From the NCBI RefSeq assembly GCF_003703835.1, contig NZ_RDQR01000006.1, positions 1 to 64,000 of the forward strand: DNA of 64,000 nt, in the 5' to 3' direction. The notes under the pieces were generated by a model. The model was not told the origin of the DNA, made no database searches, and saw only the letters and a list, made by a program, of their open reading frames with translations. The position numbers and the translations under genes are program-made. This stretch comes from Auritidibacter ignavus (lineage in GTDB: Bacteria; Actinomycetota; Actinomycetes; Actinomycetales; Micrococcaceae). This document shows, piece after piece, positions 1 to 64,000 of the stretch; within the stretch, counting starts at the first letter, position 1, and the number at the start of each line of letters is the position of its first letter.

Positions 1-206
1 AGGCACGTCGAGGTCTTTCAGATGGCTTGTGTAGGAACTTCCATCATCGGAAGGCCTCGACCTCTATCCAGCTATCGACGCGCCACTTCCCCGAGACCCC
101 CGTCTACACCCTCGATTGTGAAGAGCCACAAAACCCAGGACGGTTCAGTGTTTTCGGACAACCCGACCACACCCTTTCCTTCAACTCATCAAGAGACCGG
201 GCAAAA

Positions 207-268
207 CGGGCGCGTACCACTAAAAAACGGGCGCGTACCACTAAAAAACGGGCGCGTACCACTAAAAA
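207..268. repeat. three tandem copies of a 21-bp unit
   Basis: The unit CGGGCGCGTACCACTAAAAA(A) is repeated three times without interruption, with a period of exactly 21 bp. It lies just beyond the terminator of the first immunity gene. A single diverged copy (CGCGTACCACTAAAAA) sits at the same place beyond the second immunity gene, near 20781-20796. No function is evident. Confidence 0.9.
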
Positions 269-295
269 CCCGGACACCACACCAGCAACCGGGCA

Positions 296-330
296 CAACA
301 AAACCCCGCACCACAAACGGGTACGGGGCA
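296..330 (-). terminator. Rho-independent terminator of the first immunity gene
   Basis: On the minus strand the arms CCCCGTACC and GGTGCGGGG pair with one G-U and are followed by TTTTGTTG. It lies 14 bp past the stop codon of the immunity gene at 344. The same hairpin recurs after the second immunity gene. Confidence 0.7.
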
Positions 331-343
331 GTGAAAAGTAGAT

Positions 344-625
344 CTATGCCACTCGCTGATTCAACTCACGCAAACGCGAAATATCCTCGATGGCAATCTC
401 ATCATCCGGATCATCCTCATCAAACATCTGAGCAACCTCATCCAAGAGTTCCATCGGAACACGAACGTCTTCTTCTAAAGCCAAGGTCAGACAAAAGCCA
501 ACAGCTAGAGGAATTTCCCTATGTTCTGACAAACTCAGCGCAATTTCCATAGTCGTGTCTTGATCCCCCACCACGGGAAGAAGGATATCCCTCAATGAAG
601 AGAAAATCTCAAAATAGGACCTCAT
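344..625 (-). CDS. putative immunity protein, copy 1 (93 aa)
   Basis: A 93-residue acidic protein that follows the EndoU-like gene at 635-1039 by 9 bp and is homologous along its length to the 94-residue protein at 20876-21160. Shared features are the SLSEHRE/NASQHRE block, a CL-hydrophobic-VEE/LEED stretch, a MFDE(E/D)(E/D)P acidic run and a C-terminal SLLRELN/SRLRELN motif. I do not recognise a named family. The repeated pairing with an EndoU-like toxin domain, the small size and the acidity point to a cognate antitoxin or immunity protein. That role is inferred from context only. Confidence 0.6.
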   Translation of the reverse strand: MRSYFEIFSSLRDILLPVVGDQDTTMEIALSLSEHREIPLAVGFCLTLALEEDVRVPMELLDEVAQMFDEDDPDDEIAIEDISRLRELNQRVA

Positions 626-634
626 ATATCAATC

Positions 635-1039
635 TTACTCTGGGTGTGCCGTAGAAATGAATCTCATGCCATTCTTGCGCCGACTCGTCACAACTCGCAC
701 AACAACACCGTCGACAGACTTCCTATGTAACGTACGATGACCACGCACAAGCGCTTCACCATGATCTAGCACCTCTTCAATCGCGCCTGCAATATCGTCT
801 CTTGACCAGTCTTCAGGGAACTCAGTGCGAGGCACACCTCGTTCCTTCTCAAAAATCCACCCAAATCCTGGATAGTGGCCGCCCTTGCCCTTCGGCGCTT
901 CCGAAAAACTTTTATTATCTCGTTCTCCGTAGAGGATGTGGTTCCATTGCTTCGAATCAAGGGGCTCAAATCCTTCAGGCTGGAGTTTTGGCGGGTTTTC
1001 CGGATTCCTAGGTGTAGTTCCCCGGGAGGTTGTGAACAC
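635..1039 (-). CDS. EndoU-like nuclease toxin domain, N-terminally truncated (134 aa)
   Basis: Resembles the bacterial EndoU RNase domain used as the C-terminal toxin of polymorphic toxin systems. The motif pattern is NHILYGE (His34), GGHYPGFG (His55), TEFPEDWS and a terminal STAHP, where Thr130 would be the hydroxyl residue. The family usually has Tyr where His132 stands. The paralogue at 21170-21694 matches from PRNP onward. Upstream of that point the reading frame enters IS3-derived DNA, so the natural N-terminus is lost; GTG at 1039 is only the first available start. Function and expression are uncertain. Confidence 0.6.
   Translation of the reverse strand: MFTTSRGTTPRNPENPPKLQPEGFEPLDSKQWNHILYGERDNKSFSEAPKGKGGHYPGFGWIFEKERGVPRTEFPEDWSRDDIAGAIEEVLDHGEALVRGHRTLHRKSVDGVVVRVVTSRRKNGMRFISTAHPE
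921..1012. repeat. 92-bp segment nearly identical to 21474-21565
   Basis: This part of the EndoU-like gene matches 21474-21565 with only a few differences over 92 bp, in the same orientation. The rest of the two genes is more diverged. Together they form distant direct repeats about 20.5 kb apart. Confidence 0.85.
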
Positions 1040-1059
1040 TCGCGGGGAATTACAGCTAG

Positions 1060-1292
1060 CCTGCCATAATCGGTCGGACTCAGCGACGGCTGCGGCGCTG
1101 GATTGGCCTTCCGGTGCTTGTGCACCCAGTTACCCAAAGCGCCGGGATTGATCTCCAACTCCCTAGCGACCTGGGCCATCGAACGGTCAGACTGCAAAAC
1201 CAACTGCACCGCCTCGGCCCTAAACTACGGACAGAACTGCCGCCTCCAACTAGCTAACATGATCTCGATCCTCTCATCTCAAAAAACTGTCC
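1060..1292 (-). pseudogene. IS3-family transposase OrfA remnant with IS end
   Basis: Translation from ATG at 1260 gives MLASWRRQFCP, an in-frame TAG at 1225-1227, then FRAEAVQLVLQSDRSMAQVA and GNWVHKHRKAN, the N-terminal helix-turn-helix of IS3-type OrfA proteins. The frame then fuses to DNA belonging to the EndoU module near 1060, so most of orfA and all of orfB are missing. The sequence CTCATCTCAAAAAACTGTCC at 1273-1292 looks like the element's terminal inverted repeat. Confidence 0.75.
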
Positions 1293-1516
1293 AAGAACCT
1301 AGATACACCCCAGATCGCGTGCTCCCGGTGACGGGTGTGGGCCTCCGCGCGTCGGCGCAGAATCCGGTCCAGGGCCCGCACCCCTCCGAGGGTGTCGGAG
1401 ATGACGACATACAACTGGTCCGGATCTCTGACCGCCATGGTCGCGTCCGCAAGATCTCGCAAGGCAGTGTTGGCAACTTCTGCGCTCTCGGCAGGATGGG
1501 CAGGCGTAGGCATCAC
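1293..1516 (-). pseudogene. 5' part of a hypothetical conjugative-element gene, cut by the IS end
   Basis: Starts at GTG 1516 or ATG 1513 with a plausible ribosome site (GAAGG) on the minus strand. It encodes an Ala/Arg-rich helical peptide containing MPTPAHPAESAEVANTALRD. The frame runs into the IS3 end at about 1292, so the native C-terminus is missing. It follows the SCO6880-like fragment by about 50 bp, suggesting it belonged to the same element. I do not recognise a family. Confidence 0.4.
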
Positions 1517-1564
1517 GGCACCTTCTTTCGTCTCCGGTGATGCCCCTCAGGTACACCCGACTCG

Positions 1565-2449
1565 TCAGACCTGTCGGCACAGTGGCAGAGCGGCGGTGAA
1601 CGCCTTCGCTTGCTGTCCGACTAGCTTGCGGGTCTCACAGGAGGACTGGATCGCGGCCTTGGTGATCGCCGAGACCGCCGCATCGAGATCCTCAAGCGTG
1701 TCAGCGGTCACGGAGACGGGACCGCTGTAGCGCAACACCCCGTGCCCGGCGGTGAGGTCGGTCTGCTGCTCCTGGTACTCCGCGTTCTGGGAGGCGTCCT
1801 CGATCTGCCCGATCCGGGCCCGCTGGGCGTCGTCCGAGACGTATTCCACCTTCTTCTTGCGGATATCGCGGGCGGCCTGATCGGTGCGCATCGGCGTGAC
1901 GATGAGGGAGAACGACCGCAGCACTCCCGTCGACAGCAACACCGGGGCGAGGAAGCCTGGGTGGACGAGAGACCTGGGCCATTCCGAAACCCATAGCACC
2001 GCGTGATAGGCGGAGTCCGTGCGCAGATGCCCCCAGGCCTCGTTCACGGCGACCAGTCCGGCCGTGGCCAGTTCCTGGCCCAGGTCGCCATGACGGTCCA
2101 GGGTCGAGGCGATCGCGGGATCGTAGGCGGAGCGGAGGATGACGGCGATCTGTCCGGTGCTCAGCCATTCGGTGAATGACAGGTCCGCGGCCCGCAGTGC
2201 CGAGGTCATTGTTCTCATCTCCTGTCGCAGCACATTCGCCCACCCCGGAGTCCGCCACCACTCCTCGATCTGATTCAGATCGGTTGTCGCGTCGTGGAAG
2301 CCTTGCGGCGTGATCGGGTGTTTCCCGTTCGGAGCGCACACGAACACCAGCACGCCCATGCGGGCGAACTCGCGCGCGGCAGCAGGAATCGATCCCGATG
2401 CCCCCACGTTCTGGAGCGCTCTCGACACGGCGTTGCGTTTGGACCTCAT
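1565..2449 (-). pseudogene. chimera: prim-pol N-terminal fragment joined to SCO6880-like conjugation protein
   Basis: The first ~65 residues (REFARMGVLVFVCAPNGKHP, then GFHDATTD and EEWW) are the start of the bifunctional primase/polymerase domain found in actinobacterial plasmids and integrative elements. The frame then changes to sequence typical of the C-terminal half of SCO6880-family conjugal-transfer proteins: LRAADLSFTEWLSTGQIAV, RSAYDP, YHAVLWVSEWPR, and a final GQQAKAFTAALPLCR. Neither protein is complete and no family joins these parts. I read it as a deletion fusion and a remnant of an AICE-type element. Further in-frame sequence upstream to 2653 has no recognisable content. Confidence 0.65.
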
Positions 2450-2752
2450 GAGCGTGAGCTCGATCCGGGTGCCAGCACCGGTGATTGGGAGCGTGCCAGG
2501 GCACGCTCGGGCACTGCCGGATGGTCCGCGCGTAGTTCCGTGTTCGCACCGTGTGGTCTCCTCCCGACTGGTCACCTGTGAGGTGAGCCAGGGCGCCCAA
2601 CGGTCGAGACGGTCAGTGGATGAGGAGGTTGGCCGCCAAGTCCGTCGGAGCACCTGGTGTATACACCGGCATAGTCGTAAAACAAGGAACCATGTGCCGT
2701 ATGGTGCGAATGATCCGAATATTCGGACCGAGATCCGTCAGATCAGAACCAG

Positions 2753-3685
2753 TCAGAAGGCTTGTTGCTCGGTGCGCTTGAGTGCACGGTAGCGGCTTGG
2801 GCTCATGCCCATGATCTGGCGGAAGAGACGTGCCGCATGTCCTCGACTCGCCCATCCAACTTGTCGGAGTATGCTGTGGATCGCATCATCTGTATCTCGG
2901 AACAAGCGAGCCATCTTTTCGACACGCAACATCGTCGGCCACGCGTGCGGGGTCTTGCCGAACGCCGCCACAAATACTTGGCTGAATCGCGAAGCCGACA
3001 GGGGTGTGGCTGACGCGAGTTCTGCACAGGTCCACGAGTGCGCAAGATTCTGCCTCATCAGGTCCGCGGCTTGTAGTGCTTCTGCTCGAACTGCAGAGAA
3101 TTTTCTATGCCGTGGTCGGGTCGGCAACGTGCTTGCGCGCTACCCGGGCGAGATCCGCACTGGAGTAACTTGCACGAACAGCACGACGACATCAAGGATC
3201 GAGAACCACAGTACTTGCATTCGGTGAGCGTGGAGACTAAGTCCGTGTGGGTCCAGACTCAGTTTCACAATTTCATCTACCCAGGGCATCAGTAGCCCAA
3301 CCCGCCCCTCGCCGAGGTGGCGAACCTGAGCGGGATCGGCGTAGATGATATCCGCGAAATCTTGCGTATCTAATCGGTCTCGAATGACGTTGACGTACTG
3401 CCAGTAAAGCTGGTGGGGTGCATAGTCTGGGTCAATATAGACGGTGCTCGTTAGGATTTGTGGCTCAGGGTCGGATCCGCAAAAGACCCCTGCTCCCAGC
3501 AAGACAACATCACCGGCATTAACAGCCCGCCGATTGGAGTTCACGGTGAGGAAAGCTGATCCATCACAGATAACGATAAGTTTGGTGCAATCATATGCTG
3601 TCGGACCTATCGGCCTATGGAGGGTTTTCGTTCTCGCAAGTATTGGCGCGAACTCGAAGTCGGGAAGGGGTGTGTGAATGTTCAA
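2753..3685 (-). pseudogene. AraC-family transcriptional regulator interrupted by an in-frame TAG
   Basis: The segment 3685-3143 encodes a cupin-like effector domain of AraC regulators (DCTKLIVICDGSAFLTV, AGDVVLLGAG). The segment 3127-2753 encodes the C-terminal double helix-turn-helix (SASRFSQVFVAAFGKTPHAW, then RLFRQIMGMSPSRYRALKR). Both lie in the same frame, separated only by a TAG at 3140-3142, after ISPG. A single C-to-T change (CAG to TAG) would explain it. The whole would be about 310 residues, the usual length. Either the gene is dead or two separate domains are made, the second from TTG at 3127. No neighbouring target is obvious. Confidence 0.75.
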
Positions 3686-4035
3686 TATGTTGATGGATTC
3701 TTGCTCTCCCTCCCAGGCTGCGGGAGCTTCATCGCCTATTCATTTGGGCGTGGGTAGTGCAGAGAAAATTAGGCTGACGGATCTTCGTGCAGTGTTGGAA
3801 CAGCTAGGTAACCATTGCTGCCATTGCGACCGTTGGCCTCAGGCGGACACCGCCCGCTGAGCACATGGAGTACACGTCGGCTGGAGCGAAACCTGCGCGG
3901 ACGAACAGAGCTACGCAAATGCAGGTCTGCAATCGTGGCAAGCTGACAACAGTGAATCCGGGTTCTCAAAAAACGGTCGACTATCATTCGATACCCAATT
4001 AGAGCGATGAGCCCCTCCCTTCTTATTGTGGCCAA
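3686..4035. other. intergenic stretch, no supported gene
   Basis: About 350 bp between the AraC regulator and the deacetylase-family gene. Open frames here have no recognisable content or ribosome sites. It would carry the AraC promoter and the 3' end of the long minus-strand operon, but I see no clear hairpin terminator. Confidence 0.5.
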
Positions 4036-4923
4036 TCACTTTTGAACGCGGGGGAATCGCTGTTTAAAGTCTGTCGCGACGTCCTTCATGAACATAAACT
4101 CGACACCGTCGTGCTCTGACATATGCTCGATGAACCGCTCGAGCATCAATAGATTCTGTGGGCGACCGCTTACATCGGGATGGATCGTCATCGGAAAGAC
4201 TGCGTAGTCCATTTCGCGATAGACCCAGTCGAACTGGTCCCTCCACAGCGACTCGAGCGCTCGGGGAGTTACGTATCCGTGGCTGTTCGCGCTTCCTTTG
4301 ACGAACATCATTGGCGGCTGGTCATCGAGATACCAGCTTGCTGGAATCTCGATGAGGTCTGTCTCTGTCCCGCGTTCCAGAGGCTTCATCCACTCCTTGG
4401 CCGAAGCCGCATCGAAGTTGATCGGTGTCCACTCGTCGCCGGCGCGCACATAGTAAGGAGTGTGATCGTCGTGCATGAGTGAGTGGTCGTACAGGAATCC
4501 ACGCTCGTGCAGGATTTCGTTAGTGACTCTCGAGAACTCCCACCACGGGGCTACGTATCCCACCGGTCGCCCACCCATGCGCGACTCAAACAACTCCAGG
4601 CAGTAGTCGACCACCTCCGTTTCTTGCTCCCTCGTCATCGACAGTGGATTCTCATGGCTGTACCCGTGCATACCTACTTCGTGTCCAGCCGCAAGCGTCC
4701 TCTCAAACTGCTCAGGGAACGTCTCAATCGAATGCCCCGGCCAGAACCATGTCACTGGAATCTCGCGGTTCTGTGCCAGCTTGAGCAGCCGAGGAACCCC
4801 GACTTCACCCGCGAACATTCCACGCGAGATATCGCTAGGTGAGTCCTGCCCACCATACGAGCCAAGCCACCCGGCGACGGCGTCAACGTCAATACCGATA
4901 GACACCATGATCTTCTTAGACAC
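4036..4923 (-). CDS. polysaccharide deacetylase / cyclic imide hydrolase family enzyme (295 aa)
   Basis: NodB-homology metal-dependent hydrolase of the PuuE/HpPgdA subgroup, which includes peptidoglycan deacetylase-like proteins and cyclic imide hydrolases of similar length (~293-297 aa). Visible motifs are the IDVDA metal-site Asp near residue 13, [22 protein letters not shown] (metal His residues near 87 and 91), YVAPWWEFS and a late [11 protein letters not shown]. There is no signal peptide, so a cytoplasmic amide or imide substrate is as likely as cell-wall glycan. GTG at 4923 is preceded by AGGAGG. It is the last gene of the operon starting near 8.0 kb, 60 bp after the MFS gene, which suggests processing of, or resistance to, the cluster product. 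Confidence 0.75.
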
Positions 4924-4983
4924 TTTGAGTTCCTCCTTGAATGATCTTGATTGCTCGTTCGGAAAGGTGATGTTAAAAGTGAC

Positions 4984-6066
4984 CTAGCCTTGAGAGAAGG
5001 CCCATCCAGCAGCGAGTGCACCGATACCTAAGCCAGCGTCGAAGGCGATGTTCCATCCTGCACTGGCCATCTCCGTATTTCTGGACGTGCGGGCGCGTCG
5101 CATCATGGCGGTCAGCGCTGCCGTCTGACCTACCCCAGACGTAAATCCGATGACTGCAACGGCTAGGAGTATGCCCAGACGAGAGAGAACGACAGAGAAG
5201 ACCATCGTTGATAAGGCAAGGATTCCGGCTGCTGTCACAAGGATGGCAAGCGGCGGATATCGATCAGATAGGCGGCCTCCCACCAGGCGACCCAGCGCCA
5301 AGCACACTTGGACCATCAACGCAGCCAGAACCGGTAGCCACGTACCCTCTGTGTCGCCGACTGAGGACAGAACGGCGGCGTAGAGACTCACGGCGAAAAG
5401 GTGACCCACCAGGCTGGTGATGACAATAGTGGCGGTAGAAAAAGTCCGCGAGCGTTTCAGAGAATCAGGCGCGGCGAGCTCCACCGACGGGCTGCCCAGC
5501 TGTAGATTAGAACGGTTGTCGGTGGGCGATTTCGCCTGCCCTGCCGGGACCAATGCGCTCAGCGCGAAGGCACTCCCGACGAGCGCTACGGCCAATTGCC
5601 CTCCTAGCTCGGCAGCATAGAGGCCTATCGGGGCTCCGAGCGCTCCGCCCACCGCTGAGCCAAAGCCATAGGTGCCGAGGGCGCGGCCGGTTTGGTCAGA
5701 TGCTGCCTGCTCTTTGACCCAAACGGTACTCATCACCACGAAGACGCCGAAGCCAAGGCCGAGAAGTAGTGATCCTGGCCACTGGTTCATCAAGGGGAGG
5801 ATCGCACTGCCCAAGCCCATAGCCGCCAGTGCCAGCATGACGGCAACGCGGCGATTCCTGACCCATCTCCGCCCAATGATAAGAAGCGGCTGGACGGCAA
5901 CGACGACGAGCATCACTATGCCTACTCGTGCTCCAGATGAGATGCCTGACTCGTTTAGAGCGCTTGATGCTGTGGTGTAGAAGGTATAGAACGCGGCGAA
6001 ACCACCACAGCCCGCAACCGCTATTCGACCTACGATGCCGTAGGAGCTGGGCCGCGCTGAGGTCAC
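4984..6066 (-). CDS. MFS transporter (360 aa)
   Basis: Major-facilitator permease with about eleven strongly hydrophobic segments. The first half contains the loop GRRWVRNRRVAV and the second half the sequence GGRLSDRYPP, which resembles the conserved MFS loop GxLxDRxGxR. It starts with GTG at 6066, overlapping the stop of the SMR gene (GTGA). At 360 residues it is somewhat shorter than the usual 390-420, ending abruptly after GWAFSQG, so the last helix may be missing. Substrate unknown. Its place behind the SMR pair in the putative tailoring/export operon suggests efflux of the product or an analogue. Confidence 0.8.
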   Translation of the reverse strand: MTSARPSSYGIVGRIAVAGCGGFAAFYTFYTTASSALNESGISSGARVGIVMLVVVAVQPLLIIGRRWVRNRRVAVMLALAAMGLGSAILPLMNQWPGSLLLGLGFGVFVVMSTVWVKEQAASDQTGRALGTYGFGSAVGGALGAPIGLYAAELGGQLAVALVGSAFALSALVPAGQAKSPTDNRSNLQLGSPSVELAAPDSLKRSRTFSTATIVITSLVGHLFAVSLYAAVLSSVGDTEGTWLPVLAALMVQVCLALGRLVGGRLSDRYPPLAILVTAAGILALSTMVFSVVLSRLGILLAVAVIGFTSGVGQTAALTAMMRRARTSRNTEMASAGWNIAFDAGLGIGALAAGWAFSQG

Positions 6067-6494
6067 TTGTGCAGTTCCGTAGCCGCTCTGGAGGTACTGT
6101 CTGACTTCGCCGAGAGCTTTGGACTGTCAGCGAGCTTGAGCCAAATGACACCGCCGATAATGACTGCGAGCCAGAACCCCTTGATTAGGGTGAGTGTCTC
6201 GTCGAAGAAGACTGGCCCCAGCAGGGCGGCGCCGACCGCGCCGATGCCGGCCCAGACAGCGTAGCCGATGCCGACATCGATTCTCTTCAGGGCTACGCTG
6301 AGGAAGAATAGAGTGAACAGGAAGAACACGATGGCCACGAGGGACCATGTGGGGTTTGTGAAACCATTGCTTCCGTTCACGCTCAGGGCGTATCCAACCT
6401 CGAATCCTCCGGCGAGGAGGAGGGCGAGCCAGGCGCCAGCCTTCTTCTCAATGTCTGTCGGAGTGGTGGTCTCATGATTGGCAGTGGTAGCCAT
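6063..6494 (-). CDS. SMR-family transporter subunit 2 (143 aa)
   Basis: Small multidrug resistance protein with four predicted helices after a ~20-residue polar N-terminus. Typical SMR features are AGGFEVGYAL (with the essential Glu of the first helix), FFLSVALKRIDVGIGYAVWA and GAVGAALLGPVFFDETLTL. An upstream ATG would add 25 residues, but AGAAAGG-type spacing (GAAAGG, 8 nt) supports ATG at 6494. It lies 40 bp after another SMR gene. Paired SMR genes usually form heterodimeric or antiparallel EmrE/SugE-like pumps in the cell membrane. The long N- and C-terminal tails are longer than in EmrE. Confidence 0.85.
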   Translation of the reverse strand: MATTANHETTTPTDIEKKAGAWLALLLAGGFEVGYALSVNGSNGFTNPTWSLVAIVFFLFTLFFLSVALKRIDVGIGYAVWAGIGAVGAALLGPVFFDETLTLIKGFWLAVIIGGVIWLKLADSPKLSAKSDSTSRAATELHK

Positions 6495-6534
6495 GAGAAT
6501 GATCCTTTCTGAAGGTGATAGTGCAGGCGTGGGA

Positions 6535-6855
6535 TTAAGCGGCGCCAGCAAGGTTGAGGCCGACAACACCGGCTATGACGGCGCCAATGCCCAGGAGCTT
6601 TTTCCAGGTTAGTTTCTGGGAGAGGAAGAGCGCGCCGAGGACGACGATGCCGACTCCTGCCAAGGAGGTCCACAGTGCGTAGCCGACGCCGACGTCGAAG
6701 GTCCGCAGGGCCAGGCTGAGGAAGAAGGTGGCTATGCCTCCGCTGACGAGGGTGGCGATACTCCACCAAAGCTTGGTGAAGCCCTGCGCCTTTCCGGCGG
6801 AGATGCCAACGGCGACTTCGAAGATGACGGCTATTCCGAGGTAGAGCCAGCTCAT
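6535..6855 (-). CDS. SMR-family transporter subunit 1 (106 aa)
   Basis: Complete four-helix SMR protein of standard length. The first helix contains IAVIFEVAVGISAGKAQGF with the membrane-embedded Glu, followed by ALRTFDVGVGYALWTSLAGV and LFLSQKLTWKK. It overlaps the stop of the upstream deaminase gene by 4 bp (ATGA), so translation is probably coupled, and it is followed by a second SMR gene. The pair probably exports a cationic or guanidine/amide-type small molecule across the membrane. The exact substrate cannot be read from sequence. Confidence 0.88.
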   Translation of the reverse strand: MSWLYLGIAVIFEVAVGISAGKAQGFTKLWWSIATLVSGGIATFFLSLALRTFDVGVGYALWTSLAGVGIVVLGALFLSQKLTWKKLLGIGAVIAGVVGLNLAGAA

Positions 6856-7382
6856 GATGGATGTCCTTTCAAAGGTGCATTCGAACGCTGGTCAGCGTCC
6901 ATTGTTGATCTGTGTGTGTGAAAGTAGCGAGCGAACGGTTCGTTGCCTCGTTCGGCCGGAAAGGAGTTGAAGACGGTGGACCGAAGCTCATCAGTAATGC
7001 CGAGCGAGAGGTAGCTGGTGCGGTAGTCGAAGCCCCATTCGGCGACGGCGTCGCGATCGACGGCGACGTATATGGCATCCACGCCTTGATCGATAGCGAA
7101 GCGATAACACAGTCCGCAGGGTTCGCCCGTGGCCACCAGCGTGGTGCCGGAGAGGTCGTCCCGGTCATCAGAGTTGAGCACTTCGCGCATAGCGACGATC
7201 TCGGCGTGGGCGGTCGGGTCACGGGTTTCCCTGACCCGGTTGACTCCAAAATCAGAGATGACGCCGCTGTTGTCGACGAGCACGCCAACGAAGGGCAGCC
7301 CTCCGGCCTCGACGTGCTCAACACCCACTACGACCGCCTCGTTCATGGCCTGAATGAGAACGTCCGGTGGGATGGTGCTCAT
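6852..7382 (-). CDS. zinc-dependent cytidine/guanine-deaminase-family protein (176 aa)
   Basis: Member of the CDA/tRNA-deaminase superfamily. The zinc site is visible as THAEIVAMRE (His59, catalytic Glu61) and GEPCGLCYRFA (Cys89, Cys92), and the length and layout resemble nucleoside- or guanine-deaminase-like proteins. It would hydrolyse an amino group from a heterocycle in the cytoplasm. It overlaps the FrnE-like gene upstream and the SMR gene downstream by 4 bp on each side, so it is part of a tightly coupled operon. Whether it acts on a nucleobase or on the cluster product is unknown. Confidence 0.85.
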   Translation of the reverse strand: MSTIPPDVLIQAMNEAVVVGVEHVEAGGLPFVGVLVDNSGVISDFGVNRVRETRDPTAHAEIVAMREVLNSDDRDDLSGTTLVATGEPCGLCYRFAIDQGVDAIYVAVDRDAVAEWGFDYRTSYLSLGITDELRSTVFNSFPAERGNEPFARYFHTHRSTMDADQRSNAPLKGHPS

Positions 7383-7999
7383 GATCGGGCCTCGGCGGCC
7401 GTCGCGCCCTCGGCCAGAGTGTCGACAGTCTTCTTTAGCCGCGCGCCGCTGGGTACCCCGCGCAGGAACTGGCCCTCGACCACGATGCCTGGCACAGAGG
7501 TGACGCCCACGGTGTTGACCGCATAGTTCTGATCGGCTTGCTGCCTGGCCCGTCGTTCCTCACTGTGCAGAGCCTGTTCGGCCTCCTCCCGATCGAGGCC
7601 GGCCGAGACTGCCACGTCAAGGATCACGGGATCCTTGCCGATGTCCCAGTCATCTTGGAAGAAGGCCTTGAACATCGCCTTGGAGTACTCCTCGGCTTTG
7701 CCCTGCTCCTGAGCCAGCTGCAGGACCATGAATGCCTTCTCCGTGCGCGGCTGGGGAGATACGGTCGGCAGGCTGATGGGAACATCAAGCCGTTCGGCCA
7801 TCGGGTAGACGGCGTCTCTCCAGATCCGTGGCAGGTAGTCGTCCTCCGGGCGCAGGGTGGGAACGGGATCCGGTCGCAGCTCGAACGGCCGGATGGTCAC
7901 TTCGACATCACGGTCCCGTTTGAGTTCCTCGATCGCTCCCTCAACGAGGAAGCAAAACGGGCAGACGTAATCGACGAAGACATCGATCTTCGTGGTCAT
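7379..7999 (-). CDS. DsbA/FrnE-like thioredoxin-fold protein (206 aa)
   Basis: Thioredoxin-fold protein of the FrnE/2-hydroxychromene-2-carboxylate isomerase group. A CPFC motif (Cys13, Cys16) sits just after the first strand (FVDYVCPFCFLVE), and a GVTSVPGIVV cis-Pro loop is present near the C-terminus. There is no signal peptide, so it acts in the cytoplasm as an oxidoreductase or isomerase. FrnE-type proteins occur in polyketide and other biosynthetic clusters. ATG at 7999 has GAAAGG 9 nt upstream; the earlier ATG at 8020 lacks a ribosome site. It is the first gene of the second operon and is preceded by the 19-bp motif at 8023-8041. Confidence 0.85.
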   Translation of the reverse strand: MTTKIDVFVDYVCPFCFLVEGAIEELKRDRDVEVTIRPFELRPDPVPTLRPEDDYLPRIWRDAVYPMAERLDVPISLPTVSPQPRTEKAFMVLQLAQEQGKAEEYSKAMFKAFFQDDWDIGKDPVILDVAVSAGLDREEAEQALHSEERRARQQADQNYAVNTVGVTSVPGIVVEGQFLRGVPSGARLKKTVDTLAEGATAAEARS

Positions 8000-8022
8000 A
8001 GTGCTGGTCCTTTCAATCATGT

Positions 8023-8041
8023 TACTGCATGTGCATGCATC
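8023..8041. promoter_or_regulatory. candidate operator of the MarR regulator, copy 1
   Basis: TACTGCATGTGCATGCATC, identical over 19 bp to 13349-13367. It contains the inverted repeat TGCATGTGCATGCA (imperfect). It lies between the divergent ends of the MarR gene and the FrnE-like gene, 24 bp upstream of the FrnE start. Confidence 0.6.
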
Positions 8042-8085
8042 TATATGGGTAAAAGGTGGCCCTTCTCGCTCGAGGGCGCCAAATG

Positions 8086-8571
8086 CTAAGATGTAAGCTT
8101 GCTGATCGCCTCGAAGGAGTGGTCAAGGCCGGCCAGATCTAGCTGTGGGTACTGCTTGGCTGCGTCGCAGAGCAGTTCGCTGATTTTCGCATCGTAGGGG
8201 TCGCGGATCTCCTCCACGGATTTGAGGCCTTTCTCAGTGATGACCGCGTAGACCCCGCGTCCATCGTCGGGGCAGGTGTCTCGGAACGCCAGCCCCTTGT
8301 CCTCCATTCGCCCAACGAGTCTGGTCACGGAGCTTGAGTTTAAGCTGACCTTCTGGGCGAGCTCGTGGATACGTAGCTCCCGCTCCGCGGTTCTGCTTAG
8401 GTGAAGGACTGCACGATACTCGGTGAGTCCGATTCCGTAGGTGTCAACGAGCCATTTACCCAGTGTGGCATCCACTGCGGCGACGATGGCCACAACCTGC
8501 GACCATGCCGCGCTGAGGTTGCGCGTCGGGGGGGTATGTGCTTGCTCAGAATGATCCGTGTACATGCACAT
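8086..8571 (-). CDS. MarR-family transcriptional regulator (161 aa)
   Basis: Winged-helix MarR protein. TEYRAVLHLSRTAERELRIH leads into the recognition helix LAQKVSLNSSSVTRLVGRME, and the wing contains DGRGVYAVITEKG. The longer open frame from 8670 is not needed: MarR homology begins a few residues after ATG 8571/8565. The start codons sit inside GTGTACATGCACATA, which resembles half of the 19-bp motif found at the two other promoters of the cluster, so it probably represses itself and both operons and releases on binding a small ligand. It lies 27 bp after the racemase-family gene. Confidence 0.85.
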   Translation of the reverse strand: MCMYTDHSEQAHTPPTRNLSAAWSQVVAIVAAVDATLGKWLVDTYGIGLTEYRAVLHLSRTAERELRIHELAQKVSLNSSSVTRLVGRMEDKGLAFRDTCPDDGRGVYAVITEKGLKSVEEIRDPYDAKISELLCDAAKQYPQLDLAGLDHSFEAISKLTS

Positions 8572-8573
8572 AA
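8559..8573. promoter_or_regulatory. partial operator-like motif at the MarR gene start
   Basis: GTGTACATGCACATA around the MarR start codon shares the alternating TGCATG/TGTACATG pattern of the 19-bp motif at 8023 and 13349. Binding here would give autoregulation. It is less similar than the other two copies. Confidence 0.35.
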
Positions 8574-8597
8574 CCCTACCATGTGCGTTCGCGCAGC

Positions 8598-9371
8598 TCA
8601 CCTCTCGGAGAAGAGGCGACCGTATCCTTCCACCTGGGATCTCAGGCCGCTTCCGTCGAGGCTGGCCCACAGCAAAACCTGGTTAGCGGTGAGCATCGTG
8701 ATGCCGAGCGTGGACTCGAGATGATCGATCGCCCCGATAGCTCGCTGTCCGTTGCCGGCGATGAACACGGCCTGAGCGCCGGTCGTCGCGACCAGTTCGT
8801 CCACTGCTGCGGCGGTGGCTGCCGGAGTGATGGTCAGCGGGCCTCCTGTAGGACCGCTGGGGGTTGCGGAGACGATGTCGATGCCGTGGTCTCGGAAGTA
8901 GGCCTCGCCGGCTCGGCAGAGCTCGTCGTCGAACCAGGAGGGCGCCATGATGGCGATCTTGTTCAGACCCAGCTTTCGGATCGCGGCAGTGGCCGCGGTG
9001 CCCGTGGTGTCGAGCTTGATGCCGTGACTGACCGTTGACAGGCGCATGAGCAGTTCTTGCTCGCGGTCTGCTCCGATCTTGAACGAGGAACTGGTGAAGG
9101 CCAGTCCGATGGCGTCCAAGGGCGAGCTGGAGAGGCTGTCGACCGTGCGGTCGATGATCTCTGGAGCAATGAACTGCATGACCGGGTCATGGGCGATCTT
9201 CTCGTCGATGGTCCCGCCTGGGTGCATCGGGCTGAAGTCGACGCGTGCTCCGTGGATGGTGCTTCGTGTGCCGGCGAGCATCGCCTGGGCTTCGGCCTCC
9301 GGGCCGATGTCGGCGTGAGGGGTGACGATCCCGAGTTTGAAGTCGGATTCCCAACCGTCGTATTTCCACAC
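8598..9371 (-). CDS. Asp/Glu racemase-superfamily protein (maleate isomerase/AMDase-like, 257 aa)
   Basis: Two-domain α/β protein of the maleate cis-trans isomerase/arylmalonate decarboxylase group. Evidence is the N-terminal LGIVTPHADIGPEAEAQAML, the loop AIGLAFTSSSFKIGAD, the GIKLDTTGTAATAAIRKLG segment and the ending AVFIAGNGQRAIGAIDHLES plus TANQVLLWASL. The two catalytic cysteines of classical members are absent: Phe-Thr-Ser replaces Cys-Thr-Ser in the first loop, and Gly-Asn replaces Cys-Thr in the second. GTG at 9371 has AAAGGAG upstream and starts 15 bp after the transglutaminase-like gene. Its reaction in the pathway is unknown. Confidence 0.8.
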   Translation of the reverse strand: MWKYDGWESDFKLGIVTPHADIGPEAEAQAMLAGTRSTIHGARVDFSPMHPGGTIDEKIAHDPVMQFIAPEIIDRTVDSLSSSPLDAIGLAFTSSSFKIGADREQELLMRLSTVSHGIKLDTTGTAATAAIRKLGLNKIAIMAPSWFDDELCRAGEAYFRDHGIDIVSATPSGPTGGPLTITPAATAAAVDELVATTGAQAVFIAGNGQRAIGAIDHLESTLGITMLTANQVLLWASLDGSGLRSQVEGYGRLFSER

Positions 9372-9385
9372 GTGTCTTCTCCTTT

Positions 9386-10051
9386 CTAGTTTGGCAGCGT
9401 CGTTGCGGCCAGGCTCAGTGAGGTTGGTGTGCGGCCGTGATCGGTGACCATCTTCGGGTGCTTGGTCGCGATGAGCGTGAGCAGTTCGTCCATGTTCGGA
9501 TCGACATAGTAGCGTTGCTCGCCGCGATAAATCATCCTGGTGCTGTCGCTGTTGCGCTGTTCGATGGCGTCGCCGCTGGGATTGAAGCGGAGGACATCGA
9601 TGCCGTAGAGCATGCACAGCAGCGTGTTGAAGATGGGCGCGGCCTTGATCCACCGACCATTGAGGTAGATCCGTGCGTACCAGTGCAGGAACTCCTCACC
9701 TCCGACGAGTTCGTGCATCGCCGCGTCGGCAACGTGGTTGGTGACCACGTCGGAGCACAGCACGGCGGGCACGCCGAGCTTGCGGCAGCCAGCGACGAAC
9801 AGGATGCTCTTGTGCAGGCAGAAGCCGAAAGGTTTATCGACAACGTCCGAGGCGCTAAGGTCCGTGTTCAGCATGACGTTGAAGACGTTGTAGTCGATGG
9901 TGTCGCGCACGGCGTCGTGGAGACGCTCGACGGAATTGGCGACGTTCGCCACGCTGTAACAGCCAGCGTCCTCAACGAACTGCGTAACGCTCGGGGCGTC
10001 ATAGTCGAACACGGCGGTCGCCTGGGTCAGCTGAGGTTCGCGAGCGATCAT
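9386..10051 (-). CDS. transglutaminase-like protein (221 aa)
   Basis: Papain-like transglutaminase core. FGFCLHKSILFVAGCRKLGV carries the candidate nucleophile Cys78, and LHWYARIYLNGRWIKAAP carries His123. The Asp usual after the tryptophan is replaced by Ala-Ala, though a 'WxKAxPxFN' form is common in this subfamily. Transglutaminase-like enzymes such as AdmF of andrimid biosynthesis make amide bonds with carrier-protein thioesters, so amide formation or product release is the attractive role here (inference). It overlaps the dehydrogenase gene by 4 bp (ATGA), so it is translationally coupled to it. Confidence 0.8.
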   Translation of the reverse strand: MIAREPQLTQATAVFDYDAPSVTQFVEDAGCYSVANVANSVERLHDAVRDTIDYNVFNVMLNTDLSASDVVDKPFGFCLHKSILFVAGCRKLGVPAVLCSDVVTNHVADAAMHELVGGEEFLHWYARIYLNGRWIKAAPIFNTLLCMLYGIDVLRFNPSGDAIEQRNSDSTRMIYRGEQRYYVDPNMDELLTLIATKHPKMVTDHGRTPTSLSLAATTLPN

Positions 10052-11178
10052 GAGTTCACTCCCAACATGGTGGCGATCTTCGTGCGCAGGAGGTCATTCG
10101 ATCCGGAGTAGATCGCTCCGGGTATGGCATCGAGGAGGTTGCTCGCCAACGGTGACGTAGTCAGGTATCCGTTGCCGCCATGGACGCGGATGGCGTTGAT
10201 CGCCGAGTCGACGTTGGCCTCGCTGATGAAGACCTTGGCCGCGGCGATCGGAACGGTCAAGTCCTCGAAGCCGTCCAGTCGTTCCGCGATGGATTCCAGC
10301 AGGGCTCCGCCCAGTTCGATGGCGATCTGAGTCTGGACGATCCGGTCTGCCACCAGCTGGTTGCTGCCAATGCTGCGCCCGAACTGTTCGCGGTCGTTGA
10401 CGTACTGCACTGAGCGGGAGACCAGCTGCTCCATCTCGCCGATGTTGCCGGCAAAGGCCAGCAGGATCTCGCGCTTCATGACCTGGTCGAGGATCAACAG
10501 GCCTGCGCCAGTGTGCCCGACGCGGTTGACAGCGGGCACTCTCACGTCCTCCAGCGCGACCTCCCCGATCGGGGAGGTGCTCAGCCCGGCCGTGGGCATC
10601 GGCTGGGAAGTGTCGACGCCGGGCCATCCAGTCTCGACGAGGAACGCCGAGAGCCCCTTGTCGACGCCGTCTTCGATGGTCTTAGCGTAGATCACCAAGG
10701 TCGAGGCAATCGGTGCGTTGGTGATGAACCTCTTTGTACCGTTCAGGACGTAGTAGTCCCCCTGGAGAATCGCTGTGCTGGTCGTGCTCATGACGTCTGA
10801 CCCGGCCTCGGCCTCGGTGATCGCGTGGCCGCCGATGGTGGTGCCGGATTCGGCTGCCGGCAGATAGCGATCCCGCAGCTGTCGCTCTGCGAATGCGCGC
10901 AGGCAGTAGATGGTACTGGCCAGTTGGGTCACTGCTGAGAAGGTCAGTCCTCGATCCGGGCTGGTGCGCCCGAGTTCACGGACTCGGTTGATGGCGGCGC
11001 TCATTCCTGTACTGCCGATGCCTTCGGTGGCGAGCGTTCTGAATAGCCCGCTCGTGGCAGCGGCATTCCACAGTTCCGTCGGGAATCCAGCTTTCTGTGA
11101 GGGTGGGGCCGTGGGCGCGTACTTGCGCAGGTGGTCGAGGAACCCCAACCACGGGTCGTCAGTCAGAATCGTGCTCAT
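10048..11178 (-). CDS. acyl-CoA dehydrogenase-like flavoprotein (376 aa)
   Basis: FAD-dependent dehydrogenase of full family length. Domain landmarks are GGHAITEAEAGSDVMSTTST (FAD/substrate loop), LNGTKRFITNA, ILDQVMKREILLAFAGNIG and a C-terminal VHGGNGYLT. The usual catalytic base motif YEGT near the end reads YSGS here (Ser358 in place of Glu), so either another residue is the base or the reaction differs from α,β-desaturation. With an adjacent carrier protein and adenylation enzyme, the likely substrate is a carrier-bound aminoacyl thioester, as for prolyl-carrier dehydrogenases. It lies 11 bp after the ectoine-synthase-like gene. Confidence 0.85.
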   Translation of the reverse strand: MSTILTDDPWLGFLDHLRKYAPTAPPSQKAGFPTELWNAAATSGLFRTLATEGIGSTGMSAAINRVRELGRTSPDRGLTFSAVTQLASTIYCLRAFAERQLRDRYLPAAESGTTIGGHAITEAEAGSDVMSTTSTAILQGDYYVLNGTKRFITNAPIASTLVIYAKTIEDGVDKGLSAFLVETGWPGVDTSQPMPTAGLSTSPIGEVALEDVRVPAVNRVGHTGAGLLILDQVMKREILLAFAGNIGEMEQLVSRSVQYVNDREQFGRSIGSNQLVADRIVQTQIAIELGGALLESIAERLDGFEDLTVPIAAAKVFISEANVDSAINAIRVHGGNGYLTTSPLASNLLDAIPGAIYSGSNDLLRTKIATMLGVNS

Positions 11179-11189
11179 CGTCTACTCCT

Positions 11190-11564
11190 CTAGTAGGTGC
11201 TGAAGTCTCTGGCGCTGAGCACGCGCTTCTCGTCTCCGCGGGTCGGCGGGTTGAAGACGCTGACGAGCTCGAGATCCTCGTGGTCCGATGCGCGCAGATA
11301 GTGGGGCTGGTTGTCATCCAGGACATAGACCATGCCGGCAGTGACTTCGAAGAAGTTCCCTTCGGTGTCTTCGACGTTGCCCGCGCCACGGATGCAGTAG
11401 CAGACTTCGAGGTTGTTGCGGTACTCCAACTTGGACTCGGTGCCCGACCGGAAGACGGTGTCGGCGACGGCGAAGCCCATGTTGTCCTTTTCGACCAGGA
11501 GGCGGTGGCTGGTGCCACTGCCCCACTCGACGGCGGAAACTTCGTTCCTGGGCTTGGTGAACAT
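11190..11564 (-). CDS. ectoine synthase (EctC)-like cupin (124 aa)
   Basis: Small cupin with strong resemblance to ectoine synthase. WGSGTSHRLLVEKDNMGFAV and FRSGTESKLEYRNNLEVCYC are followed by VYVLDDNQPHYLRA and VFNPPTRGDE, all in EctC order and spacing. The three metal ligands known in EctC (Glu, Tyr, His) correspond to Glu53, Tyr80 and His88. EctC closes the tetrahydropyrimidine ring of ectoine from N-acetyl-diaminobutyrate. No ectA or ectB is in the window, and the gene lies between a carrier protein and a dehydrogenase. A cyclisation or dehydration step on a related intermediate is the likely role. GTG/ATG choice is clear: ATG at 11564 after AGGGAG. Confidence 0.88.
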   Translation of the reverse strand: MFTKPRNEVSAVEWGSGTSHRLLVEKDNMGFAVADTVFRSGTESKLEYRNNLEVCYCIRGAGNVEDTEGNFFEVTAGMVYVLDDNQPHYLRASDHEDLELVSVFNPPTRGDEKRVLSARDFSTY

Positions 11565-11626
11565 GGTGGTACTCCCTCTTATTCAGGCGATTTCGGTGAT
11601 AATTGACGGTGATTGGATGGTAATGG

Positions 11627-11887
11627 TCAGCAAGCCATGACGTCAGTGCGATTGGCCTCGATGAAGCTGGCGATGCCCTCGGGCGTCTTCAGCTCGTCCG
11701 GATTGATTGAGATGGTGTTGATCGGAATCTTGTAGGTCCGAGCGCACCAGCCGAGCAACTGGACCGTGGTGACGCTGGTGAGGATTCCTGTCGTGAGTAG
11801 ATCGACATCAGGCGGCAACTGGTCTGCCGTGACGTCGGTAGCGAACGTTTCGACGATGTACTGCTTGACCCTGTGGAGGGTGGACAT
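11627..11887 (-). CDS. acyl/peptidyl carrier protein (86 aa)
   Basis: Stand-alone carrier protein of typical length and helix pattern. The attachment motif is VDLLTTGILTSVTTVQLLGW with Ser38 as the phosphopantetheine site. The Asp normally before this Ser is Thr37, which is uncommon. It begins 3 bp after the adenylation gene stop and would carry the activated amino acid as a thioester. The divergent Sfp-type transferase at 13327-13941 would install its prosthetic group. The stretch to the next gene is 62 bp. Confidence 0.88.
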   Translation of the reverse strand: MSTLHRVKQYIVETFATDVTADQLPPDVDLLTTGILTSVTTVQLLGWCARTYKIPINTISINPDELKTPEGIASFIEANRTDVMAC

Positions 11888-11890
11888 GAG

Positions 11891-13252
11891 TTACTCACTC
11901 CCTACTCGTGATTTGATGGTGGGAAGATCCGGTTTGCCGTTACCGTTCAACGGCAGGGGCCCGGTGAAGGCATGCAGGTTGTTCGGCATCGCGAAGGCGG
12001 GCAGATGAGCGCTTATTGCCATGCGCAACTGGAGTCCGGTTGCGGCAGAGCCGTGATCGGGCGCGGTGTAGGCAAGATGCAGTTCTTCTGCGGAGTCAGA
12101 GACCTCGAGCCACGCGCAGGCAATGCCGACCAGAGCCGTCCGACGCGCAGCCTGCTCGATTTCTTCGAGGTTCACTCGCTGGCCGCGGACTTTGACAAGA
12201 CGATCACGTCGGCCGTTATACATCAGCTGCCCATTTGACCACCTTGCCTGGTCCTTCATCGGGTACAAAGCCTCACCGGCCACGGGTAAGGGCGTGACGG
12301 TTCCCTCGGTGATATAGCCTTGCGCCATCCACGGCGTATGCACGAGTAGTTCCCCGTGGGCCTCCTCGGCGCTCTTTCGGAGAGGTACGTGGATTCCATT
12401 GGAGTTGAGCAAAACCTCGCAGCCGGCGATAGGCGTGCCAAGCGGCAGGGTCTCACTTTCAGAGAACTGTTCGGCTGAGAGCGTCTCGATGAGGCAATCG
12501 TTGACCTCGGTGGCTCCATAGACGTTATGGAAAGTTGCAGTTGGGAAAAGTCGCGCTGCGGCCGCGCGCAGCGATTGTGCAACGACGCCGCCAGTGAGAA
12601 CCACGTCCCGAACCGAGGGGTACACCGCGTCTCCAACGGCGTTGAGCAGCGCATCCAGAGTGGAGGGAACGACCTGGATGAATGTTGGCCGGTGCTGTTC
12701 GAGCAGTCGGACCAGGTAGGGAGCCTGGTGGAGGCGGGCTGCCTCAGCCGCGACCACAGTACCGCCGGCGGCCAGAACCGCCCAGGTGTCCAGTAGGGAC
12801 ACGTCGAAGTTCCAGGGGCTCAGACTCAGGGACACGGTTGTGTCGTTGAAGCCAAAGTAGTCGCCGCCCCAGTGCAGGAACTGAGTGAGGCCTGTGGCGG
12901 GCAGGGCGACGAGCTTGGGGAACCCCGTTGACCCGGAGGTGGGCAGTGCGAGGACTCCGCCTTCCAAAGAGTCTGTCGAAGCTGAGCGTGTTCTGGCGAA
13001 GTGTTCGATCTGCTCGACGATCGTCGCCAGGTAGTCGTCTGATGCCGAAGTGGGAACCAGTGCTACTACGCCTCCGCGATTGAGGATCGCGACGCACTCA
13101 TCGATGAGGCTGCGGTTCTTGGCTGCGCGGTAGATGCCGTATCCGTAACCGGCGACATCATCGCTGCGCTTGTCCTCGCCTTCGACAATGGTCCCGGGCT
13201 CCAGGTTTAGGCCCGCCGTCGGGGTGGGGGCTGTCGTAGCCATCATGCTCAC
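11891..13252 (-). CDS. stand-alone amino-acid adenylation enzyme (NRPS A-domain type, 453 aa)
   Basis: ANL-superfamily AMP-forming enzyme. Core motifs are LPTSGSTGFPKLV (A3), SPWNFDVSLLDTWAVL (A4, with the Asp that binds the α-amino group), VYGATEVND (A5), RRDRLVKVRGQRVNLEEIE (A8) and PLNGNGKPD (A10 Lys). A hand alignment to GrsA gives pocket residues D-V-L-Q-L-G-V-D-C: the first six resemble glycine codes, while the acidic residue at position 330 could instead favour a basic side chain. It would load the adjacent carrier protein. GTG 13252 (AAGGG 6 nt upstream) is preferred over ATG 13246. It is the first gene of the main operon. Confidence 0.88.
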   Translation of the reverse strand: MSMMATTAPTPTAGLNLEPGTIVEGEDKRSDDVAGYGYGIYRAAKNRSLIDECVAILNRGGVVALVPTSASDDYLATIVEQIEHFARTRSASTDSLEGGVLALPTSGSTGFPKLVALPATGLTQFLHWGGDYFGFNDTTVSLSLSPWNFDVSLLDTWAVLAAGGTVVAAEAARLHQAPYLVRLLEQHRPTFIQVVPSTLDALLNAVGDAVYPSVRDVVLTGGVVAQSLRAAAARLFPTATFHNVYGATEVNDCLIETLSAEQFSESETLPLGTPIAGCEVLLNSNGIHVPLRKSAEEAHGELLVHTPWMAQGYITEGTVTPLPVAGEALYPMKDQARWSNGQLMYNGRRDRLVKVRGQRVNLEEIEQAARRTALVGIACAWLEVSDSAEELHLAYTAPDHGSAATGLQLRMAISAHLPAFAMPNNLHAFTGPLPLNGNGKPDLPTIKSRVGSE

Positions 13253-13325
13253 GCTGGTCCCTTCTCTTCTTTGTACTCCGAGTGAGAGCCGGAGCGGACT
13301 CTGGCGATCACTCGCTATTTGCTTC

Positions 13326-13367
13326 GATGTACATACATCAATGTAAACTACTGCATGTGCATGCATC
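13326..13367. promoter_or_regulatory. divergent control region with 19-bp operator copy 2
   Basis: TACTGCATGTGCATGCATC at 13349-13367 is identical to 8023-8041. Next to it, GATGTACATACATCAATGTA at 13326-13345 is a second element of the same TGTACAT type. It lies about 75-115 bp upstream of the adenylation gene and at the start of the transferase gene, so one regulator could control both directions. Confidence 0.55.
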
Positions 13368-13941
13368 AAGACATTACGATAGAGGTGTCATAATCTGTCA
13401 CAATTCCCCTTCGCCCATTAGCCTGTGGACGACTCCCACGAGGGGCAACGAGGACGTTGCCGCGCTTCTGGTCGAGCGGGCGCTTGGAGCGGGTGCTAGG
13501 AGGTATTTCCGCTGTTCAGAGCGCAGCTTTCCCCTCGCTCACAGTGGCAAGTACTTCTCGGTCTCCCACTCCTTGTCGCTCACCGCGGTAGTTGTCGCCG
13601 ATGTGCCGATCGGAGTCGACGTCGAAGAGCGACTCACCTCGCAAGCGTGCGTCGATCTTGCTTGGGCGTGGTCTCCTGGCGAGCGCGCGGAGCTACAGTG
13701 TCAGGCTGACGTGGAGCATATCTCCACCGAGATCTGGACTGCGAAGGAAGCCGCGGGGAAGGCGCTGGGCATGGGCTTGCAAGCGTTGCCGTGCGCTATT
13801 GAGACATCTCCTGTGGTCGAGGCGACCGCGCACCGGACCATCGTGATGCCCTGCGGGCGCGGAACGAGTACCTACTTGGATTCTCATGGTGTGTGGCACG
13901 GTAAGAGCCATCTCCGCATATCCTGGAGGCACGCGCTCTAG
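13327..13941 (+). CDS. Sfp-type 4'-phosphopantetheinyl transferase (about 204 aa)
   Basis: Motifs of the Sfp/Gsp group are in order: GKYFSVSHSLSLTAVVVADV, PIGVDVEE (Mg-binding Asp and Glu) and IWTAKEAAGKALGMG. It would transfer the phosphopantetheine arm of coenzyme A to Ser38 of the carrier protein at 11627-11887. The start is uncertain: homology begins near residue PISLWTT at about 13420, the earliest ATG is 13282, and ATG 13327 lies within the operator-like region. No good ribosome site is visible for any of them. It is transcribed away from the adenylation gene. Confidence 0.85.
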   Translation: MYIHQCKLLHVHASRHYDRGVIICHNSPSPISLWTTPTRGNEDVAALLVERALGAGARRYFRCSERSFPLAHSGKYFSVSHSLSLTAVVVADVPIGVDVEERLTSQACVDLAWAWSPGERAELQCQADVEHISTEIWTAKEAAGKALGMGLQALPCAIETSPVVEATAHRTIVMPCGRGTSTYLDSHGVWHGKSHLRISWRHAL

Positions 13942-14215
13942 CTCCCTGAGGGAGCCTGTCCCGCATCCGGCGCCTCATGCGCCGCTGCCGATTCCTCTCC
14001 GAGAACTGTGGACTCCGCGCGTTAGTCCGCCTACAAGCTCAGCTGTCGCAGCTGGTCAATCAGTTGTTTCTGTGCAGTGTAGCCCTCGTTAGCTACTGCA
14101 CATTGATCACGATCAGATCCACCCACACAGTTGGCACCGTAGTGCAAACCGGCGTGCCGCGCGCACCTGCCCGCTGAGGCGACCCTCCAGAGGCCAGCCT
14201 CGGAAGGGAGCCGCC
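13942..14215. other. intergenic, junction of the cluster with mobile-element debris
   Basis: No supported gene. The sequence separates the transferase gene from the relaxase remnant and probably contains the boundary between the biosynthetic cluster and the decayed conjugative element. An imperfect GAGGGAGCC/GGCGCC-rich stretch follows the transferase stop, but no clear terminator is seen. Confidence 0.4.
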
Positions 14216-15765
14216 GTGGTGATGACGATCCGCGTCATGTCGGCCGGCCGCAGATACGAGTATCTCCTGTCCTCCGTCGCTGCAGGCGACGGCGACCGCG
14301 ACGTGGGCACCCCGCTAACCCGCTACTACACCGAATCCGAGTGCCCGCGCGGCACCTGGATCGGCTCAAGGCTGGCAAGCCTCGAAGACGACCACGGCAC
14401 CGGACTTGCCGACGGCGAGGCCGTCACCGAGGACCAGCTCGCACGGCTTCTCGGTGACGGCCTGCATCGAATCACCGGCACACGGCTCGGCCACCCATTC
14501 CCGAAACTGCAACCCCGCGCGAGCGCATCGCCGCCCGCATTGCGCAGCTCGACCCGGACCGGTCGCCAGCGCAACGGGATGCAGCCATCGAGGAAAGCCG
14601 TAGCGAAGAGATTGCGAAGAAGCCGCGCAACGCCGTTGTAGGGTTCGACCTCACGTTCTCCCCGCCGAAGTCGCTGAGCGCTCTCTGAGGTGTCGCTGAC
14701 GCGGGCACGCAAGCCCTCATCTCACAGGCGCATCACGCAGCCATGCGCGACACCATCGCGATTCTTGGAGAACGGGTCACCTCAACCCGCGTCGGCCGAG
14801 GCGAGATCGTGAGGATGCCGATCAGCGGAGTGATTGCCACTGCGTTCGATCATTACGACTCCCGCGCCGCCTGCACAAGGCCACCGTGTCGCTGTCGACA
14901 AGCTACAACGCGTTCCTCACGGATCACACTGCCCGGCTGCTCGGTGTCTCCTGGTCCCCGGTCGACCGAGGCAAGGACCGCAACACGGGCTGGGAGATAG
15001 ACGGTGTGCCCACTGAACTGATCGCTGGGTTCTCCCGACGCACGACTGGAACCGACGGGGTCGAGGGCATCGAAGCAACGGAAGATCGGCTCATTGCCGA
15101 GTACATCGTCACCTACGGACGCGAACCTAGCCCGGCGACGATCGCCCGATTGCGGCAGCAGGCAACGCTGGAGACGCGGCCGGTCAAGGAACTGCACTCT
15201 CTGGCCGAGTTCACTACTCAGTGGCGCTGGCGCGCGACCGGATTGCTGGGCGAGGACGCGACGACGTGGGCGCAACATCTCCTCGCACACACCCCGGCTG
15301 AGGCGAGGCTGCGTGCCGACGATGTGCCCCCTGGAACAGGTGGCTGATATTGCGACGGTGGTGCTGATGGCGGTCGCCAACCGGCACCCGGTGTGGAACC
15401 GGTGGAACATCCACGCCGAGACGATACGGCAGCTCATGGGGGTGCGCTTCACCACGACCAACGACCGCATGGCCCTCCTTGATCAGATCATCGAACGGGC
15501 CGAAGCCGAATCACTCCGGCTGACCCTGGAGTTCGACCGTGCTCTCTCTGAGCATTTCATCGACGAGAACGGGCCCCGGTTCCAGTCCGTCGACCAGATC
15601 GCCACAGTCTCGAACCTTGCCCACTCAGATCGGGTACTCGATATGCTCGTCGGCCCAGCCGGGGCCGGCAAGACCACGGCGCTACCGGCACTGCACCGGG
15701 CCTGGACCGCCGGGCACGGACGCCACTCGGACATCGGCCTCGCCCCGTCAGCACCCGACGACTCC
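14216..15765 (+). pseudogene. MobF (TrwC/TraA-type) conjugative relaxase, frameshifted and truncated
   Basis: The N-terminus MSAGRRYEYLLSSVAAGDGD and TPLTRYYTESECPRGTWIGS is the start of actinobacterial MobF relaxases with the tyrosine pair. FDLTFSPPKSLSAL, FDHYDSRA, LSTSYNAFLTDHTARLLGVS and the Walker A GPAGAGKTTALPAL follow, but in changing frames, with an in-frame stop after SLSAL. At about 14870 the segment with the HxH metal site is deleted between SRA and LHKATVSLS. It ends in the helicase domain near 15765 where FAD-oxidase sequence begins. The gene cannot encode an active relaxase. Confidence 0.8.
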
Positions 15766-15770
15766 CGCTT

Positions 15771-16755
15771 GTGGATATCGACCCGGACGTACGGCTGGCT
15801 CGAGTCGGCGGTGGAACAACTTCGGAGGCGGTCGCGCGCGAGGCCACACGCCACGGCCTGACCCCACTCAACGGTAGCGCACCAACGGTGGATGTTGCCG
15901 GCTACAGCCTTGGAGGTGGCGTGGGACCACTCATCCGGCAGTATGAAATACGCAACCGACCGCGTCACCGGGTTCGGCATAGTCACCGCGTTGCAGCTCC
16001 AGCTCTTTCCCGTCGACCAAATACTTGCCGGCGCACTGAGCTTCGCCCCCTGAGCGATTCCCTGAGATCGTCAGCCGTAACCTGGAGTGGACCACCGGCG
16101 TGCCCAACCAACTCCCCTCCTCATTGTCGCTCAAGACCTTCCCCGACCTTCTGACTCTGCCGGAACGCGTCCGATGCAAGCGGACCCTGCGCCTCTTCGT
16201 CATCTGCACCGACCCCCCGGACATGTATCTCCGCGATTGACGCACTGCGGACCGGTCGAGGACAACATCTACCTGATATCCTACGCCGACTGCAGCAAGG
16301 TATTCGCCGAACCGGCAAACTCGCGCGGCTATGAAGGTGATGACGTGACTACCGTGGCACTGGACCCCACCGCGACCGTCATGGCACGCATCGATGCGGA
16401 GACCGGGAACTACATGCTCCTTCAGGTTCATTACCTCCGCTGTGTCGCCACGCGGAAGCCAGAGCGTGACAACGCGATCGGCCACCCTCATGCGACTTAC
16501 GTCGTCCGGATAATCACGCCGATCGCCCGGCAGGTACGCTACGACCTCGCGAACGAATAGTCCGCCCTGGTCGAAGACCTCGCGCACGGGGCGACCAGTC
16601 GAGCACTGTATTTTTGTTCGGAGACAATGCCACCGAGCTGAGCACAAGTGCCTGCTACGAACCCGAGACCTATCAGCGCCTTGTCGACATCAAGCACCAC
16701 TACGACCCAGCTAACCTCATCCGACTCGGGCGCGCCATACCTGTCAATGCGCGCT
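15771..16755 (+). pseudogene. FAD-linked oxidase (berberine-bridge type) remnant
   Basis: The start DIDPDVRLARVGGGTTSEAV, REATRHGLTPLNGS and GYSLGGGVG is the FAD-binding PP-loop region of BBE-like oxidases. Near 16350-16560 YMLLQVHYL and ARQVRYDLANE, and at about 16625-16755 ELSTSACYEPETYQRL and VDIKHHYDPANLIRL, give the C-terminal BBE domain. These pieces lie in different frames with stops between them. The N-terminal residues are also lost at the junction with the relaxase. It is non-functional. Confidence 0.7.
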
Positions 16756-17281
16756 GAAAGTACGCCCTTCTCTAAGATGCGTCGAATCGGAACGGGTGCC
16801 ATATGAAACGGCATCGGTGGCGCCTGGTTGTCCATGGCGACGACTGGCAGTCGCCGTGTACAGGTCATGGAGTTATGTCTGACGCTCCGCGTTGCAGGAG
16901 CGAGGGCCAGAGCACGTGCCCCGACGAGAAGATGCCCCTCGTACAGACAACGCCAGTGCAACAGCCGGTAGGCGCCGTTATGACTGGGCGTATTTGGTCG
17001 TCGGCGTACTGCGCTAAGCCGGGCTGATCGCGCTGACCGCCCCGACCCTCAGAAGAGCTCGACACCGCCGTCGCCGCGGTGGAGCACGCCGCGATCCAAA
17101 CCTCCTACCAGACCCGCCTGCTGGTGGCTCTGAGGCGAGGCCGGAAAGAACGATGTAGCATGAGCCGGGCCGGTTCAGGCGAAGTTGGAAGCAGGAGGCG
17201 ATCCGAGCACCTGGCGGATGACCAGCCCGATCAAGGAGTCGCAGGATGACGCCCGGGGCCCACCGGTCTGCCGGAGTCCCC
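16756..17281. other. non-coding or fully decayed stretch
   Basis: About 520 bp with no convincing gene. Around 17045-17120 one frame reads like an SCO6880 C-terminal fragment (LDTAVAAVEHAAIQTSYQTR, then LLVAL), matching the DLDAAVSAI and AIQSSCETRKLV segment of the chimera at 1565-2449. This suggests another piece of a related conjugative element. Confidence 0.4.
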
Positions 17282-18384
17282 ATGCGCGAGCCGAACGACG
17301 AGAACGTCAACCGTCCGTTGCGGGTCGGGTCGCTGTTCTCCGGCTACAGGGGTCTCGACCTCGCCGTCGAGCACGCCACCGGCGGGGAGACGATCTGGTT
17401 CTCCGAGATCGATGCCCCACCCATCCGCGTCTTCACGCGTCACTGGGCGGGCACCCCGCACCTCGGAGACATCTCCGTCATCGACTTGGGCGACGACGGT
17501 GCCGCCGATCGATGTGCTGATCAGCGGGCTCCTGGGTCAGGAGGTCTAGGCCGTCGGCACCGGCGCCGGCCTCTCACCCGGCACCCGCTCCGGGCTCTGG
17601 TCGAACATGGCAGCCGCGATCGACGCGTTGCAACCCGTGCTCGCCATCATGGAGAACGTCCGCGACTTGCTCTCCGCACCCCTAATCCGCCCTACCCCGG
17701 AAGGAACAACCCCCGACGCACGCAACCAAACGATGCAACCGACGAGCCTGCACCCGCCGTTCCCAACCTGGAACCCGACCCGTGGCCGCTGGGAGACGAG
17801 CCAACACGACCTCCTCGCGCGCACGGAGCCACACTCGGGGATCTGGCCGACCTCCGGCGAAGTGCGCGTTGAGTCGGCCTACCGGCGTCACTGGCCGGCA
17901 CACCCCACCAACGGTTCCATTTCTTCCTCACCACTCATCGACAAGACGCTGTTACGGACACTTTTGGCCTCGGACTTTTCGCCCAAAGGCGCAACCCCGG
18001 ACCAGGTACGGACACGACGGGGCATCATTGCCCTGAGCCACCAGGTCATCAACCTCGCCGTGCACGGACCGGCAGGCTCACCGACCAGCTGGAACGATCG
18101 GAGACCCTGTTCGCTCTGATGGAGGACATCTTCACCGCTGGGGGCGCGCCCAGGCCATCGCCCGATGGGAACACGTCACCGGACCAGCAACTCCTGCCCC
18201 TGCGATCCTGAAAGAGGAGAAGGGCCCGCGACCTGCGCCGGAGTTCGACGAATCGCTCATGCGCCTCCCCACCGGATGGGCCACCAGCCCCGACCACGGC
18301 CTGACTGACAACCCGAGAAACACGGCGCTCGGCAACTGGGTTCTACCAATCCAATCCGTTGCTGGGGTCGCACGGATGTTGTGA
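17282..18384 (+). pseudogene. C5-cytosine DNA methyltransferase (Dcm-like), broken
   Basis: RVGSLFSGYRGLDLAVEHAT and WFSEIDAPPIRVFTRHW are motifs I and II of DNA cytosine methylases. A frameshift near 17495 leads to IDVLISGLLGQEV and a stop at 17547-17549, exactly where the catalytic Pro-Cys-Gln loop should be: both the Pro and the Cys are gone. GTRSGLWSNMAAAIDALQPV and IMENVRDLLSAP follow, then the region typical of phage/ICE methylases up to 18119. A further frame carries the end, with RLPTGWATSPDHGL and ALGNWVLPIQS. It is inactive. Confidence 0.75.
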
Positions 18385-18540
18385 CCTCGACGCAGCATTC
18401 TTCTCTCCCCGGATCTGGCACTCGGCCGCCGTGATCTGTGGCTGATGTTCGTCACGCCCTCGTTCAGGAGTCGTCCAGGAATCGTCCGGGCAATGACGGT
18501 TGTATAGATTTCCTAGCCCGCACACCTTGTGCGAGCGAAT

Positions 18541-18924
18541 AGAGGGGAAGCAACATGAGTGCCCAAATGAGATCGCGGAGCAGGTCGTGGAACATCTGGA
18601 GTGGCTACAGCAGCCTTGTCCACGCTGGTGCCATTGCGACCACAGCGGCCAGGAACATCCGACAGACCGCAAGCGTCTGGCCGATCAGCCGTTCGCGACC
18701 CTCATCACCCAGGAGCCCGAGCACCGGGAGCAACGCGAATTCAAGGACTCGATTAAGGCTGAAGATATGGCGATTGCCGTGTATCGAAAGAGAGGAGAGA
18801 CTACGAGGTCTGGTTACGCATCGTGAACGACAGAGAGCACGTCGAGATCAATCTGGAGAGCTCAGCCCGACTGAACGCTTCGCTCAACGCGTTCATCGTC
18901 GAGGTCATCGTGTCGTCGGGCTAG
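18541..18924 (+). pseudogene. DUF6907-like zinc-ribbon-type protein, frameshifted
   Basis: EWLQQPCPRWCHCDHSGQEH matches the Cys/His signature (CPxWCxxxH) of small actinobacterial element-borne DUF6907 proteins. YEVWLRIVNDREHVEINLES and a final VEVIVSSG match their C-terminal half, but in a different frame after a slip near 18795. It is probably part of the same decayed element. Function of the family is unknown. Confidence 0.5.
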
Positions 18925-19402
18925 ATTCGATCTCGTTTCCCTTGCGAGTGGCGTGCCCTAATAATCCCCAATGGGGCAGGATGCGCGCATACTCTAAAGC
19001 CGACACAACTAAGCGGGTGCGAGGTGAGGGTCTGCAACAGGAAACACCGACATAAAACAATGCAACGGCATATAGTTAGGCAACCAGAACCCCCGAAGAT
19101 CGAGTGATCCATGTCAAAATCAGCATTCGTTACAGCCACTCAGCCACGCAATCGCTAATCATCATTTGGGGAACCGGGTTCGGATACCACCTCACCGAAA
19201 TCAATCAAAAGGCGCCTAAGCAGGGAGGCAAACTGCTCCGTACCAGGCGGGAAATCTGGCCACCTCTCCTTCAGATCATTCACAGACGCGAACGGTTTCG
19301 AAACATCGCCCTGTCTCCCCGTCATAACCACCCCTGCGACTCATCTACTCCCTGTACTACCTGACAGGATCATGATTTGTTTCCACGCTTAGCCCGTGAC
19401 CA
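18925..19402. other. intergenic stretch without supported gene
   Basis: About 480 bp between the conjugative-element debris and the phage remnant. It is lower in GC than its surroundings around 19060-19180. I find no RNA gene, IS end or convincing reading frame. Confidence 0.5.
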
Positions 19403-19603
19403 TTATCCCTGTTTGCGCCCGGGGCTCTTGCTCTGATCAGGCAGGGACTCGACGTCACCGGTCTGAGCTCCCCTCGATCCTGCAGCTGGCTCGGACCGTT
19501 TAGTAGGCGTCTTCGCGATTTGGTCTTGTTTGCTCCGGTGGGTGGCCGCCGTCTCCGGCACAGTGACCATCACACCACTAGCAAGAGTTACACGCACTGC
19601 CAT
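19403..19603 (-). CDS. small phage structural-cassette protein (66 aa)
   Basis: Begins with MAVRVTLASGVMVTVPETAA and continues with a Lys/Pro/Ser-rich tail. Short proteins of this form, with an opening β-strand 'MAVxVxLxxGxxVxV', often sit directly after the major capsid gene in actinophages. The start codon overlaps the stop of the capsid frame (TAATG). It is probably a surviving passenger of the dead prophage. Exact role unknown. Confidence 0.45.
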   Translation of the reverse strand: MAVRVTLASGVMVTVPETAATHRSKQDQIAKTPTKRSEPAAGSRGAQTGDVESLPDQSKSPGRKQG

Positions 19604-20415
19604 TAACCCTCACTACCAGCAGTTTCAACAGTCTTAACCAGAGCGAACCTGTCCGCGAAGACGTACCAGCCGTAGACGATTTCCAACCGTAGTGCGATCT
19701 GGTTGTGGCGGGACAAGGCACCCTGACCGTCCGGGTCGCCGTACATGATCTTCTCGACCGGGAACTCGCGTTGGACACCCCAGCGGATACCATTCGTGAA
19801 GTCACCGAGGATCCCTCGCACACCAGTATCAGTGGTCGCCTCTGGGCGCTCAGAAACGGTGTCTCCTTTGGCGGTGTTAAGTCCCAGGAAGGAGCTGATG
19901 CCTGCGCCCAGTCCCAGATTCGGGTACCGTTGAGTCCCCGATGGGGAACCATCAGCGTTCTTGGTCTGCAAGTTCGATAATTCCCAGGTCAGTCGCGGGA
20001 CAATCGCAAACCCATGGACCGACACCGGCCGGTCTCGATTGATCAACAGCCCGGCGGTAGCGCGCACCACCTGGTCTGGTTCAACAGATGCAGACAGCTC
20101 CGCGGAGTACTCGGTAGCACCCACGTAGTGATCCCAGGCCGTGATTTCAGTACCAGTCAACGGATTGATCCGGCGATACAGGCCCAGATCCAGGGCACGA
20201 GACAGTGCCATGGAGCCTGCTCAGCTGGTGGTCCTCATCGGCCCACTGGACTTCCTCATTGAACCGCATCGTGACCTGAGCTTTCTTCAGAGTTGCGGTC
20301 ACCGAAGTAAACCCACCAGTGGTAGCAGACTTCTCCGCACCCTCCGTCACAAACTCAGCCACCGTCGAGGTGTTGATGTGTCCTTGATCAGCCCATCCGC
20401 CACCGTGCGAGGCAT
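19603..20415 (-). pseudogene. phage major capsid protein (HK97-fold type), frameshifted
   Basis: The segment 20211-19603 encodes the C-terminal two thirds: LYRRINPLTGTEITAWDHYV, VRGILGDFTNGIRWGVQREF, IMYGDPDGQGALSRHNQIAL and VVYGW-type ending VYGWYVFADRFALV. The N-terminal part, with ATLKKAQVTMRFNEEVQWAD, lies in another frame (20362-20215), and MPRTVADGLIKD at 20415 lies in yet another. At least two single-base slips break the gene. No other head or tail genes are in the window apart from the 66-aa neighbour, so this is an isolated prophage scrap. Confidence 0.75.
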
Positions 20416-20825
20416 CAGCATCTTCGCTGTCTCAGTAGTAAAAATAGCGATCACAAACACGCGCTTCCAAAGCGTCACAAAACAAAGAGTATTACCCCCG
20501 AAGGACACTCACCGTCCCTGGTCATCACCGCCAGCACACACACGCCAGCGCCTGACGTCATCATCATCATTCGTGTTAAGCCGAGACCACCCATTTAGCC
20601 GCCTCGTAGAAGATCCTGAGCAAACTTCTGTTGCTCAGAAATCCGCGCTTTACCAGCAGATCCACTGGTGGAGCCCCACGCGCCCCCACACCGGCATAAC
20701 CACCAGCCTTGACCCCAGCATTTTGACAGAACGCTTCGAGCAACGCCTTAGCATGCTCGGTGATCTCGCCCTCGCGATGACCGCGTACCACTAAAAACCC
20801 CGGAAACCACGCCAGCAACCGGGTA
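20416..20825. other. phage/toxin-module boundary, no supported gene
   Basis: No gene can be supported. A minus-strand frame here contains SAGKARISEQQKFAQDLLRG, which may be the end of a lost phage protein. One 16-bp copy of the tandem repeat unit of the first module (CGCGTACCACTAAAAA) is at about 20781-20796. Confidence 0.35.
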
Positions 20826-20860
20826 CAACAAAACCCCGCACCAGTTACTGGTACGGGGCA
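20826..20860 (-). terminator. Rho-independent terminator of the second immunity gene
   Basis: The same hairpin as at 296-330: arms CCCCGTACC and GGTGCGGGG on the minus strand with a different loop, followed by TTTTGTTG. About 80 bp including this hairpin are shared between the two modules with roughly 85% identity by eye. Confidence 0.7.
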
Positions 20861-20875
20861 CTAAAAACTGGGGCC

Positions 20876-21160
20876 TTAGGCCACCTGTTGCTTGTTCAAC
20901 TCACGAAGAAGCGAGACATCATCAAATACAGGCTCATCATTCGGTTCTTCCTCGTCAAACATCAGACTAGCTTGAACGAGCAACTCCTCTGGTATTTTTA
21001 TTGACTCTTCTACGGCCACGTCAAGACAAAACAACACAGCAATACCGAGCTCTCGGTGCTGAGACGCATTCACCGCTTCTTCTAGTACTGGATTCGACTC
21101 TCCAACAGCGTCAACAACCACGCTGTACAAAGACTTAAAAACTTCGTAGGAGCTCCACAT
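20876..21160 (-). CDS. putative immunity protein, copy 2 (94 aa)
   Basis: Homologue of the 93-residue protein at 344-625, with the same arrangement: EVFKSLYSVVVDAVGESNPV, ASQHRELGIAVLFCLDVAVE, an acidic MFDEEEPNDEP run and SLLRELNK at the end. It is acidic and lies 9 bp after the EndoU-like toxin gene, with which it is probably co-transcribed. An antitoxin or immunity function is inferred from the conserved two-gene context. Sequence divergence between the two copies suggests specificity for its own toxin. Confidence 0.65.
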   Translation of the reverse strand: MWSSYEVFKSLYSVVVDAVGESNPVLEEAVNASQHRELGIAVLFCLDVAVEESIKIPEELLVQASLMFDEEEPNDEPVFDDVSLLRELNKQQVA

Positions 21161-21169
21161 GGTCTTATT

Positions 21170-21694
21170 CTACTTCCTGGGGTCAAGATCCGGGTAAGCG
21201 CTAATAATGTAGCGTAGCCCGCCGTGTTTTCTCCGACCAGTCGCCACCTTGAACGGCACCCCATCCACCGTGTACTTATGGATAAGGTTACCCCGTGACT
21301 TGTTTGGCTTACCGTAGGTGATGGTGTCATCAATCGCATGCACAATATCTTCGTGAGACCAATCGCGGGGGAACTCGGTTCTGGGAACACCTTCAGCTAA
21401 CTCAAAAATCCACCCGTACCCGGCCCCATGACCGCCAAGCCCGTCTGGTGCTTCAGGCGTCGAACTGTTACGCCGTTCTCCGTAGAGGATGTGGTTCCAT
21501 TGCTTCGAATCAAGGGGCTCAAACCCCTCAGGCTGTAGTTTTGGCGGGTTCTTCGGGTTCCTAGGCGGGATCTTCTTACCATAAGTGAACCCGTCAGGAT
21601 ACTGTTCACGAAGTCTCTCTAACGCCTCGCCCCGGTGCTTATCCCATTTCGCGTACGGTACTCTACCGTCATCTGTAGTTTTCTGATTATCCAC
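21170..21694 (-). CDS. EndoU-family nuclease toxin (174 aa)
   Basis: Intact copy of the EndoU-like domain. QWNHILYGER supplies His68, GLGGHGAGYGWIFE supplies His89, and TEFPRDWSHEDIVHAIDD and RYIISAYPD (Ser166, Tyr168) complete the pattern of the bacterial EndoU RNase fold. The first ~45 residues are a charged helical leader (KWDKHRGEALERLREQYPDG), with no signal peptide, LXG, PAAR or RHS part. It could be a free-standing toxin or an orphan C-terminal module of a polymorphic toxin. It would cleave RNA in the cytoplasm of a target cell. It pairs with the immunity gene 9 bp downstream. Confidence 0.65.
   Translation of the reverse strand: MDNQKTTDDGRVPYAKWDKHRGEALERLREQYPDGFTYGKKIPPRNPKNPPKLQPEGFEPLDSKQWNHILYGERRNSSTPEAPDGLGGHGAGYGWIFELAEGVPRTEFPRDWSHEDIVHAIDDTITYGKPNKSRGNLIHKYTVDGVPFKVATGRRKHGGLRYIISAYPDLDPRK
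21474..21565. repeat. 92-bp segment nearly identical to 921-1012
   Basis: Partner of the repeat at 921-1012, in the same orientation and inside the toxin gene. It could support recombination between the two modules. Confidence 0.85.
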
Positions 21695-22039
21695 ACATCT
21701 TTTCCTAAGCTGTTTCGCAACATATTTATAATCGATAATGCTTCAATTTCACTCAGTATTTATTGCGTCATTATTAATCAATAGATCGTGCTCAGCGGAT
21801 TGGTTGTTTCAGCCGATGAAGGATTGTCATAGATGATCCCCAGAAAGCCATCGCCACCGTGCGGATCATGTCGTTATGCAGGGCCATCGCCAGCCGGAAT
21901 CTCGCCTGGGTGGACGCATTCCCCCGCAACCAGTTGATCGGGATGAATGTTCTCAATCGCGATCTGCGGAGAGGAATAGCACACCGCATCCCCCACACGG
22001 GTGATCGTCGCTTTGAAACAGCCGGACCAGCTGTACAAA
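21695..22039. other. AT-richer intergenic region, no supported gene
   Basis: About 345 bp upstream of the toxin gene. It contains an AT-rich stretch around 21715-21785 suited to a promoter for the toxin-immunity pair. Short frames between 21790 and 22030 have no recognisable homology. Confidence 0.4.
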
Positions 22040-22402
22040 TTAGCCTCGCTGCCCCACTTCGTCACGCAATTTCTGAATTTCTTGACGTGTACCAGCAGTA
22101 TTCTGCGCGGTGCGAATCGTCGCGATGAATAGCTCCAGCACCACACGGAACAACACGAGCTGAATGACGGGAATGATCCATCCAATCAGCAACCACAGTA
22201 CGCCAATCAGCGCGACACCTGTCGCCATGATGGTAAATGCCGGCACTAGCCAACCAATGATCAGGGAGATGCCGACCAGAACGAGGATCAAAATATAGAT
22301 GATCTTCGTGAACTTGACCGTCACGAAACTATCGAACGACAGATCAAACAGGCAGGCGACGAAGCCTTTGTTTTCTTCTGCTGATCGTCGTGCAAAGTCC
22401 AA
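22040..22402 (-). CDS. DUF4282-type membrane protein (120 aa)
   Basis: Two hydrophobic segments, IIYILILVLVGISLIIGWLV and a second ending LIGWIIPVIQLVLFRVVL, follow the signature KGFVACLFDLSFDSFVTVKF found at the start of DUF4282 proteins. A charged C-terminal helix (RQEIQKLRDEVGQ) lies in the cytoplasm. The first start available is TTG at 22402, with no strong ribosome site, so the true start could be the region just before KGF. Role unknown. Confidence 0.7.
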   Translation of the reverse strand: MDFARRSAEENKGFVACLFDLSFDSFVTVKFTKIIYILILVLVGISLIIGWLVPAFTIMATGVALIGVLWLLIGWIIPVIQLVLFRVVLELFIATIRTAQNTAGTRQEIQKLRDEVGQRG

Positions 22403-22449
22403 CAGCAGTTTTTCAGGTTATTGTCAGGAACGCTAGAGTTCATCGTTGC

Positions 22450-23121
22450 CTACGCGCTGACGTCCAACATCTCCGCCTCGTGCAGGTGGATCAAGACCGC
22501 TGCAGCGGGTGGGCTTACGTCCTGCGCACGAGCGAAAGTCACGGCTGCCTCGAACACGTCTCCGTTGTGATGAACCTCGGGTAGTCCCACAAACCGATAA
22601 CCCGTAAAGTTGTCCTGATCAATTACGGCAACCGTGGCGACCGATCCAGCGCGGAAATTTGCCAGGTGCCGACCGGTTGGCGGTTCGTAATAAAAGAGTG
22701 TGCGTTCATCCCAAATACGAAGCGAACTCGTTGGTCCAACCGCAGGAGCCCCTTCCGGTGTAGCCGTAGCCAGCACCGGAATGTCCGTCTCAAGCAGAGC
22801 TCGCATGTGCCCCGTCAAGCGAAAACCACCACGCAGTCGCCCCGCGAATCCTTCGGCAAATGCCGCGCTATCACGAACAAATGGTGAACCCAACGGTGGC
22901 GCACCGGCGCGGAGGGACGCGTCAAGGAATCGCTCCATCTTCTCAGGATCTTCGTCTCGCAGAAACACCACCAACATACGCAACAGTCCATGCACCGTGG
23001 TGGCTGGGTCCGCTGAAGTCTCCAAAAGTCGCATCGCAGCCTGGTGATTGCCCGCCCGCGCTTGCTGAAACAAGCCAATTGATTCCAACCAAATGCCATC
23101 GCGCCACGTCTCTACTGTCAC
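22450..23121 (-). CDS. pyridoxamine 5'-phosphate oxidase-fold protein (223 aa)
   Basis: The C-terminal ~120 residues have the split-barrel PPOX pattern (LETDIPVLATATPEGAPAVG, then TLFYYEPPTGRHLANFRAGS and VAVIDQDNFTGYRFVG), typical of flavin- or F420-binding proteins. The N-terminal ~100 residues are helical (QARAGNHQAAMRLLETSADP) and do not resemble a known domain to me. It stands alone, transcribed away from nrdI, at the end of the accessory zone. A redox role with a flavin-type cofactor is likely, substrate unknown. Confidence 0.7.
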   Translation of the reverse strand: MTVETWRDGIWLESIGLFQQARAGNHQAAMRLLETSADPATTVHGLLRMLVVFLRDEDPEKMERFLDASLRAGAPPLGSPFVRDSAAFAEGFAGRLRGGFRLTGHMRALLETDIPVLATATPEGAPAVGPTSSLRIWDERTLFYYEPPTGRHLANFRAGSVATVAVIDQDNFTGYRFVGLPEVHHNGDVFEAAVTFARAQDVSPPAAAVLIHLHEAEMLDVSA

Positions 23122-23274
23122 GTTTACTCCGATCTGGCTACTGACTGTTTGGTGTGAGTACCTCGCTACGCTCCATCATATGTTCGCCATGCCGTAGTTA
23201 CAAACACAGCTAGCACGTAGACACGGAACCTATCGTGTGATACTACTAGATATGCGCCTAATTAGTTCATCAAC

Positions 23275-23290
23275 ACACAAGATATTGTGT
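23275..23290. promoter_or_regulatory. NrdR-box-like palindrome upstream of nrdI
   Basis: ACACAAGATATTGTGT has perfect 6-bp arms (ACACAA/TTGTGT) and matches the NrdR-box pattern. It is 44 bp before the nrdI start. NrdR normally binds two such boxes; the second is not clear. Confidence 0.55.
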
Positions 23291-23333
23291 TTTTATGATG
23301 TCCGCTTCAGTCAATGAGTGAGGAGAGATCGCT

Positions 23334-23831
23334 GTGCATACTCCAGCGAAGAAACCCCCGGATGCACTCCCGGTTCGAGAAATACCAGTCAAAGAGTCCC
23401 CGGATCTGGTGTATTTTTCCAGCGTTTCGGAGAACACCCATCGCTTCGTGGAGCAGCTGAACCGACCGGCCATACGAATTCCGCTGCGCCCGAGAAGTGA
23501 AGGGTATATCCGTGTCTCACGCCCTTTCGTGCTCGTTGTCCCCACCTACGGGGGTGGGGAGCGCTCTGGTGCGGTACCCAAGCAGGTGATCAAATTCCTC
23601 AACGACCCGATCAATCGGTCTTTGATCCGCGGTGTGATCACGGCGGGAAACACCAATTTCGGTCAGCACTACTGTCTGGCCGGACCGATCATCTCCGCCA
23701 AATGCAAGGTACCGGAGCTGTATCGCTTTGAACTCTTAGGAACGCGGCGCGACATCGAGCTGGTGGACACCGGACTGACTCGCTTCTGGGACCAAGCCGA
23801 CTCCCAAACCTTTACCTCCACTCCAAGCTAA
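23334..23831 (+). CDS. NrdI, flavodoxin-like activator of class Ib ribonucleotide reductase (165 aa)
   Basis: NrdI proteins carry FMN and supply the oxidant that assembles the Mn(III)-tyrosyl radical of NrdF. Motifs are [19 protein letters not shown] (FMN phosphate loop), [20 protein letters not shown] and [20 protein letters not shown]. The N-terminus is ~20 residues longer than in typical NrdI. GTG at 23334 follows GAGGAG. It starts the operon nrdI-nrdE-nrdF-FMN reductase, with 16 bp before nrdE. No nrdH glutaredoxin gene lies beside it, unlike many actinobacterial operons. Confidence 0.92.
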
Positions 23832-23847
23832 GTCGAAAGGAAACGGT

Positions 23848-26004
23848 ATGACGATACCCACCACGGATGCTCCTGAGGTCACCGGAATCGGTGAGCGCAG
23901 GGACTACCACGCACTCAACGCCGAGCTGAACCTGTTTGCTGCTGACGGCTCGATCCAGTTTGATAAGGATCGCCAAGCAACCCAGGCGTACCTGGATCAG
24001 CACGTGGCCCCCAACACCAAACGCTTTGATTCAGTGTGGGAAAGACTGCACTGGTTGGTGGACAACGACTACTACGAGAAAGATTTCCTCGCCGCGTACT
24101 CAGAAGAGTTCGTCACCGCTGTATACGAGCGTGCCGAGAACGCCGGTCACCGTTTCCAGACCTTCTTGGGCGCCTTCAAGTTCTTTACAGCGTACGCTCT
24201 GAAAACCTTTGACGGATCCCAGTATTTGGAGGGGTACCCCCAGCGAGTCGCTACCACGGCTCTATACCTGGGTCACGGGGACGAAGTATTGGCTACCCAG
24301 CTGGTTGATGAGATGATGTCTGGCCGTTTTCAACCGGCTACGCCCACCTTCCTCAACGCCGGAAAAGCCCAACGCGGTGAACTAGTTTCGTGCTTTTTGC
24401 TGAGGATGGAAGACAATCTGGAATCCATTGGTCGCAGTGTCAACTCTGCGCTACAACTGTCTAAACGGGGCGGCGGAGTAGCGCTACTGCTGTCAAACCT
24501 TCGTGAGGCGGGGGCGCCGATCAAGAAGATCGAAAACCAGGCTTCCGGAGTTGTTCCCGTGATGAAGATCCTGGAAGACTCATTTTCCTACGCCAACCAG
24601 CTAGGGGCACGCCAAGGCGCAGGTGCGGTGTATCTACACGCCCACCATCCCGATATTCTGCGGTTTCTCGACACCAAGCGTGAGAACGCCGACGAGAAAA
24701 TCCGTATCAAGACGCTTTCTCTTGGTGTCGTCATCCCGGATGTGACGTTCCATCTTGCCAAGGCTAATAAGGACATGAACTTGTTCAGTCCCTACGACGT
24801 TGAGCGCGAATACGGAACCCCACTATCAGACCTGTCAGTCAACGATCACTATGACGAGCTGGTCGCCAATCCACGGATCCGCAAGTCCACCATCAAGGCC
24901 CGTGAGTTCTTCAAAACCCTGGCTGAGCTACAGTTCGAGTCCGGTTACCCCTACGTACTGTTTGAAGACACGGTGAACCGCGCTAATCCACTCCAGGGCC
25001 GGATTAACATGTCCAACCTGTGCAGCGAAATTCTGCAGGTAAATACACCATCCCGCTACGATGGCGCCATCGGCTACCAGGAAGTCGGTCGTGATATTTC
25101 GTGCAATCTGGGTTCACTAAATATCGTCGCGGCGATGGCCTCTCCGGATTTCAGTGCCACGGTGGAGACGGCCGTTCGGGCACTCACCAGTGTCTCAGAT
25201 CAGACCAACGTGGATGCTGTTCCGTCAGTAGCTGCCGGTAACGAAGCCTCACACGCCATCGGGCTAGGCCAGATGAACCTGCACGGCTACCTGGCCTCTC
25301 AACGCATCCATTATGGTTCCGAGGAGGGCATCGATTTCACCGACATCTACTTCCTGACTGTCACCTATCATGCCTTGCGTGCCTCGAACCGGCTGGCGAT
25401 TGAACGTGGGAAGGCCTTCGAGGGTTTTGAAACCTCGTCCTATGCCGACGGTAGCTATTTCGACAAGTACACCGAGAAAGAGTGGCAGCCAGCCACCCAA
25501 CGAGTCCGGGATCTGTTCGCGAGCGCTGGGGTCGCCATCCCGTCGCGCGAAGACTGGGAGAAGCTGCGTGGCTCGGTGACAGAACACGGGATCTATAACG
25601 CCTATCTGCAGGCCATCCCGCCCACGGGTTCCATCTCGTATGTCAACAACTCCACCGCCTCGATCCATCCGGTGGCGGCCAAGATCGAGATCCGTAAGGA
25701 GGGAAAGCTCGGCCGAGTCTATTACCCGGCACCGCATATGACCCACGACAATCTGGAGTTCTACCAAGATGCCTACGAGATTGGATACGAAAAGATCATC
25801 GACACCTACGCCGCCGCGACACAGCACGTGGATCAGGGGCTGTCGTTGACGCTGTTCTTCCGAGATACCGCCACTACCCGCGACATTAATAAGGCTCAGA
25901 TTTATGCCTGGCGTTCCGGTATCAAGACTCTCTACTACATCCGATTGCGCCAGCCGGCCCTGGGAGGCACAGAAATCGAGAACTGTGTCTCCTGCGCCCT
26001 GTAA
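23848..26004 (+). CDS. ribonucleoside-diphosphate reductase class Ib, large subunit (718 aa)
   Basis: Catalytic subunit that reduces ribonucleoside diphosphates to deoxy forms. Features are [20 protein letters not shown] with an active-site Cys, [28 protein letters not shown], and the C-terminal redox pair NCVSCAL. It lacks the N-terminal ATP cone of class Ia enzymes, as expected for NrdE. A GAAAGGAAA ribosome site precedes ATG. It has the normal length of ~715-720 residues. It is co-transcribed with nrdI upstream and nrdF downstream (33 bp). Confidence 0.96.
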
Positions 26005-26037
26005 CCACTGACCACCCTATCTGTCGAAAGAAGAACG

Positions 26038-27063
26038 ATGACTGCGACCCATTCCAACCGTCCACTCACCGAAATCTCCGTGACCCCACCGTCCTACCGC
26101 CACGACCCCACTGCCCGGTTGCGCCCGATCAACTGGAACCGCGTCGACGATGAGAAAGATCTCGAGGTCTGGAATCGACTCACGGCAAATTTCTGGCTAC
26201 CAGAAAAAGTGCCCCTCTCCCATGACATTCCCGCCTGGCAGAAGCTCACCGAAGAAGAACGCACCTTGACCATGCGCGTCTTCACGGGGCTCACGATGCT
26301 CGATACCGTCCAGGCCACCGTCGGGGAGATTTGTCAGATTCAGGATGCACGCACCGAGCATGAAGAGGCGATCTATACCAATATCGCGTTCATGCAGTCC
26401 GTACACGCGCGCTCCTATTCATCGGTATTCTCGACTCTGACCTCAACACCGGAGATCGACAATGCCTATCGGTGGGCGGTCAACAATGACCTGCTGCAAC
26501 AACGGTGCAAGAAGGTGTTGGCTCACTATTATGGCGACGACCCGCTGAAACGCAAGGTGTCCTCGACCCTGTTGTCGTCACTGTTGCTTTATGCGGGTTT
26601 CTATCTGCCGTTGCATTTCTCGGTCCACGCCACGCTGACCAATACTGCCGATATGATTCGGCTGATCCTGCGTGATAAGGCAGTCCATGGGTACTACTCC
26701 GGCTATAAGTACCAACGGGGTTTGGAAGCCCGCACGGCTAGTCAACAGAAGGAAATGCGAGAGTTCACCCTCAACCTGCTGGACGATCTCTACGAGCTAG
26801 AGCTGCAATATTCCGGTGAACTCTATGAGCCTCTGGGACTGATGGATGACGTTGCCGTCTTCGTGCGGTATAACGCCAATAAAGCACTGATGAACCTGGG
26901 GTATCCGCCGCGCTTCTCGTCAGAAGAAACCGAGGTCAATCCCGAAATCCTCGCCGCTTTGGCTCCCGGGGCGGACGAAAACCACGATTTCTTCTCCGGG
27001 TCTGGTTCCTCCTACGTGATCGGCACAGCCGAGGATACCAGCGATGACGACTGGGACTTCTAA
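26038..27063 (+). CDS. ribonucleoside-diphosphate reductase class Ib, radical subunit (341 aa)
   Basis: Dinuclear-metal subunit carrying the tyrosyl radical. Metal-ligand motifs are visible as DTVQATVGEICQIQDARTEH, EEAIYTNIAFMQSVHARSYS and RDKAVHGYYSGYK. The acidic C-terminus ending TSDDDWDF is the part that docks into NrdE. Length is close to the usual 320-340. It follows nrdE in the operon and is followed by a small FMN-reductase gene. Mn2-tyrosyl cofactor use is expected from family knowledge and from the presence of NrdI. Confidence 0.95.
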   Translation: MTATHSNRPLTEISVTPPSYRHDPTARLRPINWNRVDDEKDLEVWNRLTANFWLPEKVPLSHDIPAWQKLTEEERTLTMRVFTGLTMLDTVQATVGEICQIQDARTEHEEAIYTNIAFMQSVHARSYSSVFSTLTSTPEIDNAYRWAVNNDLLQQRCKKVLAHYYGDDPLKRKVSSTLLSSLLLYAGFYLPLHFSVHATLTNTADMIRLILRDKAVHGYYSGYKYQRGLEARTASQQKEMREFTLNLLDDLYELELQYSGELYEPLGLMDDVAVFVRYNANKALMNLGYPPRFSSEETEVNPEILAALAPGADENHDFFSGSGSSYVIGTAEDTSDDDWDF

Positions 27064-27118
27064 ACTCGACCCCATACCTCTTCACCTCTTCGAGGATGAG
27101 CACAAGAAAGGAATTTCG

Positions 27119-27694
27119 ATGACCAAGAACATCTCCGTGCTTGTCGGTAGTCTGCGTCGTGGCTCTTATGCCCGCAAGATCGCCCGCAATGTGCTTGACT
27201 ACTTCCCCGGCGGCTATACCGCTCAAATCGTGGAGATCCGGGATCTGCCCCTCTACGATTTCGACTACGATGACCCAGAGGTCACCGATAAACCGACCCC
27301 TGAGCAGTACACGAACTTCCGAAACACCATTAAGAATTCCGACGGTGTCATGTTCGTCACCGCAGAAAATAACCGCACCATTCCGGCCTGCTTGAAGAAT
27401 GCTGTTGATATCGGTTCCAAACCGAATAGTGATGTCGCGTGGAAGGGTCTGCCCGCCGGAATCATCAGCCACTCGGTGGGACGTATGGGTGGCTATAGCT
27501 CACAGAAGAATCTGCGGTTGGCCCTGTCCTACTTTGACATGCCCACCCCCGGCCAGCCGGAGGTCTTCTTGGGGCAGTCTCCGGCTCTGCTTGATGACAA
27601 CGACCAATTTGTCCAAGACTCCACTGTTGAGTTTCTTCAGGACTACGTGAAGCGTTTTGTCGAAATCGTCGAAGAGGTGGCACATAAGAAATAA
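27119..27694 (+). CDS. NAD(P)H-dependent FMN reductase family protein (191 aa)
   Basis: Flavodoxin-like reductase. ISVLVGSLRRGSYARKIARN binds FMN phosphate, followed by IVEIRDLPLYDFDYDD, FVTAENNRTIPACLKNAVDI and KGLPAGIISHSVGRMGGYSS. ATG at 27119 has AGAAAGGAA 6 nt upstream; a longer frame back into nrdF is not needed. Position 3' of nrdF makes it a candidate reductant for NrdI or for the Fe/Mn cofactor (inference). It lies 55 bp after nrdF. Confidence 0.88.
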   Translation: MTKNISVLVGSLRRGSYARKIARNVLDYFPGGYTAQIVEIRDLPLYDFDYDDPEVTDKPTPEQYTNFRNTIKNSDGVMFVTAENNRTIPACLKNAVDIGSKPNSDVAWKGLPAGIISHSVGRMGGYSSQKNLRLALSYFDMPTPGQPEVFLGQSPALLDDNDQFVQDSTVEFLQDYVKRFVEIVEEVAHKK

Positions 27695-28139
27695 GCCACA
27701 GAGCAAACTCCTACGACGGCGGCAGTTCCAGGATCGGTGTGTTCGTCATATCGCCATGACGAGCGTGAGAACTGCACCAATGATGATACAGCATCTAGAT
27801 CACGGGTGCGAATAAACGCTTGATTCAATCATCTCGTCATCATCAGAATGCTTTCGATCAGGATGCCGTTCGGAAGAGCTGGTCAATGCTCAATCCGTGC
27901 TCGTCGTGCAGGACATCAGCATTGCCGGTGACAGAGACGAGAGCTGAAGATTTGTTCGGGAGTCGACCTGGCACGGAGTCGGAGAGGGCTCCCGAGAGGG
28001 CCGCTTCTTGCGACTGGAGCTCAGCGACCGGATCCTGTGCGAGGTCGTTTCGGACTTGAGGCAAGGCTCGTGGGTTTTTGATGACCTCAGTGATCATAAC
28101 GAGGTTCGCACGCCTGAAAACCTAGTCATGTCACCCACA
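27695..28139. other. intergenic region with one doubtful small frame
   Basis: About 445 bp between the nrd operon and the tRNA block. A minus-strand frame at 27858-28097 encodes 79 residues (starting MITEVIKNPRALPQVRNDLA) with protein-like composition but without a ribosome site or recognisable family. I do not count it as a gene. No clear terminator for the nrd operon is visible. Confidence 0.4.
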
Positions 28140-28171
28140 TAAAAAAGAACCGCACCATCGTGCGGTTCTTT
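28140..28171 (-). terminator. Rho-independent terminator after tRNA-Ala
   Basis: On the minus strand AAGAACCGCAC and GTGCGGTTCTT form an 11-bp stem with a short loop, followed by TTTTT. It begins directly after the CCA end of tRNA-Ala and ends the gyrA-tRNA transcript. Confidence 0.85.
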
Positions 28172-28246
28172 GGTGGAGGTAAGGGGACTCGAACCCCTAA
28201 CCCTCTGCTTGCAAAGCAGATGCGCTACCAGTTGCGCCATACCCCC
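28171..28246 (-). tRNA. tRNA-Ala (TGC)
   Basis: The 76-nt cloverleaf has a GGGGGTA/TACCTCC acceptor stem, D-loop with TGGTAG, anticodon arm with TGC in a TTTGCAA loop, T-arm GGTTCGAGTCC, discriminator A and an encoded CCA end. It is in the conserved actinobacterial position beside tRNA-Ile, downstream of gyrA. Confidence 0.96.
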
Positions 28247-28252
28247 AAGTGT

Positions 28253-28378
28253 TTAGTTGGGTGGGACCTCATCAGTCGCCTCTTCCCAGATAGTCCGGGT
28301 TTTCACGTCTCGGGCGATGACAAATCCTAACGCACCAGCTCCAAGCGCCACTGCGAGGGTCACGATGAGTTTCTTCAT
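28253..28378 (-). CDS. DLW-39 family small membrane-type protein (41 aa)
   Basis: A 41-residue protein lying between the two tRNA genes. It begins MKKLIVTLAVALGAGALGFV, a single hydrophobic helix, and ends RTIWEEATDEVPPN, where WEEATD corresponds to the conserved DLW-x-EATD end of the DLW-39 family. The location between tRNA-Ile and tRNA-Ala downstream of gyrA is the usual one in Actinobacteria. A ribosome site (AGGAGATC) precedes ATG. Function is unknown; it probably sits in the membrane with a short cytoplasmic tail. Confidence 0.85.
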   Translation of the reverse strand: MKKLIVTLAVALGAGALGFVIARDVKTRTIWEEATDEVPPN

Positions 28379-28404
28379 GTGATCTCCTGTGGTCTTGGTG
28401 TCGG

Positions 28405-28481
28405 TGGTGGGCGTACCAGGACTTGAACCTGGGACCTCTTCGTTATCAGCGAAGCGCTCTAACCGCCTGAGCTATACGCCC
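28405..28481 (-). tRNA. tRNA-Ile (GAT)
   Basis: The 77-nt cloverleaf has a GGGCGTA/TACGCCC acceptor stem, D-arm with GGCGGTTAG, anticodon GAT in the loop CTGATAA, T-arm with GGTTCAAGTCC, discriminator A and an encoded CCA. It lies 73 bp downstream of the DUF3566 gene and about 25 bp before DLW-39. Confidence 0.96.
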
Positions 28482-28553
28482 GAACCTATCTCGAGGTCGC
28501 CCTCAAGACGAGAACCTACCTTACCCGGAATTTAACAGAACTCCAAATCCGGT

Positions 28554-29150
28554 TCAGTCATCGGTGAGCGTGACGCCCACACCTCCAACGAGGGAGGCTG
28601 AAATGTTGTAGATCAAGGCTGCCAGGATGGACAGCAACGTAATTAAGACCACGTTCACCACGGCAATAATGGTCGACACGGAGGCCACCTGGCTGAGTGA
28701 GACGAGCTCTTGGATAGTCTGTCCACCGCCCTCAGTGCCCAGGATGGTTCCGATCAGGGCGTTGACCTCGTCGAAGATGCCGGTCAAATCCATCACGGTC
28801 CACAACACCACGCCGGCCACCACGGTAACCACACCGAAGGCAACGGAGAGCAGGAAGGAGATCTTCAACACCGACCACAAGTCAATCTTGGCGAGTACCA
28901 GCTTGGCTCGACGCACCTTGGCTTTCGGTGCAGGACGCACCAAACCTTTGGTATTCTTCTTGCCTTTAGGCGCGTTCGACCCCGCAGTGGGCTTTGTGCC
29001 AGCTGGGGCAGCCGGTGCTACTTTCTTCGGACCTTGAGTCTGACGGGCAGGTTTTTTGCCCTGCGGGGCTGTTCTGACCTGCTGTTGAGGGACTTGAGGT
29101 GGCTGTCCAGAGGGCTTTTTCTGTGGCCCTGGAGTGCTCGATTGACTCAC
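28554..29150 (-). CDS. DUF3566 membrane protein (198 aa)
   Basis: The first ~85 residues are disordered and rich in Pro, Gln and Lys. The conserved domain follows: [20 protein letters not shown], a first membrane helix ([14 protein letters not shown]), a periplasmic or loop region and a second helix ([20 protein letters not shown]). This gene directly follows gyrA in most Actinobacteria. GTG at 29150 overlaps the gyrA stop by 4 bp, so translation is coupled. Function unknown. Confidence 0.9.
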
Positions 29151-31732
29151 GACTGTCCTTCCTCCGTACGGTGATCAGTTTCCAAGGCTACTTCAGAATT
29201 CTGATCAGTGGGCTCAAGACCGACAGTGTCCGGCGTCTTGTCAACATTGTCCACATCGGGTTCTTGATCAATCGGGTGGTTTAGCGCCACGGCAACAATG
29301 GAATCCTTGGGACCTGGCTTGGCAAAGATGACGCCCATGGTGTTGCGACCTCGGATCGGCACCTGCGATACCGCTGAGCGGACCACGTTACCGGACTTCA
29401 TGACCACCAGCACCTGCTGGTCTTCGGTGACCACGAGTCCACCGACCAGCCCACCACGGGCTTCTTGCAGGTTGGCGACCTTAATGCCGTACCCGCCGCG
29501 GTTCTGCAACCGATACTCATCAGCTGAGGTGCGCTTGGCGTATCCGCCATCGGTGACTGTGAAGATATAGGAGTCATCACAGATCACGCCCATGCTCAAC
29601 AACTCGTCATCGTCCTTGAATTTCATGCCGGTGACACCCGAGGTGGCCCGGCCCATGGGACGCAACGCCTCATCGGTTGCGGTGAACCGCAGGGACTGAC
29701 CGTTACGAGAGATCAACACCAGATCATCGTCGGCGCTGACCAGTTGGGCTGCGACCACTTCATCGTCTTCGCGCAATTTGATCGCGATGACACCGGCAGT
29801 GCGTGGCGAGTCGTAATCTTCCAAGCGGGTCTTTTTCACCAGTCCCTGCTTGGTGGCCAGCGCCAAGTAGGGCTGATCCTGGTAGGTCTTCAACGTCAGG
29901 ACCTGGGCAATGTATTCATCGGGCTGGAAGGCCATCACATTAGCCACGTGCTGACCCTTGGCATCGCGACCGGCCTCTTGCAACTCGTAGGCCTTGACTC
30001 GGTAGACGCGACCAAAGTTGGTAAAGAATAAGATCCAGTGGTGGGTGGAGGTGGTGAAGAAATGCTCCACCACGTCTTCACCCTTTAGCTGTGCACCGCG
30101 GACACCCTTACCGCCACGGTTCTGAGCGCGGTAGTGGTCGATCCGGGTGCGTTTGACGTAACCGCCACGGGTAATGGTGATGACCATTTCCTCTTCGGGG
30201 ATAAGGTCCTCCATCGACACGTCACCGTCATAACCATAGAGGATTTCGGTGCGACGCTCGTCGCCGTGGCGCTCGATGATCTCGCTCATTTCTTCGGAGA
30301 TGACCTCGCGCTGACGGATCGGGGAGCCCAGGATCTCGTTGTACTCGGCGATCTTGGCCTGAAGCTCGTCGTATTCATCCTGAATATTCTGCGCTTCTAG
30401 CGCAGCCAGTTGTCGCAACTGCATCAGCAGGATCGCACGGGCCTGATCATCATCGATGTCCAGTAGCGTCTTGAGTTCTTCACGGGCGACATCGGCCGAG
30501 GCTGAGGCGCGAATGGTCGCAATAACCTCATCGAGCATGTCCAGAGCTTTAAGCAGACCACGCAGAATGTGGGCGCGTTCTTCGGCCTTGCGCTTACGGT
30601 AGGCGGTACGACGCACGATGACATCGACCTGGTGTTTCACCCAATAGTGGATGAACCCATCCAGCGACAGGGTCCGCGGGACTCCATCAACCAGTGCCAA
30701 CATATTGGCCGAGAAGTTTTCCTGTAGAGCGGTGTGCTTATACAGGTTATTCAACACGACCTTGGGCACCGCATCGCGCTTGAGCACAATGACCAGCCGT
30801 TGTCCGGTGCGACCCGAGGTCTCATCGCGCAGATCTGCAATGCCGGACAGCTTGCCGTCCCGGACCATTTCGGCGATCCTGGAGGCCAGATTATCTGGGT
30901 TGGTCAGATACGGTAGCTCGGTGACCACCAGGCAGGTTCGGCCCTGGATCTCCTCGACGTTAACCACTGCGCGCATGGTGATCGAACCACGCCCGGTCCG
31001 GTAGGCCTGCTCAATACCCTGGTGGCCCAAGATCTGTGCCCCGGTCGGGAAGTCAGGACCTTTGATGCGTTTCAGCAGTTCTTCTAAGAGTTCTTCCCGA
31101 CTGGCTTCGGGGTGGTCCAAATACCACTGGACACCATCGGCCAGTTCCCGCAGGTTATGTGGCGGGATATTGGTGGCCATTCCGACCGCAATACCCGAAG
31201 AGCCATTGGCCAACAGGTTCGGGAACCGGGCAGGTAGCACCGTGGGTTCTTGTTGCCGACCGTCGTAGTTGTCCTGAAAGTCCACGGTATCTTCGTCAAT
31301 ATCGCGGACCATCTCCATCGCCAGGGGGGCCATTTTGGTCTCGGTATACCGTTGGGCGGCGGCACCGTCGTTGCCAGCTGAACCAAAGTTGCCCTGACCC
31401 TGGGCCAGTGGGTAGCGCATCACCCAGTCTTGGATCAGACGCACCAGCGCATGGTAGATGGCCGAGTCACCGTGGGGGTGGTAATTACCCATCACGTCAC
31501 CGACCACACGGGCCGACTTAGAAAAGGAGCGGTCCGGACGGTAACCGCCATCGTACATGCCGTAAAGCACACGACGGTGGACCGGCTTGAGACCATCGCG
31601 CACATCCGGCAGAGCACGTCCGACGATCACGGCCATGGCGTAATCGAGGTAGGAGCGTTTCATCTCCGACTCGAGATCGATGTGTTCGACCTTGTCTGGA
31701 TTGATGATCTCTGGAGGTAGTTCGTCACTCAC
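29147..31732 (-). CDS. DNA gyrase subunit A (861 aa)
   Basis: Breaks and rejoins DNA in the A2B2 gyrase that introduces negative supercoils. The catalytic Tyr is in [13 protein letters not shown]. The C-terminal β-pinwheel carries the GyrA-box-like [10 protein letters not shown], and a second blade has [10 protein letters not shown]. The quinolone-determining loop reads [20 protein letters not shown]: His94 stands where most gyrases have Asp (E. coli Asp87, M. tuberculosis Asp94). It lies 67 bp after gyrB in the dnaN-side operon. Length and architecture are normal for Micrococcales. Confidence 0.97.
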
Positions 31733-31799
31733 GCTGTTTTAATCCTTGGGTTTTCCAACACGGGCTTCTTCGGACTCGCAGGCAGCACGCGATCTCTGA

Positions 31800-33908
31800 T
31801 TAGATATCGAGGAACCGGACATCCTTGGCGTTTTGTTGAATGAAGTTTCGACGAGATTCCACATCCTCGCCCATCAGCATCGAGAAGACCTGATCGGCTG
31901 CGGCAGCGTCATCCATGGTGACCTGTAGCAACGTGCGGTTCTGCGGATCCATAGTGGTTTCCCACAGTTCCTGGTAGTCCATCTCTCCCAGCCCCTTATA
32001 CCGCTGGATGCCGTTCTCCTTAGGCAGCCGCCAGTTCTTCGCCAAACCGGCTTCCAACCGGTCATCACGTTCTGCATCGGAGAACACGTAGTCGTGGGGC
32101 TGATTCGACCACTTAATCCGGTACAGCGGGGGTTGGGCCAAGAACACATGACCGCGTTCGATCAGCGGGCGCATGTAACGGAAGAGCAGGGTCAACAGCA
32201 AGGTGGTGATGTGCTGACCGTCCACATCCGCATCCGCCATCAACACAATCTTGTGATAGCGCAACTTCTCGATATCGAATTCTTCACCGATACCGGTACC
32301 GAATGCGGTAATCATGGCCTGAACTTCCGCGTTCGATAATGCTCGATCTAGCCGGGCCCGTTCTACGTTCAGGATCTTGCCACGCAGAGGCAGTATGGCC
32401 TGGGTAATCGGATTGCGACCCTGCTTGGCCGAACCACCCGCAGAGTCACCCTCGACAATGTAAATCTCGCACTCTTCGGGACTCTTTGAGGAGCAGTCCG
32501 AGAGCTTACCGGGCATGCCGAAGGATTCCAGCGGAGACTTCCGCCGGGCTTGATCCCGAGCTTTGCGGGCTGCCAACCGGGCCTGGGAGGCCAGGATGGC
32601 TTTGCGAATAATCTCTTTGGCCGGCGCGGGGTTGCGGTCTAACCAGTCGGTCAGTTCGGAGGTGATCACACCCTGGACGAAACCGCGGGCCTCGGAGTTG
32701 CCGAGCTTGGTCTTGGTCTGGCCTTCAAACTGTGGCTCGGAAAGTTTCACTGAAATAACTGCGGTGAGTCCCTCACGGATATCGTCACCGGTGAGGTTAT
32801 CGTCTTTATCCCGCAACAATCCGTTGTCTCGAGCGTAACGGTTGATCAAACCGGTCAAGGCCGCGCGGAAGCCTTCTTCGTGGGTACCACCCTCGTGGGT
32901 GTTAATGGTGTTGGCGTAGGTGTAGACCGATTCAGAAAAAGCAGTGGTCCACTGCATGGCCACTTCCACAGCCATCTGGCGATTTTCGTCCTCGGATTCG
33001 AAGGCGATAATGTCCTCGTGCACCGTTTCGGTGCGCTTGAGTGAGTTGAGGTGCTGCACATAGTCGAGCAGGCCATCTTCGTAGTAGTAGCTCACCGAAC
33101 GCTGTGAGGGGGTGTCTTCGGTTTGACCTTGCTCGGCCAATCCGGCTTCATCGGGCTGATCTTGCGCAGCACTGGCGCCGACGATCTCATCAGACTGGAC
33201 CTCATTGGAATCCAGATTGCGCTCATCGGTCAGGGTAATCCGTAGGCCCTTATTCAAAAACGCCATCTGCTGGAAGCGGGCGCGCAACGTCTCAAAATCG
33301 AACTCGACGGTTTCGAAGATCTCCGGGTCCGGATAAAAGGTCTGGGTGGTGCCGGTCTGCTCCGTTTCTTCCCCGCGTTCCAGTTGCTGATCGGTGTGAC
33401 CGCCGTTGTGGAAACTAATTCGCCACACATAACCCTGGCGACAGATCTCGGTATAGACCCTGGTGGACAGTGCATTCACCACGGAGACACCCACACCATG
33501 CAAACCACCAGAGACCGCATATCCGCCGCCACCAAACTTGCCACCGGCGTGCAGGATGGTCATGACCACTTCAACCGTCGGCTTGCCCTCAGTGGGATGC
33601 AGATCGACCGGAATACCGCGGCCATTATCAGAGACCCGCAGGCCACCATCGGCCTGAATGGCCACGTCGATGGTGTCGCAGTATCCTGCCAGGGCTTCAT
33701 CGACCGCATTGTCGACGACCTCGTAGACCAAATGATGCAGACCCCGGGAAGTGGTGGATCCGATATACATACCGGGCCGTTTACGAACGGCTTCCAAACC
33801 TTCCAGGACGGTAATGTCTCCGGCGTCATAACTGTGATCCACTTTGGATAGTCCAGCTGAGTCCGGTTGGTCTGGTTGAGACAGGGTCTCTGGCTGTTCA
33901 TCGGCCAC
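31800..33908 (-). CDS. DNA gyrase subunit B (about 702 aa)
   Basis: ATPase subunit of gyrase. GHKL motifs are [26 protein letters not shown] and [15 protein letters not shown]; the TOPRIM part has [18 protein letters not shown] and the metal residues in [17 protein letters not shown]. An acidic insert of ~30 residues (around [20 protein letters not shown]) lies before [14 protein letters not shown], longer than in related genera. The open frame reaches 33971, but GTG 33908 with GAGGAG upstream fits the usual N-terminus. Confidence 0.96.
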
Positions 33909-34151
33909 GGTCGACAGGGGCTCCTCGATCGGAAAATAGGACTTTTGGCAACGATAACTCGCCGCGCACATCCCGTTATTCTACGCCATCAAGTCCGATC
34001 CACGGAAAAAATCGGGCCCTCAGTGGAGAAAACATGCCCAAATCGTGACATAACGGCCGCTTCGGCGTCATGGTAGAGCTTCTTCTGAACAGCATCTCGA
34101 CCTCGCTGGTGCTAGCCCGGCAAATCCGCGTTGAGCGAGATCGTGGGTGGG

Positions 34152-34748
34152 TTATCCGTAGGTGTCGCGCGGACCTCGACCGCGCACCACCCGCGGGCCT
34201 TTACGCCAGCTGGGGGCAGCGGGTCCGTTAATGGTGATCTCTCGTACCACCTCACGACCCAGAGCCGTATTGATCCGTTGCAGGATCTGGGCAGACATCA
34301 ATCGCAATTGAGTGGCCCAGCTGGTGGTCGAACACCGTACCACCAGCACCGCGTGCTCGAAACTTTCAATCTGACAGTGTTCAGCCACCTGTGGTCCGAC
34401 CAGGTCCTCCCACCGTCCCAAGACCGATCCGACCGCGACCGGTTCTTTCCAACCCCGGTCAGCGACCAGACCCCCGAAAAGCTCATCAAGGGATTTCACT
34501 TTCGGTAAGGGCGAGGTGAATTGATTATCAACGTCAGCGGCAGCTCGCCGGCGCACAGATGGGGCCCGTCGTGTTCCCCGGCGCGAAGAACCTCGCCGCC
34601 ACCGGTGCAGGTTCGGGTCGGGGTCGCCTGGGGTATATCCGGCTTGGGAGACGGTGCGACGTACTCGTTGTAGGGCGGCAAATGCCGCGTCAATTCTGTC
34701 GTGGTCCACCCCGCAGATCGCATCGAGTTCATCTGCTGCCATCATCAT
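34152..34748 (-). CDS. DciA-like DUF721 protein (198 aa)
   Basis: DciA proteins load or regulate the replicative helicase DnaB in bacteria lacking DnaC or DnaI. The conserved domain is in the C-terminal half: SVLGRWEDLVGPQVAEHCQI, VVRCSTTSWATQLRLMSAQI and a final REITINGP. The N-terminal ~85 residues are basic and low in order. It starts right after the recF stop (TAGATGATG) and leads into gyrB after 240 bp, the standard actinobacterial order. Confidence 0.88.
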   Translation of the reverse strand: MMMAADELDAICGVDHDRIDAAFAALQRVRRTVSQAGYTPGDPDPNLHRWRRGSSRRGTRRAPSVRRRAAADVDNQFTSPLPKVKSLDELFGGLVADRGWKEPVAVGSVLGRWEDLVGPQVAEHCQIESFEHAVLVVRCSTTSWATQLRLMSAQILQRINTALGREVVREITINGPAAPSWRKGPRVVRGRGPRDTYG

Positions 34749-35930
34749 CTAGTCCTCTGGCCCGTTGGTCTCAGTAGTGGGCACCTGGGAGATCCCGTGA
34801 TCGCAGCGCACCGGGAACCGCGGACCGTGAAGTGTGTGCGGCACATCCTCGGCCACCGCAGCGGTGACGATCACTTGATCAGCCTTGGTGGCGATCTGGG
34901 CTAATTTGTCACGCCGTTGGGCATCGAGTTCGGCGAACACATCGTCGAGAATCAAGATGGGTCGGTCCTGGTCACCGGGCCGATCCTCGGCGAGCACCTG
35001 ATAGCTGGCCAGTCGCAAACCAAGCGCAAAAGACCATGTTTCCCCGTGGGACGCATAGCCTTTGGCCGGGGCAGGTCCCAGCGTGAACTGCACGTCATCA
35101 CGGTGAGGCCCCACCAAGGTCAGTCCGCGATCTTGTTCCTGATCATGAACGGCCTGCAACTCCTGAAGCATCGCTTCAGCCAGAGCAGTTTCGTCCGGGA
35201 CCACCGGGTGTTGCCCGGTAGCTAATCCCACGGTGGATTCGTAACTGAAACCGGCATCTTTCATACCCGGTGCTAGGGCTTGATAGGCGGTCTGCAGAGG
35301 CTGAGCCAAGAGCTTCAAGACGTGTAACCGTCCCCAGAGAATTCTGGCGCCGGCCTGGGCAAGATATTCGTCAAAAACGTGACGGGTGCTTTCTTCATCG
35401 GCACCCCATCGGCGGGATTTTTTTGCGGACTTATACAGGGCATTGCGCTGTTTTAACACACGCTCGTAGTCCCGCCGGGCATCGGCCATGACTGGTCGAA
35501 GCTGCACCGTGAGGTCGTCAAGAAAATTCCGACGCACCGAAGGATCTCCGTTAATAAGGTGCAAATCTTCCGGAGCAAATAAGACGCACCGCACTAAACC
35601 CAAACCCTGCTTGGCCGGTTGCGGTGCTCCACGGTTGATGGACACCCGATTGGATTTGCCAGGATTGATCTCCAGGTCGATACCGACAGCACGTTGATCG
35701 TGGTGAATGCGGCCTCGGATATGGGCTTGGTCTGCGCCAAAGCGAATCAGCGGTCCATCGTGTGACACCCGATGCGAATGATGGGTAGCTAAATAATTTA
35801 TCGCCTCGGCGATGTTGGTCTTGCCGACCCCGTTGTATCCCACCAGGACATTGGTACCTGGTTCGAAAGTCAGGTCCAGTTGCTGATAGGACCGAAAGTT
35901 TGTCAGTGAGAAAGCCGAAATGTAGACCAT
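34749..35930 (-). CDS. DNA replication/repair protein RecF (393 aa)
   Basis: SMC-like ATPase that helps RecOR load RecA at gaps. Walker A is GYNGVGKTNIAEAI, the signature motif is near YASHGETWSFALGLRLASYQ, and Walker B is PILILDDVFAELDAQR. The start ATG overlaps the dnaN stop (TGATG). Normal length for the family. It is part of the dnaN-recF-dciA-gyrB-gyrA operon. Confidence 0.95.
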   Translation of the reverse strand: MVYISAFSLTNFRSYQQLDLTFEPGTNVLVGYNGVGKTNIAEAINYLATHHSHRVSHDGPLIRFGADQAHIRGRIHHDQRAVGIDLEINPGKSNRVSINRGAPQPAKQGLGLVRCVLFAPEDLHLINGDPSVRRNFLDDLTVQLRPVMADARRDYERVLKQRNALYKSAKKSRRWGADEESTRHVFDEYLAQAGARILWGRLHVLKLLAQPLQTAYQALAPGMKDAGFSYESTVGLATGQHPVVPDETALAEAMLQELQAVHDQEQDRGLTLVGPHRDDVQFTLGPAPAKGYASHGETWSFALGLRLASYQVLAEDRPGDQDRPILILDDVFAELDAQRRDKLAQIATKADQVIVTAAVAEDVPHTLHGPRFPVRCDHGISQVPTTETNGPED

Positions 35931-37117
35931 CAGTCAGCGATGCGAATCGGCATGACCAGATAGCGGAAGTCCTGGAGTTCCGCTCCTTCGGGTTCACTCT
36001 GACCGGTCAGCAATGCAGGTTTAGGAGCGGTGGTGAAGGCAAAGTGGGAGTAATCGGCATTGACGACGTTGAGTCCCTCAAGCAAGTAGGTGGGGTTGAA
36101 GGCCACCGTGATGTCGTCTCCCAACAGTCGGCACGGCACCGATTCATTCGCCGAGGCATCATCTCCTGCCCCGGCGTCAAGGTAAACCTCGTTACCGGTG
36201 AACGCCAAACGCAACGGAGTATTGCGTTCCGCGACCAAGGCCACGCGCTTGACCGCATCAATTAAGGGCGTTGATTCCACCACTGCGTGGATCGGACTGG
36301 ACTCGGGAAACAGGGCCCGAATCTTCGGGTAATCACCATCAACCAACAGGCTGGTGGCACGACGGCCACCGGACGAGAACCCGAGGATCTCGGTTCCTGA
36401 GTCGCTCTGATTGAGTCGCAACGACAGTTCGCCACCACCACCCAAGGACTTGGCAACCTCGGACAGTGTGCGAGCTTTAACCAACACGGAGGTCGACGTC
36501 GCCGGATCGGTTGGTGTCCAGGTGATTTCTTTCATGGCCAATCGGTACCGGTCGGTGGCCAGAAACGTCATCTGATCCCCGTCGATCTCAATCTTCACCG
36601 CAGCCAGGACCGGCAGAGTGTCATCTTTAGAGGCTGCCGCGGTGACCTGGTGAACTGCTTGAGCGAACGTGTCACCGTCGACCGTTCCCGAAATGTCAGG
36701 TAGCTCAGGCAAAGTCGGGTACTCACTGACCGGCATCGTCGCCAGGGCAAATCGCGAATTCCGACACGTCAGAACAACTTTGGAGCCATCGAGCTCGACG
36801 GTGACGGGTGCATGAGGAAGAGATTTGACGATGTCATTGAGCAATTTGCCGGAAACCAGAATTTGTCCCGGCTCTTCGATATCGGCTTCGACTTCCAGTT
36901 GTGCGGAGGTTTCATAATCGAAGCTCGCGATGGACACGAGTTGATCTTCGGCTGTGATCAACAATCCCGACAGTACAGGTACTGGTGGGCGAGGGGACAA
37001 AGAACGGGCAGCCCACGATACAGCGTCGGTGAGGACGTCACGCTCGATAGTGAACTTCAGGCTCGGGCTGCCACTACTGGCCGAGTCTGTAGAGAACTTC
37101 TCTAGACTGAACGTCAC
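35930..37117 (-). CDS. DNA polymerase III β sliding clamp (395 aa)
   Basis: Ring-shaped clamp that tethers polymerase III to DNA. Three repeated domains are recognisable, with FTIERDVLTDAVSWAARSLS opening the first, FAQAVHQVTAAASKDDTLPV opening the second, and the protein ending in DFRYLVMPIRI, the usual C-terminal M-P-(I/M)-R motif. It starts at GTG 37117. It is the first gene on the minus-strand side of oriC. Confidence 0.96.
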   Translation of the reverse strand: MTFSLEKFSTDSASSGSPSLKFTIERDVLTDAVSWAARSLSPRPPVPVLSGLLITAEDQLVSIASFDYETSAQLEVEADIEEPGQILVSGKLLNDIVKSLPHAPVTVELDGSKVVLTCRNSRFALATMPVSEYPTLPELPDISGTVDGDTFAQAVHQVTAAASKDDTLPVLAAVKIEIDGDQMTFLATDRYRLAMKEITWTPTDPATSTSVLVKARTLSEVAKSLGGGGELSLRLNQSDSGTEILGFSSGGRRATSLLVDGDYPKIRALFPESSPIHAVVESTPLIDAVKRVALVAERNTPLRLAFTGNEVYLDAGAGDDASANESVPCRLLGDDITVAFNPTYLLEGLNVVNADYSHFAFTTAPKPALLTGQSEPEGAELQDFRYLVMPIRIAD

Positions 37118-37757
37118 GCTGCTCTGCCTCTCATGATCGGGTCTATCGCACGCCTAAATGGCGTGACTACGAGCTCAATAATGACAGAAATGAGCTCATG
37201 AGTCATTGCAAGCTTAGCGGATTGTGAGTTTTCATGTGATCCGCTGTGAACAGCTTCTCGGTTCCTCTTCTGTCGTCGAAGCAAACGCGAAGTGTCTGGA
37301 AGGTTGTTGTTCTGTAGATGGGGATTTTTAAGGGTAAGTGGTGTTAATAAGTCCTGTGGATAATGTGGATAAGCGGTTGCTCAGCGCTCATTTTGCGGTT
37401 GAATTTGTGGAGGGTCGCGTGGAGTGTGCTCGTGTGGGCTGGGGATTGTCGTGGAGTTTCTCGGCGTGGCTGTTCAGCAGATTCACAGGGAAGAGGGGGT
37501 GTATCCAAAGGGTTTTGGTATTTCTCCCCGTTTTATCCCCAGAGTTATCCACACCTGTTTATGGGGGTTGAATGTTGTGTGTGGATAAGTTGTGGATATA
37601 CCTGGACGATTGTGGATATATGGTCTCCAGCTTTGGACAAATCTCCGTATTTGGCGGGTTTAACGGTGTGGACCAACATTCAAGTTGAACTTGAGGTGAA
37701 TAAAAGAAAATCTTCAAGCTGAGAGTGACTTGAATATCACAGGGGTATCTCTAGCGA
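37118..37757. other. chromosomal replication origin (oriC)
   Basis: The dnaN-dnaA gap has clustered DnaA boxes. Perfect TTATCCACA/TGTGGATAA copies are at 37355-37363, 37364-37372 (two head-to-tail), 37545-37553 and 37580-37588. Variants TGTGGATAT are at 37591-37599 and 37611-37619, and TTATCCCCA at 37533-37541. The AT-rich stretch at about 37690-37750 next to dnaA could be the unwinding element. Position and content are the normal actinobacterial oriC. Confidence 0.9.
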
Positions 37758-39296
37758 TTAGTTGTGCTTATTACGTGCTGCCTGTTTGATGAGGTTGGTT
37801 AGCTCCATGACTTGGTTATAGATCGTGCGACGTTCACCCATCAGGTCACGAATCTTTCGGTACGCGTGCATCACGGTGGTGTGGTCTCGTCCGCCAAGCT
37901 CTGCACCGATGCGTGGTAGGGACATCTCCGTTAGCTCACGGAGTAGGTACATCGAGATCTGCCGGGCATTGACCAATTTTTTGGTTCGAGATTTCGATTG
38001 CAACTCTTCGAGTGTGAAACCGAAGTACTTCATGGTCTCGTCAAGGATCAATCCAGACGTAATCTCCTGGGAATCGGCATCAGGGATCAAGTCCTTGAGA
38101 ACATGCTCAGCCAGAGAATAGTCAATCGGCTGACGATTCAACGAAGCGTAGGCAGCAACGCGAATAAGTGCGCCTTCCAGCTCGCGAATATTCGTAGAGA
38201 TCCGTGAAGCGATGTACTCCAGGGCATCTGTGGGGACATAGAGACCGTCAGATTCCGCCTTCTTATTCAGAATCGCGATACGAGTTTCTAGATCTGGCGG
38301 TTGAATATCTGTGGTGAGACCCCATTCGAAGCGGGACCGTAGTCGTTCTTCGAAACCCGAAAGTTGCTTTGGTGGTAGATCAGAGGTAATTACCACTTGC
38401 TTATTGTTGTTGTACAGAGCATTGAAGGTGTGAAAGAACTCTTCAACCGTGGCTTCTTTATTGGCCATGAACTGAATGTCATCGATCAGCAAGATGTCGA
38501 CGTTTCGATAGATCTGCTTAAAGCTGGCACCCTCATCATGACGAATGGAGTTAATAAAGTCGTTCGTAAATTCTTCGGAGTTTACGTACCGGACTCGCAG
38601 ACCGCGATAAAGCTCTTGGGCGTAGTGACCGATGGCGTGTAGCAGGTGAGTTTTACCCAGCCCAGACTCTCCGTAAACGAACAGCGGGTTATAGGCCTTC
38701 GCCGGGGCTTCAGCCACCGCATTGGCTGCCGCGTGCGCAAATCGATTGGATGAGCCTGTGACAAATGACTCGAAGTGGTATCGAGGATTCAACCGGGTAC
38801 GTTCTTCTGAGTCTGCCGGGGTTGCATCAATTGTTTCAGGTTCGGGACTAGGAGCCGGGTTCGTTCTGGCGCTCAGTACCGTGGTGGGGTTCGAGTAATC
38901 CTGGTCATGACGTGGTCGAATCGAGTCCTTTGTCGCAAACCGTCGCGCAGAGTTATCAACGTAGTTATCCACAGCGTGAGGCCGGTCATAGGAAGGTTCG
39001 GAGGAGCGAACTGGTTCCGCGGTGACAGGTTGCAGACTTGCATCAATCGAGAAGGCGCAACGGAGATCAGTTTGAAAGACCTTGTGCAGGGCCTGGCTCA
39101 GAGTAGCCTGTAATTGGCCCTCAAGAACTTGTCGAGTGAGTTCATTTGGCACGGTGAGAAGAAGTGTGTTCCCAATCAGCCCTTGAGGCACTGCCAGATC
39201 CAAAAACCCCATTTGACGTGCACTGACTTGTCCTGTGTCTTTGATCTCTTGGACAACGTGACGCCACGAACTTGTGATTGAGTCATCTGGAACCAC
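37758..39296 (-). CDS. chromosomal replication initiator DnaA (512 aa)
   Basis: AAA+ initiator that binds the boxes in oriC and melts it. Domain I is the first ~90 residues; domain II is a Pro/Ser/Thr-rich linker. Domain III has GESGLGKTHLLHAIGHYAQE (Walker A) and DILLIDDIQFMANKEA (Walker B). Domain IV has LGGRDHTTVMHAYRKIRDLM, the DnaA-box recognition signature. GTG start at 39296. It is transcribed towards oriC from the region shared with rpmH. Confidence 0.97.
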   Translation of the reverse strand: MVPDDSITSSWRHVVQEIKDTGQVSARQMGFLDLAVPQGLIGNTLLLTVPNELTRQVLEGQLQATLSQALHKVFQTDLRCAFSIDASLQPVTAEPVRSSEPSYDRPHAVDNYVDNSARRFATKDSIRPRHDQDYSNPTTVLSARTNPAPSPEPETIDATPADSEERTRLNPRYHFESFVTGSSNRFAHAAANAVAEAPAKAYNPLFVYGESGLGKTHLLHAIGHYAQELYRGLRVRYVNSEEFTNDFINSIRHDEGASFKQIYRNVDILLIDDIQFMANKEATVEEFFHTFNALYNNNKQVVITSDLPPKQLSGFEERLRSRFEWGLTTDIQPPDLETRIAILNKKAESDGLYVPTDALEYIASRISTNIRELEGALIRVAAYASLNRQPIDYSLAEHVLKDLIPDADSQEITSGLILDETMKYFGFTLEELQSKSRTKKLVNARQISMYLLRELTEMSLPRIGAELGGRDHTTVMHAYRKIRDLMGERRTIYNQVMELTNLIKQAARNKHN

Positions 39297-39727
39297 GAGA
39301 CTCTCCTCTTCACAACCGCTGTGGTCGTGATGTTAGTGACCTATCGTAACTGCTGTTGTGGACTGTCCAGTTCAGGCCGTGAGACCGCCCTGGTCCCATG
39401 ACCACGAGGGGGTCTGAACATGAACAGGACAACTGGTCGTGCCAACGACCAGTGGTAATAGCCTAGCGTGATCACGCGGGAAATGAGAGTTATGCACAGT
39501 GTTATTCACAGCATGTGCGAAGGTTGTTGAGAAAGTGTATCCTCGTGGATTTGACGCATCGATCGGAAAGTAACTATTCTTGACAGGTCTGTGTTCGTGC
39601 TACCGCGTAGCGTAGTGCGCTATTCAAAGACCAATGACCTTGAACTGACACCGAGTTCATTAACGCCTGGTGGATGACTGACGTCCTGGGTGTACGGTGC
39701 AAGACCATATAGCTTGGAGAATTAACC
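39297..39727. promoter_or_regulatory. divergent dnaA/rpmH promoter region
   Basis: 431 bp without a gene. Two DnaA boxes of the TTATNCACA form, 39490-39498 and 39502-39510, lie 12 bp apart and fit autoregulation of dnaA. A possible rpmH promoter is TTGACG at 39551 with TATTCT 18 bp later; a second TTGACA-like box is near 39579. No small gene is evident. Confidence 0.5.
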
Positions 39728-39865
39728 ATGAGTAAGCGGACTTTTCAGCCGAATAACCGCCGTCGCGCCCGCAAGCACGGTTTCCGTGCTCGGATGCGGA
39801 CCCGGGCCGGTCGTGCAGTGCTTTCAGCACGCCGGGCCAAGGGCCGGGCGCGCGTTTCTGCCTAA
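39728..39865 (+). CDS. 50S ribosomal protein L34 (45 aa)
   Basis: Complete L34: the protein opens [20 protein letters not shown] and continues [20 protein letters not shown], the universal rRNA-binding pattern. GGAG is 8 nt before ATG. It is the first gene on the plus-strand side of the origin and leads into rnpA 42 bp later. At 45 residues it has the expected length. Confidence 0.97.
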
Positions 39866-39907
39866 CTATTTTGATCCTTTAGCGCAGTACCTGCCGGTCG
39901 TGATCGC

Positions 39908-40333
39908 GTGTTGCCACGAATGAACCGGATCAGAAAGGGCAAGGACTTTTCACGGACAATTCGTTCCGGCACCCGCGCTGGGGGCCGGAACATTGTCGTA
40001 TCTGTGGCTTTTCAGCAACAGAGTGAGAATCCTGAAGGTCTTAGCCCAACGCGGGTGGGATTCATCACCTCAAAGGCAGTGGGCAATGCGGTTACGCGCA
40101 AAACCGTACAACGACGCTTGCGTGCTGCTGTAGCCAGTCTTTTCCAAGAGGACCACTTCCCCGTGGGAGATCATTCTTCACCTGCGCAAGATGTTGTGAT
40201 TCGTGCTCTGCCTCGGTCAGCTCAGGTTGACTATCATGAGTTAAGGTCCGATGTGGCTGGCCAATGGCTACACGCGATGAAGAAAATGGCCCAGCGTGAC
40301 AGAACAAGCATGACAGAAATGGCAGAAGACTAA
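39908..40333 (+). CDS. ribonuclease P protein component (141 aa)
   Basis: Protein subunit of RNase P, which trims the 5' ends of tRNA precursors. LPRMNRIRKGKDFSRTIRSG is the N-terminus, and KAVGNAVTRKTVQRRLRAAV is the RNR signature helix. GTG 39908 is the first start in frame; ATG at 39920 is possible as well. It ends 3 bp before yidD. The tail after KKMAQRDRTSM is slightly longer than usual. Confidence 0.93.
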   Translation: MLPRMNRIRKGKDFSRTIRSGTRAGGRNIVVSVAFQQQSENPEGLSPTRVGFITSKAVGNAVTRKTVQRRLRAAVASLFQEDHFPVGDHSSPAQDVVIRALPRSAQVDYHELRSDVAGQWLHAMKKMAQRDRTSMTEMAED

Positions 40334-40336
40334 GGT

Positions 40337-40714
40337 ATGCCCGTTGAATCGCCCTACATCACGTTAAGCCCGAGAAAGCAGTGGGGTCGGTTTCGTGCCC
40401 TGCCTTCTGATGCTGTTGCCTCGGTGCTTATAGCGTACCGGGCTGTGATCTCGCCACTGTATGGTCAAGTGTGCCGATTCTTTCCGAGTTGTTCGGCCTA
40501 TACACTCGAAGCTGTCTATCGACACGGTGCCATTAAAGGAATGGGCTTAGGCATGTGGCGAATTCTTCGTTGCCACCCGTGGCAGTCTGGTGGAGTTGAT
40601 CCGGTTCCGCCAAGTCATAGAGTTTGGCCAGAGGGTAAATTGCCCAAGATCATTAGACTGAATCACCCGCAAGTACCGGAAGAACCCGGCTCACACACAG
40701 CAGAGGAAAACTGA
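40337..40714 (+). CDS. membrane protein insertion efficiency factor YidD (125 aa)
   Basis: Short amphipathic protein that assists YidC-dependent insertion. Signature: AYRAVISPLYGQVCRFFPSC, SAYTLEAVYRHGAIKGMGLG and MWRILRCHPWQSGGVDPVP, with the conserved cysteines. N- and C-terminal extensions bring it above the usual ~80 residues. It lies between rnpA and yidC with 5 bp to yidC. Confidence 0.93.
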   Translation: MPVESPYITLSPRKQWGRFRALPSDAVASVLIAYRAVISPLYGQVCRFFPSCSAYTLEAVYRHGAIKGMGLGMWRILRCHPWQSGGVDPVPPSHRVWPEGKLPKIIRLNHPQVPEEPGSHTAEEN

Positions 40715-40719
40715 ACGCC

Positions 40720-41682
40720 ATGGGCTTTTTCGATGTCATACTGTTTCCCTTCAAATGGGTTGTCTCCTGGATTCTGAGTATTTTTCACAGTTTCTTGAGC
40801 TTTTTGGGCTTGGGCTATGATTCCGGTTGGACCTGGACGCTAGCGATTGTGCTCTTGGTGATCACCATCCGCACCTTGCTCTTGCCCCTTTTCGTGCGCC
40901 AGATCAAATCCCAGCGTGCCATGCAGGCGATGCAGCCTGAAATTAAGAAACTCCAGCAGAAGTACAAAGGGAAGAAAGACCAGCTGTCGCGTCAGGCGAT
41001 GGCTATGGAGCAGCAGGCGCTGTTCAAGGAACATGGGACCAGTCCATTCTCAGCCTGTCTGCCCATGCTTGTTCAGATGCCATTCTTCTTCGCGCTATAT
41101 CAGGTACTTAACGGGGCATCTCATGCAGCGGCAAACGGCGAGAACATCGCGGCCTTGAGCCATGAGGAAATCTCCTCATTTGCCAGATCGAGCATCTTCG
41201 GCGCACAAATGCAGGACACCTTCCTGGGATCGACCGGTGAGAACCTCGACTGGTCGGTCATCATCGTGGCTGCGGTGATGATTGTCTTGATGTCTTCGTC
41301 GATGTTCTATATGCAACGGATGCTGATGAGCAAGAACATGACTGAGGCAGCGATGACCGGCCCCTTTGCGCAGTCGCAGAAGCTGATGCTGTACGTTTTG
41401 CCTTTGGTGTTCGCCATCGGTGGCATCAACTTTCCTATTGGCGTTTTGGTCTACTGGACCGCAACAAACTTCTGGGCGGTTGGCCAGCAGTTCTACATTA
41501 TTCGTCGGAACCCGGCCCCTGGCTCGCAGGCGGAACGGGAGCTAAATGAACGCCGTGTGGCAAAGGGTCTTGAACCCATTGGTAAAGCAGCTGAGGAAGC
41601 GCGGGCTAAGGCCGAAGCGAAAGCAAATAAGCCGAAAGGCCAGCGCCAGCAACCTGTGAGAAAGAGTAGAAAGAAACGATGA
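40720..41682 (+). CDS. membrane protein insertase YidC (320 aa)
   Basis: Oxa1/YidC insertase. Five membrane helices are visible, starting with WVVSWILSIFHSFLSFLGLG. The cytoplasmic hairpin contains MQAMQPEIKKLQQKYKGKKD, then LFKEHGTSPFSACLPMLVQM. The conserved Arg in the first core helix is in TLLLPLFVRQIKSQRAMQAM. The C-terminus is a basic tail (KPKGQRQQPVRKSRKKR) that can bind ribosomes. No lipobox signal is seen, as usual for Actinobacteria. Confidence 0.95.
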   Translation: MGFFDVILFPFKWVVSWILSIFHSFLSFLGLGYDSGWTWTLAIVLLVITIRTLLLPLFVRQIKSQRAMQAMQPEIKKLQQKYKGKKDQLSRQAMAMEQQALFKEHGTSPFSACLPMLVQMPFFFALYQVLNGASHAAANGENIAALSHEEISSFARSSIFGAQMQDTFLGSTGENLDWSVIIVAAVMIVLMSSSMFYMQRMLMSKNMTEAAMTGPFAQSQKLMLYVLPLVFAIGGINFPIGVLVYWTATNFWAVGQQFYIIRRNPAPGSQAERELNERRVAKGLEPIGKAAEEARAKAEAKANKPKGQRQQPVRKSRKKR

Positions 41683-42242
41683 CTACTACTGAAGAACTCA
41701 ATAACGCCGTCGATCCTGACGATACTCTTGATGAGCAGAGGGTCGAAGCCCAACAGACTGAAGAGTCGGTCTCGACGATCGAAGAAGAGGGCGATCGCGC
41801 TGCCGATTATATTGAAGAGCTTCTTGACATTGCCGATCTTGACGGAGACATCGATATTGAGGTGCGAAATGGCCGCACCTACGTTTCTGTCGTCACCGAC
41901 GGTGAAGATGACGGGTTACAGGGCTTGATTGGTGCCAAAGGCAAAGTCCTTGAAGCACTCCAGGAACTGACAAGACTGTCGGTCTTGTCGTCGACCGGCC
42001 AACGATCTCGACTCGTGTTGGATATTGCCGGGCATCGACAGCAACGCGAGGTTGAGCTTCGCTCACTGGCTGAAGACGCGATTGCTGAGATTAAGGACGG
42101 CGAAAAGGACGAAGTACACCTGAAGTCGATGTCACCCTATGAGCGCAAGATCATTCACGACGTCGTGGCTGAAGCGGGCCTAGTCAGCGCATCCCAGGGG
42201 CAAGGCTCACGCCGCCACGTGGTCATTTCTGCCGACAACTGA
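41679..42242 (+). CDS. KhpB/Jag-type RNA-binding protein (187 aa)
   Basis: Acidic N-terminal ~45 residues, then the KH domain with GLIGAKGKVLEALQELTRLS and the R3H domain with SPYERKIIHDVVAEAGLVSA and GSRRHVVI. KhpB binds RNA and affects cell-wall synthesis and division in Gram-positives. The start overlaps the yidC stop (ATGA), giving coupled translation. Confidence 0.92.
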   Translation: MTTTEELNNAVDPDDTLDEQRVEAQQTEESVSTIEEEGDRAADYIEELLDIADLDGDIDIEVRNGRTYVSVVTDGEDDGLQGLIGAKGKVLEALQELTRLSVLSSTGQRSRLVLDIAGHRQQREVELRSLAEDAIAEIKDGEKDEVHLKSMSPYERKIIHDVVAEAGLVSASQGQGSRRHVVISADN

Positions 42243-42258
42243 TGAAGGATGGATCCCT

Positions 42259-42963
42259 ATGGCCGAGGATCAGCATCATGGGCAGGTCGATTACGACACC
42301 GCCTTAGCCATCAGCCGATTGAGTGAACAACCGCAATGGATTCAAGGTGCTGTGCGGGAGATTTATGGCAAGGCGGGCGAGGTTGCCCAGCGTTATGTGA
42401 ATCATCTGGTGACGACGGGTGTTGAACGGGGCCTTTTGGGCCCACGCGAAATCCCGATTATGTGGGAACGTCACGTGTTAAATTGCGCCGTTGCGCAGAC
42501 ATTGTTTCCTTCGGGCGCACTGGTGGCCGATGTTGGATCAGGAGCCGGTTTACCCGGTATTGCCTTAGCCATAGCCCGACCCGACGTTCAGTTTGTGCTT
42601 GTTGAACCATTAGAGCGACGGGTGCTGTGGTTAGAGGACGTGATCGGGGACCTAAGTTTGCATAATGTAGATGTGGTGCGTGCCCGGGCTGAACAGGTGG
42701 TAGATACCCTCGACGTTGATGTCGTGACTGCACGAGCCGTGTCTGCCTTGAAATCACTCATCCCATTAACTGCGCCGCTTTTGCACGGAGACGGTGAACT
42801 TCTAGCGCTCAAGGGACGTAGTGCTGCGGAGGAAATTTCGAAGGCACAGAAAGTACTTCGCACGCATCGGGCCAAGGACGTGGCAGTCCTGACCTGCGGG
42901 GATGACCTGCTTGAGATTCCCACGACCGTTGTCAGGGTAACGTTTGGGGATAGACTGGGGTAG
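42259..42963 (+). CDS. 16S rRNA (guanine-527-N7)-methyltransferase RsmG (234 aa)
   Basis: SAM-dependent methylase that modifies G527 of 16S rRNA. Motif I is LVADVGSGAGLPGIALAIAR, followed by FVLVEPLERRVLWLEDVI and VDVVTARAVSALKSLIPLTA. The substrate-binding RHVLNCAVAQTL loop is present. It sits between khpB (16 bp) and parA (43 bp), the common order. In other species loss of rsmG gives low-level streptomycin resistance; here it is intact. Confidence 0.94.
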   Translation: MAEDQHHGQVDYDTALAISRLSEQPQWIQGAVREIYGKAGEVAQRYVNHLVTTGVERGLLGPREIPIMWERHVLNCAVAQTLFPSGALVADVGSGAGLPGIALAIARPDVQFVLVEPLERRVLWLEDVIGDLSLHNVDVVRARAEQVVDTLDVDVVTARAVSALKSLIPLTAPLLHGDGELLALKGRSAAEEISKAQKVLRTHRAKDVAVLTCGDDLLEIPTTVVRVTFGDRLG

Positions 42964-43006
42964 TCAATAGAGTCGCCGTCATGGCATCGGAGTGTGAAAA
43001 GCGCGT

Positions 43007-43936
43007 ATGAGCAATAACGATTCCTCAACGGCTGCCGAGTCGCAATCCTCGGCTACGCCGCTGGCTGCTGAGATCGCATCCGAGGCGAAACGACGGCAAC
43101 GTTTGGACTCCAAGAAGATTCCGAAGCCCGGGCGCACACGTATTCTGACTGTGTCCAATCAAAAGGGCGGCGTTGGAAAGACAACCACCACGGTGAATCT
43201 TGCCTCCGCATTGGCACGTGGCGGTATGAACGTCATGGTGATTGATGTGGACCCCCAGGGCAACGCGTCAACTGCTCTGAACGTGGAGCATTCACAGGGT
43301 ACCGACTCCATCTACGATGTTCTTATTAATGACTTTGAGCTGCACGAAGTGGTTCAACAAAACCCAGAAACGGATTCCTTGATCGTAGCCCCGGCCAGCA
43401 TCGATCTGGCTGGTGCGGAGATCGAACTAGTGTCATTGGTCGCGCGAGAGCATCGGCTGGCTAGAGCGCTAGCGCGGTATCTCAAATACCGGAAGAAAAA
43501 AGACTTGCCACGGCTTGACTACATCTTCATCGATTGTCCTCCTAGTTTGGGATTGTTGACTGTCAACGCTTTGGTGGCAGCGAAGGAAGTTTTGATCCCT
43601 ATCCAAAGCGAGTATTACGCCCTTGAGGGTCTATCCCAACTGACCAAGAACATTCAAATGATTCAAAAGCATTTGAACGAAGAACTCGAAGTATCAACTA
43701 TTATGTTGACTATGTACGATGGTCGCACCAATTTGGCGATTCAGGTCGCGGAAGAGGTTCGCGAGTTTTTCCCGGATCAGGTGCTTGATGCTGTGATTCC
43801 GCGTAATGTTCGGATATCCGAGGCACCCAGTTTTCAGCAGTCTGTGATGACTTATGATCCTGCTTCGTCAGGTGCTTTGAGTTATCGAGAGGCTGCTCTC
43901 GAGATTGCTGAACGTGGACGTAAGCAAGGTCGTTAG
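43007..43936 (+). CDS. chromosome partitioning ATPase ParA (309 aa)
   Basis: Deviant Walker A ATPase: SNQKGGVGKTTTTVNLASAL, with the signature Lys residue; Walker B-like DYIFIDCPPSLGLLTVNALV; and NVRISEAPSFQQSVMTYDPA near the end. A ~45-residue polar N-terminal extension precedes the core. It moves newly replicated origins by responding to ParB-parS complexes. A parS site lies between it and parB. Confidence 0.95.
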   Translation: MSNNDSSTAAESQSSATPLAAEIASEAKRRQRLDSKKIPKPGRTRILTVSNQKGGVGKTTTTVNLASALARGGMNVMVIDVDPQGNASTALNVEHSQGTDSIYDVLINDFELHEVVQQNPETDSLIVAPASIDLAGAEIELVSLVAREHRLARALARYLKYRKKKDLPRLDYIFIDCPPSLGLLTVNALVAAKEVLIPIQSEYYALEGLSQLTKNIQMIQKHLNEELEVSTIMLTMYDGRTNLAIQVAEEVREFFPDQVLDAVIPRNVRISEAPSFQQSVMTYDPASSGALSYREAALEIAERGRKQGR

Positions 43937-43994
43937 TATCGCGTTATCTTGTTGTTTGCCTCGTGCCGAGGCTCCTTCTCTGTGGCGTGTACGC

Positions 43995-44010
43995 CGTTTC
44001 ACGTGGAACG
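43995..44010. promoter_or_regulatory. parS site 1
   Basis: CGTTTCACGTGGAACG, a match to the TGTTTCACGTGAAACA consensus with the core TTTCACGTGGAA, in the parA-parB gap. Confidence 0.8.
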
Positions 44011-44034
44011 GGTACCATATAAGGGGAGGTTATC

Positions 44035-45201
44035 GTGAGTACAAAGAAGAATAAACGCGGTCTTGGTCGGGGTCTGGGCGCTCTTATCCAACCCGAGGTG
44101 GGGCCAGTTAATGCTGAAGACAGCACGGAGAATGTGTCTCAACCGGCAGAGAAAGGGTCCGAGGGGGCTAGCCAAGGCGCTCCTGCTGGTGGTACCAATG
44201 CTCAAGCGGGGAACTCTGGTGTAGCAGCCGGTACCCGGTCTCGTCCCTCAGACCTCTTCTTTGAAACATCTAGAGAGCAGGGTCAGGATCAACGCAGAGA
44301 TCGATATCGTCGTCCATCGATGCCAAATCCTCTAGCGGCACACCGGGAGACTTCAGGGAGTCAGAGGACGGGTTCGCTGGACGGCGAACAGAGCGTTCCT
44401 GTATCAGATAGTCGCCTAGTTTTGCTTGACCTAGAGCAAATCACACCGAATAGACAGCAGCCACGCCAGGAGTTTGACGAAGATGAGCTTCAAGAGCTGG
44501 TCGCATCGATTCGTGAAGTGGGCGTGCTACAACCAATTGTTGTGCGTGAAATTGGTGAGAGCACGTATGAGTTAATCATGGGCGAACGTCGCTTCCGTGC
44601 TTCCCGCTTTGCGGGGTTGTCGTCTATTCCTGCGGTTATCAGGGATGCAAGTGATGACCGTATGCTCGTGGAAGCGCTCGTAGAGAACATTCATCGTAGC
44701 GACCTAAATCCACTGGAAGAGGCTGCAGCCTATGAGCAACTGTTGAAAGACTTTGGGTGGTCTCAAGAGCAACTGTCGAAGAATATCGGAAAGTCGCGTC
44801 CAGCAATTTCCAACAGTCTTAGGCTGATGCAGTTACCGGCGTCAGTACAGTCTAAGGTGGCGGCCCGGGTCCTGTCTTCGGGTCATGCGCGCGCTCTATT
44901 GGGTGCTGAAGATCCAGCTGTGATGGAAACAATTGCTGACCGCGTGGTTTCTGAGGGGTTGTCTGTTCGGGCCACCGAGGAGCTCGTGAGTCTCTATCGT
45001 TCTCGTAAGCCTCATGCTCGTCGAAGCGTTTCACGTGGAACACAGACATTCGATGATCTCGCTGCTATGTTCTCTGACGAATTGGATACGACAGTAGACA
45101 TTCGGTTAGGTGCTAAGAAGGGCCGGATCTCCATCGATTTCGCCTCGGTAGAAGACCTGAACAGGATCATGGCGCTGATCCAGCCTTCACAACGTCAATA
45201 G
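44035..45201 (+). CDS. chromosome partitioning protein ParB (388 aa)
   Basis: CTP-dependent parS-binding clamp. The N-terminus RGLGRGLGALIQPE is the ParA-contact motif. A long polar linker (~residues 20-120) precedes the CTPase domain with LIMGERRFRASRFAGLSSIP and LVEALVENIHRSDLNPLEEA. The helix-turn-helix is around SKNIGKSRPAISNSLRLMQL. The C-terminal dimer domain ends RIMALIQPSQRQ. The linker is long for the family. A parS site lies inside the coding sequence (45027-45042). Confidence 0.95.
   Translation: MSTKKNKRGLGRGLGALIQPEVGPVNAEDSTENVSQPAEKGSEGASQGAPAGGTNAQAGNSGVAAGTRSRPSDLFFETSREQGQDQRRDRYRRPSMPNPLAAHRETSGSQRTGSLDGEQSVPVSDSRLVLLDLEQITPNRQQPRQEFDEDELQELVASIREVGVLQPIVVREIGESTYELIMGERRFRASRFAGLSSIPAVIRDASDDRMLVEALVENIHRSDLNPLEEAAAYEQLLKDFGWSQEQLSKNIGKSRPAISNSLRLMQLPASVQSKVAARVLSSGHARALLGAEDPAVMETIADRVVSEGLSVRATEELVSLYRSRKPHARRSVSRGTQTFDDLAAMFSDELDTTVDIRLGAKKGRISIDFASVEDLNRIMALIQPSQRQ
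45027..45042. promoter_or_regulatory. parS site 2, inside parB
   Basis: CGTTTCACGTGGAACA overlaps parB codons for VSRGT. It matches the consensus core. Confidence 0.8.
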
Positions 45202-45215
45202 CCGAAGAGTTTTTG

Positions 45216-45248
45216 CGAGGCCTGACCCGTAAGGTCGGGCCTCGTTTT
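45216..45248 (+). terminator. Rho-independent terminator of parB
   Basis: GAGGCCTGACC and GGTCGGGCCTC form a GC-rich stem with a GTAA-type loop, followed by GTTTTGT. It ends where the next parS site begins. Confidence 0.8.
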
Positions 45249-45263
45249 GTTTCACGTGAAACA
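45248..45263. promoter_or_regulatory. parS site 3 (perfect consensus)
   Basis: TGTTTCACGTGAAACA, the exact 16-bp palindromic consensus. Confidence 0.95.
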
Positions 45264-45400
45264 CGGCTCCCCATGTGGTACATGACTTCTGAATGCGACG
45301 CCTTTCTCCGAGATCACAGGTGCATAGACGCCACGATGCTGTCGCTGTTGATACCATCAACGAGGGCTGAGAGCGTGATACCGACTGGTCCGGATACATA

Positions 45401-45416
45401 AGTTCCACGTGAAACA
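45401..45416. promoter_or_regulatory. parS site 4
   Basis: AGTTCCACGTGAAACA, close to consensus with two differences. Confidence 0.85.
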
Positions 45417-45755
45417 TTGCGTCCCGAGTAGACAGTCATGCTCGTGGGTACTCCTGGTTTGACAACAAATTTCACATTCAGCAAGAACCCGGCTAAGGGT
45501 AAAGCGAGCCGTGCGAAATCAATGAGCTACAGCGTAAGAGCATGCAGTAAGAAAGGTGGCATTCTCGACGGGATAGTTGCGGGTATGAGGACATGCAACC
45601 TCGTGGTCAATGATTGTGTCTCCAATCCTACGAAAAGAGGATGATTGGGCATCGTTCTAGGGGTATGAGTTAGTTCCTACTCCAGGTGATTTAGCAAGCA
45701 TCATTGGAGTTCCACAGCTGCGAACCGATAGGTGAGCACAGATCGTAAAAAAAGA

Positions 45756-45785
45756 GGACGGTGGTTTCACGTGAAACCACCGTCC
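45756..45785 (-). terminator. trxA terminator hairpin that contains parS site 5
   Basis: A perfect 30-bp palindrome (two 15-bp arms) whose centre GGTTTCACGTGAAACC (45763-45778) is a parS-like site. On the minus strand it is followed by TCTTTTTTT, and it lies 21 bp past the trxA stop, so it also has the form of a Rho-independent terminator. Confidence 0.75.
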
Positions 45786-45806
45786 CGGGTAAAACGCGGT
45801 ATATTC

Positions 45807-46130
45807 TTATTTCAGAAGGTCCGCAAATTCAGACTCGAGTGCTGGCTGTGGCTTCGCACCGATCGAGGTGGCGACCTTCTCCCCATTCTTAAAAGCCATC
45901 ACCGCAGGGATGCTGGTAATGCCGTACTGCGAGGCAACCTGGGGATTGTCGTCAACGTTGAGCTTTGCAACGGTAATCTTATCCGCGTGCTCTTCTGCCA
46001 TCTTCTCCAGAACGGGAGTCAGCATCCGGCACGGACCACACCATTCTGCCCAGAAATCGACGAGTACAGGTTTATCGTTCTCGAGGACTTTCTCCTGAAA
46101 GTCTGCATCGGTAACGTCGATAGTTGCCAT
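45807..46130 (-). CDS. thioredoxin (107 aa)
   Basis: Classic thioredoxin with LVDFWAEWCGPCRMLTPVLE (WCGPC redox pair), KLNVDDNPQVASQYGITSIP (cis-Pro) and AVMAFKNGEKVATSIGAKPQ. AGGAG precedes ATG. It reduces protein disulfides in the cytoplasm, itself reduced by the thioredoxin reductase encoded 29 bp upstream. Confidence 0.96.
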   Translation of the reverse strand: MATIDVTDADFQEKVLENDKPVLVDFWAEWCGPCRMLTPVLEKMAEEHADKITVAKLNVDDNPQVASQYGITSIPAVMAFKNGEKVATSIGAKPQPALESEFADLLK

Positions 46131-46159
46131 TTTAACTCCTAAAGGTTGATAACTAAGTA

Positions 46160-47107
46160 TTAGCCTAGATTTATAAGGTAGTGTTCAACATCTTGTGCTG
46201 CTACACAGCCGGTACCGGCGGCCGTGACGGCTTGGCGATAGGTAGGGTCGATGACGTCTCCGGCGGCAAACACGCCGTCAATGTTGGTCTGGGAAGACGG
46301 ATGCGCAACCTTGATCGTGCCATCATCGTTGAGGTCCAAAACATCTTTGACGAGTTCGGTGCGAGGGTCCTGACCGATAGCGACAAAGAGGCCGGAGATA
46401 TCCAGGGTTGAGCGCTGGCCAGTCTTCAGGTTTTCAATGCCGGCAGTGTGAAGTTTATCTTCTCCGGAGAGATGTGTGACCACGGAGTCCCAGATGAACT
46501 CGATCTTGTCATTTTCAAGAGCGCGCTGTGCCATGATGTGGGATGCTCGGAGTTCATCACGACGATGAATCACGTAGACCTTTGAGGCAAATTTAGTGAG
46601 GAAGAGTGCTTCCTCCATGGCGGAGTCACCGCCGCCGACCACAGCGACTTGTTGATCGCGGAAGAAAAAACCGTCGCAGGTCGCACACCAGGAGACACCA
46701 AAACCGCTCAGGCGTTGTTCGCCGTCAATCCCAAGGTGACGATATGCGGATCCCGTGGCAATAATCACGGTACGCGCACGATAGCTGTCCCCGTTACCGA
46801 GTGTCACGACCTTGGGATGGGATGCCAGATCGAGTTCTACCACATCTTCATATTGAATGTCAGCGCCGAAGCGGCGGGCCTGGGCCTCAAAATTGGCCAT
46901 CAGTTCTGGGCCCAAAATCCCATCGGGGAAACCAGGGTAGTTTTCAACATCGGTGGTGTTCATCAGTTCGCCACCGGCGGTGACTGATCCAGTGAAAACC
47001 ACAGGGTTGAGATTGGCCCTGGCAGTATATATTGCTGCGGTGTACCCAGCGGGACCCGAACCGACGATGATCACATTGCGGACATCGTTGGCATCAACTT
47101 CCGTCAC
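46160..47107 (-). CDS. thioredoxin reductase (315 aa)
   Basis: FAD/NADPH enzyme. GSGPAGYTAAIYTARANLNP is the FAD site, FGVSWCATCDGFFFRDQQVA has the redox-active CATC, VAVVGGGDSAMEEALFL the NADPH site, and GVFAAGDVIDPTYRQAVTAA the second FAD motif. GTG start at 47107. It forms an operon with trxA. Confidence 0.95.
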   Translation of the reverse strand: MTEVDANDVRNVIIVGSGPAGYTAAIYTARANLNPVVFTGSVTAGGELMNTTDVENYPGFPDGILGPELMANFEAQARRFGADIQYEDVVELDLASHPKVVTLGNGDSYRARTVIIATGSAYRHLGIDGEQRLSGFGVSWCATCDGFFFRDQQVAVVGGGDSAMEEALFLTKFASKVYVIHRRDELRASHIMAQRALENDKIEFIWDSVVTHLSGEDKLHTAGIENLKTGQRSTLDISGLFVAIGQDPRTELVKDVLDLNDDGTIKVAHPSSQTNIDGVFAAGDVIDPTYRQAVTAAGTGCVAAQDVEHYLINLG

Positions 47108-47232
47108 GGTGATGACCTCTACTTTCCGACATCAGCAACCGGGTTTGCTGGAAACCAACGGCGTAATGTACGTACACAGTGTGTTTCTTCATCCACCCTT
47201 AACGGTAAGGCCGTGACGGATATTCCATCACC

Positions 47233-48933
47233 CTAATTCACGGTAATTTCAGCGATATTCAGCCCATAGGGCAAATCGGCGGACGCATCGGCAGCCTGTG
47301 GCAAATCAGTGAAGTTAATAATGACATACTGCCCGGTAACCGGCTCACCATCCTCGCTCGACACCGAGGCGGTGTAGCTCGGCCCGGTAAAGGAGCCTTC
47401 TGCTACGGCAGTTCCATCAGCCGGGTTCTCAGTATCTGAGACGAGTACCTGGAAGCTTCCGCCGGATCCACCGTTCTGGTCGATGTTGACCTCGGTGATC
47501 TCCGAGTCTTCCTCCAGTTCAACGACGAGAGCAAGATTTCGGGCGAAACCACCAAACTGCGATTGAGCAAAAGACAATGAACGCCACGAGGTCGCCGCAT
47601 CACCATCGACTGCTAACGGAAGCTGGTCGTCGGTTTGGGAGCTAAGATTCGGTGAATCGGGGACCACGCGGGAGATGCCGGCAATAGACGGCGCTGGGGC
47701 CACCGGTGAGGCCTCTTCATCCGCGGACTCGCCATCTTGTGGCTCTTGCTCGCCCTGCTCGTTGGGCTGGGCCGAAGACGTCGGCTCGGCCACGGGTTCC
47801 GAACCGCCACGTCCCAGGAAGGTAAACATCAGCACGACGGCGACGACGAGGACCAAGAGCAACAGGACAGCGCCAATCCATCGACCGGTCCCGCCGCCCT
47901 GGCGTTCTTCGGCGTATTCCATCGCATAGCTGTCGCCGTATCCGCCACCGGATGTGGCCGGCTGGGGTGCGGAGGCGGAACCACCGACTGTGGCGGAATT
48001 GCCCATAGCTTGGGCGACGCGTTGTTGAACATTCTGCGGTGCTGGGTCCTTAGCTGTGGGAACCTCTGATGCCTCGACACTGGCGGCGGCTGCTTCAGCA
48101 GCCGGAGCCTGACCGGCCGGTTCCTGACCTGTCTTCTCCGGGGTGTCGTCAGAGTCGTCGATCACCGGAATCGGACCGGTTTGTACCGACTCGGAGCCCG
48201 AATGGCTCACGGGTTCGGTCGGTTCCTGATCTGCGTGACGCGGGCCGTGGTCAGTGTCCTGACCCCCTTGGCCCGAGTGGTCATCGTGGTCATCGTGACG
48301 TGTCGGGCCGGCACCCACGCCGGCAACAGCGGCACCCGCACTGGCATCGCGGGCTGGGCGGGACGTCGTGTTGGGGTGGGGAGTGTCTCCAGGACGGACG
48401 AGCTTGGAGGGATCGTCGGTGCGGTTCAACGAGTCGTTGAGGCGATCGGAGATCCGGTTGAGGAATTTCGACCGATGTGGCTGTTGCTCCCGGCTGGCGG
48501 CCACATCGGAATCTAGGCTGGAGTAGTACTCGTCATCGTCGTCGTAGGTCTGGGGCTCGTAGGACCGAGATTCACCGAAGATTTCGGATCCCAGGTTCTC
48601 GGTGTAAAAGGGCTCGACGTAGACCTCGTGGCCGGTTACCAGGGAGAGTAAGGACTGTGGGTCAGTCTCCCCGGCGGAAATCAGGTAGGTGCGGTCGTCC
48701 GACAAGCCCAGGTCCAGGACTTGAACGTCGGAGGAACGTTCTCCGGTAGCCAGTTGCCGGGCTGAGGTTGCGACCTGGGAGGCGTGATCGGGGGAGGCCA
48801 CCAGAATCATTACTTCACGATTGAGTACTTGATCGAGTCCGGTAAGGATCACATCTTGCTCAGCGGTGGCCAAGACCTGTCCGGTAATCAGGTACCGTCC
48901 GCCCAGCACGTTACCTTCGTCGAGTTGTGCCAC
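47233..48933 (-). CDS. MurJ-associated pseudokinase-like membrane protein (566 aa)
   Basis: N-terminal ~110 residues look like a degenerate protein-kinase N-lobe (LGGRYLITGQVLATAEQDVI, then LDQVLNREVMILVA). A long acidic disordered segment follows, then one membrane helix (WIGAVLLLLVLVVAVVLMFT) and an extracellular region with a discoidin-like fold (AVDGDAATSWRSLSFAQSQF). In mycobacteria a pseudokinase with the same outer domain is fused to MurJ; here it is separate and adjacent. It probably helps regulate lipid II flipping through phospho-dependent partners (inference). Confidence 0.75.
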   Translation of the reverse strand: MAQLDEGNVLGGRYLITGQVLATAEQDVILTGLDQVLNREVMILVASPDHASQVATSARQLATGERSSDVQVLDLGLSDDRTYLISAGETDPQSLLSLVTGHEVYVEPFYTENLGSEIFGESRSYEPQTYDDDDEYYSSLDSDVAASREQQPHRSKFLNRISDRLNDSLNRTDDPSKLVRPGDTPHPNTTSRPARDASAGAAVAGVGAGPTRHDDHDDHSGQGGQDTDHGPRHADQEPTEPVSHSGSESVQTGPIPVIDDSDDTPEKTGQEPAGQAPAAEAAAASVEASEVPTAKDPAPQNVQQRVAQAMGNSATVGGSASAPQPATSGGGYGDSYAMEYAEERQGGGTGRWIGAVLLLLVLVVAVVLMFTFLGRGGSEPVAEPTSSAQPNEQGEQEPQDGESADEEASPVAPAPSIAGISRVVPDSPNLSSQTDDQLPLAVDGDAATSWRSLSFAQSQFGGFARNLALVVELEEDSEITEVNIDQNGGSGGSFQVLVSDTENPADGTAVAEGSFTGPSYTASVSSEDGEPVTGQYVIINFTDLPQAADASADLPYGLNIAEITVN

Positions 48934-49061
48934 GATCTTTCCTCCAGGGTCGGGTTAAAAGTTGGTCATGGTCGGCAGAGACCATTTATTCGACCTAATC
49001 TTCTATGGTAGTCGCACCCTGGCGACGCTGTGCGTCAATCACACGGGATTACCCCAGAGTT

Positions 49062-50774
49062 TTACTCGGTCGAGCGCGTGAAACGTTTGATCAAAGGGCC
49101 GAGATAGTCGTCGAGTTCTTTGACGTTGAAAGCCCGACAAGCCAGCAGATACACCGCGAGCATCACGATTCCGACCACCGCGCAGGTGATCAGTGCGGTG
49201 AGAATCGAGGCGTAGGGGAACCCACTGTGATAGCCACCCAAGAGCAACAGCACCAACGCGCCAACCAGCCCGGAGGCCACGGCCGCATACCCGGTGCGCA
49301 GGTAGGCGGTGAAGACCTTGCTCGTGTGGTAGTTCCCGAACCGCTTCAGAGTCAAAAAGTGCACCATGAGGAACTGAATGATGTGCACCACCGTGAACAG
49401 TAGCGCAATCAGGTGTGCCAGGGAGGCGTTCGGGATGATCGGGGCAAGCAGATAGGCCGAGATCAGCGTGAGCACCGAAGCGGTGCACTGCACGATCATG
49501 GGCACCGTGGCGTTCTCGGAGGCGTAGAACACGCGCAACAGATAGAAGTGTGCCGAGCGGAAGGGCATGCCAATGGCCAGTAGCACCAGGATTTGGCCGA
49601 TTGCTGCCGCGGAGATGGGAGCGGTGTCAGAAGATCCGGAGAACAGTCGCCCGATCGGGGCAGCCAAGACGAGCACTACCATCATGGCAAACATCATCGG
49701 TACCGCGAAGCTACTCAGCCCGGCGCCGGTGGTCCACCGGGCTGCGACGGTATCGCGGTCCTGCAGGGAGCGGGTCAACCGGTTGAACAGCACCGTGGCG
49801 ATCGACAGCACGAACACCGAGTGTGGGAGCACGGTAATCAGTTGCGAGACGTTCAGGGCGTAGAGGCCGGGGACCGCGGCAGCGGCTTCGGGGGTTTCGG
49901 CGACAGTGGACCGCGCCTCAGTGGCTCCGGTGACCAGGCGGTTGATGAGTAGGTTGGTGACGTTGCCGACCAGCATGGTGATGATGGTGAATCCGGCCAG
50001 CCGACCGGTGGTGCGCAATCCCATCCCGCGCCAGCCAAACTTCAGTTTCAGCCCCAGTCCCAAACGTTTCAGCGGCCACAACAGCACGAGTGCCTGGATA
50101 GCAATGCCGAGGGTGTGGCCTCCAGCTAAGACTGCCGTGTGGGTAGGGGACCAAGCGAGTAATTGGTCCTCATCCGACATTCCGGTGTAATGGCCGAAGG
50201 TGACGATGTAGGCCACAATCACCAGGATGGCCACCGCGTTATTGGCTACCGGCGCCCACATATAGGCGCCGAAGCGTCCGTGAGCGTTAAGGATCTGCCC
50301 GATGATGGCATACATCCCGTAGAAGAAGATCTGGGGCAACGTCCAGAACGCGAAAGCGGTGGCTAAGGCGAGCTTGGGTTCCGACCAGCCCAGGGTGAGC
50401 GCATTCATGATCGGATAGGCACACAGCGTGATCGCGATCGTAAAGGCCCCGATGATCAACAAGGCGAGGGTCAGGATGCGGGAGGTGTAGTCGGCGCCCC
50501 GGTCGGGTGCTTTGGCAGCCTTAATGAGCTGAGGTACCAGCACTACGTTAAAGACACCACCGGCCAGCAACATGTAGATCACGTTGGGGATGGTGTTGGC
50601 GGATTCGAAGACGTCAGCGACTAAGGCGGTGGACCCAATGGCCACGGCGAGCAATGACGTACGAACGAAGCCTAAAATTCGAGACACTAAAGTGCCGGAG
50701 GCCATGAGCGCTGAGGCTTTGGTAGCTCCGGCAGAGGATTTCGATTGGTCTTCAGGGACAGGACGCTCGCTCAC
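49062..50774 (-). CDS. lipid II flippase MurJ/MviN (570 aa)
   Basis: Polytopic membrane protein of the MOP superfamily. It opens with ALMASGTLVSRILGFVRTSL and continues with NVIYMLLAGGVFNVVLVPQL and WTLPQIFFYGMYAIIGQILN, all MurJ signatures, with 13-14 hydrophobic segments. It flips lipid II for peptidoglycan synthesis. GTG 50774 overlaps the stop of the NUDIX gene by 4 bp (GTGA). The pseudokinase gene follows after about 130 bp. Confidence 0.93.
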   Translation of the reverse strand: MSERPVPEDQSKSSAGATKASALMASGTLVSRILGFVRTSLLAVAIGSTALVADVFESANTIPNVIYMLLAGGVFNVVLVPQLIKAAKAPDRGADYTSRILTLALLIIGAFTIAITLCAYPIMNALTLGWSEPKLALATAFAFWTLPQIFFYGMYAIIGQILNAHGRFGAYMWAPVANNAVAILVIVAYIVTFGHYTGMSDEDQLLAWSPTHTAVLAGGHTLGIAIQALVLLWPLKRLGLGLKLKFGWRGMGLRTTGRLAGFTIITMLVGNVTNLLINRLVTGATEARSTVAETPEAAAAVPGLYALNVSQLITVLPHSVFVLSIATVLFNRLTRSLQDRDTVAARWTTGAGLSSFAVPMMFAMMVVLVLAAPIGRLFSGSSDTAPISAAAIGQILVLLAIGMPFRSAHFYLLRVFYASENATVPMIVQCTASVLTLISAYLLAPIIPNASLAHLIALLFTVVHIIQFLMVHFLTLKRFGNYHTSKVFTAYLRTGYAAVASGLVGALVLLLLGGYHSGFPYASILTALITCAVVGIVMLAVYLLACRAFNVKELDDYLGPLIKRFTRSTE

Positions 50775-51727
50775 CGCTGATCTTCCTGGGGTGGGTGCTG
50801 GGATGATTTCGAGGGCCCAGACGGATGGCGGAAGCGTTGTACCCGCAACATCAACTCGAACGGGGTTGGTGGTGTGGTGGGTTGAGTCGCGGCATCCTGA
50901 CCGGACTGACCTGGGTGATCGGCAGGGGACCGATCCTCGGTCTGCTGGCAGGAGCCTACCGTTTCGGGCCCGGCGGAGTGGTGCTGCTGTCCGGGTGTGC
51001 CGAGATTCTGTGATGTGTCGGTAGACTCGTTGTTCCGGTCCCGAGTCGCTGGTGTGGGGCGCAGATTCTCCGGAATGAGCCCGGATGGTAGTCGGCGACG
51101 AAGCGGGATGACGCGTCGGGACCGGAATGTCACCGGTACGTGGGTAAAGTACTCTGGTAGCGCCTCTTGGGCGACTTCGACAATTCGGCGTTCGTTGACG
51201 AAGCTGAGGCGAGCAGAGAGCCGTTCCAGGTCGACCCAGGCAACGTCGATGGCTTCGTGGTCGGGATCGTTCTCAATGGTCAAATTCCCGCCGGTGGCAC
51301 GCAATAAGAAATGGTGCACGGTTTTGTGCACGCGGTGTCCGGGAACGGTAAACCAGTAGTCAATGGAGCCCAGCGCAGTCAGCACTGTTCCCGAGATCCC
51401 GGTTTCTTCGGCGACTTCTCGTTCGGCGGCGGCGTGGTGATCTTCTTCACCCTCCGGATGGCCCTTGGGCAGGACCCATTCCAGCCGGCCTCCGCGGTTA
51501 TAGCGGGCAATGATGGCTACCTGGAGCCGGCCGAGACGTTCCCGCACGACCATGCCCCCGGCCGAAATCTCTTCCACTGTGGGCAATTGGGCATCCTCGC
51601 GCGGACGGGGGGTACGCCGTGTAGGATCGAAACGATCGATTCGTGCCGGGCGTGTGGGTTCAGCGTTTTCGGGCGTACCGGAGCCCCAGCTATTCCAGGG
51701 GCGTCGTGGTGACCGAAAACGAGACAT
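50771..51727 (-). CDS. NUDIX hydrolase (318 aa)
   Basis: The NUDIX domain is at residues ~55-180: LEWVLPKGHPEGEEDHHAAA leads into REVAEETGI, matching the G-x5-E-x7-REUxEExGU box. About 130 residues of Gln/Pro/Ser-rich sequence follow, with no recognised domain. ATG 51727 is preferred to GTG 51736. It hydrolyses a nucleoside-diphosphate-linked substrate. The gene occurs next to murJ and pcnB throughout Actinobacteria. Confidence 0.88.
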   Translation of the reverse strand: MSRFRSPRRPWNSWGSGTPENAEPTRPARIDRFDPTRRTPRPREDAQLPTVEEISAGGMVVRERLGRLQVAIIARYNRGGRLEWVLPKGHPEGEEDHHAAAEREVAEETGISGTVLTALGSIDYWFTVPGHRVHKTVHHFLLRATGGNLTIENDPDHEAIDVAWVDLERLSARLSFVNERRIVEVAQEALPEYFTHVPVTFRSRRVIPLRRRLPSGLIPENLRPTPATRDRNNESTDTSQNLGTPGQQHHSAGPETVGSCQQTEDRSPADHPGQSGQDAATQPTTPPTPFELMLRVQRFRHPSGPSKSSQHPPQEDQR

Positions 51728-51838
51728 GTTGTCCACTCTATCCCGATTACCTCATCACCGAACTGAAGCTACGACTGGATGCCCACGATTCGCCAGCGAC
51801 ACCAACCAACCACCCAGAGACCACGCCGAGACGATACT

Positions 51839-53326
51839 GTGATTCAACACCCCGACGACGCCCACGCACTCAACGCTGCACGACCGTTACCCGCTGGTTT
51901 TCCTCACGGAGCCACGGTGCCGGGGCTCGTGGTAGAACTGGGTAACATATTTCAGCAGGCCGGTTTCGAGCTGGCTCTGGTCGGCGGACCGGTGCGCGAT
52001 ATCTTCCTCGGGGTGACGGCTGTGGACCTGGATTTCACCACCGACGCCACTCCGGAGCAGATTACTGAGGTGTTGGGCACCTGGCCGGATGCGATCTGGG
52101 ATATTGGGGCCGCGTTCGGAACCATCGGGGCCCGTAAGGCCGGCTGGCAGGTGGAGATCACCACCTACCGGGCCGAAAAATACGACCCCGAATCGCGCAA
52201 ACCGCAGGTGGTCTTCGGCCACGACCTCACTGATGACTTGTTGCGCCGGGATTTCACCGTTAACGCGATGGCCCTGAAACTCCCCGACCTCGATCTGGTT
52301 GATCCCTTCGGTGGCATTCGGGATCTGGCCGCCGGGATGCTACGAACTCCGGGCAGAGCCGAAGCTTCATTCTCCGATGACCCGTTGCGGATGATGCGGG
52401 CCGCCCGGTTCATGTCGCAATTGCGCTTGTCGGTAGCCGATGACGTACGCACCGCGATGATCGAGATGGCCGAACGCATTAACATCATCTCTGCCGAACG
52501 GGTCCGTGATGAGCTGGTCAAGCTGATGATCGGGGCCGATCCGCGGGCCGGTTTGGAACTGTTGGTCCAGACCGGACTGGCTGAGCACGTGCTCCCCGAA
52601 CTGCCGGCCCTGCGACTGACCATGGATGCCGCCCACCATCATAAGGACGTCTACCAGCACTCGCTGAAGGTGCTGGAGCAAGCCATGGAGTGGGAACCGG
52701 AGTATGTGTCGGCACCGAATTTCGTGCTCCGTTTCGCAGCGGTGATGCACGATATCGGCAAACCCGCCACCCGTCGGTTTGAGAAAAACGGGGCGGTGAC
52801 CTTCCGCCACCACGATGTGGTCGGAGCAAAGATGGTCAGGTCCCGGATGAAGGCTTTGCGCTTTGATAAAGAAACCATCCGGGCGGTGGCCACTTTGGTC
52901 GAGTTGCACATGCGTTTTTACGGGTACGGAGATGCTGGCTGGGGTGATTCGGCGGTGCGCCGCTACGTGACCGATGCCGGGGACATGTTGCACCATTTGC
53001 ACGCGCTGACCCGCTCGGATGTCACCACCCAGAATAAACGTAAGGCCAACCGTTTAGCTCACGCCTATGATGACCTCGAACAACGCATTGAGCAGTTGGC
53101 GGCCGAAGAAGAATTGGCGAAGATCCGTCCCGATCTCAACGGCCAACAGATCATGCAGATCCTGGGGATTTCCCCGGGACCGTTGGTCGGACGTGCCTAC
53201 CAGCATCTGCTGGACTGGCGGTTGGACCAGGGCCCGCACACCGCCGAGGAAGCCGAAGCCGAGCTCTTGCGCTGGTGGGAGCAACAACCCGAATCCCAGA
53301 CGAAAGCGGAGCCGAGGGATGAGTGA
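51839..53326 (+). CDS. CCA tRNA nucleotidyltransferase/PcnB-like (about 495 aa)
   Basis: Class II nucleotidyltransferase with LALVGGPVRDIFLGVTAVDL and DFTTDA (metal Asp pair), and a RRDFTVNAMA motif. A C-terminal HD domain has HHKDVYQHSLKVLEQAME and VMHDIGKPATRRF. It adds or repairs the CCA end of tRNA. GTG 51839 is a likely start, but ATG 51779 is in frame; neither has a strong ribosome site. The gene is divergent from the NUDIX gene. Confidence 0.9.
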   Translation: MIQHPDDAHALNAARPLPAGFPHGATVPGLVVELGNIFQQAGFELALVGGPVRDIFLGVTAVDLDFTTDATPEQITEVLGTWPDAIWDIGAAFGTIGARKAGWQVEITTYRAEKYDPESRKPQVVFGHDLTDDLLRRDFTVNAMALKLPDLDLVDPFGGIRDLAAGMLRTPGRAEASFSDDPLRMMRAARFMSQLRLSVADDVRTAMIEMAERINIISAERVRDELVKLMIGADPRAGLELLVQTGLAEHVLPELPALRLTMDAAHHHKDVYQHSLKVLEQAMEWEPEYVSAPNFVLRFAAVMHDIGKPATRRFEKNGAVTFRHHDVVGAKMVRSRMKALRFDKETIRAVATLVELHMRFYGYGDAGWGDSAVRRYVTDAGDMLHHLHALTRSDVTTQNKRKANRLAHAYDDLEQRIEQLAAEEELAKIRPDLNGQQIMQILGISPGPLVGRAYQHLLDWRLDQGPHTAEEAEAELLRWWEQQPESQTKAEPRDE

Positions 53327-53819
53327 TGGAGTCTGGTACAACCCGATGTCGTGGACCGCACCGTGGTTCGTGATTTGGTTGGGGCTCTATGTGGTGATCT
53401 GGGCCCGCGCCGGCGGCACCTATTTACTAGGTCGTGGCATTCGCATCGGGGTGGGTCGGACGCACACTCGGCTGGCTCGGGTATTACAGACCGACGGGTA
53501 TCAGCGCGCCGAGCGAGCGATTGACCGGTGGGGCGCCCCAGTGGTGGCGTTGAGCTTTCTAACCATCGGATTCCAAACGTTGGTGAATTTCGCCGCCGGG
53601 GTGACCCGGATGCGGTGGTTCCGTTACGTCCCCGCGCTCGCAGTGGGCGGGGCAGCCTGGGCGGCGATTTACGCCACTGTCGGTGTGGTCTCCTTCCGGG
53701 CGCTGAGCTACTTCTTCACCCGGTGGCCGGTGGCCACCGGCGTAGTGGTGGCCTTGATTGTGATCGCGCTCGTCATCTGGTTCGTCGCGAAACTCCGAGG
53801 TCGGCACAACAACGTTTAG
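53319..53819 (+). CDS. DedA/VTT-family membrane protein (166 aa)
   Basis: The N-terminus MSDGVWYNPMSWTAPWFVIW is followed by ARAGGTYLLGRGIRIG and a VTT core: DRWGAPVVALSFLTIGFQTL, VNFAAGVTRMRWFRYVPALA and GGAAWAAIYATVGVVSFRAL. About four membrane segments. Family members act in phospholipid scrambling or undecaprenyl-phosphate recycling; the specific role is unknown. The start overlaps the end of the upstream gene by 8 bp. Confidence 0.82.
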   Translation: MSDGVWYNPMSWTAPWFVIWLGLYVVIWARAGGTYLLGRGIRIGVGRTHTRLARVLQTDGYQRAERAIDRWGAPVVALSFLTIGFQTLVNFAAGVTRMRWFRYVPALAVGGAAWAAIYATVGVVSFRALSYFFTRWPVATGVVVALIVIALVIWFVAKLRGRHNNV

Positions 53820-53828
53820 GCTGGAGGT

Positions 53829-55562
53829 ATGAACGACGCTGAGATCTCTGCCACAGCCACTCTGCAACCGATTCACGCGATCGCCGAGCGGCTGGGAGTC
53901 TCAGCCGAACATCTCATTCCCTACGGCCACACCATGGCCAAAATTGATCTCACCGGTCTCGGGCTCACCGACAACGCGGATGCTCAGCGCAGTCCGGGCA
54001 AAGTGGTATTGGTCACCGCCTGCTCCCCGACCCCGGCTGGAGAAGGGAAGACCACCGTCGCGATCGGGCTGGCTGACGGGTTGAACCGCATCGGGGTCAA
54101 CACGGCCCTGGCCTTGCGTGAGCCGTCATTGGGTCCGGTTTTTGGACTCAAGGGTGGTGGCACCGGCGGCGGGTACGCCCAGGTGGTGCCGATGGATAAG
54201 ATCAATTTGCACTTCACCGGTGACCTACACGCCATCTCGGCAGCGCACAACTTGTTGTGTGCCCTGGTGGATAACCACATCCACCAGGGCAATCAGCTAG
54301 GCATTGACCCGCGCACCATCACCATTAAACGGTGCGTGGATCTCAACGACCGGGCACTACGTCACACCGTGATTGGACTGGGGGGACGCACCCAAGGGGT
54401 GCCCCGAGAAGATGGTTTCGAGATTACGGTGGCGACCGAAACCATGGCGATCTTCTGTTTGGCCACCGACCGGAAGGATTTGAAGCAACGACTGTCGCAG
54501 ATGATCATCGGCTACACCTATGACCAGAAGCCGGTAACCGTCGGTGAGTTGGGGCCCGAGGGTGCCCAAGGGGCCATGGCAGTGTTGCTCAATGATGCAC
54601 TGGATCCCAATTTGGTCCAAACGTTGTCCGGCACCCCCGCGTTGGTGCACGGCGGACCGTTCGCCAATATTGCCCACGGCGCCAATTCGGTGATTGCCAC
54701 CAATACCGCCCGGGCGCTAGCCGATGTGGTGATTACCGAGGCCGGCTTCGGGGCTGATCTCGGCGCCGAAAAATTCATGCACATCACCGGCCCGGCTGGA
54801 GGGTTCAGCCCCGATGCCATCGTGGTGGTCGCCACGCTCCGGGCACTGAAATATAACGGTGGGGTCAGCGTGGATGAAGCCAACCAGGTCAATCCGGAGG
54901 CGCTACGGGACGGCGTGGCGAACCTTGACCGGCACCTGGACCACCTAGCGCACTATGACCGTCCCGTGGTGGTGGCGATCAACACCTTCCCGGACGACAC
55001 CCAGGAGGAGATAACCTGGCTGATCGACCACTGCCAGGCCCTAGGGGTAACCGCCGAGATCTGTGCAGCGTGGGGGCAGGGTGCCGACGGGGCCGAAGCC
55101 TTGGCTCGGGTGATCCGAGACCAGCTGCAACAGACTCCCCACCAACAACACCGGCGCGAGCAGGCCGAGCAGCACGCCCCGGATCCCCTCAGTCCGCAGG
55201 AGTTGGCGGGCTTGCCCCTCCAGGAGAAGATCTCGGTGATTGCCCGCACGATCTACGGGGCTGACGGGGTGAAATATTCCCCGGCAGCACTGAAACAGTT
55301 GGACGAGCTGGCGGGTACCCCGGCGGAGTATCTGCCCGTGTGCGTGGCCAAAACCCCGTTCTCCTTCTCTGATGACCGGACAAAACTCGGGGCACCGACC
55401 GGGTTTCAGCTCACCATCCAGCGCGTGCGGCTACGAGCCGGTGCGGGATTCGTGGTGGTCTACACCGGACGGATTATGACCATGCCCGGGCTACCGAAAC
55501 ATCCCGCTGCCGAGGCGATGGACGTTGCAGACTCCACCGGTGAGATTCTGAATATCTTCTAG
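53829..55562 (+). CDS. formate-tetrahydrofolate ligase (577 aa)
   Basis: ATP-dependent enzyme making 10-formyl-THF. TACSPTPAGEGKTTVAIGLA is the P-loop, followed by REPSLGPVFGLKGGGTGGGY, IDPRTITIKRCVDLNDRALR and a C-terminal RAGAGFVVVYTGRIMTMPGL. Length slightly above the usual 555-560 because of a Gln/His-rich insert near residues 440-455. GGAGG precedes ATG. It feeds one-carbon units to purine and other pathways. Confidence 0.95.
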   Translation: MNDAEISATATLQPIHAIAERLGVSAEHLIPYGHTMAKIDLTGLGLTDNADAQRSPGKVVLVTACSPTPAGEGKTTVAIGLADGLNRIGVNTALALREPSLGPVFGLKGGGTGGGYAQVVPMDKINLHFTGDLHAISAAHNLLCALVDNHIHQGNQLGIDPRTITIKRCVDLNDRALRHTVIGLGGRTQGVPREDGFEITVATETMAIFCLATDRKDLKQRLSQMIIGYTYDQKPVTVGELGPEGAQGAMAVLLNDALDPNLVQTLSGTPALVHGGPFANIAHGANSVIATNTARALADVVITEAGFGADLGAEKFMHITGPAGGFSPDAIVVVATLRALKYNGGVSVDEANQVNPEALRDGVANLDRHLDHLAHYDRPVVVAINTFPDDTQEEITWLIDHCQALGVTAEICAAWGQGADGAEALARVIRDQLQQTPHQQHRREQAEQHAPDPLSPQELAGLPLQEKISVIARTIYGADGVKYSPAALKQLDELAGTPAEYLPVCVAKTPFSFSDDRTKLGAPTGFQLTIQRVRLRAGAGFVVVYTGRIMTMPGLPKHPAAEAMDVADSTGEILNIF

Positions 55563-55595
55563 GACTCGAGACTGCTAGAACCCGAAAACAGACAC

Positions 55596-56675
55596 CTAGC
55601 GCTCAATCTCGCCACGAATAAAGGCCTCCACCAGTTCGCGGGCGTGCTCATCGCGGTGCTGGACCGGTGGGGACTTCATGAAATAGGAGGAGGCCGACAG
55701 GATCGGTCCACCGATGCCACGATCCAAAGCGATCTTGGCAGCCCGGACCGCATCAATGATCACACCGGCGGAGTTTGGGGAGTCCCAGACTTCGAGTTTG
55801 TACTCTAACGACACCGGAGCATCACCGAAGTTGCGCCCCTCCAGCCGGACGAAGGCCCACTTGCGGTCATCGAGCCACTGCACGTAGTCAGACGGGCCAA
55901 TATGGACGTTGCGGTCCTCCAGTTCGGTGTCCAGATTAGAGGTCACCGCCTGGGTCTTGGAAATCTTCTTGGACTCCAACCGCTCGCGTTCCAACATGTT
56001 TTTGAAGTCCATATTGCCACCGACATTCAGCTGGTAGGTCCGATCCACGGTTACCCCGCGGGCTTCGAACAGTGCTGCCATGGTGCGGTGGGTGATGGTG
56101 GCCCCGATCTGGGATTTAATATCGTCGCCGACAATCGGCACCCCGGCCTCGGTGAACTTCTGCGACCACTCTTCGGTCCCGGCAATGAAGACCGGTAGTG
56201 CATTCACAAAGGCCACCTTGGCGTCCACGGCAGCTTGCGCGTAGAACTTATCGGCCTCTTCAGAGCCCACCGGAAGATAGGAGACCAGCACGTCGACCTC
56301 ACGATCGCGCAAGACCTGGGCCACATCGACTGGATCAGCGACAGATTCGGTGATGGTTTCGCGGTAGTACCTCCCGAGACCATCCAGGGTCGGGCCACGC
56401 TGGACCTGTACACCGGTAACAGGGACTTCGGCCAGGGTAATGGTGTTATTCTCCGAGGCGGTGATGGCCTCAGCAATGTCCAGCCCCACCTTGGCCTGAT
56501 CGACATCAAAGGCCGCCACGAACTCCAGGTCGCTGACATGATAATCGCCGAAACGTACGTGCATCAATCCGGGTACCACATCAGAATCAGCGGCATCCCG
56601 GTAATAGTGCACACCCTGAATCAGGGAGGAAGCACAGTTCCCCAACCCTGCGATCGCAACTCGAATTGCAGACAA
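55596..56675 (-). CDS. inositol-3-phosphate synthase (359 aa)
   Basis: NAD-dependent isomerase of glucose 6-phosphate, first step to inositol, phosphatidylinositol and mycothiol. [20 protein letters not shown] is the NAD site; [40 protein letters not shown] and [12 protein letters not shown] are the actinobacterial Ino1 motifs. TTG at 56675 is chosen because AGGAG is 7 nt upstream; the open frame extends further to 56705. Confidence 0.93.
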
Positions 56676-56790
56676 CGAGATACTCCTTTTGTTTTTAAAC
56701 CTCATCTACTCTACGTCAGCCCGGAGGTGACCGAAGAGAAACCGGCAGGTTTTTACACCCTGATCGCTCACACCACGTAAACTGTGCCTC

Positions 56791-58353
56791 ATGGCCACCC
56801 GCGCACAACAGCAACAGCCACGCACGCCTGTTGCTCCTTCTCGAACTGACCCGCTTCTCGCCCGGCTGACCTCCGAGAAAATTGGCCCGATCGGACGACG
56901 TAGCGCACCTGGTCGGACCGGTGGCGGGTTTTTCACCCCCATGCGGGTGCTGATCCTGATGACCACCCTGGCGGCGTTGGTGGCGGTGCTACAAAAATCA
57001 CCGTGCCGTCTTGAAGGCTGGTCCCAACCCTTCGTGAACTTCGCCGGATGCTACTCCGACTGGACCGCGTTATACGGTGGTCGCGGTTTCGACGAGAACC
57101 CCTTCGCACCCTTCATGGAGGCCTCCACGTTCGAATACCCGGTGCTGATCTCGGTTGTGGCCTCCCTGACGGCAGCACTGACCCACTTCTTTAACCCCGA
57201 CCGGCCCTCGTTACTGTACTTCGACATCAACTTCGTGTTGGTCTTCGCCCTGTGGGTCATCACCGTGGTGGTCGTCGCCAAGTCCTCGGTGCGGCGCTTC
57301 TGGGATGCCGCGATGGTGGCCATCGCCCCGGGCATGATTCTGGCGTCCTCTATTAACTGGGACATGTGGGCGGTGGTCCCCCTGATCCTGGGTCTGTGGC
57401 TGTTTGGTGGCAAGAAGTACTTTTGGGCCGGCGTCCTGTTCGGCATCGGCATCTCGGCGAAAATCTTCCCGTTACTCGTCTTCGGGGCCATCCTCGTGCT
57501 GGCGGTCCGTACTCTGGTCTTCCGCCCATTGGTGCTCAGCGCGGCCGGAGCGGCCACCTCCTGGCTAGTCCTCAACGTGCCACTGATGCTGACCAACTAT
57601 GAGGCGTGGTCGTTGTTCTACACCTTCTCCGCCGACCGTGGGCCCGGCTGGTCCTCGGTCTGGAGTATGTGGAACGTATTCAACGACAGCCACCCGGTCA
57701 CCGCCGAATCCCTGTCCTATTTGTCCGTGGGTGCTGTGGCGATCTGCTGTGCTTTCATTTTCGTCATCGGAACCACCGCACCGGTTCGTCCCCGCATGGC
57801 GCAATTGGTGTTTCTCATCGTGGCCAGCTTCGTGCTGTTCAATAAGGTCTACTCACCACAGTTCGTGGTGTGGCTGATCCCGCTGGTGGCCCTGGCCTTG
57901 CCCAATTGGCGTGACTTTTTGATCTGGCAATTCGTGGAAGTGTTGCACTTTTGGGCGGTCTGGGCCCATCTGTCGCATTTTACCTCCGAACACAACACCC
58001 AGCACCTCTTCGATGAACGGCTCTACGGTCTGGCCGTGGCCGCACACATGTTGGCCACCTTCTATCTGATGGCCCGGGTGGTCTATCAGATCTACCGGCC
58101 TGAAACCGACCCGGTGCGCACCAGCCTGCCCGTCTTCGACTCCAGCCTGCGCGGTGAGGCTTCGAAGAATCTGGCCTGGGATGACCCGCTGGGTGGAGAC
58201 TATGACGGCGCACGCGACCGTCTGCCATTCCTCATCCCTGTAGCCCAACCCGTCGGCAAACATGCCGATCACACCGAGCCCGAACCCGTTGAAGTCGGCG
58301 CGGCCGAGCACCAGGGGATCTGGACACCCATCACCCTTGAGCACAAACAGTAG
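56791..58353 (+). CDS. GT87-like polytopic membrane glycosyltransferase (520 aa)
   Basis: About ten membrane helices after a ~50-residue cytoplasmic N-terminus. CYSDWTALYGGRGFDENPFA, EYPVLISVVASLTAAL and NWDMWAVVPLILGLWLFGGK resemble DUF2029/GT87 mannosyltransferases that use polyprenyl-phosphate sugars. Asp in the first outer loop (YSDW) fits the catalytic site. Divergent from ino1; a role in inositol-containing glycolipids or lipoglycans is possible (inference). Confidence 0.75.
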   Translation: MATRAQQQQPRTPVAPSRTDPLLARLTSEKIGPIGRRSAPGRTGGGFFTPMRVLILMTTLAALVAVLQKSPCRLEGWSQPFVNFAGCYSDWTALYGGRGFDENPFAPFMEASTFEYPVLISVVASLTAALTHFFNPDRPSLLYFDINFVLVFALWVITVVVVAKSSVRRFWDAAMVAIAPGMILASSINWDMWAVVPLILGLWLFGGKKYFWAGVLFGIGISAKIFPLLVFGAILVLAVRTLVFRPLVLSAAGAATSWLVLNVPLMLTNYEAWSLFYTFSADRGPGWSSVWSMWNVFNDSHPVTAESLSYLSVGAVAICCAFIFVIGTTAPVRPRMAQLVFLIVASFVLFNKVYSPQFVVWLIPLVALALPNWRDFLIWQFVEVLHFWAVWAHLSHFTSEHNTQHLFDERLYGLAVAAHMLATFYLMARVVYQIYRPETDPVRTSLPVFDSSLRGEASKNLAWDDPLGGDYDGARDRLPFLIPVAQPVGKHADHTEPEPVEVGAAEHQGIWTPITLEHKQ

Positions 58354-58363
58354 GGTGGAGTTC

Positions 58364-59641
58364 ATGAGTCACCTCGATGAACTGGTCCGTCTGATATCTG
58401 ATGCCCCGACCTCATGGCACGCTGCCGACTATGTAGCCCGGGAAGCTATCGCCGCTGGCTTCACCCGGCTGGAGGAAACCGAGCCCTACCCGCTAGCCCC
58501 GGGTGGTTACGTGGTCGTCCGTGATGGTGCGGTGATCGCCTGGATCCAGCCGGAGGCCACCGGCGAGGACTCAGCGACGCTACCGGGCTTTCGCATTCTG
58601 GGCGCTCACACCGATTCCCCGGGGTTCAAGGTCAAACCCAGCCCGGATACCACCACCGCCGGCTGGGCCCAGGTCGGTGTTGAGGTGTACGGGGGACCGC
58701 TGGTCAACTCCTGGTTAGACCGCGACCTGGCCTTCGCCGGACGCCTGGTATTACGCGATGGCAGCACCAAACTGGTCACCACCTCCGCGATGGCGCGCAT
58801 CCCGCAGCTGGCTATCCACCTCGATCGCGAGACCGATCGGGGGCTGACTCTGAATCGACAACAGCACCTGATGCCGATTGTGGCCACCGCCTCCGGCGAC
58901 TCCGCAACCACCATTGTGCACGCCATCGCCGAAGAAGCCGGTCTCTCGGCAGACCACGTGGTTGCCGCCGATCTGATGCTGGCCGATACTCAACCCCCGG
59001 CCATACTGGGCTCGGCCCAAGAATTCTTAGCCGCCCCGCGGATGGACAATCTGGTCTCCGTCTCGGCTGGACTTTCCGCTCTGCTAGAGGTTGCCCACCA
59101 GCCAGCGCCCGACCTGATTCCGGTGCTGGCGGCCTTCGACCACGAAGAAGTCGGTTCCCAGACGCGTTCGGGGGCCGCCGGGCCATTCTTAGACGAAACT
59201 CTGGTGCGTATCCAGCACAGCCTGGGCATTAGTCCCGAGCAGAGCCCGCGGGTGCGCGCTCAATCCTGGCTGCTGTCGGCCGACTGTGGCCATGTGGTCC
59301 ACCCCAATTACGTCACCAAACACGACCCGGACCACCACCCGTTGCCCAACCAAGGCCCGTTGGTGAAGATCAACGCCAATCAGCGCTACACCACCGATGC
59401 GATGGGACATGCGGCCATGGCCGGGTGGGCCGAGGACGCCGGGGTACCGATCCAAGAATTTGTCTCCCGCAATGATGTGCCCTGTGGCTCCACCATCGGT
59501 CCGATCGCCTCGACCCGGTTAGGGATTCCCACGGTGGACTGCGGGGTGGGGTTGCTGTCGATGCACTCGGTCCGTGAATTGGTCGGTGCCAAAGACCCAG
59601 GCTACTTGACCCGCCTCACCGCCGCCTTCTTTCGCCAGTAG
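58364..59641 (+). CDS. M18-family aspartyl aminopeptidase (425 aa)
   Basis: Metalloaminopeptidase. Metal ligands are visible in ILGAHTDSPGFKVKP (His), APRMDNLVSVSAGL (Asp), AFDHEEVGSQTRSGAAGPFL (Glu-Glu) and a late IPTVDCGVGLLSMHSVRE (His). ATG 58364 fits the family N-terminus (LDELVRLISDAPTSWHAADY). It removes acidic N-terminal residues from peptides in the cytoplasm. Confidence 0.93.
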   Translation: MSHLDELVRLISDAPTSWHAADYVAREAIAAGFTRLEETEPYPLAPGGYVVVRDGAVIAWIQPEATGEDSATLPGFRILGAHTDSPGFKVKPSPDTTTAGWAQVGVEVYGGPLVNSWLDRDLAFAGRLVLRDGSTKLVTTSAMARIPQLAIHLDRETDRGLTLNRQQHLMPIVATASGDSATTIVHAIAEEAGLSADHVVAADLMLADTQPPAILGSAQEFLAAPRMDNLVSVSAGLSALLEVAHQPAPDLIPVLAAFDHEEVGSQTRSGAAGPFLDETLVRIQHSLGISPEQSPRVRAQSWLLSADCGHVVHPNYVTKHDPDHHPLPNQGPLVKINANQRYTTDAMGHAAMAGWAEDAGVPIQEFVSRNDVPCGSTIGPIASTRLGIPTVDCGVGLLSMHSVRELVGAKDPGYLTRLTAAFFRQ

Positions 59642-59804
59642 TCAGCACCAGGAAAGCTGGATCTGTAGCACACTTCTCACGGTTCGCGTGGTAATTTCGG
59701 CGCAATCACGCTAAACTATTCGAGTTGTTCTTTGACAACAGCACTAAGGAGAACCTCCTGTTACGGAAAGACCGTGACCATAAGCCCGAAGGAGGTGGGT
59801 TCGC

Positions 59805-60110
59805 ATGCGTGCATATGAATTGATGGCGCTGATTGACCCGGAGGTCGATGAGCGTACAGTTGAACCGACACTGCGTAAGTACTTTGACAACACCGTTGTC
59901 AAAGACGGTGGCTCCGTGGAAGAAATCGATGTGTGGGGTCGTCGCAAGCTGGCCTACGAGATCAAGAAGAACTCGGAAGCTGTTTACGCGGTCGTGAATT
60001 TCACCGCTGAGCCGGCCTCGGCTCAGGAATTGGAACGCCAGCTGGGTCTGAATGAGACCGTGTTGCGCACCAAGATCATTCGTCCGGAAGAGCAGAAGGT
60101 CACCCTCTAG
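59805..60110 (+). CDS. 30S ribosomal protein S6 (101 aa)
   Basis: Small-subunit protein with [40 protein letters not shown] and [21 protein letters not shown] strong GAAGGAGG lies upstream. Before it, an inverted repeat GTTACGG/CCGTGAC (about 59759-59778) could be part of an autoregulatory leader bound by S6:S18. It starts the rpsF-ssb-rpsR-rplI operon. Confidence 0.96.
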
Positions 60111-60172
60111 GGTCACCTCGTCACTGCACAAACACTCAAGCATCGGTTTAACGAGAGCACCAGGAGTACCTC

Positions 60173-60697
60173 ATGGCTGGAGAGCCGGTAGTCACGATTA
60201 TTGGAAACCTGACCGCCGATCCCGAACTGCGTTTCACCGCATCGGGACAGGCCGTCGCGAACTTCACCATTGCCCAAACTCCTCGGATCTACGACCGTCA
60301 AACCAATGAATGGTCCGATGCTGAGACCTTGTTTGTGCGTGCTTCCATCTGGCGTGAAGCAGCAGAAAACGTGGCCGAATCCTTGACCAAAGGAATGCGC
60401 GTGGTGGCCCAAGGTCGCCTGAAAGCCCGTTCCTTCCAGACCCGTGAGGGCGAGAACCGCACCAACTGGGAACTGGACGTCGACGAGATCGGCCCGTCGT
60501 TGCGCTACGCCACCGCCCAGGTGACGCGTACCCCGCGTCACGGGGGCGGATCCGGTGGTGGTTTTAACCAGAACCCGCCGGCCCAGAACCAGGGCGGCTG
60601 GGGTCAAGCTGGTGGTGCCCCACAGCAGGATCCCTGGGGCGGAGCTCCCTCCGCTGGATCCTGGGACACCCCGGATCATCAGGAACCACCGTTCTAA
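60173..60697 (+). CDS. single-stranded DNA-binding protein (174 aa)
   Basis: OB-fold protein: [40 protein letters not shown] and [20 protein letters not shown]. The disordered Gly/Gln-rich tail ends [10 protein letters not shown], with the acidic-Pro-Phe tip that binds partner proteins. It lies between rpsF and rpsR as usual and is essential for replication. Confidence 0.95.
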
Positions 60698-60752
60698 ACA
60701 CCAACCATCCCGCTGACTGCGGGCTCCAGTTATTACTCGAAGGAGCACCACG

Positions 60753-60989
60753 ATGGCTAAGGCTGAAGTACGTAAGCCCAAACCAAAGCCCAATCCCCTC
60801 AAGACAGCAGGCATCGACTACATCGACTACAAAGATGTGGCTCTGCTTCGCAAATTCATCTCCGATCGCGGCAAGATCCGTGCCCGCCGTGTGACCGGTG
60901 TGACCGTCCAGCAGCAGCGCAAGATCGCTTTGGCGATCAAGAACGCACGTGAAATGGCTCTGTTGCCCTACTCCGGTTCCGGCCGCTGA
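60753..60989 (+). CDS. 30S ribosomal protein S18 (78 aa)
   Basis: [40 protein letters not shown] and [17 protein letters not shown] are the S18 signatures. There are no zinc-ligand Cys residues, so it is the zinc-free form. GAAGGAG precedes ATG. It pairs with S6 on the platform of the 30S subunit. Confidence 0.95.
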
Positions 60990-61017
60990 TCTTGAAGTAG
61001 AGAAGGAGAGAGTAGAC

Positions 61018-61488
61018 ATGGCACAGCAGAAACTCATTTTGACCCAGGAGATCCCCGGCCTCGGTATTGCCGGCGATGTCGTCGAGGTCAAGAACGGTTA
61101 CGCTCGCAACTACCTGATCCCGCGCGGTTTCGCTACTCGTTGGACCCGCGGCGCAGAAAACCAGGTCGAAGAGATCCGCAAGACCCGGGCAGCTCGGGCC
61201 ATGGCGAACCTGGAAGAAGCTCAGGCGCTGGCCGAGAAGCTCCAGCAGCAACCGGTGCAGATTCAGGTGGCCTCCGGTGAGACCGGTCGTTTGTTCGGCT
61301 CGGTGACCTCCTCAGACATTGTCGAGGCCTTGGAAGCAGCCGGCCACGAGTCGATCGACCGTCGCAACGTCGTCTTGACCGACAGCATCCGTTCGCTGGG
61401 TAACCACTCGGTGCAGATCCGTCTGCACGACGACGTGATTGCTCAGGTGGAACTGGCTGTCGTTCCGGCCCAAAAGAAGAAGAAATAA
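61018..61488 (+). CDS. 50S ribosomal protein L9 (156 aa)
   Basis: KLILTQEIPGLGIAGDVVEV, KNGYARNYLIPRGFATRWTR and a long central helix precede the C-terminal domain with LFGSVTSSDIVEALEAAGHE. ATG 61018 with AGAAGGAGAG upstream is preferred to the earlier in-frame start at 60949. It is the last gene of the operon, followed by a terminator. Confidence 0.95.
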   Translation: MAQQKLILTQEIPGLGIAGDVVEVKNGYARNYLIPRGFATRWTRGAENQVEEIRKTRAARAMANLEEAQALAEKLQQQPVQIQVASGETGRLFGSVTSSDIVEALEAAGHESIDRRNVVLTDSIRSLGNHSVQIRLHDDVIAQVELAVVPAQKKKK

Positions 61489-61525
61489 GCTTCTTCGCTC
61501 TGGCTAGACCCGGATTGCGTTGAGA

Positions 61526-61576
61526 GAACCCCGGGGCAGGTGTTGACCATCATCTGGTCACCCGCCCCGGGGTTTC
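61526..61576 (+). terminator. Rho-independent terminator after rplI
   Basis: AACCCCGGGGC and GCCCCGGGGTT arms, extended by AGGTG/CACC, enclose a ~16-nt loop and are followed by TTTCGTT. Confidence 0.8.
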
Positions 61577-61621
61577 GTTGTCTCCCCCAGTGGGCTGGCA
61601 GGGCTGTGTTAGCTTTGAGCT

Positions 61622-62350
61622 ATGTCTGAATCTGCTGTGGCCACCACCCTGGAAGAGATCCAAGAGAACCTCTACGCGGTTCGAGGACGGATTAACGCTG
61701 CTGCCAACCGTGTCGGGCGTGATCCCCGGGATGTGCGTCTGATCCCGGTGACCAAAACCGTGGCGGAACAGCGCCTGCGCACCGCCTATCAGGCAGGCAT
61801 TCAGACCTTCGGTGAGAATAAAGTTCAAGAGGCCCACCAAAAATACCAGGCCATGAACGACTTGGAGATCACCTGGTGCATCATCGGGCCATTACAGTCC
61901 AATAAGACCCGAGAGGTGGCCGAATTTGCCGATGAGTTCCACGCCCTAGACCGGGTCAAGATCGCTCGCAGACTCCACGACCAGCTCACCGAAGCCGGAC
62001 GGGACCTGTCGGTGTTGATCCAGGTCAATACCTCCGGGGAAACCACCAAATCCGGTCTCGACCCGACAGAACTCGGCCCGTTTGTTGACCAGATTCAGGA
62101 TTTCACGGCACTTCGGGTCAACGGATTGATGACCATCGCCGAGAACTCCGATGACGAGGATGCGATCCGGAATAATTTCCGGCAGCTGCGCGCGTTGCGC
62201 GATGAACACCGCGACCAACTCGGGGCCGGAGATCTGTCCATGGGCATGTCAGCCGACTTTGAGATTGCCATCGAAGAAGGAGCCACCATGGTCCGAATCG
62301 GTTCTGCGATCTTCGGCGCGAGACCTCCCCACGGCTCGGCACAGGCCTAA
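61622..62350 (+). CDS. YggS/PLPBP-family pyridoxal-phosphate homeostasis protein (242 aa)
   Basis: PLP-binding barrel without known enzyme activity. DVRLIPVTKTVAEQRLRTAY carries the PLP Lys, followed by FGENKVQEAHQKYQ, WCIIGPLQSNKTREVAEFAD and LSMGMSADFEIAIEEGATMV. It normally sits near the division cluster in Actinobacteria; here it follows the ribosomal operon. It buffers PLP and amino-acid pools. Confidence 0.92.
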   Translation: MSESAVATTLEEIQENLYAVRGRINAAANRVGRDPRDVRLIPVTKTVAEQRLRTAYQAGIQTFGENKVQEAHQKYQAMNDLEITWCIIGPLQSNKTREVAEFADEFHALDRVKIARRLHDQLTEAGRDLSVLIQVNTSGETTKSGLDPTELGPFVDQIQDFTALRVNGLMTIAENSDDEDAIRNNFRQLRALRDEHRDQLGAGDLSMGMSADFEIAIEEGATMVRIGSAIFGARPPHGSAQA

Positions 62351-62518
62351 CGTGCACAGCACCTCTGCCGGGTAGTGTTGCTGGGGCTGTGGGGTACTTC
62401 TGGGCCACTGATGAAACTCAATCAGGCGCGCCACGGGCCATGCTGGGCCGTGACCGCTGGGTAAGGTGCTAGATTCTCTGCCAAGTAGCCCCTATGCGGA
62501 GAGTGAGTACAGCGCGCC

Positions 62519-62953
62519 ATGGTCGATCGACTTCACGATATCTGGGACCACATCAACGAAGCCCAGGGAACATTCGGGTCCACCACCAACTTCGTCTTTG
62601 ACGACATCACCGCCACACACGTGGCAGGGCACGCTGAACTGGGCCCAGACCACCACCAGCCCTGGGGAATCGTCCACGGAGGCGTCTACGCCACCATTGT
62701 GGAGTCAGTGGCCTCGGTAGGTGCCAGCTACGCCGTGAAGGACCAGAACATGTTCGCGGTGGGCTTGCACAACGGCACTGACTTCTTGCGTCAATTTAGT
62801 GCCGGCACCGTCCTGGTTGAAGCCAATGCCCTCTACCAGGGACGCACCCAGCAACTCTGGGATGTCGTCATTACCGCCGAAGCCACCGGCAAAGTCTTGG
62901 CCCGCGGACAACTTCGACTCCAGAACCTTCCCGCTCCGGAAAACCACGGCTGA
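62519..62953 (+). CDS. PaaI-type hotdog-fold thioesterase (144 aa)
   Basis: DHHQPWGIVHGGVYATIVES is the hotdog helix with the HGG motif. SVGASYAVKDQNMFAVGLHN and LVEANALYQGRTQQLWDVVI follow. It probably hydrolyses aryl- or acyl-CoA. It is monocistronic, downstream of the YggS gene by 168 bp. Confidence 0.85.
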   Translation: MVDRLHDIWDHINEAQGTFGSTTNFVFDDITATHVAGHAELGPDHHQPWGIVHGGVYATIVESVASVGASYAVKDQNMFAVGLHNGTDFLRQFSAGTVLVEANALYQGRTQQLWDVVITAEATGKVLARGQLRLQNLPAPENHG

Positions 62954-63439
62954 TCTGGCCCTTTAATGTGAAGCAATGCACGTAGCGTGGGAGAACCACA
63001 CTGGTGTAATTTATCCACGGCTGTGGGTAACCCTGTGGATAACTGCGTGTGGTGTGGAAAACACTCCTTGTACTCGCCCGTCATGGTGCTGTCAAGTCGG
63101 CCAAAGTGAGTGCAAATTATTTTTTAAGTCACAGGCTGTGATTCATAAAAGCCCTAGTCAAAGCCGAATCCGCGGATGATCACCTGGCTGAATCAACAGG
63201 TTCTTGAGAATTTTTACACAGGCTAATCCACTCTTTCCACAGGTTATCCACAGGAAAAGAATTTTGGGGGTTTGCTGAGGCTGTTTTCCCCGAGTAGTGT
63301 CGCTATATCGCCTCTCGGCCGGTGGGTATTGGCAGGTTATGCACAGGGTGCACATACTGCGCGCATCCACTGCGACCGGGGGGTCTTCGTGAGGCAGTCC
63401 GGGGTCCGGTAAAGGGGAAGGGAATCAAGAGACGATCTA
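62954..63439. promoter_or_regulatory. dnaB upstream region with DnaA boxes
   Basis: 486 bp without a gene. TGTGGATAA at 63034-63042 and TTATCCACA at 63244-63252 are perfect DnaA boxes. TTATGCACA at 63337-63345 fits TTATNCACA, and TTATCCACG at 63011-63019 and TGTGGGTAA at 63022-63030 are near matches. Confidence 0.65.
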
Positions 63440-64000
63440 ATGAATACGCCTTATGATTCCACCGGTTCCCCGGAGCTGTCTCGCGACACGCTCGTCCCAC
63501 CCCAGGATCTCAGCGCCGAACGATCTGTCCTCGGAGCGATGTTGCTCTCGCATGATGCGGTGGCCACCGTGGTGGAGGTTTTGCGTGGGCCAGATTTTTA
63601 CTCACCAGCTCACGAGCTGATCTACGACTCCATCATTACACTCTACGGTCGTGGCGAACCCGCAGATGCGGTCACCGTCTCCGACATGCTTAACAAGCGT
63701 AAGGAGCTACCTCGTGTCGGGGGAGCCTCGTACATACACGAATTGGTCCAGTCCGTTCCGGCTGTCACCAGCGCCGAGTTCTACGCCGACATCGTCCAGG
63801 AGAAAGCGATTCTGCGTCGACTCGTGGACGTGGGCAACAGGATTAGCCGGATGGGCTACGCCCAAGACGGCGACGTGGACGACATTGTCAACGCTGCCCA
63901 GGGTGAGATGTACCGGGTGGCAGAGAACCAGCAATCCGAGGACTACGTCCGTCTTTCGGGCATCCTGGAGAACACCGTCGACGAGATCGAAGCCGCCGGT
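63440..64000 (+). CDS. replicative DNA helicase DnaB, N-terminal part (runs off window)
   Basis: From ATG 63440: after a ~20-residue leader, PPQDLSAERSVLGAMLLSHD, FYSPAHELIYDSIITLYGRG and LPRVGGASYIHELVQSVPAV are the helical N-terminal domain of DnaB, which contacts primase. The 187 codons visible end before the RecA-like motor domain. It would be loaded at oriC with the help of DciA. Confidence 0.95.
   Translation, partial: MNTPYDSTGSPELSRDTLVPPQDLSAERSVLGAMLLSHDAVATVVEVLRGPDFYSPAHELIYDSIITLYGRGEPADAVTVSDMLNKRKELPRVGGASYIHELVQSVPAVTSAEFYADIVQEKAILRRLVDVGNRISRMGYAQDGDVDDIVNAAQGEMYRVAENQQSEDYVRLSGILENTVDEIEAAG

Follow-up and report, generated by a model that had tools for sequence, protein, structure and literature searches.

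We consider it fairly probable that the genes at positions 4036-13941 of the window, which is the whole 64,000-nucleotide stretch of Auritidibacter ignavus DNA analysed here, constitute a sugar-free branch of a widespread aminopyrrole pathway family, with the first five steps as in the biosynthesis of the antibiotic showdomycin. The cluster probably makes a small reactive ring from glutamine and has no sugar-adding enzyme. The preliminary description knew of no described pathway with such a gene set, a statement that must be withdrawn for the five-gene core, which matches the showdomycin-type aminopyrrole core as far as it is outlined in PMC8724604. Its general outline (an amino acid on a carrier, ring closure by an EctC-like enzyme, flavin oxidation, release, tailoring and export) agrees with what the homologies predict.

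Gene layout and surroundings

The genes, the operator-like sites and a broken relaxase gene are arranged as follows:

13315..13941, + strand: PPTase (4'-phosphopantetheinyl transferase); PF01648, E 4e-8; start uncertain
11891..13252, - strand: A enzyme, stand-alone amino-acid adenylation; PF00501, TIGR01733 (the latter below cut-off)
11627..11887, - strand: carrier protein; weak NCBIfam carrier matches, conserved Ser
11190..11564, - strand: EctC-like cupin; PF06339; PDB 5onn, E 1.2e-24
10048..11178, - strand: ACAD, acyl-CoA-dehydrogenase-like flavoprotein; NCBIfam PigA; PDB 4irn, 5zw0
9386..10051, - strand: TG, transglutaminase-fold Cys/His protein; PF01841; AF2 pLDDT 89.7
8598..9371, - strand: RAC, maleate-isomerase/AMDase-fold protein; PF17645, EutA model; AF2 pLDDT 90.7
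8086..8571, - strand: MarR-family regulator; PF12802, PF01047
7379..8020, - strand: DsbA/FrnE-like protein; PF01323; CPFC motif
6852..7382, - strand: zinc deaminase, guanine-deaminase-related; PF00383; PDB 1tiy, E 1.7e-11
6535..6855, - strand: SMR exporter subunit 1; PF00893; Qac-type models below cut-off
6063..6494 (start inferred), - strand: SMR exporter subunit 2; SugE/Qac-type models below cut-off
4984..6066, - strand: MFS permease; PF07690
4036..4923, - strand: PuuE/PgdA-like deacetylase-fold enzyme; PDB 3qbu, E 6.6e-134
13324..13341, - strand: operator-like site 1, upstream of the core operon; motif scan, aligned in L025-L030
13352..13369, - strand: operator-like site 2, upstream of the core operon; motif scan, aligned in L025-L030
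8026..8043, - strand: operator-like site upstream of dsbA; motif scan, equivalent in L025-L030
14886..15861, + strand: broken TrwC-type relaxase/helicase; PF08751 E 2e-12, PF13604 E 4e-10, two frames

All 14 genes previously described as a compact run of 13 with 4-bp overlaps and a divergent PPTase gene are present, and the cluster is intact as claimed, every frame being open to a single terminal stop. Overlaps of 4 bp occur at four junctions (ACAD/TG, DsbA/deaminase, deaminase/SMR1 and SMR2/MFS), and the remaining minus-strand gaps are 3-65 bp, with the SMR2 value computed from an ATC codon (the likely ATG is at ~6494). The more likely starts of the A and RAC genes are 13252 (GTG, with a ribosome-binding-like stretch) and 9371 (GTG), respectively, rather than the longest-ORF starts. 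The proteins match the families AMP-binding, Ectoine_synth, acyl-CoA dehydrogenase N/M/C, Transglut_core, Amdase/EutA, MarR, DSBA, dCMP_cyt_deam, SMR (twice), MFS, PuuE-like deacetylase and ACPS; the carrier protein has no Pfam match. In keeping with the earlier account, neither Pfam (12 of the 14 proteins, all except SMR2 and the PuuE-like protein) nor NCBIfam (13 of 14, all except MarR) matched a condensation, ketosynthase or thioesterase domain.

The surroundings are decayed where examined: pieces of a TrwC relaxase and AAA domain lie in two frames at 14.9-15.9 kb, and a Prim-Pol piece is found at 1.6-2.7 kb. Positions 14115-15603 are shared with locus L026 at 70-73% identity, while the ORFs from 23.8 kb onward (nrdEF, gyrAB, recF, dnaN, dnaA) are what we take to be ordinary chromosomal genes. 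The cluster, itself intact, appears to be mobile. TG matches were obtained in 93 plasmid records, with surroundings inspected in four; the plasmid records yielded no whole-cluster match, and 14 Rhizobium records matched the PuuE-like gene alone.

The five-gene core and its likely chemistry

In showdomycin biosynthesis (sdm, Streptomyces showdoensis), as described in PMC8724604, a cyclase, an A protein and a carrier make an aminopyrrole carboxylate from L-glutamine: the cyclase SdmE acts on L-glutamine, followed by SdmC, SdmD, oxidation, hydrolysis, SdmA and SdmB. Our comparison is drawn from this pathway description and not from sdm sequences. Like showdomycin, the window has a stand-alone A enzyme and a carrier, without a condensation domain, and adjoining both is an EctC-like cyclase candidate, for which glutamine use and kinship with SdmE are proposed. 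The A enzyme (motif strings TSGSTG, YGATE, GRRDRL and NGNGK) would have an SdmC-like role, activating L-glutamine or its cyclic amidine, and the carrier, with its attachment Ser kept in 83/83 homologues, may correspond to SdmD.

The EctC-like cupin passes the Pfam Ectoine_synth cut-off and scores just below that of NCBIfam ectoine synthase (122.3 of 128 bits). Like ectoine synthase (PF06339), it has the metal triad and most of the substrate residues, the Fe-site Glu/Tyr/His together with W21, S23, R25, T40 and Y52 being kept in 83/83 proteins. Unlike ectoine synthase, it is flanked by core genes and not by ectAB, and at its position 38, a contact to the substrate carboxylate in P. lautus EctC, 83/83 proteins have C, A or T, as against His in 11/11 other EctC proteins (L109-L119); the two matches of cassette type in the A. 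ignavus genome have Ala. The lack of His at this position would fit a substrate whose carboxylate is tied up in a thioester; cyclisation before loading, the order given in PMC8724604, would leave the carboxylate free in the EctC-like site. True ectoine synthesis by this protein was dropped from consideration, since the genome has a separate EctC gene on contig C5, adjoining an ORF that we presume to be EctB-like. We propose that the cupin is a glutamine(yl) cyclase: H. elongata EctC converts L-glutamine to the same amidine, ADPC, in a very inefficient and reversible side reaction with its equilibrium toward glutamine, according to PMC5924519.

The A-domain specificity code, obtained by alignment, is DVLTLGVDC in the window as opposed to DLLLFGVDS-like in most relatives; the window clade (7 rows, the window and L025-L030) has DVLTLGVDC or DVLTLGIDC, and we know of no glutamine code of this kind. 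In addition, position 55 of the EctC-like protein is N instead of H in 6 rows (window, L025-L028, L030). Because of these clade-specific changes the substrate may not be glutamine, and the same core logic might act on another amino acid or amide to yield a different ring. We regard this as improbable, as the mapped EctC residues are otherwise unchanged (38 and 55 apart), and the clade has the same downstream genes as type 1 clusters (defined below) with the common A code.

ACAD is proposed to be an aminopyrroline-S-carrier dehydrogenase. Prolyl-carrier dehydrogenases are its top matches in the PDB (4irn, 5zw0) and in NCBIfam, and it has a Glu where 5zw0 has Glu and 6af6 has Ala; unlike them, it stays below the equivalog cut-offs (PigA, E 8e-80, 268.7 of 500 bits; RedW, 246.7 of 650) and has an EctC-like neighbour in all rows kept. 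These matches, and those of the A domain to prolyl-carrier ligases among many others, would also be seen in a pathway of the PltF/PltL/PltE type, in which a prolyl group is converted to pyrrole-2-carboxyl, with the EctC-like protein tailoring a later intermediate. Such a pathway is very unlikely here: the EctC-like gene is present in 83/83 cores, in most of them flanked by the carrier and dehydrogenase genes, proline lacks a side-chain amide that an EctC could close, and the core is shared with PsuG-bearing clusters. Returning to glutamine, the putative release enzyme would be TG, in which Cys78, His80, His106 and His123 are present in 85/85 proteins and the canonical Asp position is T, A or S. 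Its sequence had no match at E 0.1 in the PDB set. The TG model resembles GdmF-type amide synthases and transglutaminase-fold acyltransferases in its Cys/His fold (8ot2, Z 9.8, rmsd 3.4 over 152 residues, rank 34) and differs from them in the Asp position and in scoring higher with 3isr, a putative cysteine protease and the top fold match (Z 13.8). In four rows ACAD and TG form a single ORF: two Vibrio rows that are identical, one from Alteromonas and one from Grimontia.

Conservation of the core and the absent sugar step

Relatives were collected by a scan of genome contigs with the window TG (best 80 of 189); in all, 84 loci (L020-L023, L025-L104) were compared, or 85 rows with the window; the cores of L020 and L031 are identical, and those of L022/L048 and L037/L038 almost so. 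A block conserved in other species, as had been anticipated, was found, with the complete core (A, carrier, EctC-like, ACAD, TG) in 83/85 rows. The two others, L101 (a 3.1-kb contig) and L103 (A, carrier and EctC not found), were dropped from further counts. The order A-CP-EctC-ACAD-TG on one strand is kept in 79/83 rows (71 by ORF ends, 8 by tblastn positions) and is broken in order or strand in L029, L073, L086 and L099, which excludes a scatter of genes without conserved order. Since the block is kept in distant bacteria, the gene grouping is not due to chance. A TG homologue by itself does not mark such a cluster: within the phylum, one was found in 16/296 genomes, A. ignavus included, mostly as weak matches.

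Type 1 clusters combine the core with a cysteine-less RAC, a guanine-deaminase-like enzyme, a DsbA-like protein, an SMR pair and MarR. This set is complete in 48/83 rows, a share inflated by the choice of the sample by similarity to the window TG, and belongs to Actinomycetota and Pseudomonadota; RAC, deaminase, SMR and MarR are all present in 48/48 DsbA-bearing rows. In 17/83 rows the core adjoins genes for a pseudouridine-phosphate glycosidase (PsuG) and a HAD phosphatase, the arrangement reported for showdomycin, and 18/83 rows fit no type, although some of these resemble type 1 truncated by a contig end. On a core tree obtained by a quick search, with several long branches flagged, the type labels need 17 changes compared with a shuffled mean of 34.6. 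These patterns indicate that the five-gene core is a portable, exchangeable module with at least four partner sets. The type 1 set is common to two phyla, and our literature search, confined to one library, found no published account of it; the whole gene order closely matches a characterised cluster, that of showdomycin, over the core only. A trpF gene lies near the showdomycin cluster, according to PMC13055916, and may relate to type 3 clusters.

Unlike showdomycin, the window cluster has no PsuG or HAD and adds the deaminase, DsbA-like protein, SMR pair and MarR. Neither a PsuG-type C-glycosynthase (the SdmA role) nor a homologue of the type 2 HAD phosphatase (the SdmB role) was found in positions 1-24000 of the window. 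We rejected the idea of PsuG being encoded elsewhere, as the search of the A. ignavus genome with PF04227 (PsuG) was empty; the same search was positive in 3/14 control genomes. The cluster might instead be a showdomycin-type C-nucleoside cluster that has lost a PsuG/HAD/MFS module, leaving a broken or partial nucleoside pathway. Indeed, in two close relatives, the Arthrobacter locus L028 and the Brevibacterium iodinum locus L030, a PsuG-HAD-MFS-RAC2 module adjoins the same block, preceded in L030 by the same double operator-like site, and a PF04227 protein occurs somewhere in 9/12 genomes of type 1 loci searched. We judge such a loss unlikely, even slightly more so than the use of another substrate, because 45/83 rows (Vibrio, Alteromonas, Grimontia and Pseudovibrio among them) belong to type 1 and have no PsuG in the stretch read, PF04227 is absent from the genome in question and from 3/12 others (G362, G363, G367), and all genes in the window are open.

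Regulation, accessory genes and the proposed pathway

The operator-like sites, double upstream of the core and single upstream of dsbA, are palindromic, and we infer that MarR binds them. With the motif derived from the window first and then scanned, the 2.59-Mb genome has three matches with no more than one mismatch, all of them in this cluster, and up to 3 mismatches there are 14 matches versus 2 for a reversed control pattern; the background is 9 matches in 1.43 Mb of L031-L104. Sites upstream of the A gene and dsbA are present in 7/7 clade members (window and L025-L030). L028 has two additional matches (2031, 7973), with no obvious promoter there.

The designation of RAC as a racemase-family protein stands as to family and fold, and is incomplete as to catalysis. 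Its model shares the Asp/Glu racemase fold of maleate isomerase and arylmalonate decarboxylase (4fq5, VIA Z 29.2, rmsd 2.0 over 231 residues), from which it differs in having neither catalytic cysteine: Phe/Gly occupy both Cys positions of its family (positions counted in 74 ORFs, 53 scoring >200 bits and 21 below). An active maleate isomerase or racemase was dropped on these grounds. The DsbA-like CPFC motif has both Cys in 50/50 homologous ORFs, and the deaminase carries the motifs HAE and EPCxxC; the roles suggested for these two proteins and RAC are more speculative, as they are based on family names. The MFS permease has a homologue in the same position in L026 and L030, and a weaker one in L025. 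The PuuE/PgdA-like enzyme, whose nearest solved relative (3qbu) is named a peptidoglycan deacetylase, is possibly a cyclic imidase. Its gene is single-copy in the genome, occurs in 4/83 rows (weak in two) and, across 763 bp, shares 73% DNA identity with a gene on a Rhizobium plasmid, located four genes away from an amidase.

From the observed gene content, conservation, residues and sites, we infer the reactions, substrates and product as follows, with the core chemistry taken from homology. The PPTase would prime the carrier, and the A enzyme would load either L-glutamine or the cyclic amidine derived from it; closure of the side-chain amide onto the alpha-amine by the EctC-like metal cupin would give a pyrroline amidine, from which ACAD would remove two hydrogens to yield carrier-bound 2-aminopyrrole-5-carboxyl, with TG freeing 2-aminopyrrole-5-carboxylate. 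More speculatively, the guanine-deaminase-like enzyme may hydrolyse the exocyclic amidine nitrogen, a step replacing C-ribosylation, the cysteine-less RAC may act on the ring or its carboxylate, and air oxidation and decarboxylation may produce a thiol-reactive maleimide- or pyrrolinone-type compound. The SMR pair and MFS permease would export the product. Protection of the producer would fall to the DsbA-like protein, joined in this strain by the imidase-like enzyme, and MarR, acting at the conserved palindromic sites, would keep the core and dsbA operons repressed as long as no product is present. The block may have travelled on a conjugative element, since broken. The most likely product is a glutamine-derived aminopyrrole, deaminated and oxidised to a maleimide-type electrophile, exported and MarR-regulated. 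Somewhat short of an even chance is given to the fuller proposal that type 1 is a separate pathway of marine Proteobacteria and soil Actinobacteria from glutamine to a sugar-free electrophile, involving a new cysteine-free catalysis on the racemase fold and an EctC-like enzyme acting on a carrier-bound substrate.

A 2018 review (PMC5924519) counts the role of solitary EctC-type proteins among the unsolved questions; the present clusters suggest a role for one group of them, namely glutamine cyclisation on a carrier. If the scheme is true, the aminopyrrole core would be a general building-block module, which other lineages would use for C-ribosylation (PsuG), for TrpB-like alanylation, or to make a pyrrolo-fused indole mimic by a complete TrpD-TrpF-TrpC-TrpA-like route. 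In Vibrio, Pseudovibrio, Streptomyces and Brevibacterium alike, the block would be expected to yield a small electrophile, and the exchangeable showdomycin-like core can guide genome mining for compounds derived from aminopyrroles.

Gene content of the window and spread of the core

All 14 genes listed in the preliminary description were found in place as open reading frames, and Pfam and NCBIfam profile matches confirmed the families assigned to them. The minus-strand run is headed by a divergent PPTase gene and reads as follows:

13252 to 4036, minus strand: adenylation enzyme (A), carrier, EctC-like protein, acyl-CoA-dehydrogenase-like protein (ACAD), transglutaminase-fold protein (TG), maleate-isomerase/AMDase-fold protein (RAC), MarR, DsbA-like protein, deaminase, SMR1, SMR2, MFS, PuuE-like protein

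Scanning genomes with five TG queries returned 189 relatives; among the best 80 of these, which were retained, the named relatives nearest to the cluster come from Brevibacterium sp. XM4083, which has it twice (TG 90% and 86%), and one of its copies (L026) is co-linear with the window in two pieces spanning 4048-13928. A tblastn search of plasmids with the TG protein matched 93 records, and in all four inspected (Vibrio, Burkholderia stagnalis, Streptomyces xanthii and S. globosus) TG has the same neighbours. The core, comprising the first five genes of the run, is complete in 83 of the 85 rows formed by 84 related loci and the window, and its usual gene order is kept in 79 of these 83. In four rows (two identical Vibrio, Alteromonas and Grimontia) ACAD and TG are fused into a single open frame of 623-631 codons, a natural fusion exemplified by L020:10759-12651.

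Architecture classes assigned over the 83 rows
Type 1 (the window's kind): 45/83; RAC, DsbA-like, deaminase, both SMR genes
Type 2: 14/83; C-glycosynthase-type protein PsuG (PF04227) and phosphatase HAD
Type 1 and type 2 together: 3/83; L028, L030, L053
Type 3: 3/83; TrpD-, TrpF-, TrpC- and TrpA-like genes (L021 assigned by HMM; L063 and L099 assigned because they resemble it)
Other: 18/83

Type 1 ranges over Actinomycetota, Alpha- and Gammaproteobacteria; MarR was found in all of its rows, and a DsbA-like gene is always accompanied by RAC, deaminase, SMR and MarR (48/48). The type 3 loci, one of them in a Methylobacter MAG (L099), look as if an aminopyrrole took the place of anthranilate in a tryptophan-like route. 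A TrpB-like PLP enzyme follows TG in all three inspected of the 18 other rows, and the Nonomuraea locus also has a ThiG homologue.

L021:6736-14074, core with Trp-like genes
L063:4471-12029, core with Trp-like genes
L099:3042-10631, core with Trp-like genes
L094:10664-12034, TrpB-like enzyme directly after the core, Actinokineospora
L066:10682-12061, the same, Streptacidiphilus
L086:10600-12024, the same, Nonomuraea
L086:12107-12919, ThiG homologue

Likeness to showdomycin and the sugar question

In the review PMC8724604, showdomycin assembly involves cyclisation of L-glutamine by SdmE, activation by SdmC and carriage by SdmD, then oxidation and hydrolysis, and later the C-glycosynthase SdmA and the phosphatase SdmB, with non-enzymatic final steps. 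The five-gene core is of this known, showdomycin-like kind, and type 2 rows pair PsuG and HAD with it, a likeness drawn from the pathway description. The intermediate released, in the 2021 work of Ren, is reportedly 2-amino-1H-pyrrole-5-carboxylic acid, which autoxidises towards a maleimide. The preliminary observation stood and its interpretation was half right: the core proved to be familiar, while no description of the sugar-free type 1 branch, its cysteine-less RAC or its product was found in the literature searched. A PF04227 profile search of the window's own genome (53 contigs, 2.59 Mb) gave no match. Among 12 searched genomes hosting 13 type 1 loci, nine encode a PF04227 protein somewhere and three have none, so C-nucleoside formation by PsuG cannot account for every type 1 cluster.

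The iron ligands Glu57, Tyr84 and His92 of P. lautus EctC, as given in PMC6344544, are conserved in 83/83 EctC-like proteins, as are Trp21, Ser23, Arg25, Thr40 and Tyr52. Position 38, which in P. lautus is an Asn touching the substrate carboxylate (same source), is occupied by C (37 proteins), A (33) or T (13; n=83), whereas other EctC proteins from the window's genome and class relatives have His in 11/11. Judged from sequence, loss of this polar carboxylate contact would be compatible with a thioester-bound substrate. EctC itself, according to PMC5924519, can make the cyclic amidine ADPC from glutamine with very low efficiency. The A code of the window's clade (the window and L025-L030) differs from that of other rows (DVLTLGVDC or DVLTLGIDC, 7 rows), and EctC position 55 is N instead of H in six of these seven; in view of these changes, glutamine is a putative substrate in this clade. 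The window's genome also has a solitary further EctC-like gene of the cassette type (L105:252-626, contig C32), 56% identical and with Ala at position 38; its adjoining ORFs resemble RNase J and DapA.

The closest relatives of ACAD are prolyl-carrier dehydrogenases; it carries Glu, presumably the catalytic base, at the position distinguishing PDB chains 5zw0 (Glu) and 6af6 (Ala). TG, with Cys78 and three His conserved in 85/85 rows, has a predicted transglutaminase-like fold (pLDDT 89.7), and the model's fold matches include the amide synthase GdmF (Z 9.8). RAC is confidently predicted to adopt the maleate-isomerase/AMDase fold (pLDDT 90.7, Z 29.2), and has Phe and Gly at the sites of the two acting cysteines; both are present in 53/53 close homologues, and in 20/21 distant homologues at each site (the exceptions being one Trp and one gap). 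Type 2 clusters also contain this cysteine-less RAC family.

Operator-like sites and the PuuE-like tail gene

Three operator-like sites lie in the window, the first two being 28 bp apart:

13324-13341 and 13352-13369, upstream of the A gene: TTGATGCATGCACATGCA and TTGATGTATGTACATCGA
8026-8043, upstream of dsbA

A motif derived by generalising the sites themselves finds these three and no others at ≤1 mismatch in the 2.59-Mb genome, and at ≤3 mismatches there are 14 matches vs 2 for a reversed control. The double site before A and the site before dsbA recur in 7/7 clade members at ≤2 mismatches; the background is nine matches in 1.43 Mb of L031-L104, and the clade locus L028 has two further matches with no obvious promoter there. 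We infer that MarR binds these sites. The B. iodinum locus (L030) has the double site a second time, at 615-659, ahead of a PsuG-HAD-MFS module, and this links the module with the same regulator. Elsewhere in the window, a regulator gene is perhaps split over two frames (2753-3685):

2753-3127, AraC-type HTH part
3140-3685, possible sensor part, with no Pfam match

The best match of the PuuE-like protein is 3qbu, which bears the name peptidoglycan deacetylase. Its gene is 73% identical in DNA sequence to one on a Rhizobium plasmid, which has an amidase four genes away and a cyclase-family gene five away, surroundings that would suit the breakdown of cyclic imides. The R. leguminosarum pRL22b6 set (L024:2908-8785), with amidase, cyclase-family and transporter genes near the PuuE-like relative, is possibly a cyclic-imide breakdown set. 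As a guess, the PuuE-like protein may be an imidase that opens a maleimide and so protects the producer.

Flanks and probable mobility of the block

Both flanks carry mobile-element remnants:

1565-2653, broken Prim-Pol gene
14886-15861, TrwC relaxase in pieces, adjoining the PPTase gene

Part of the TrwC-bearing flank is also present in the Brevibacterium locus L026 and, given this common flank and the relaxase pieces, the block was therefore probably transported on a conjugative element.
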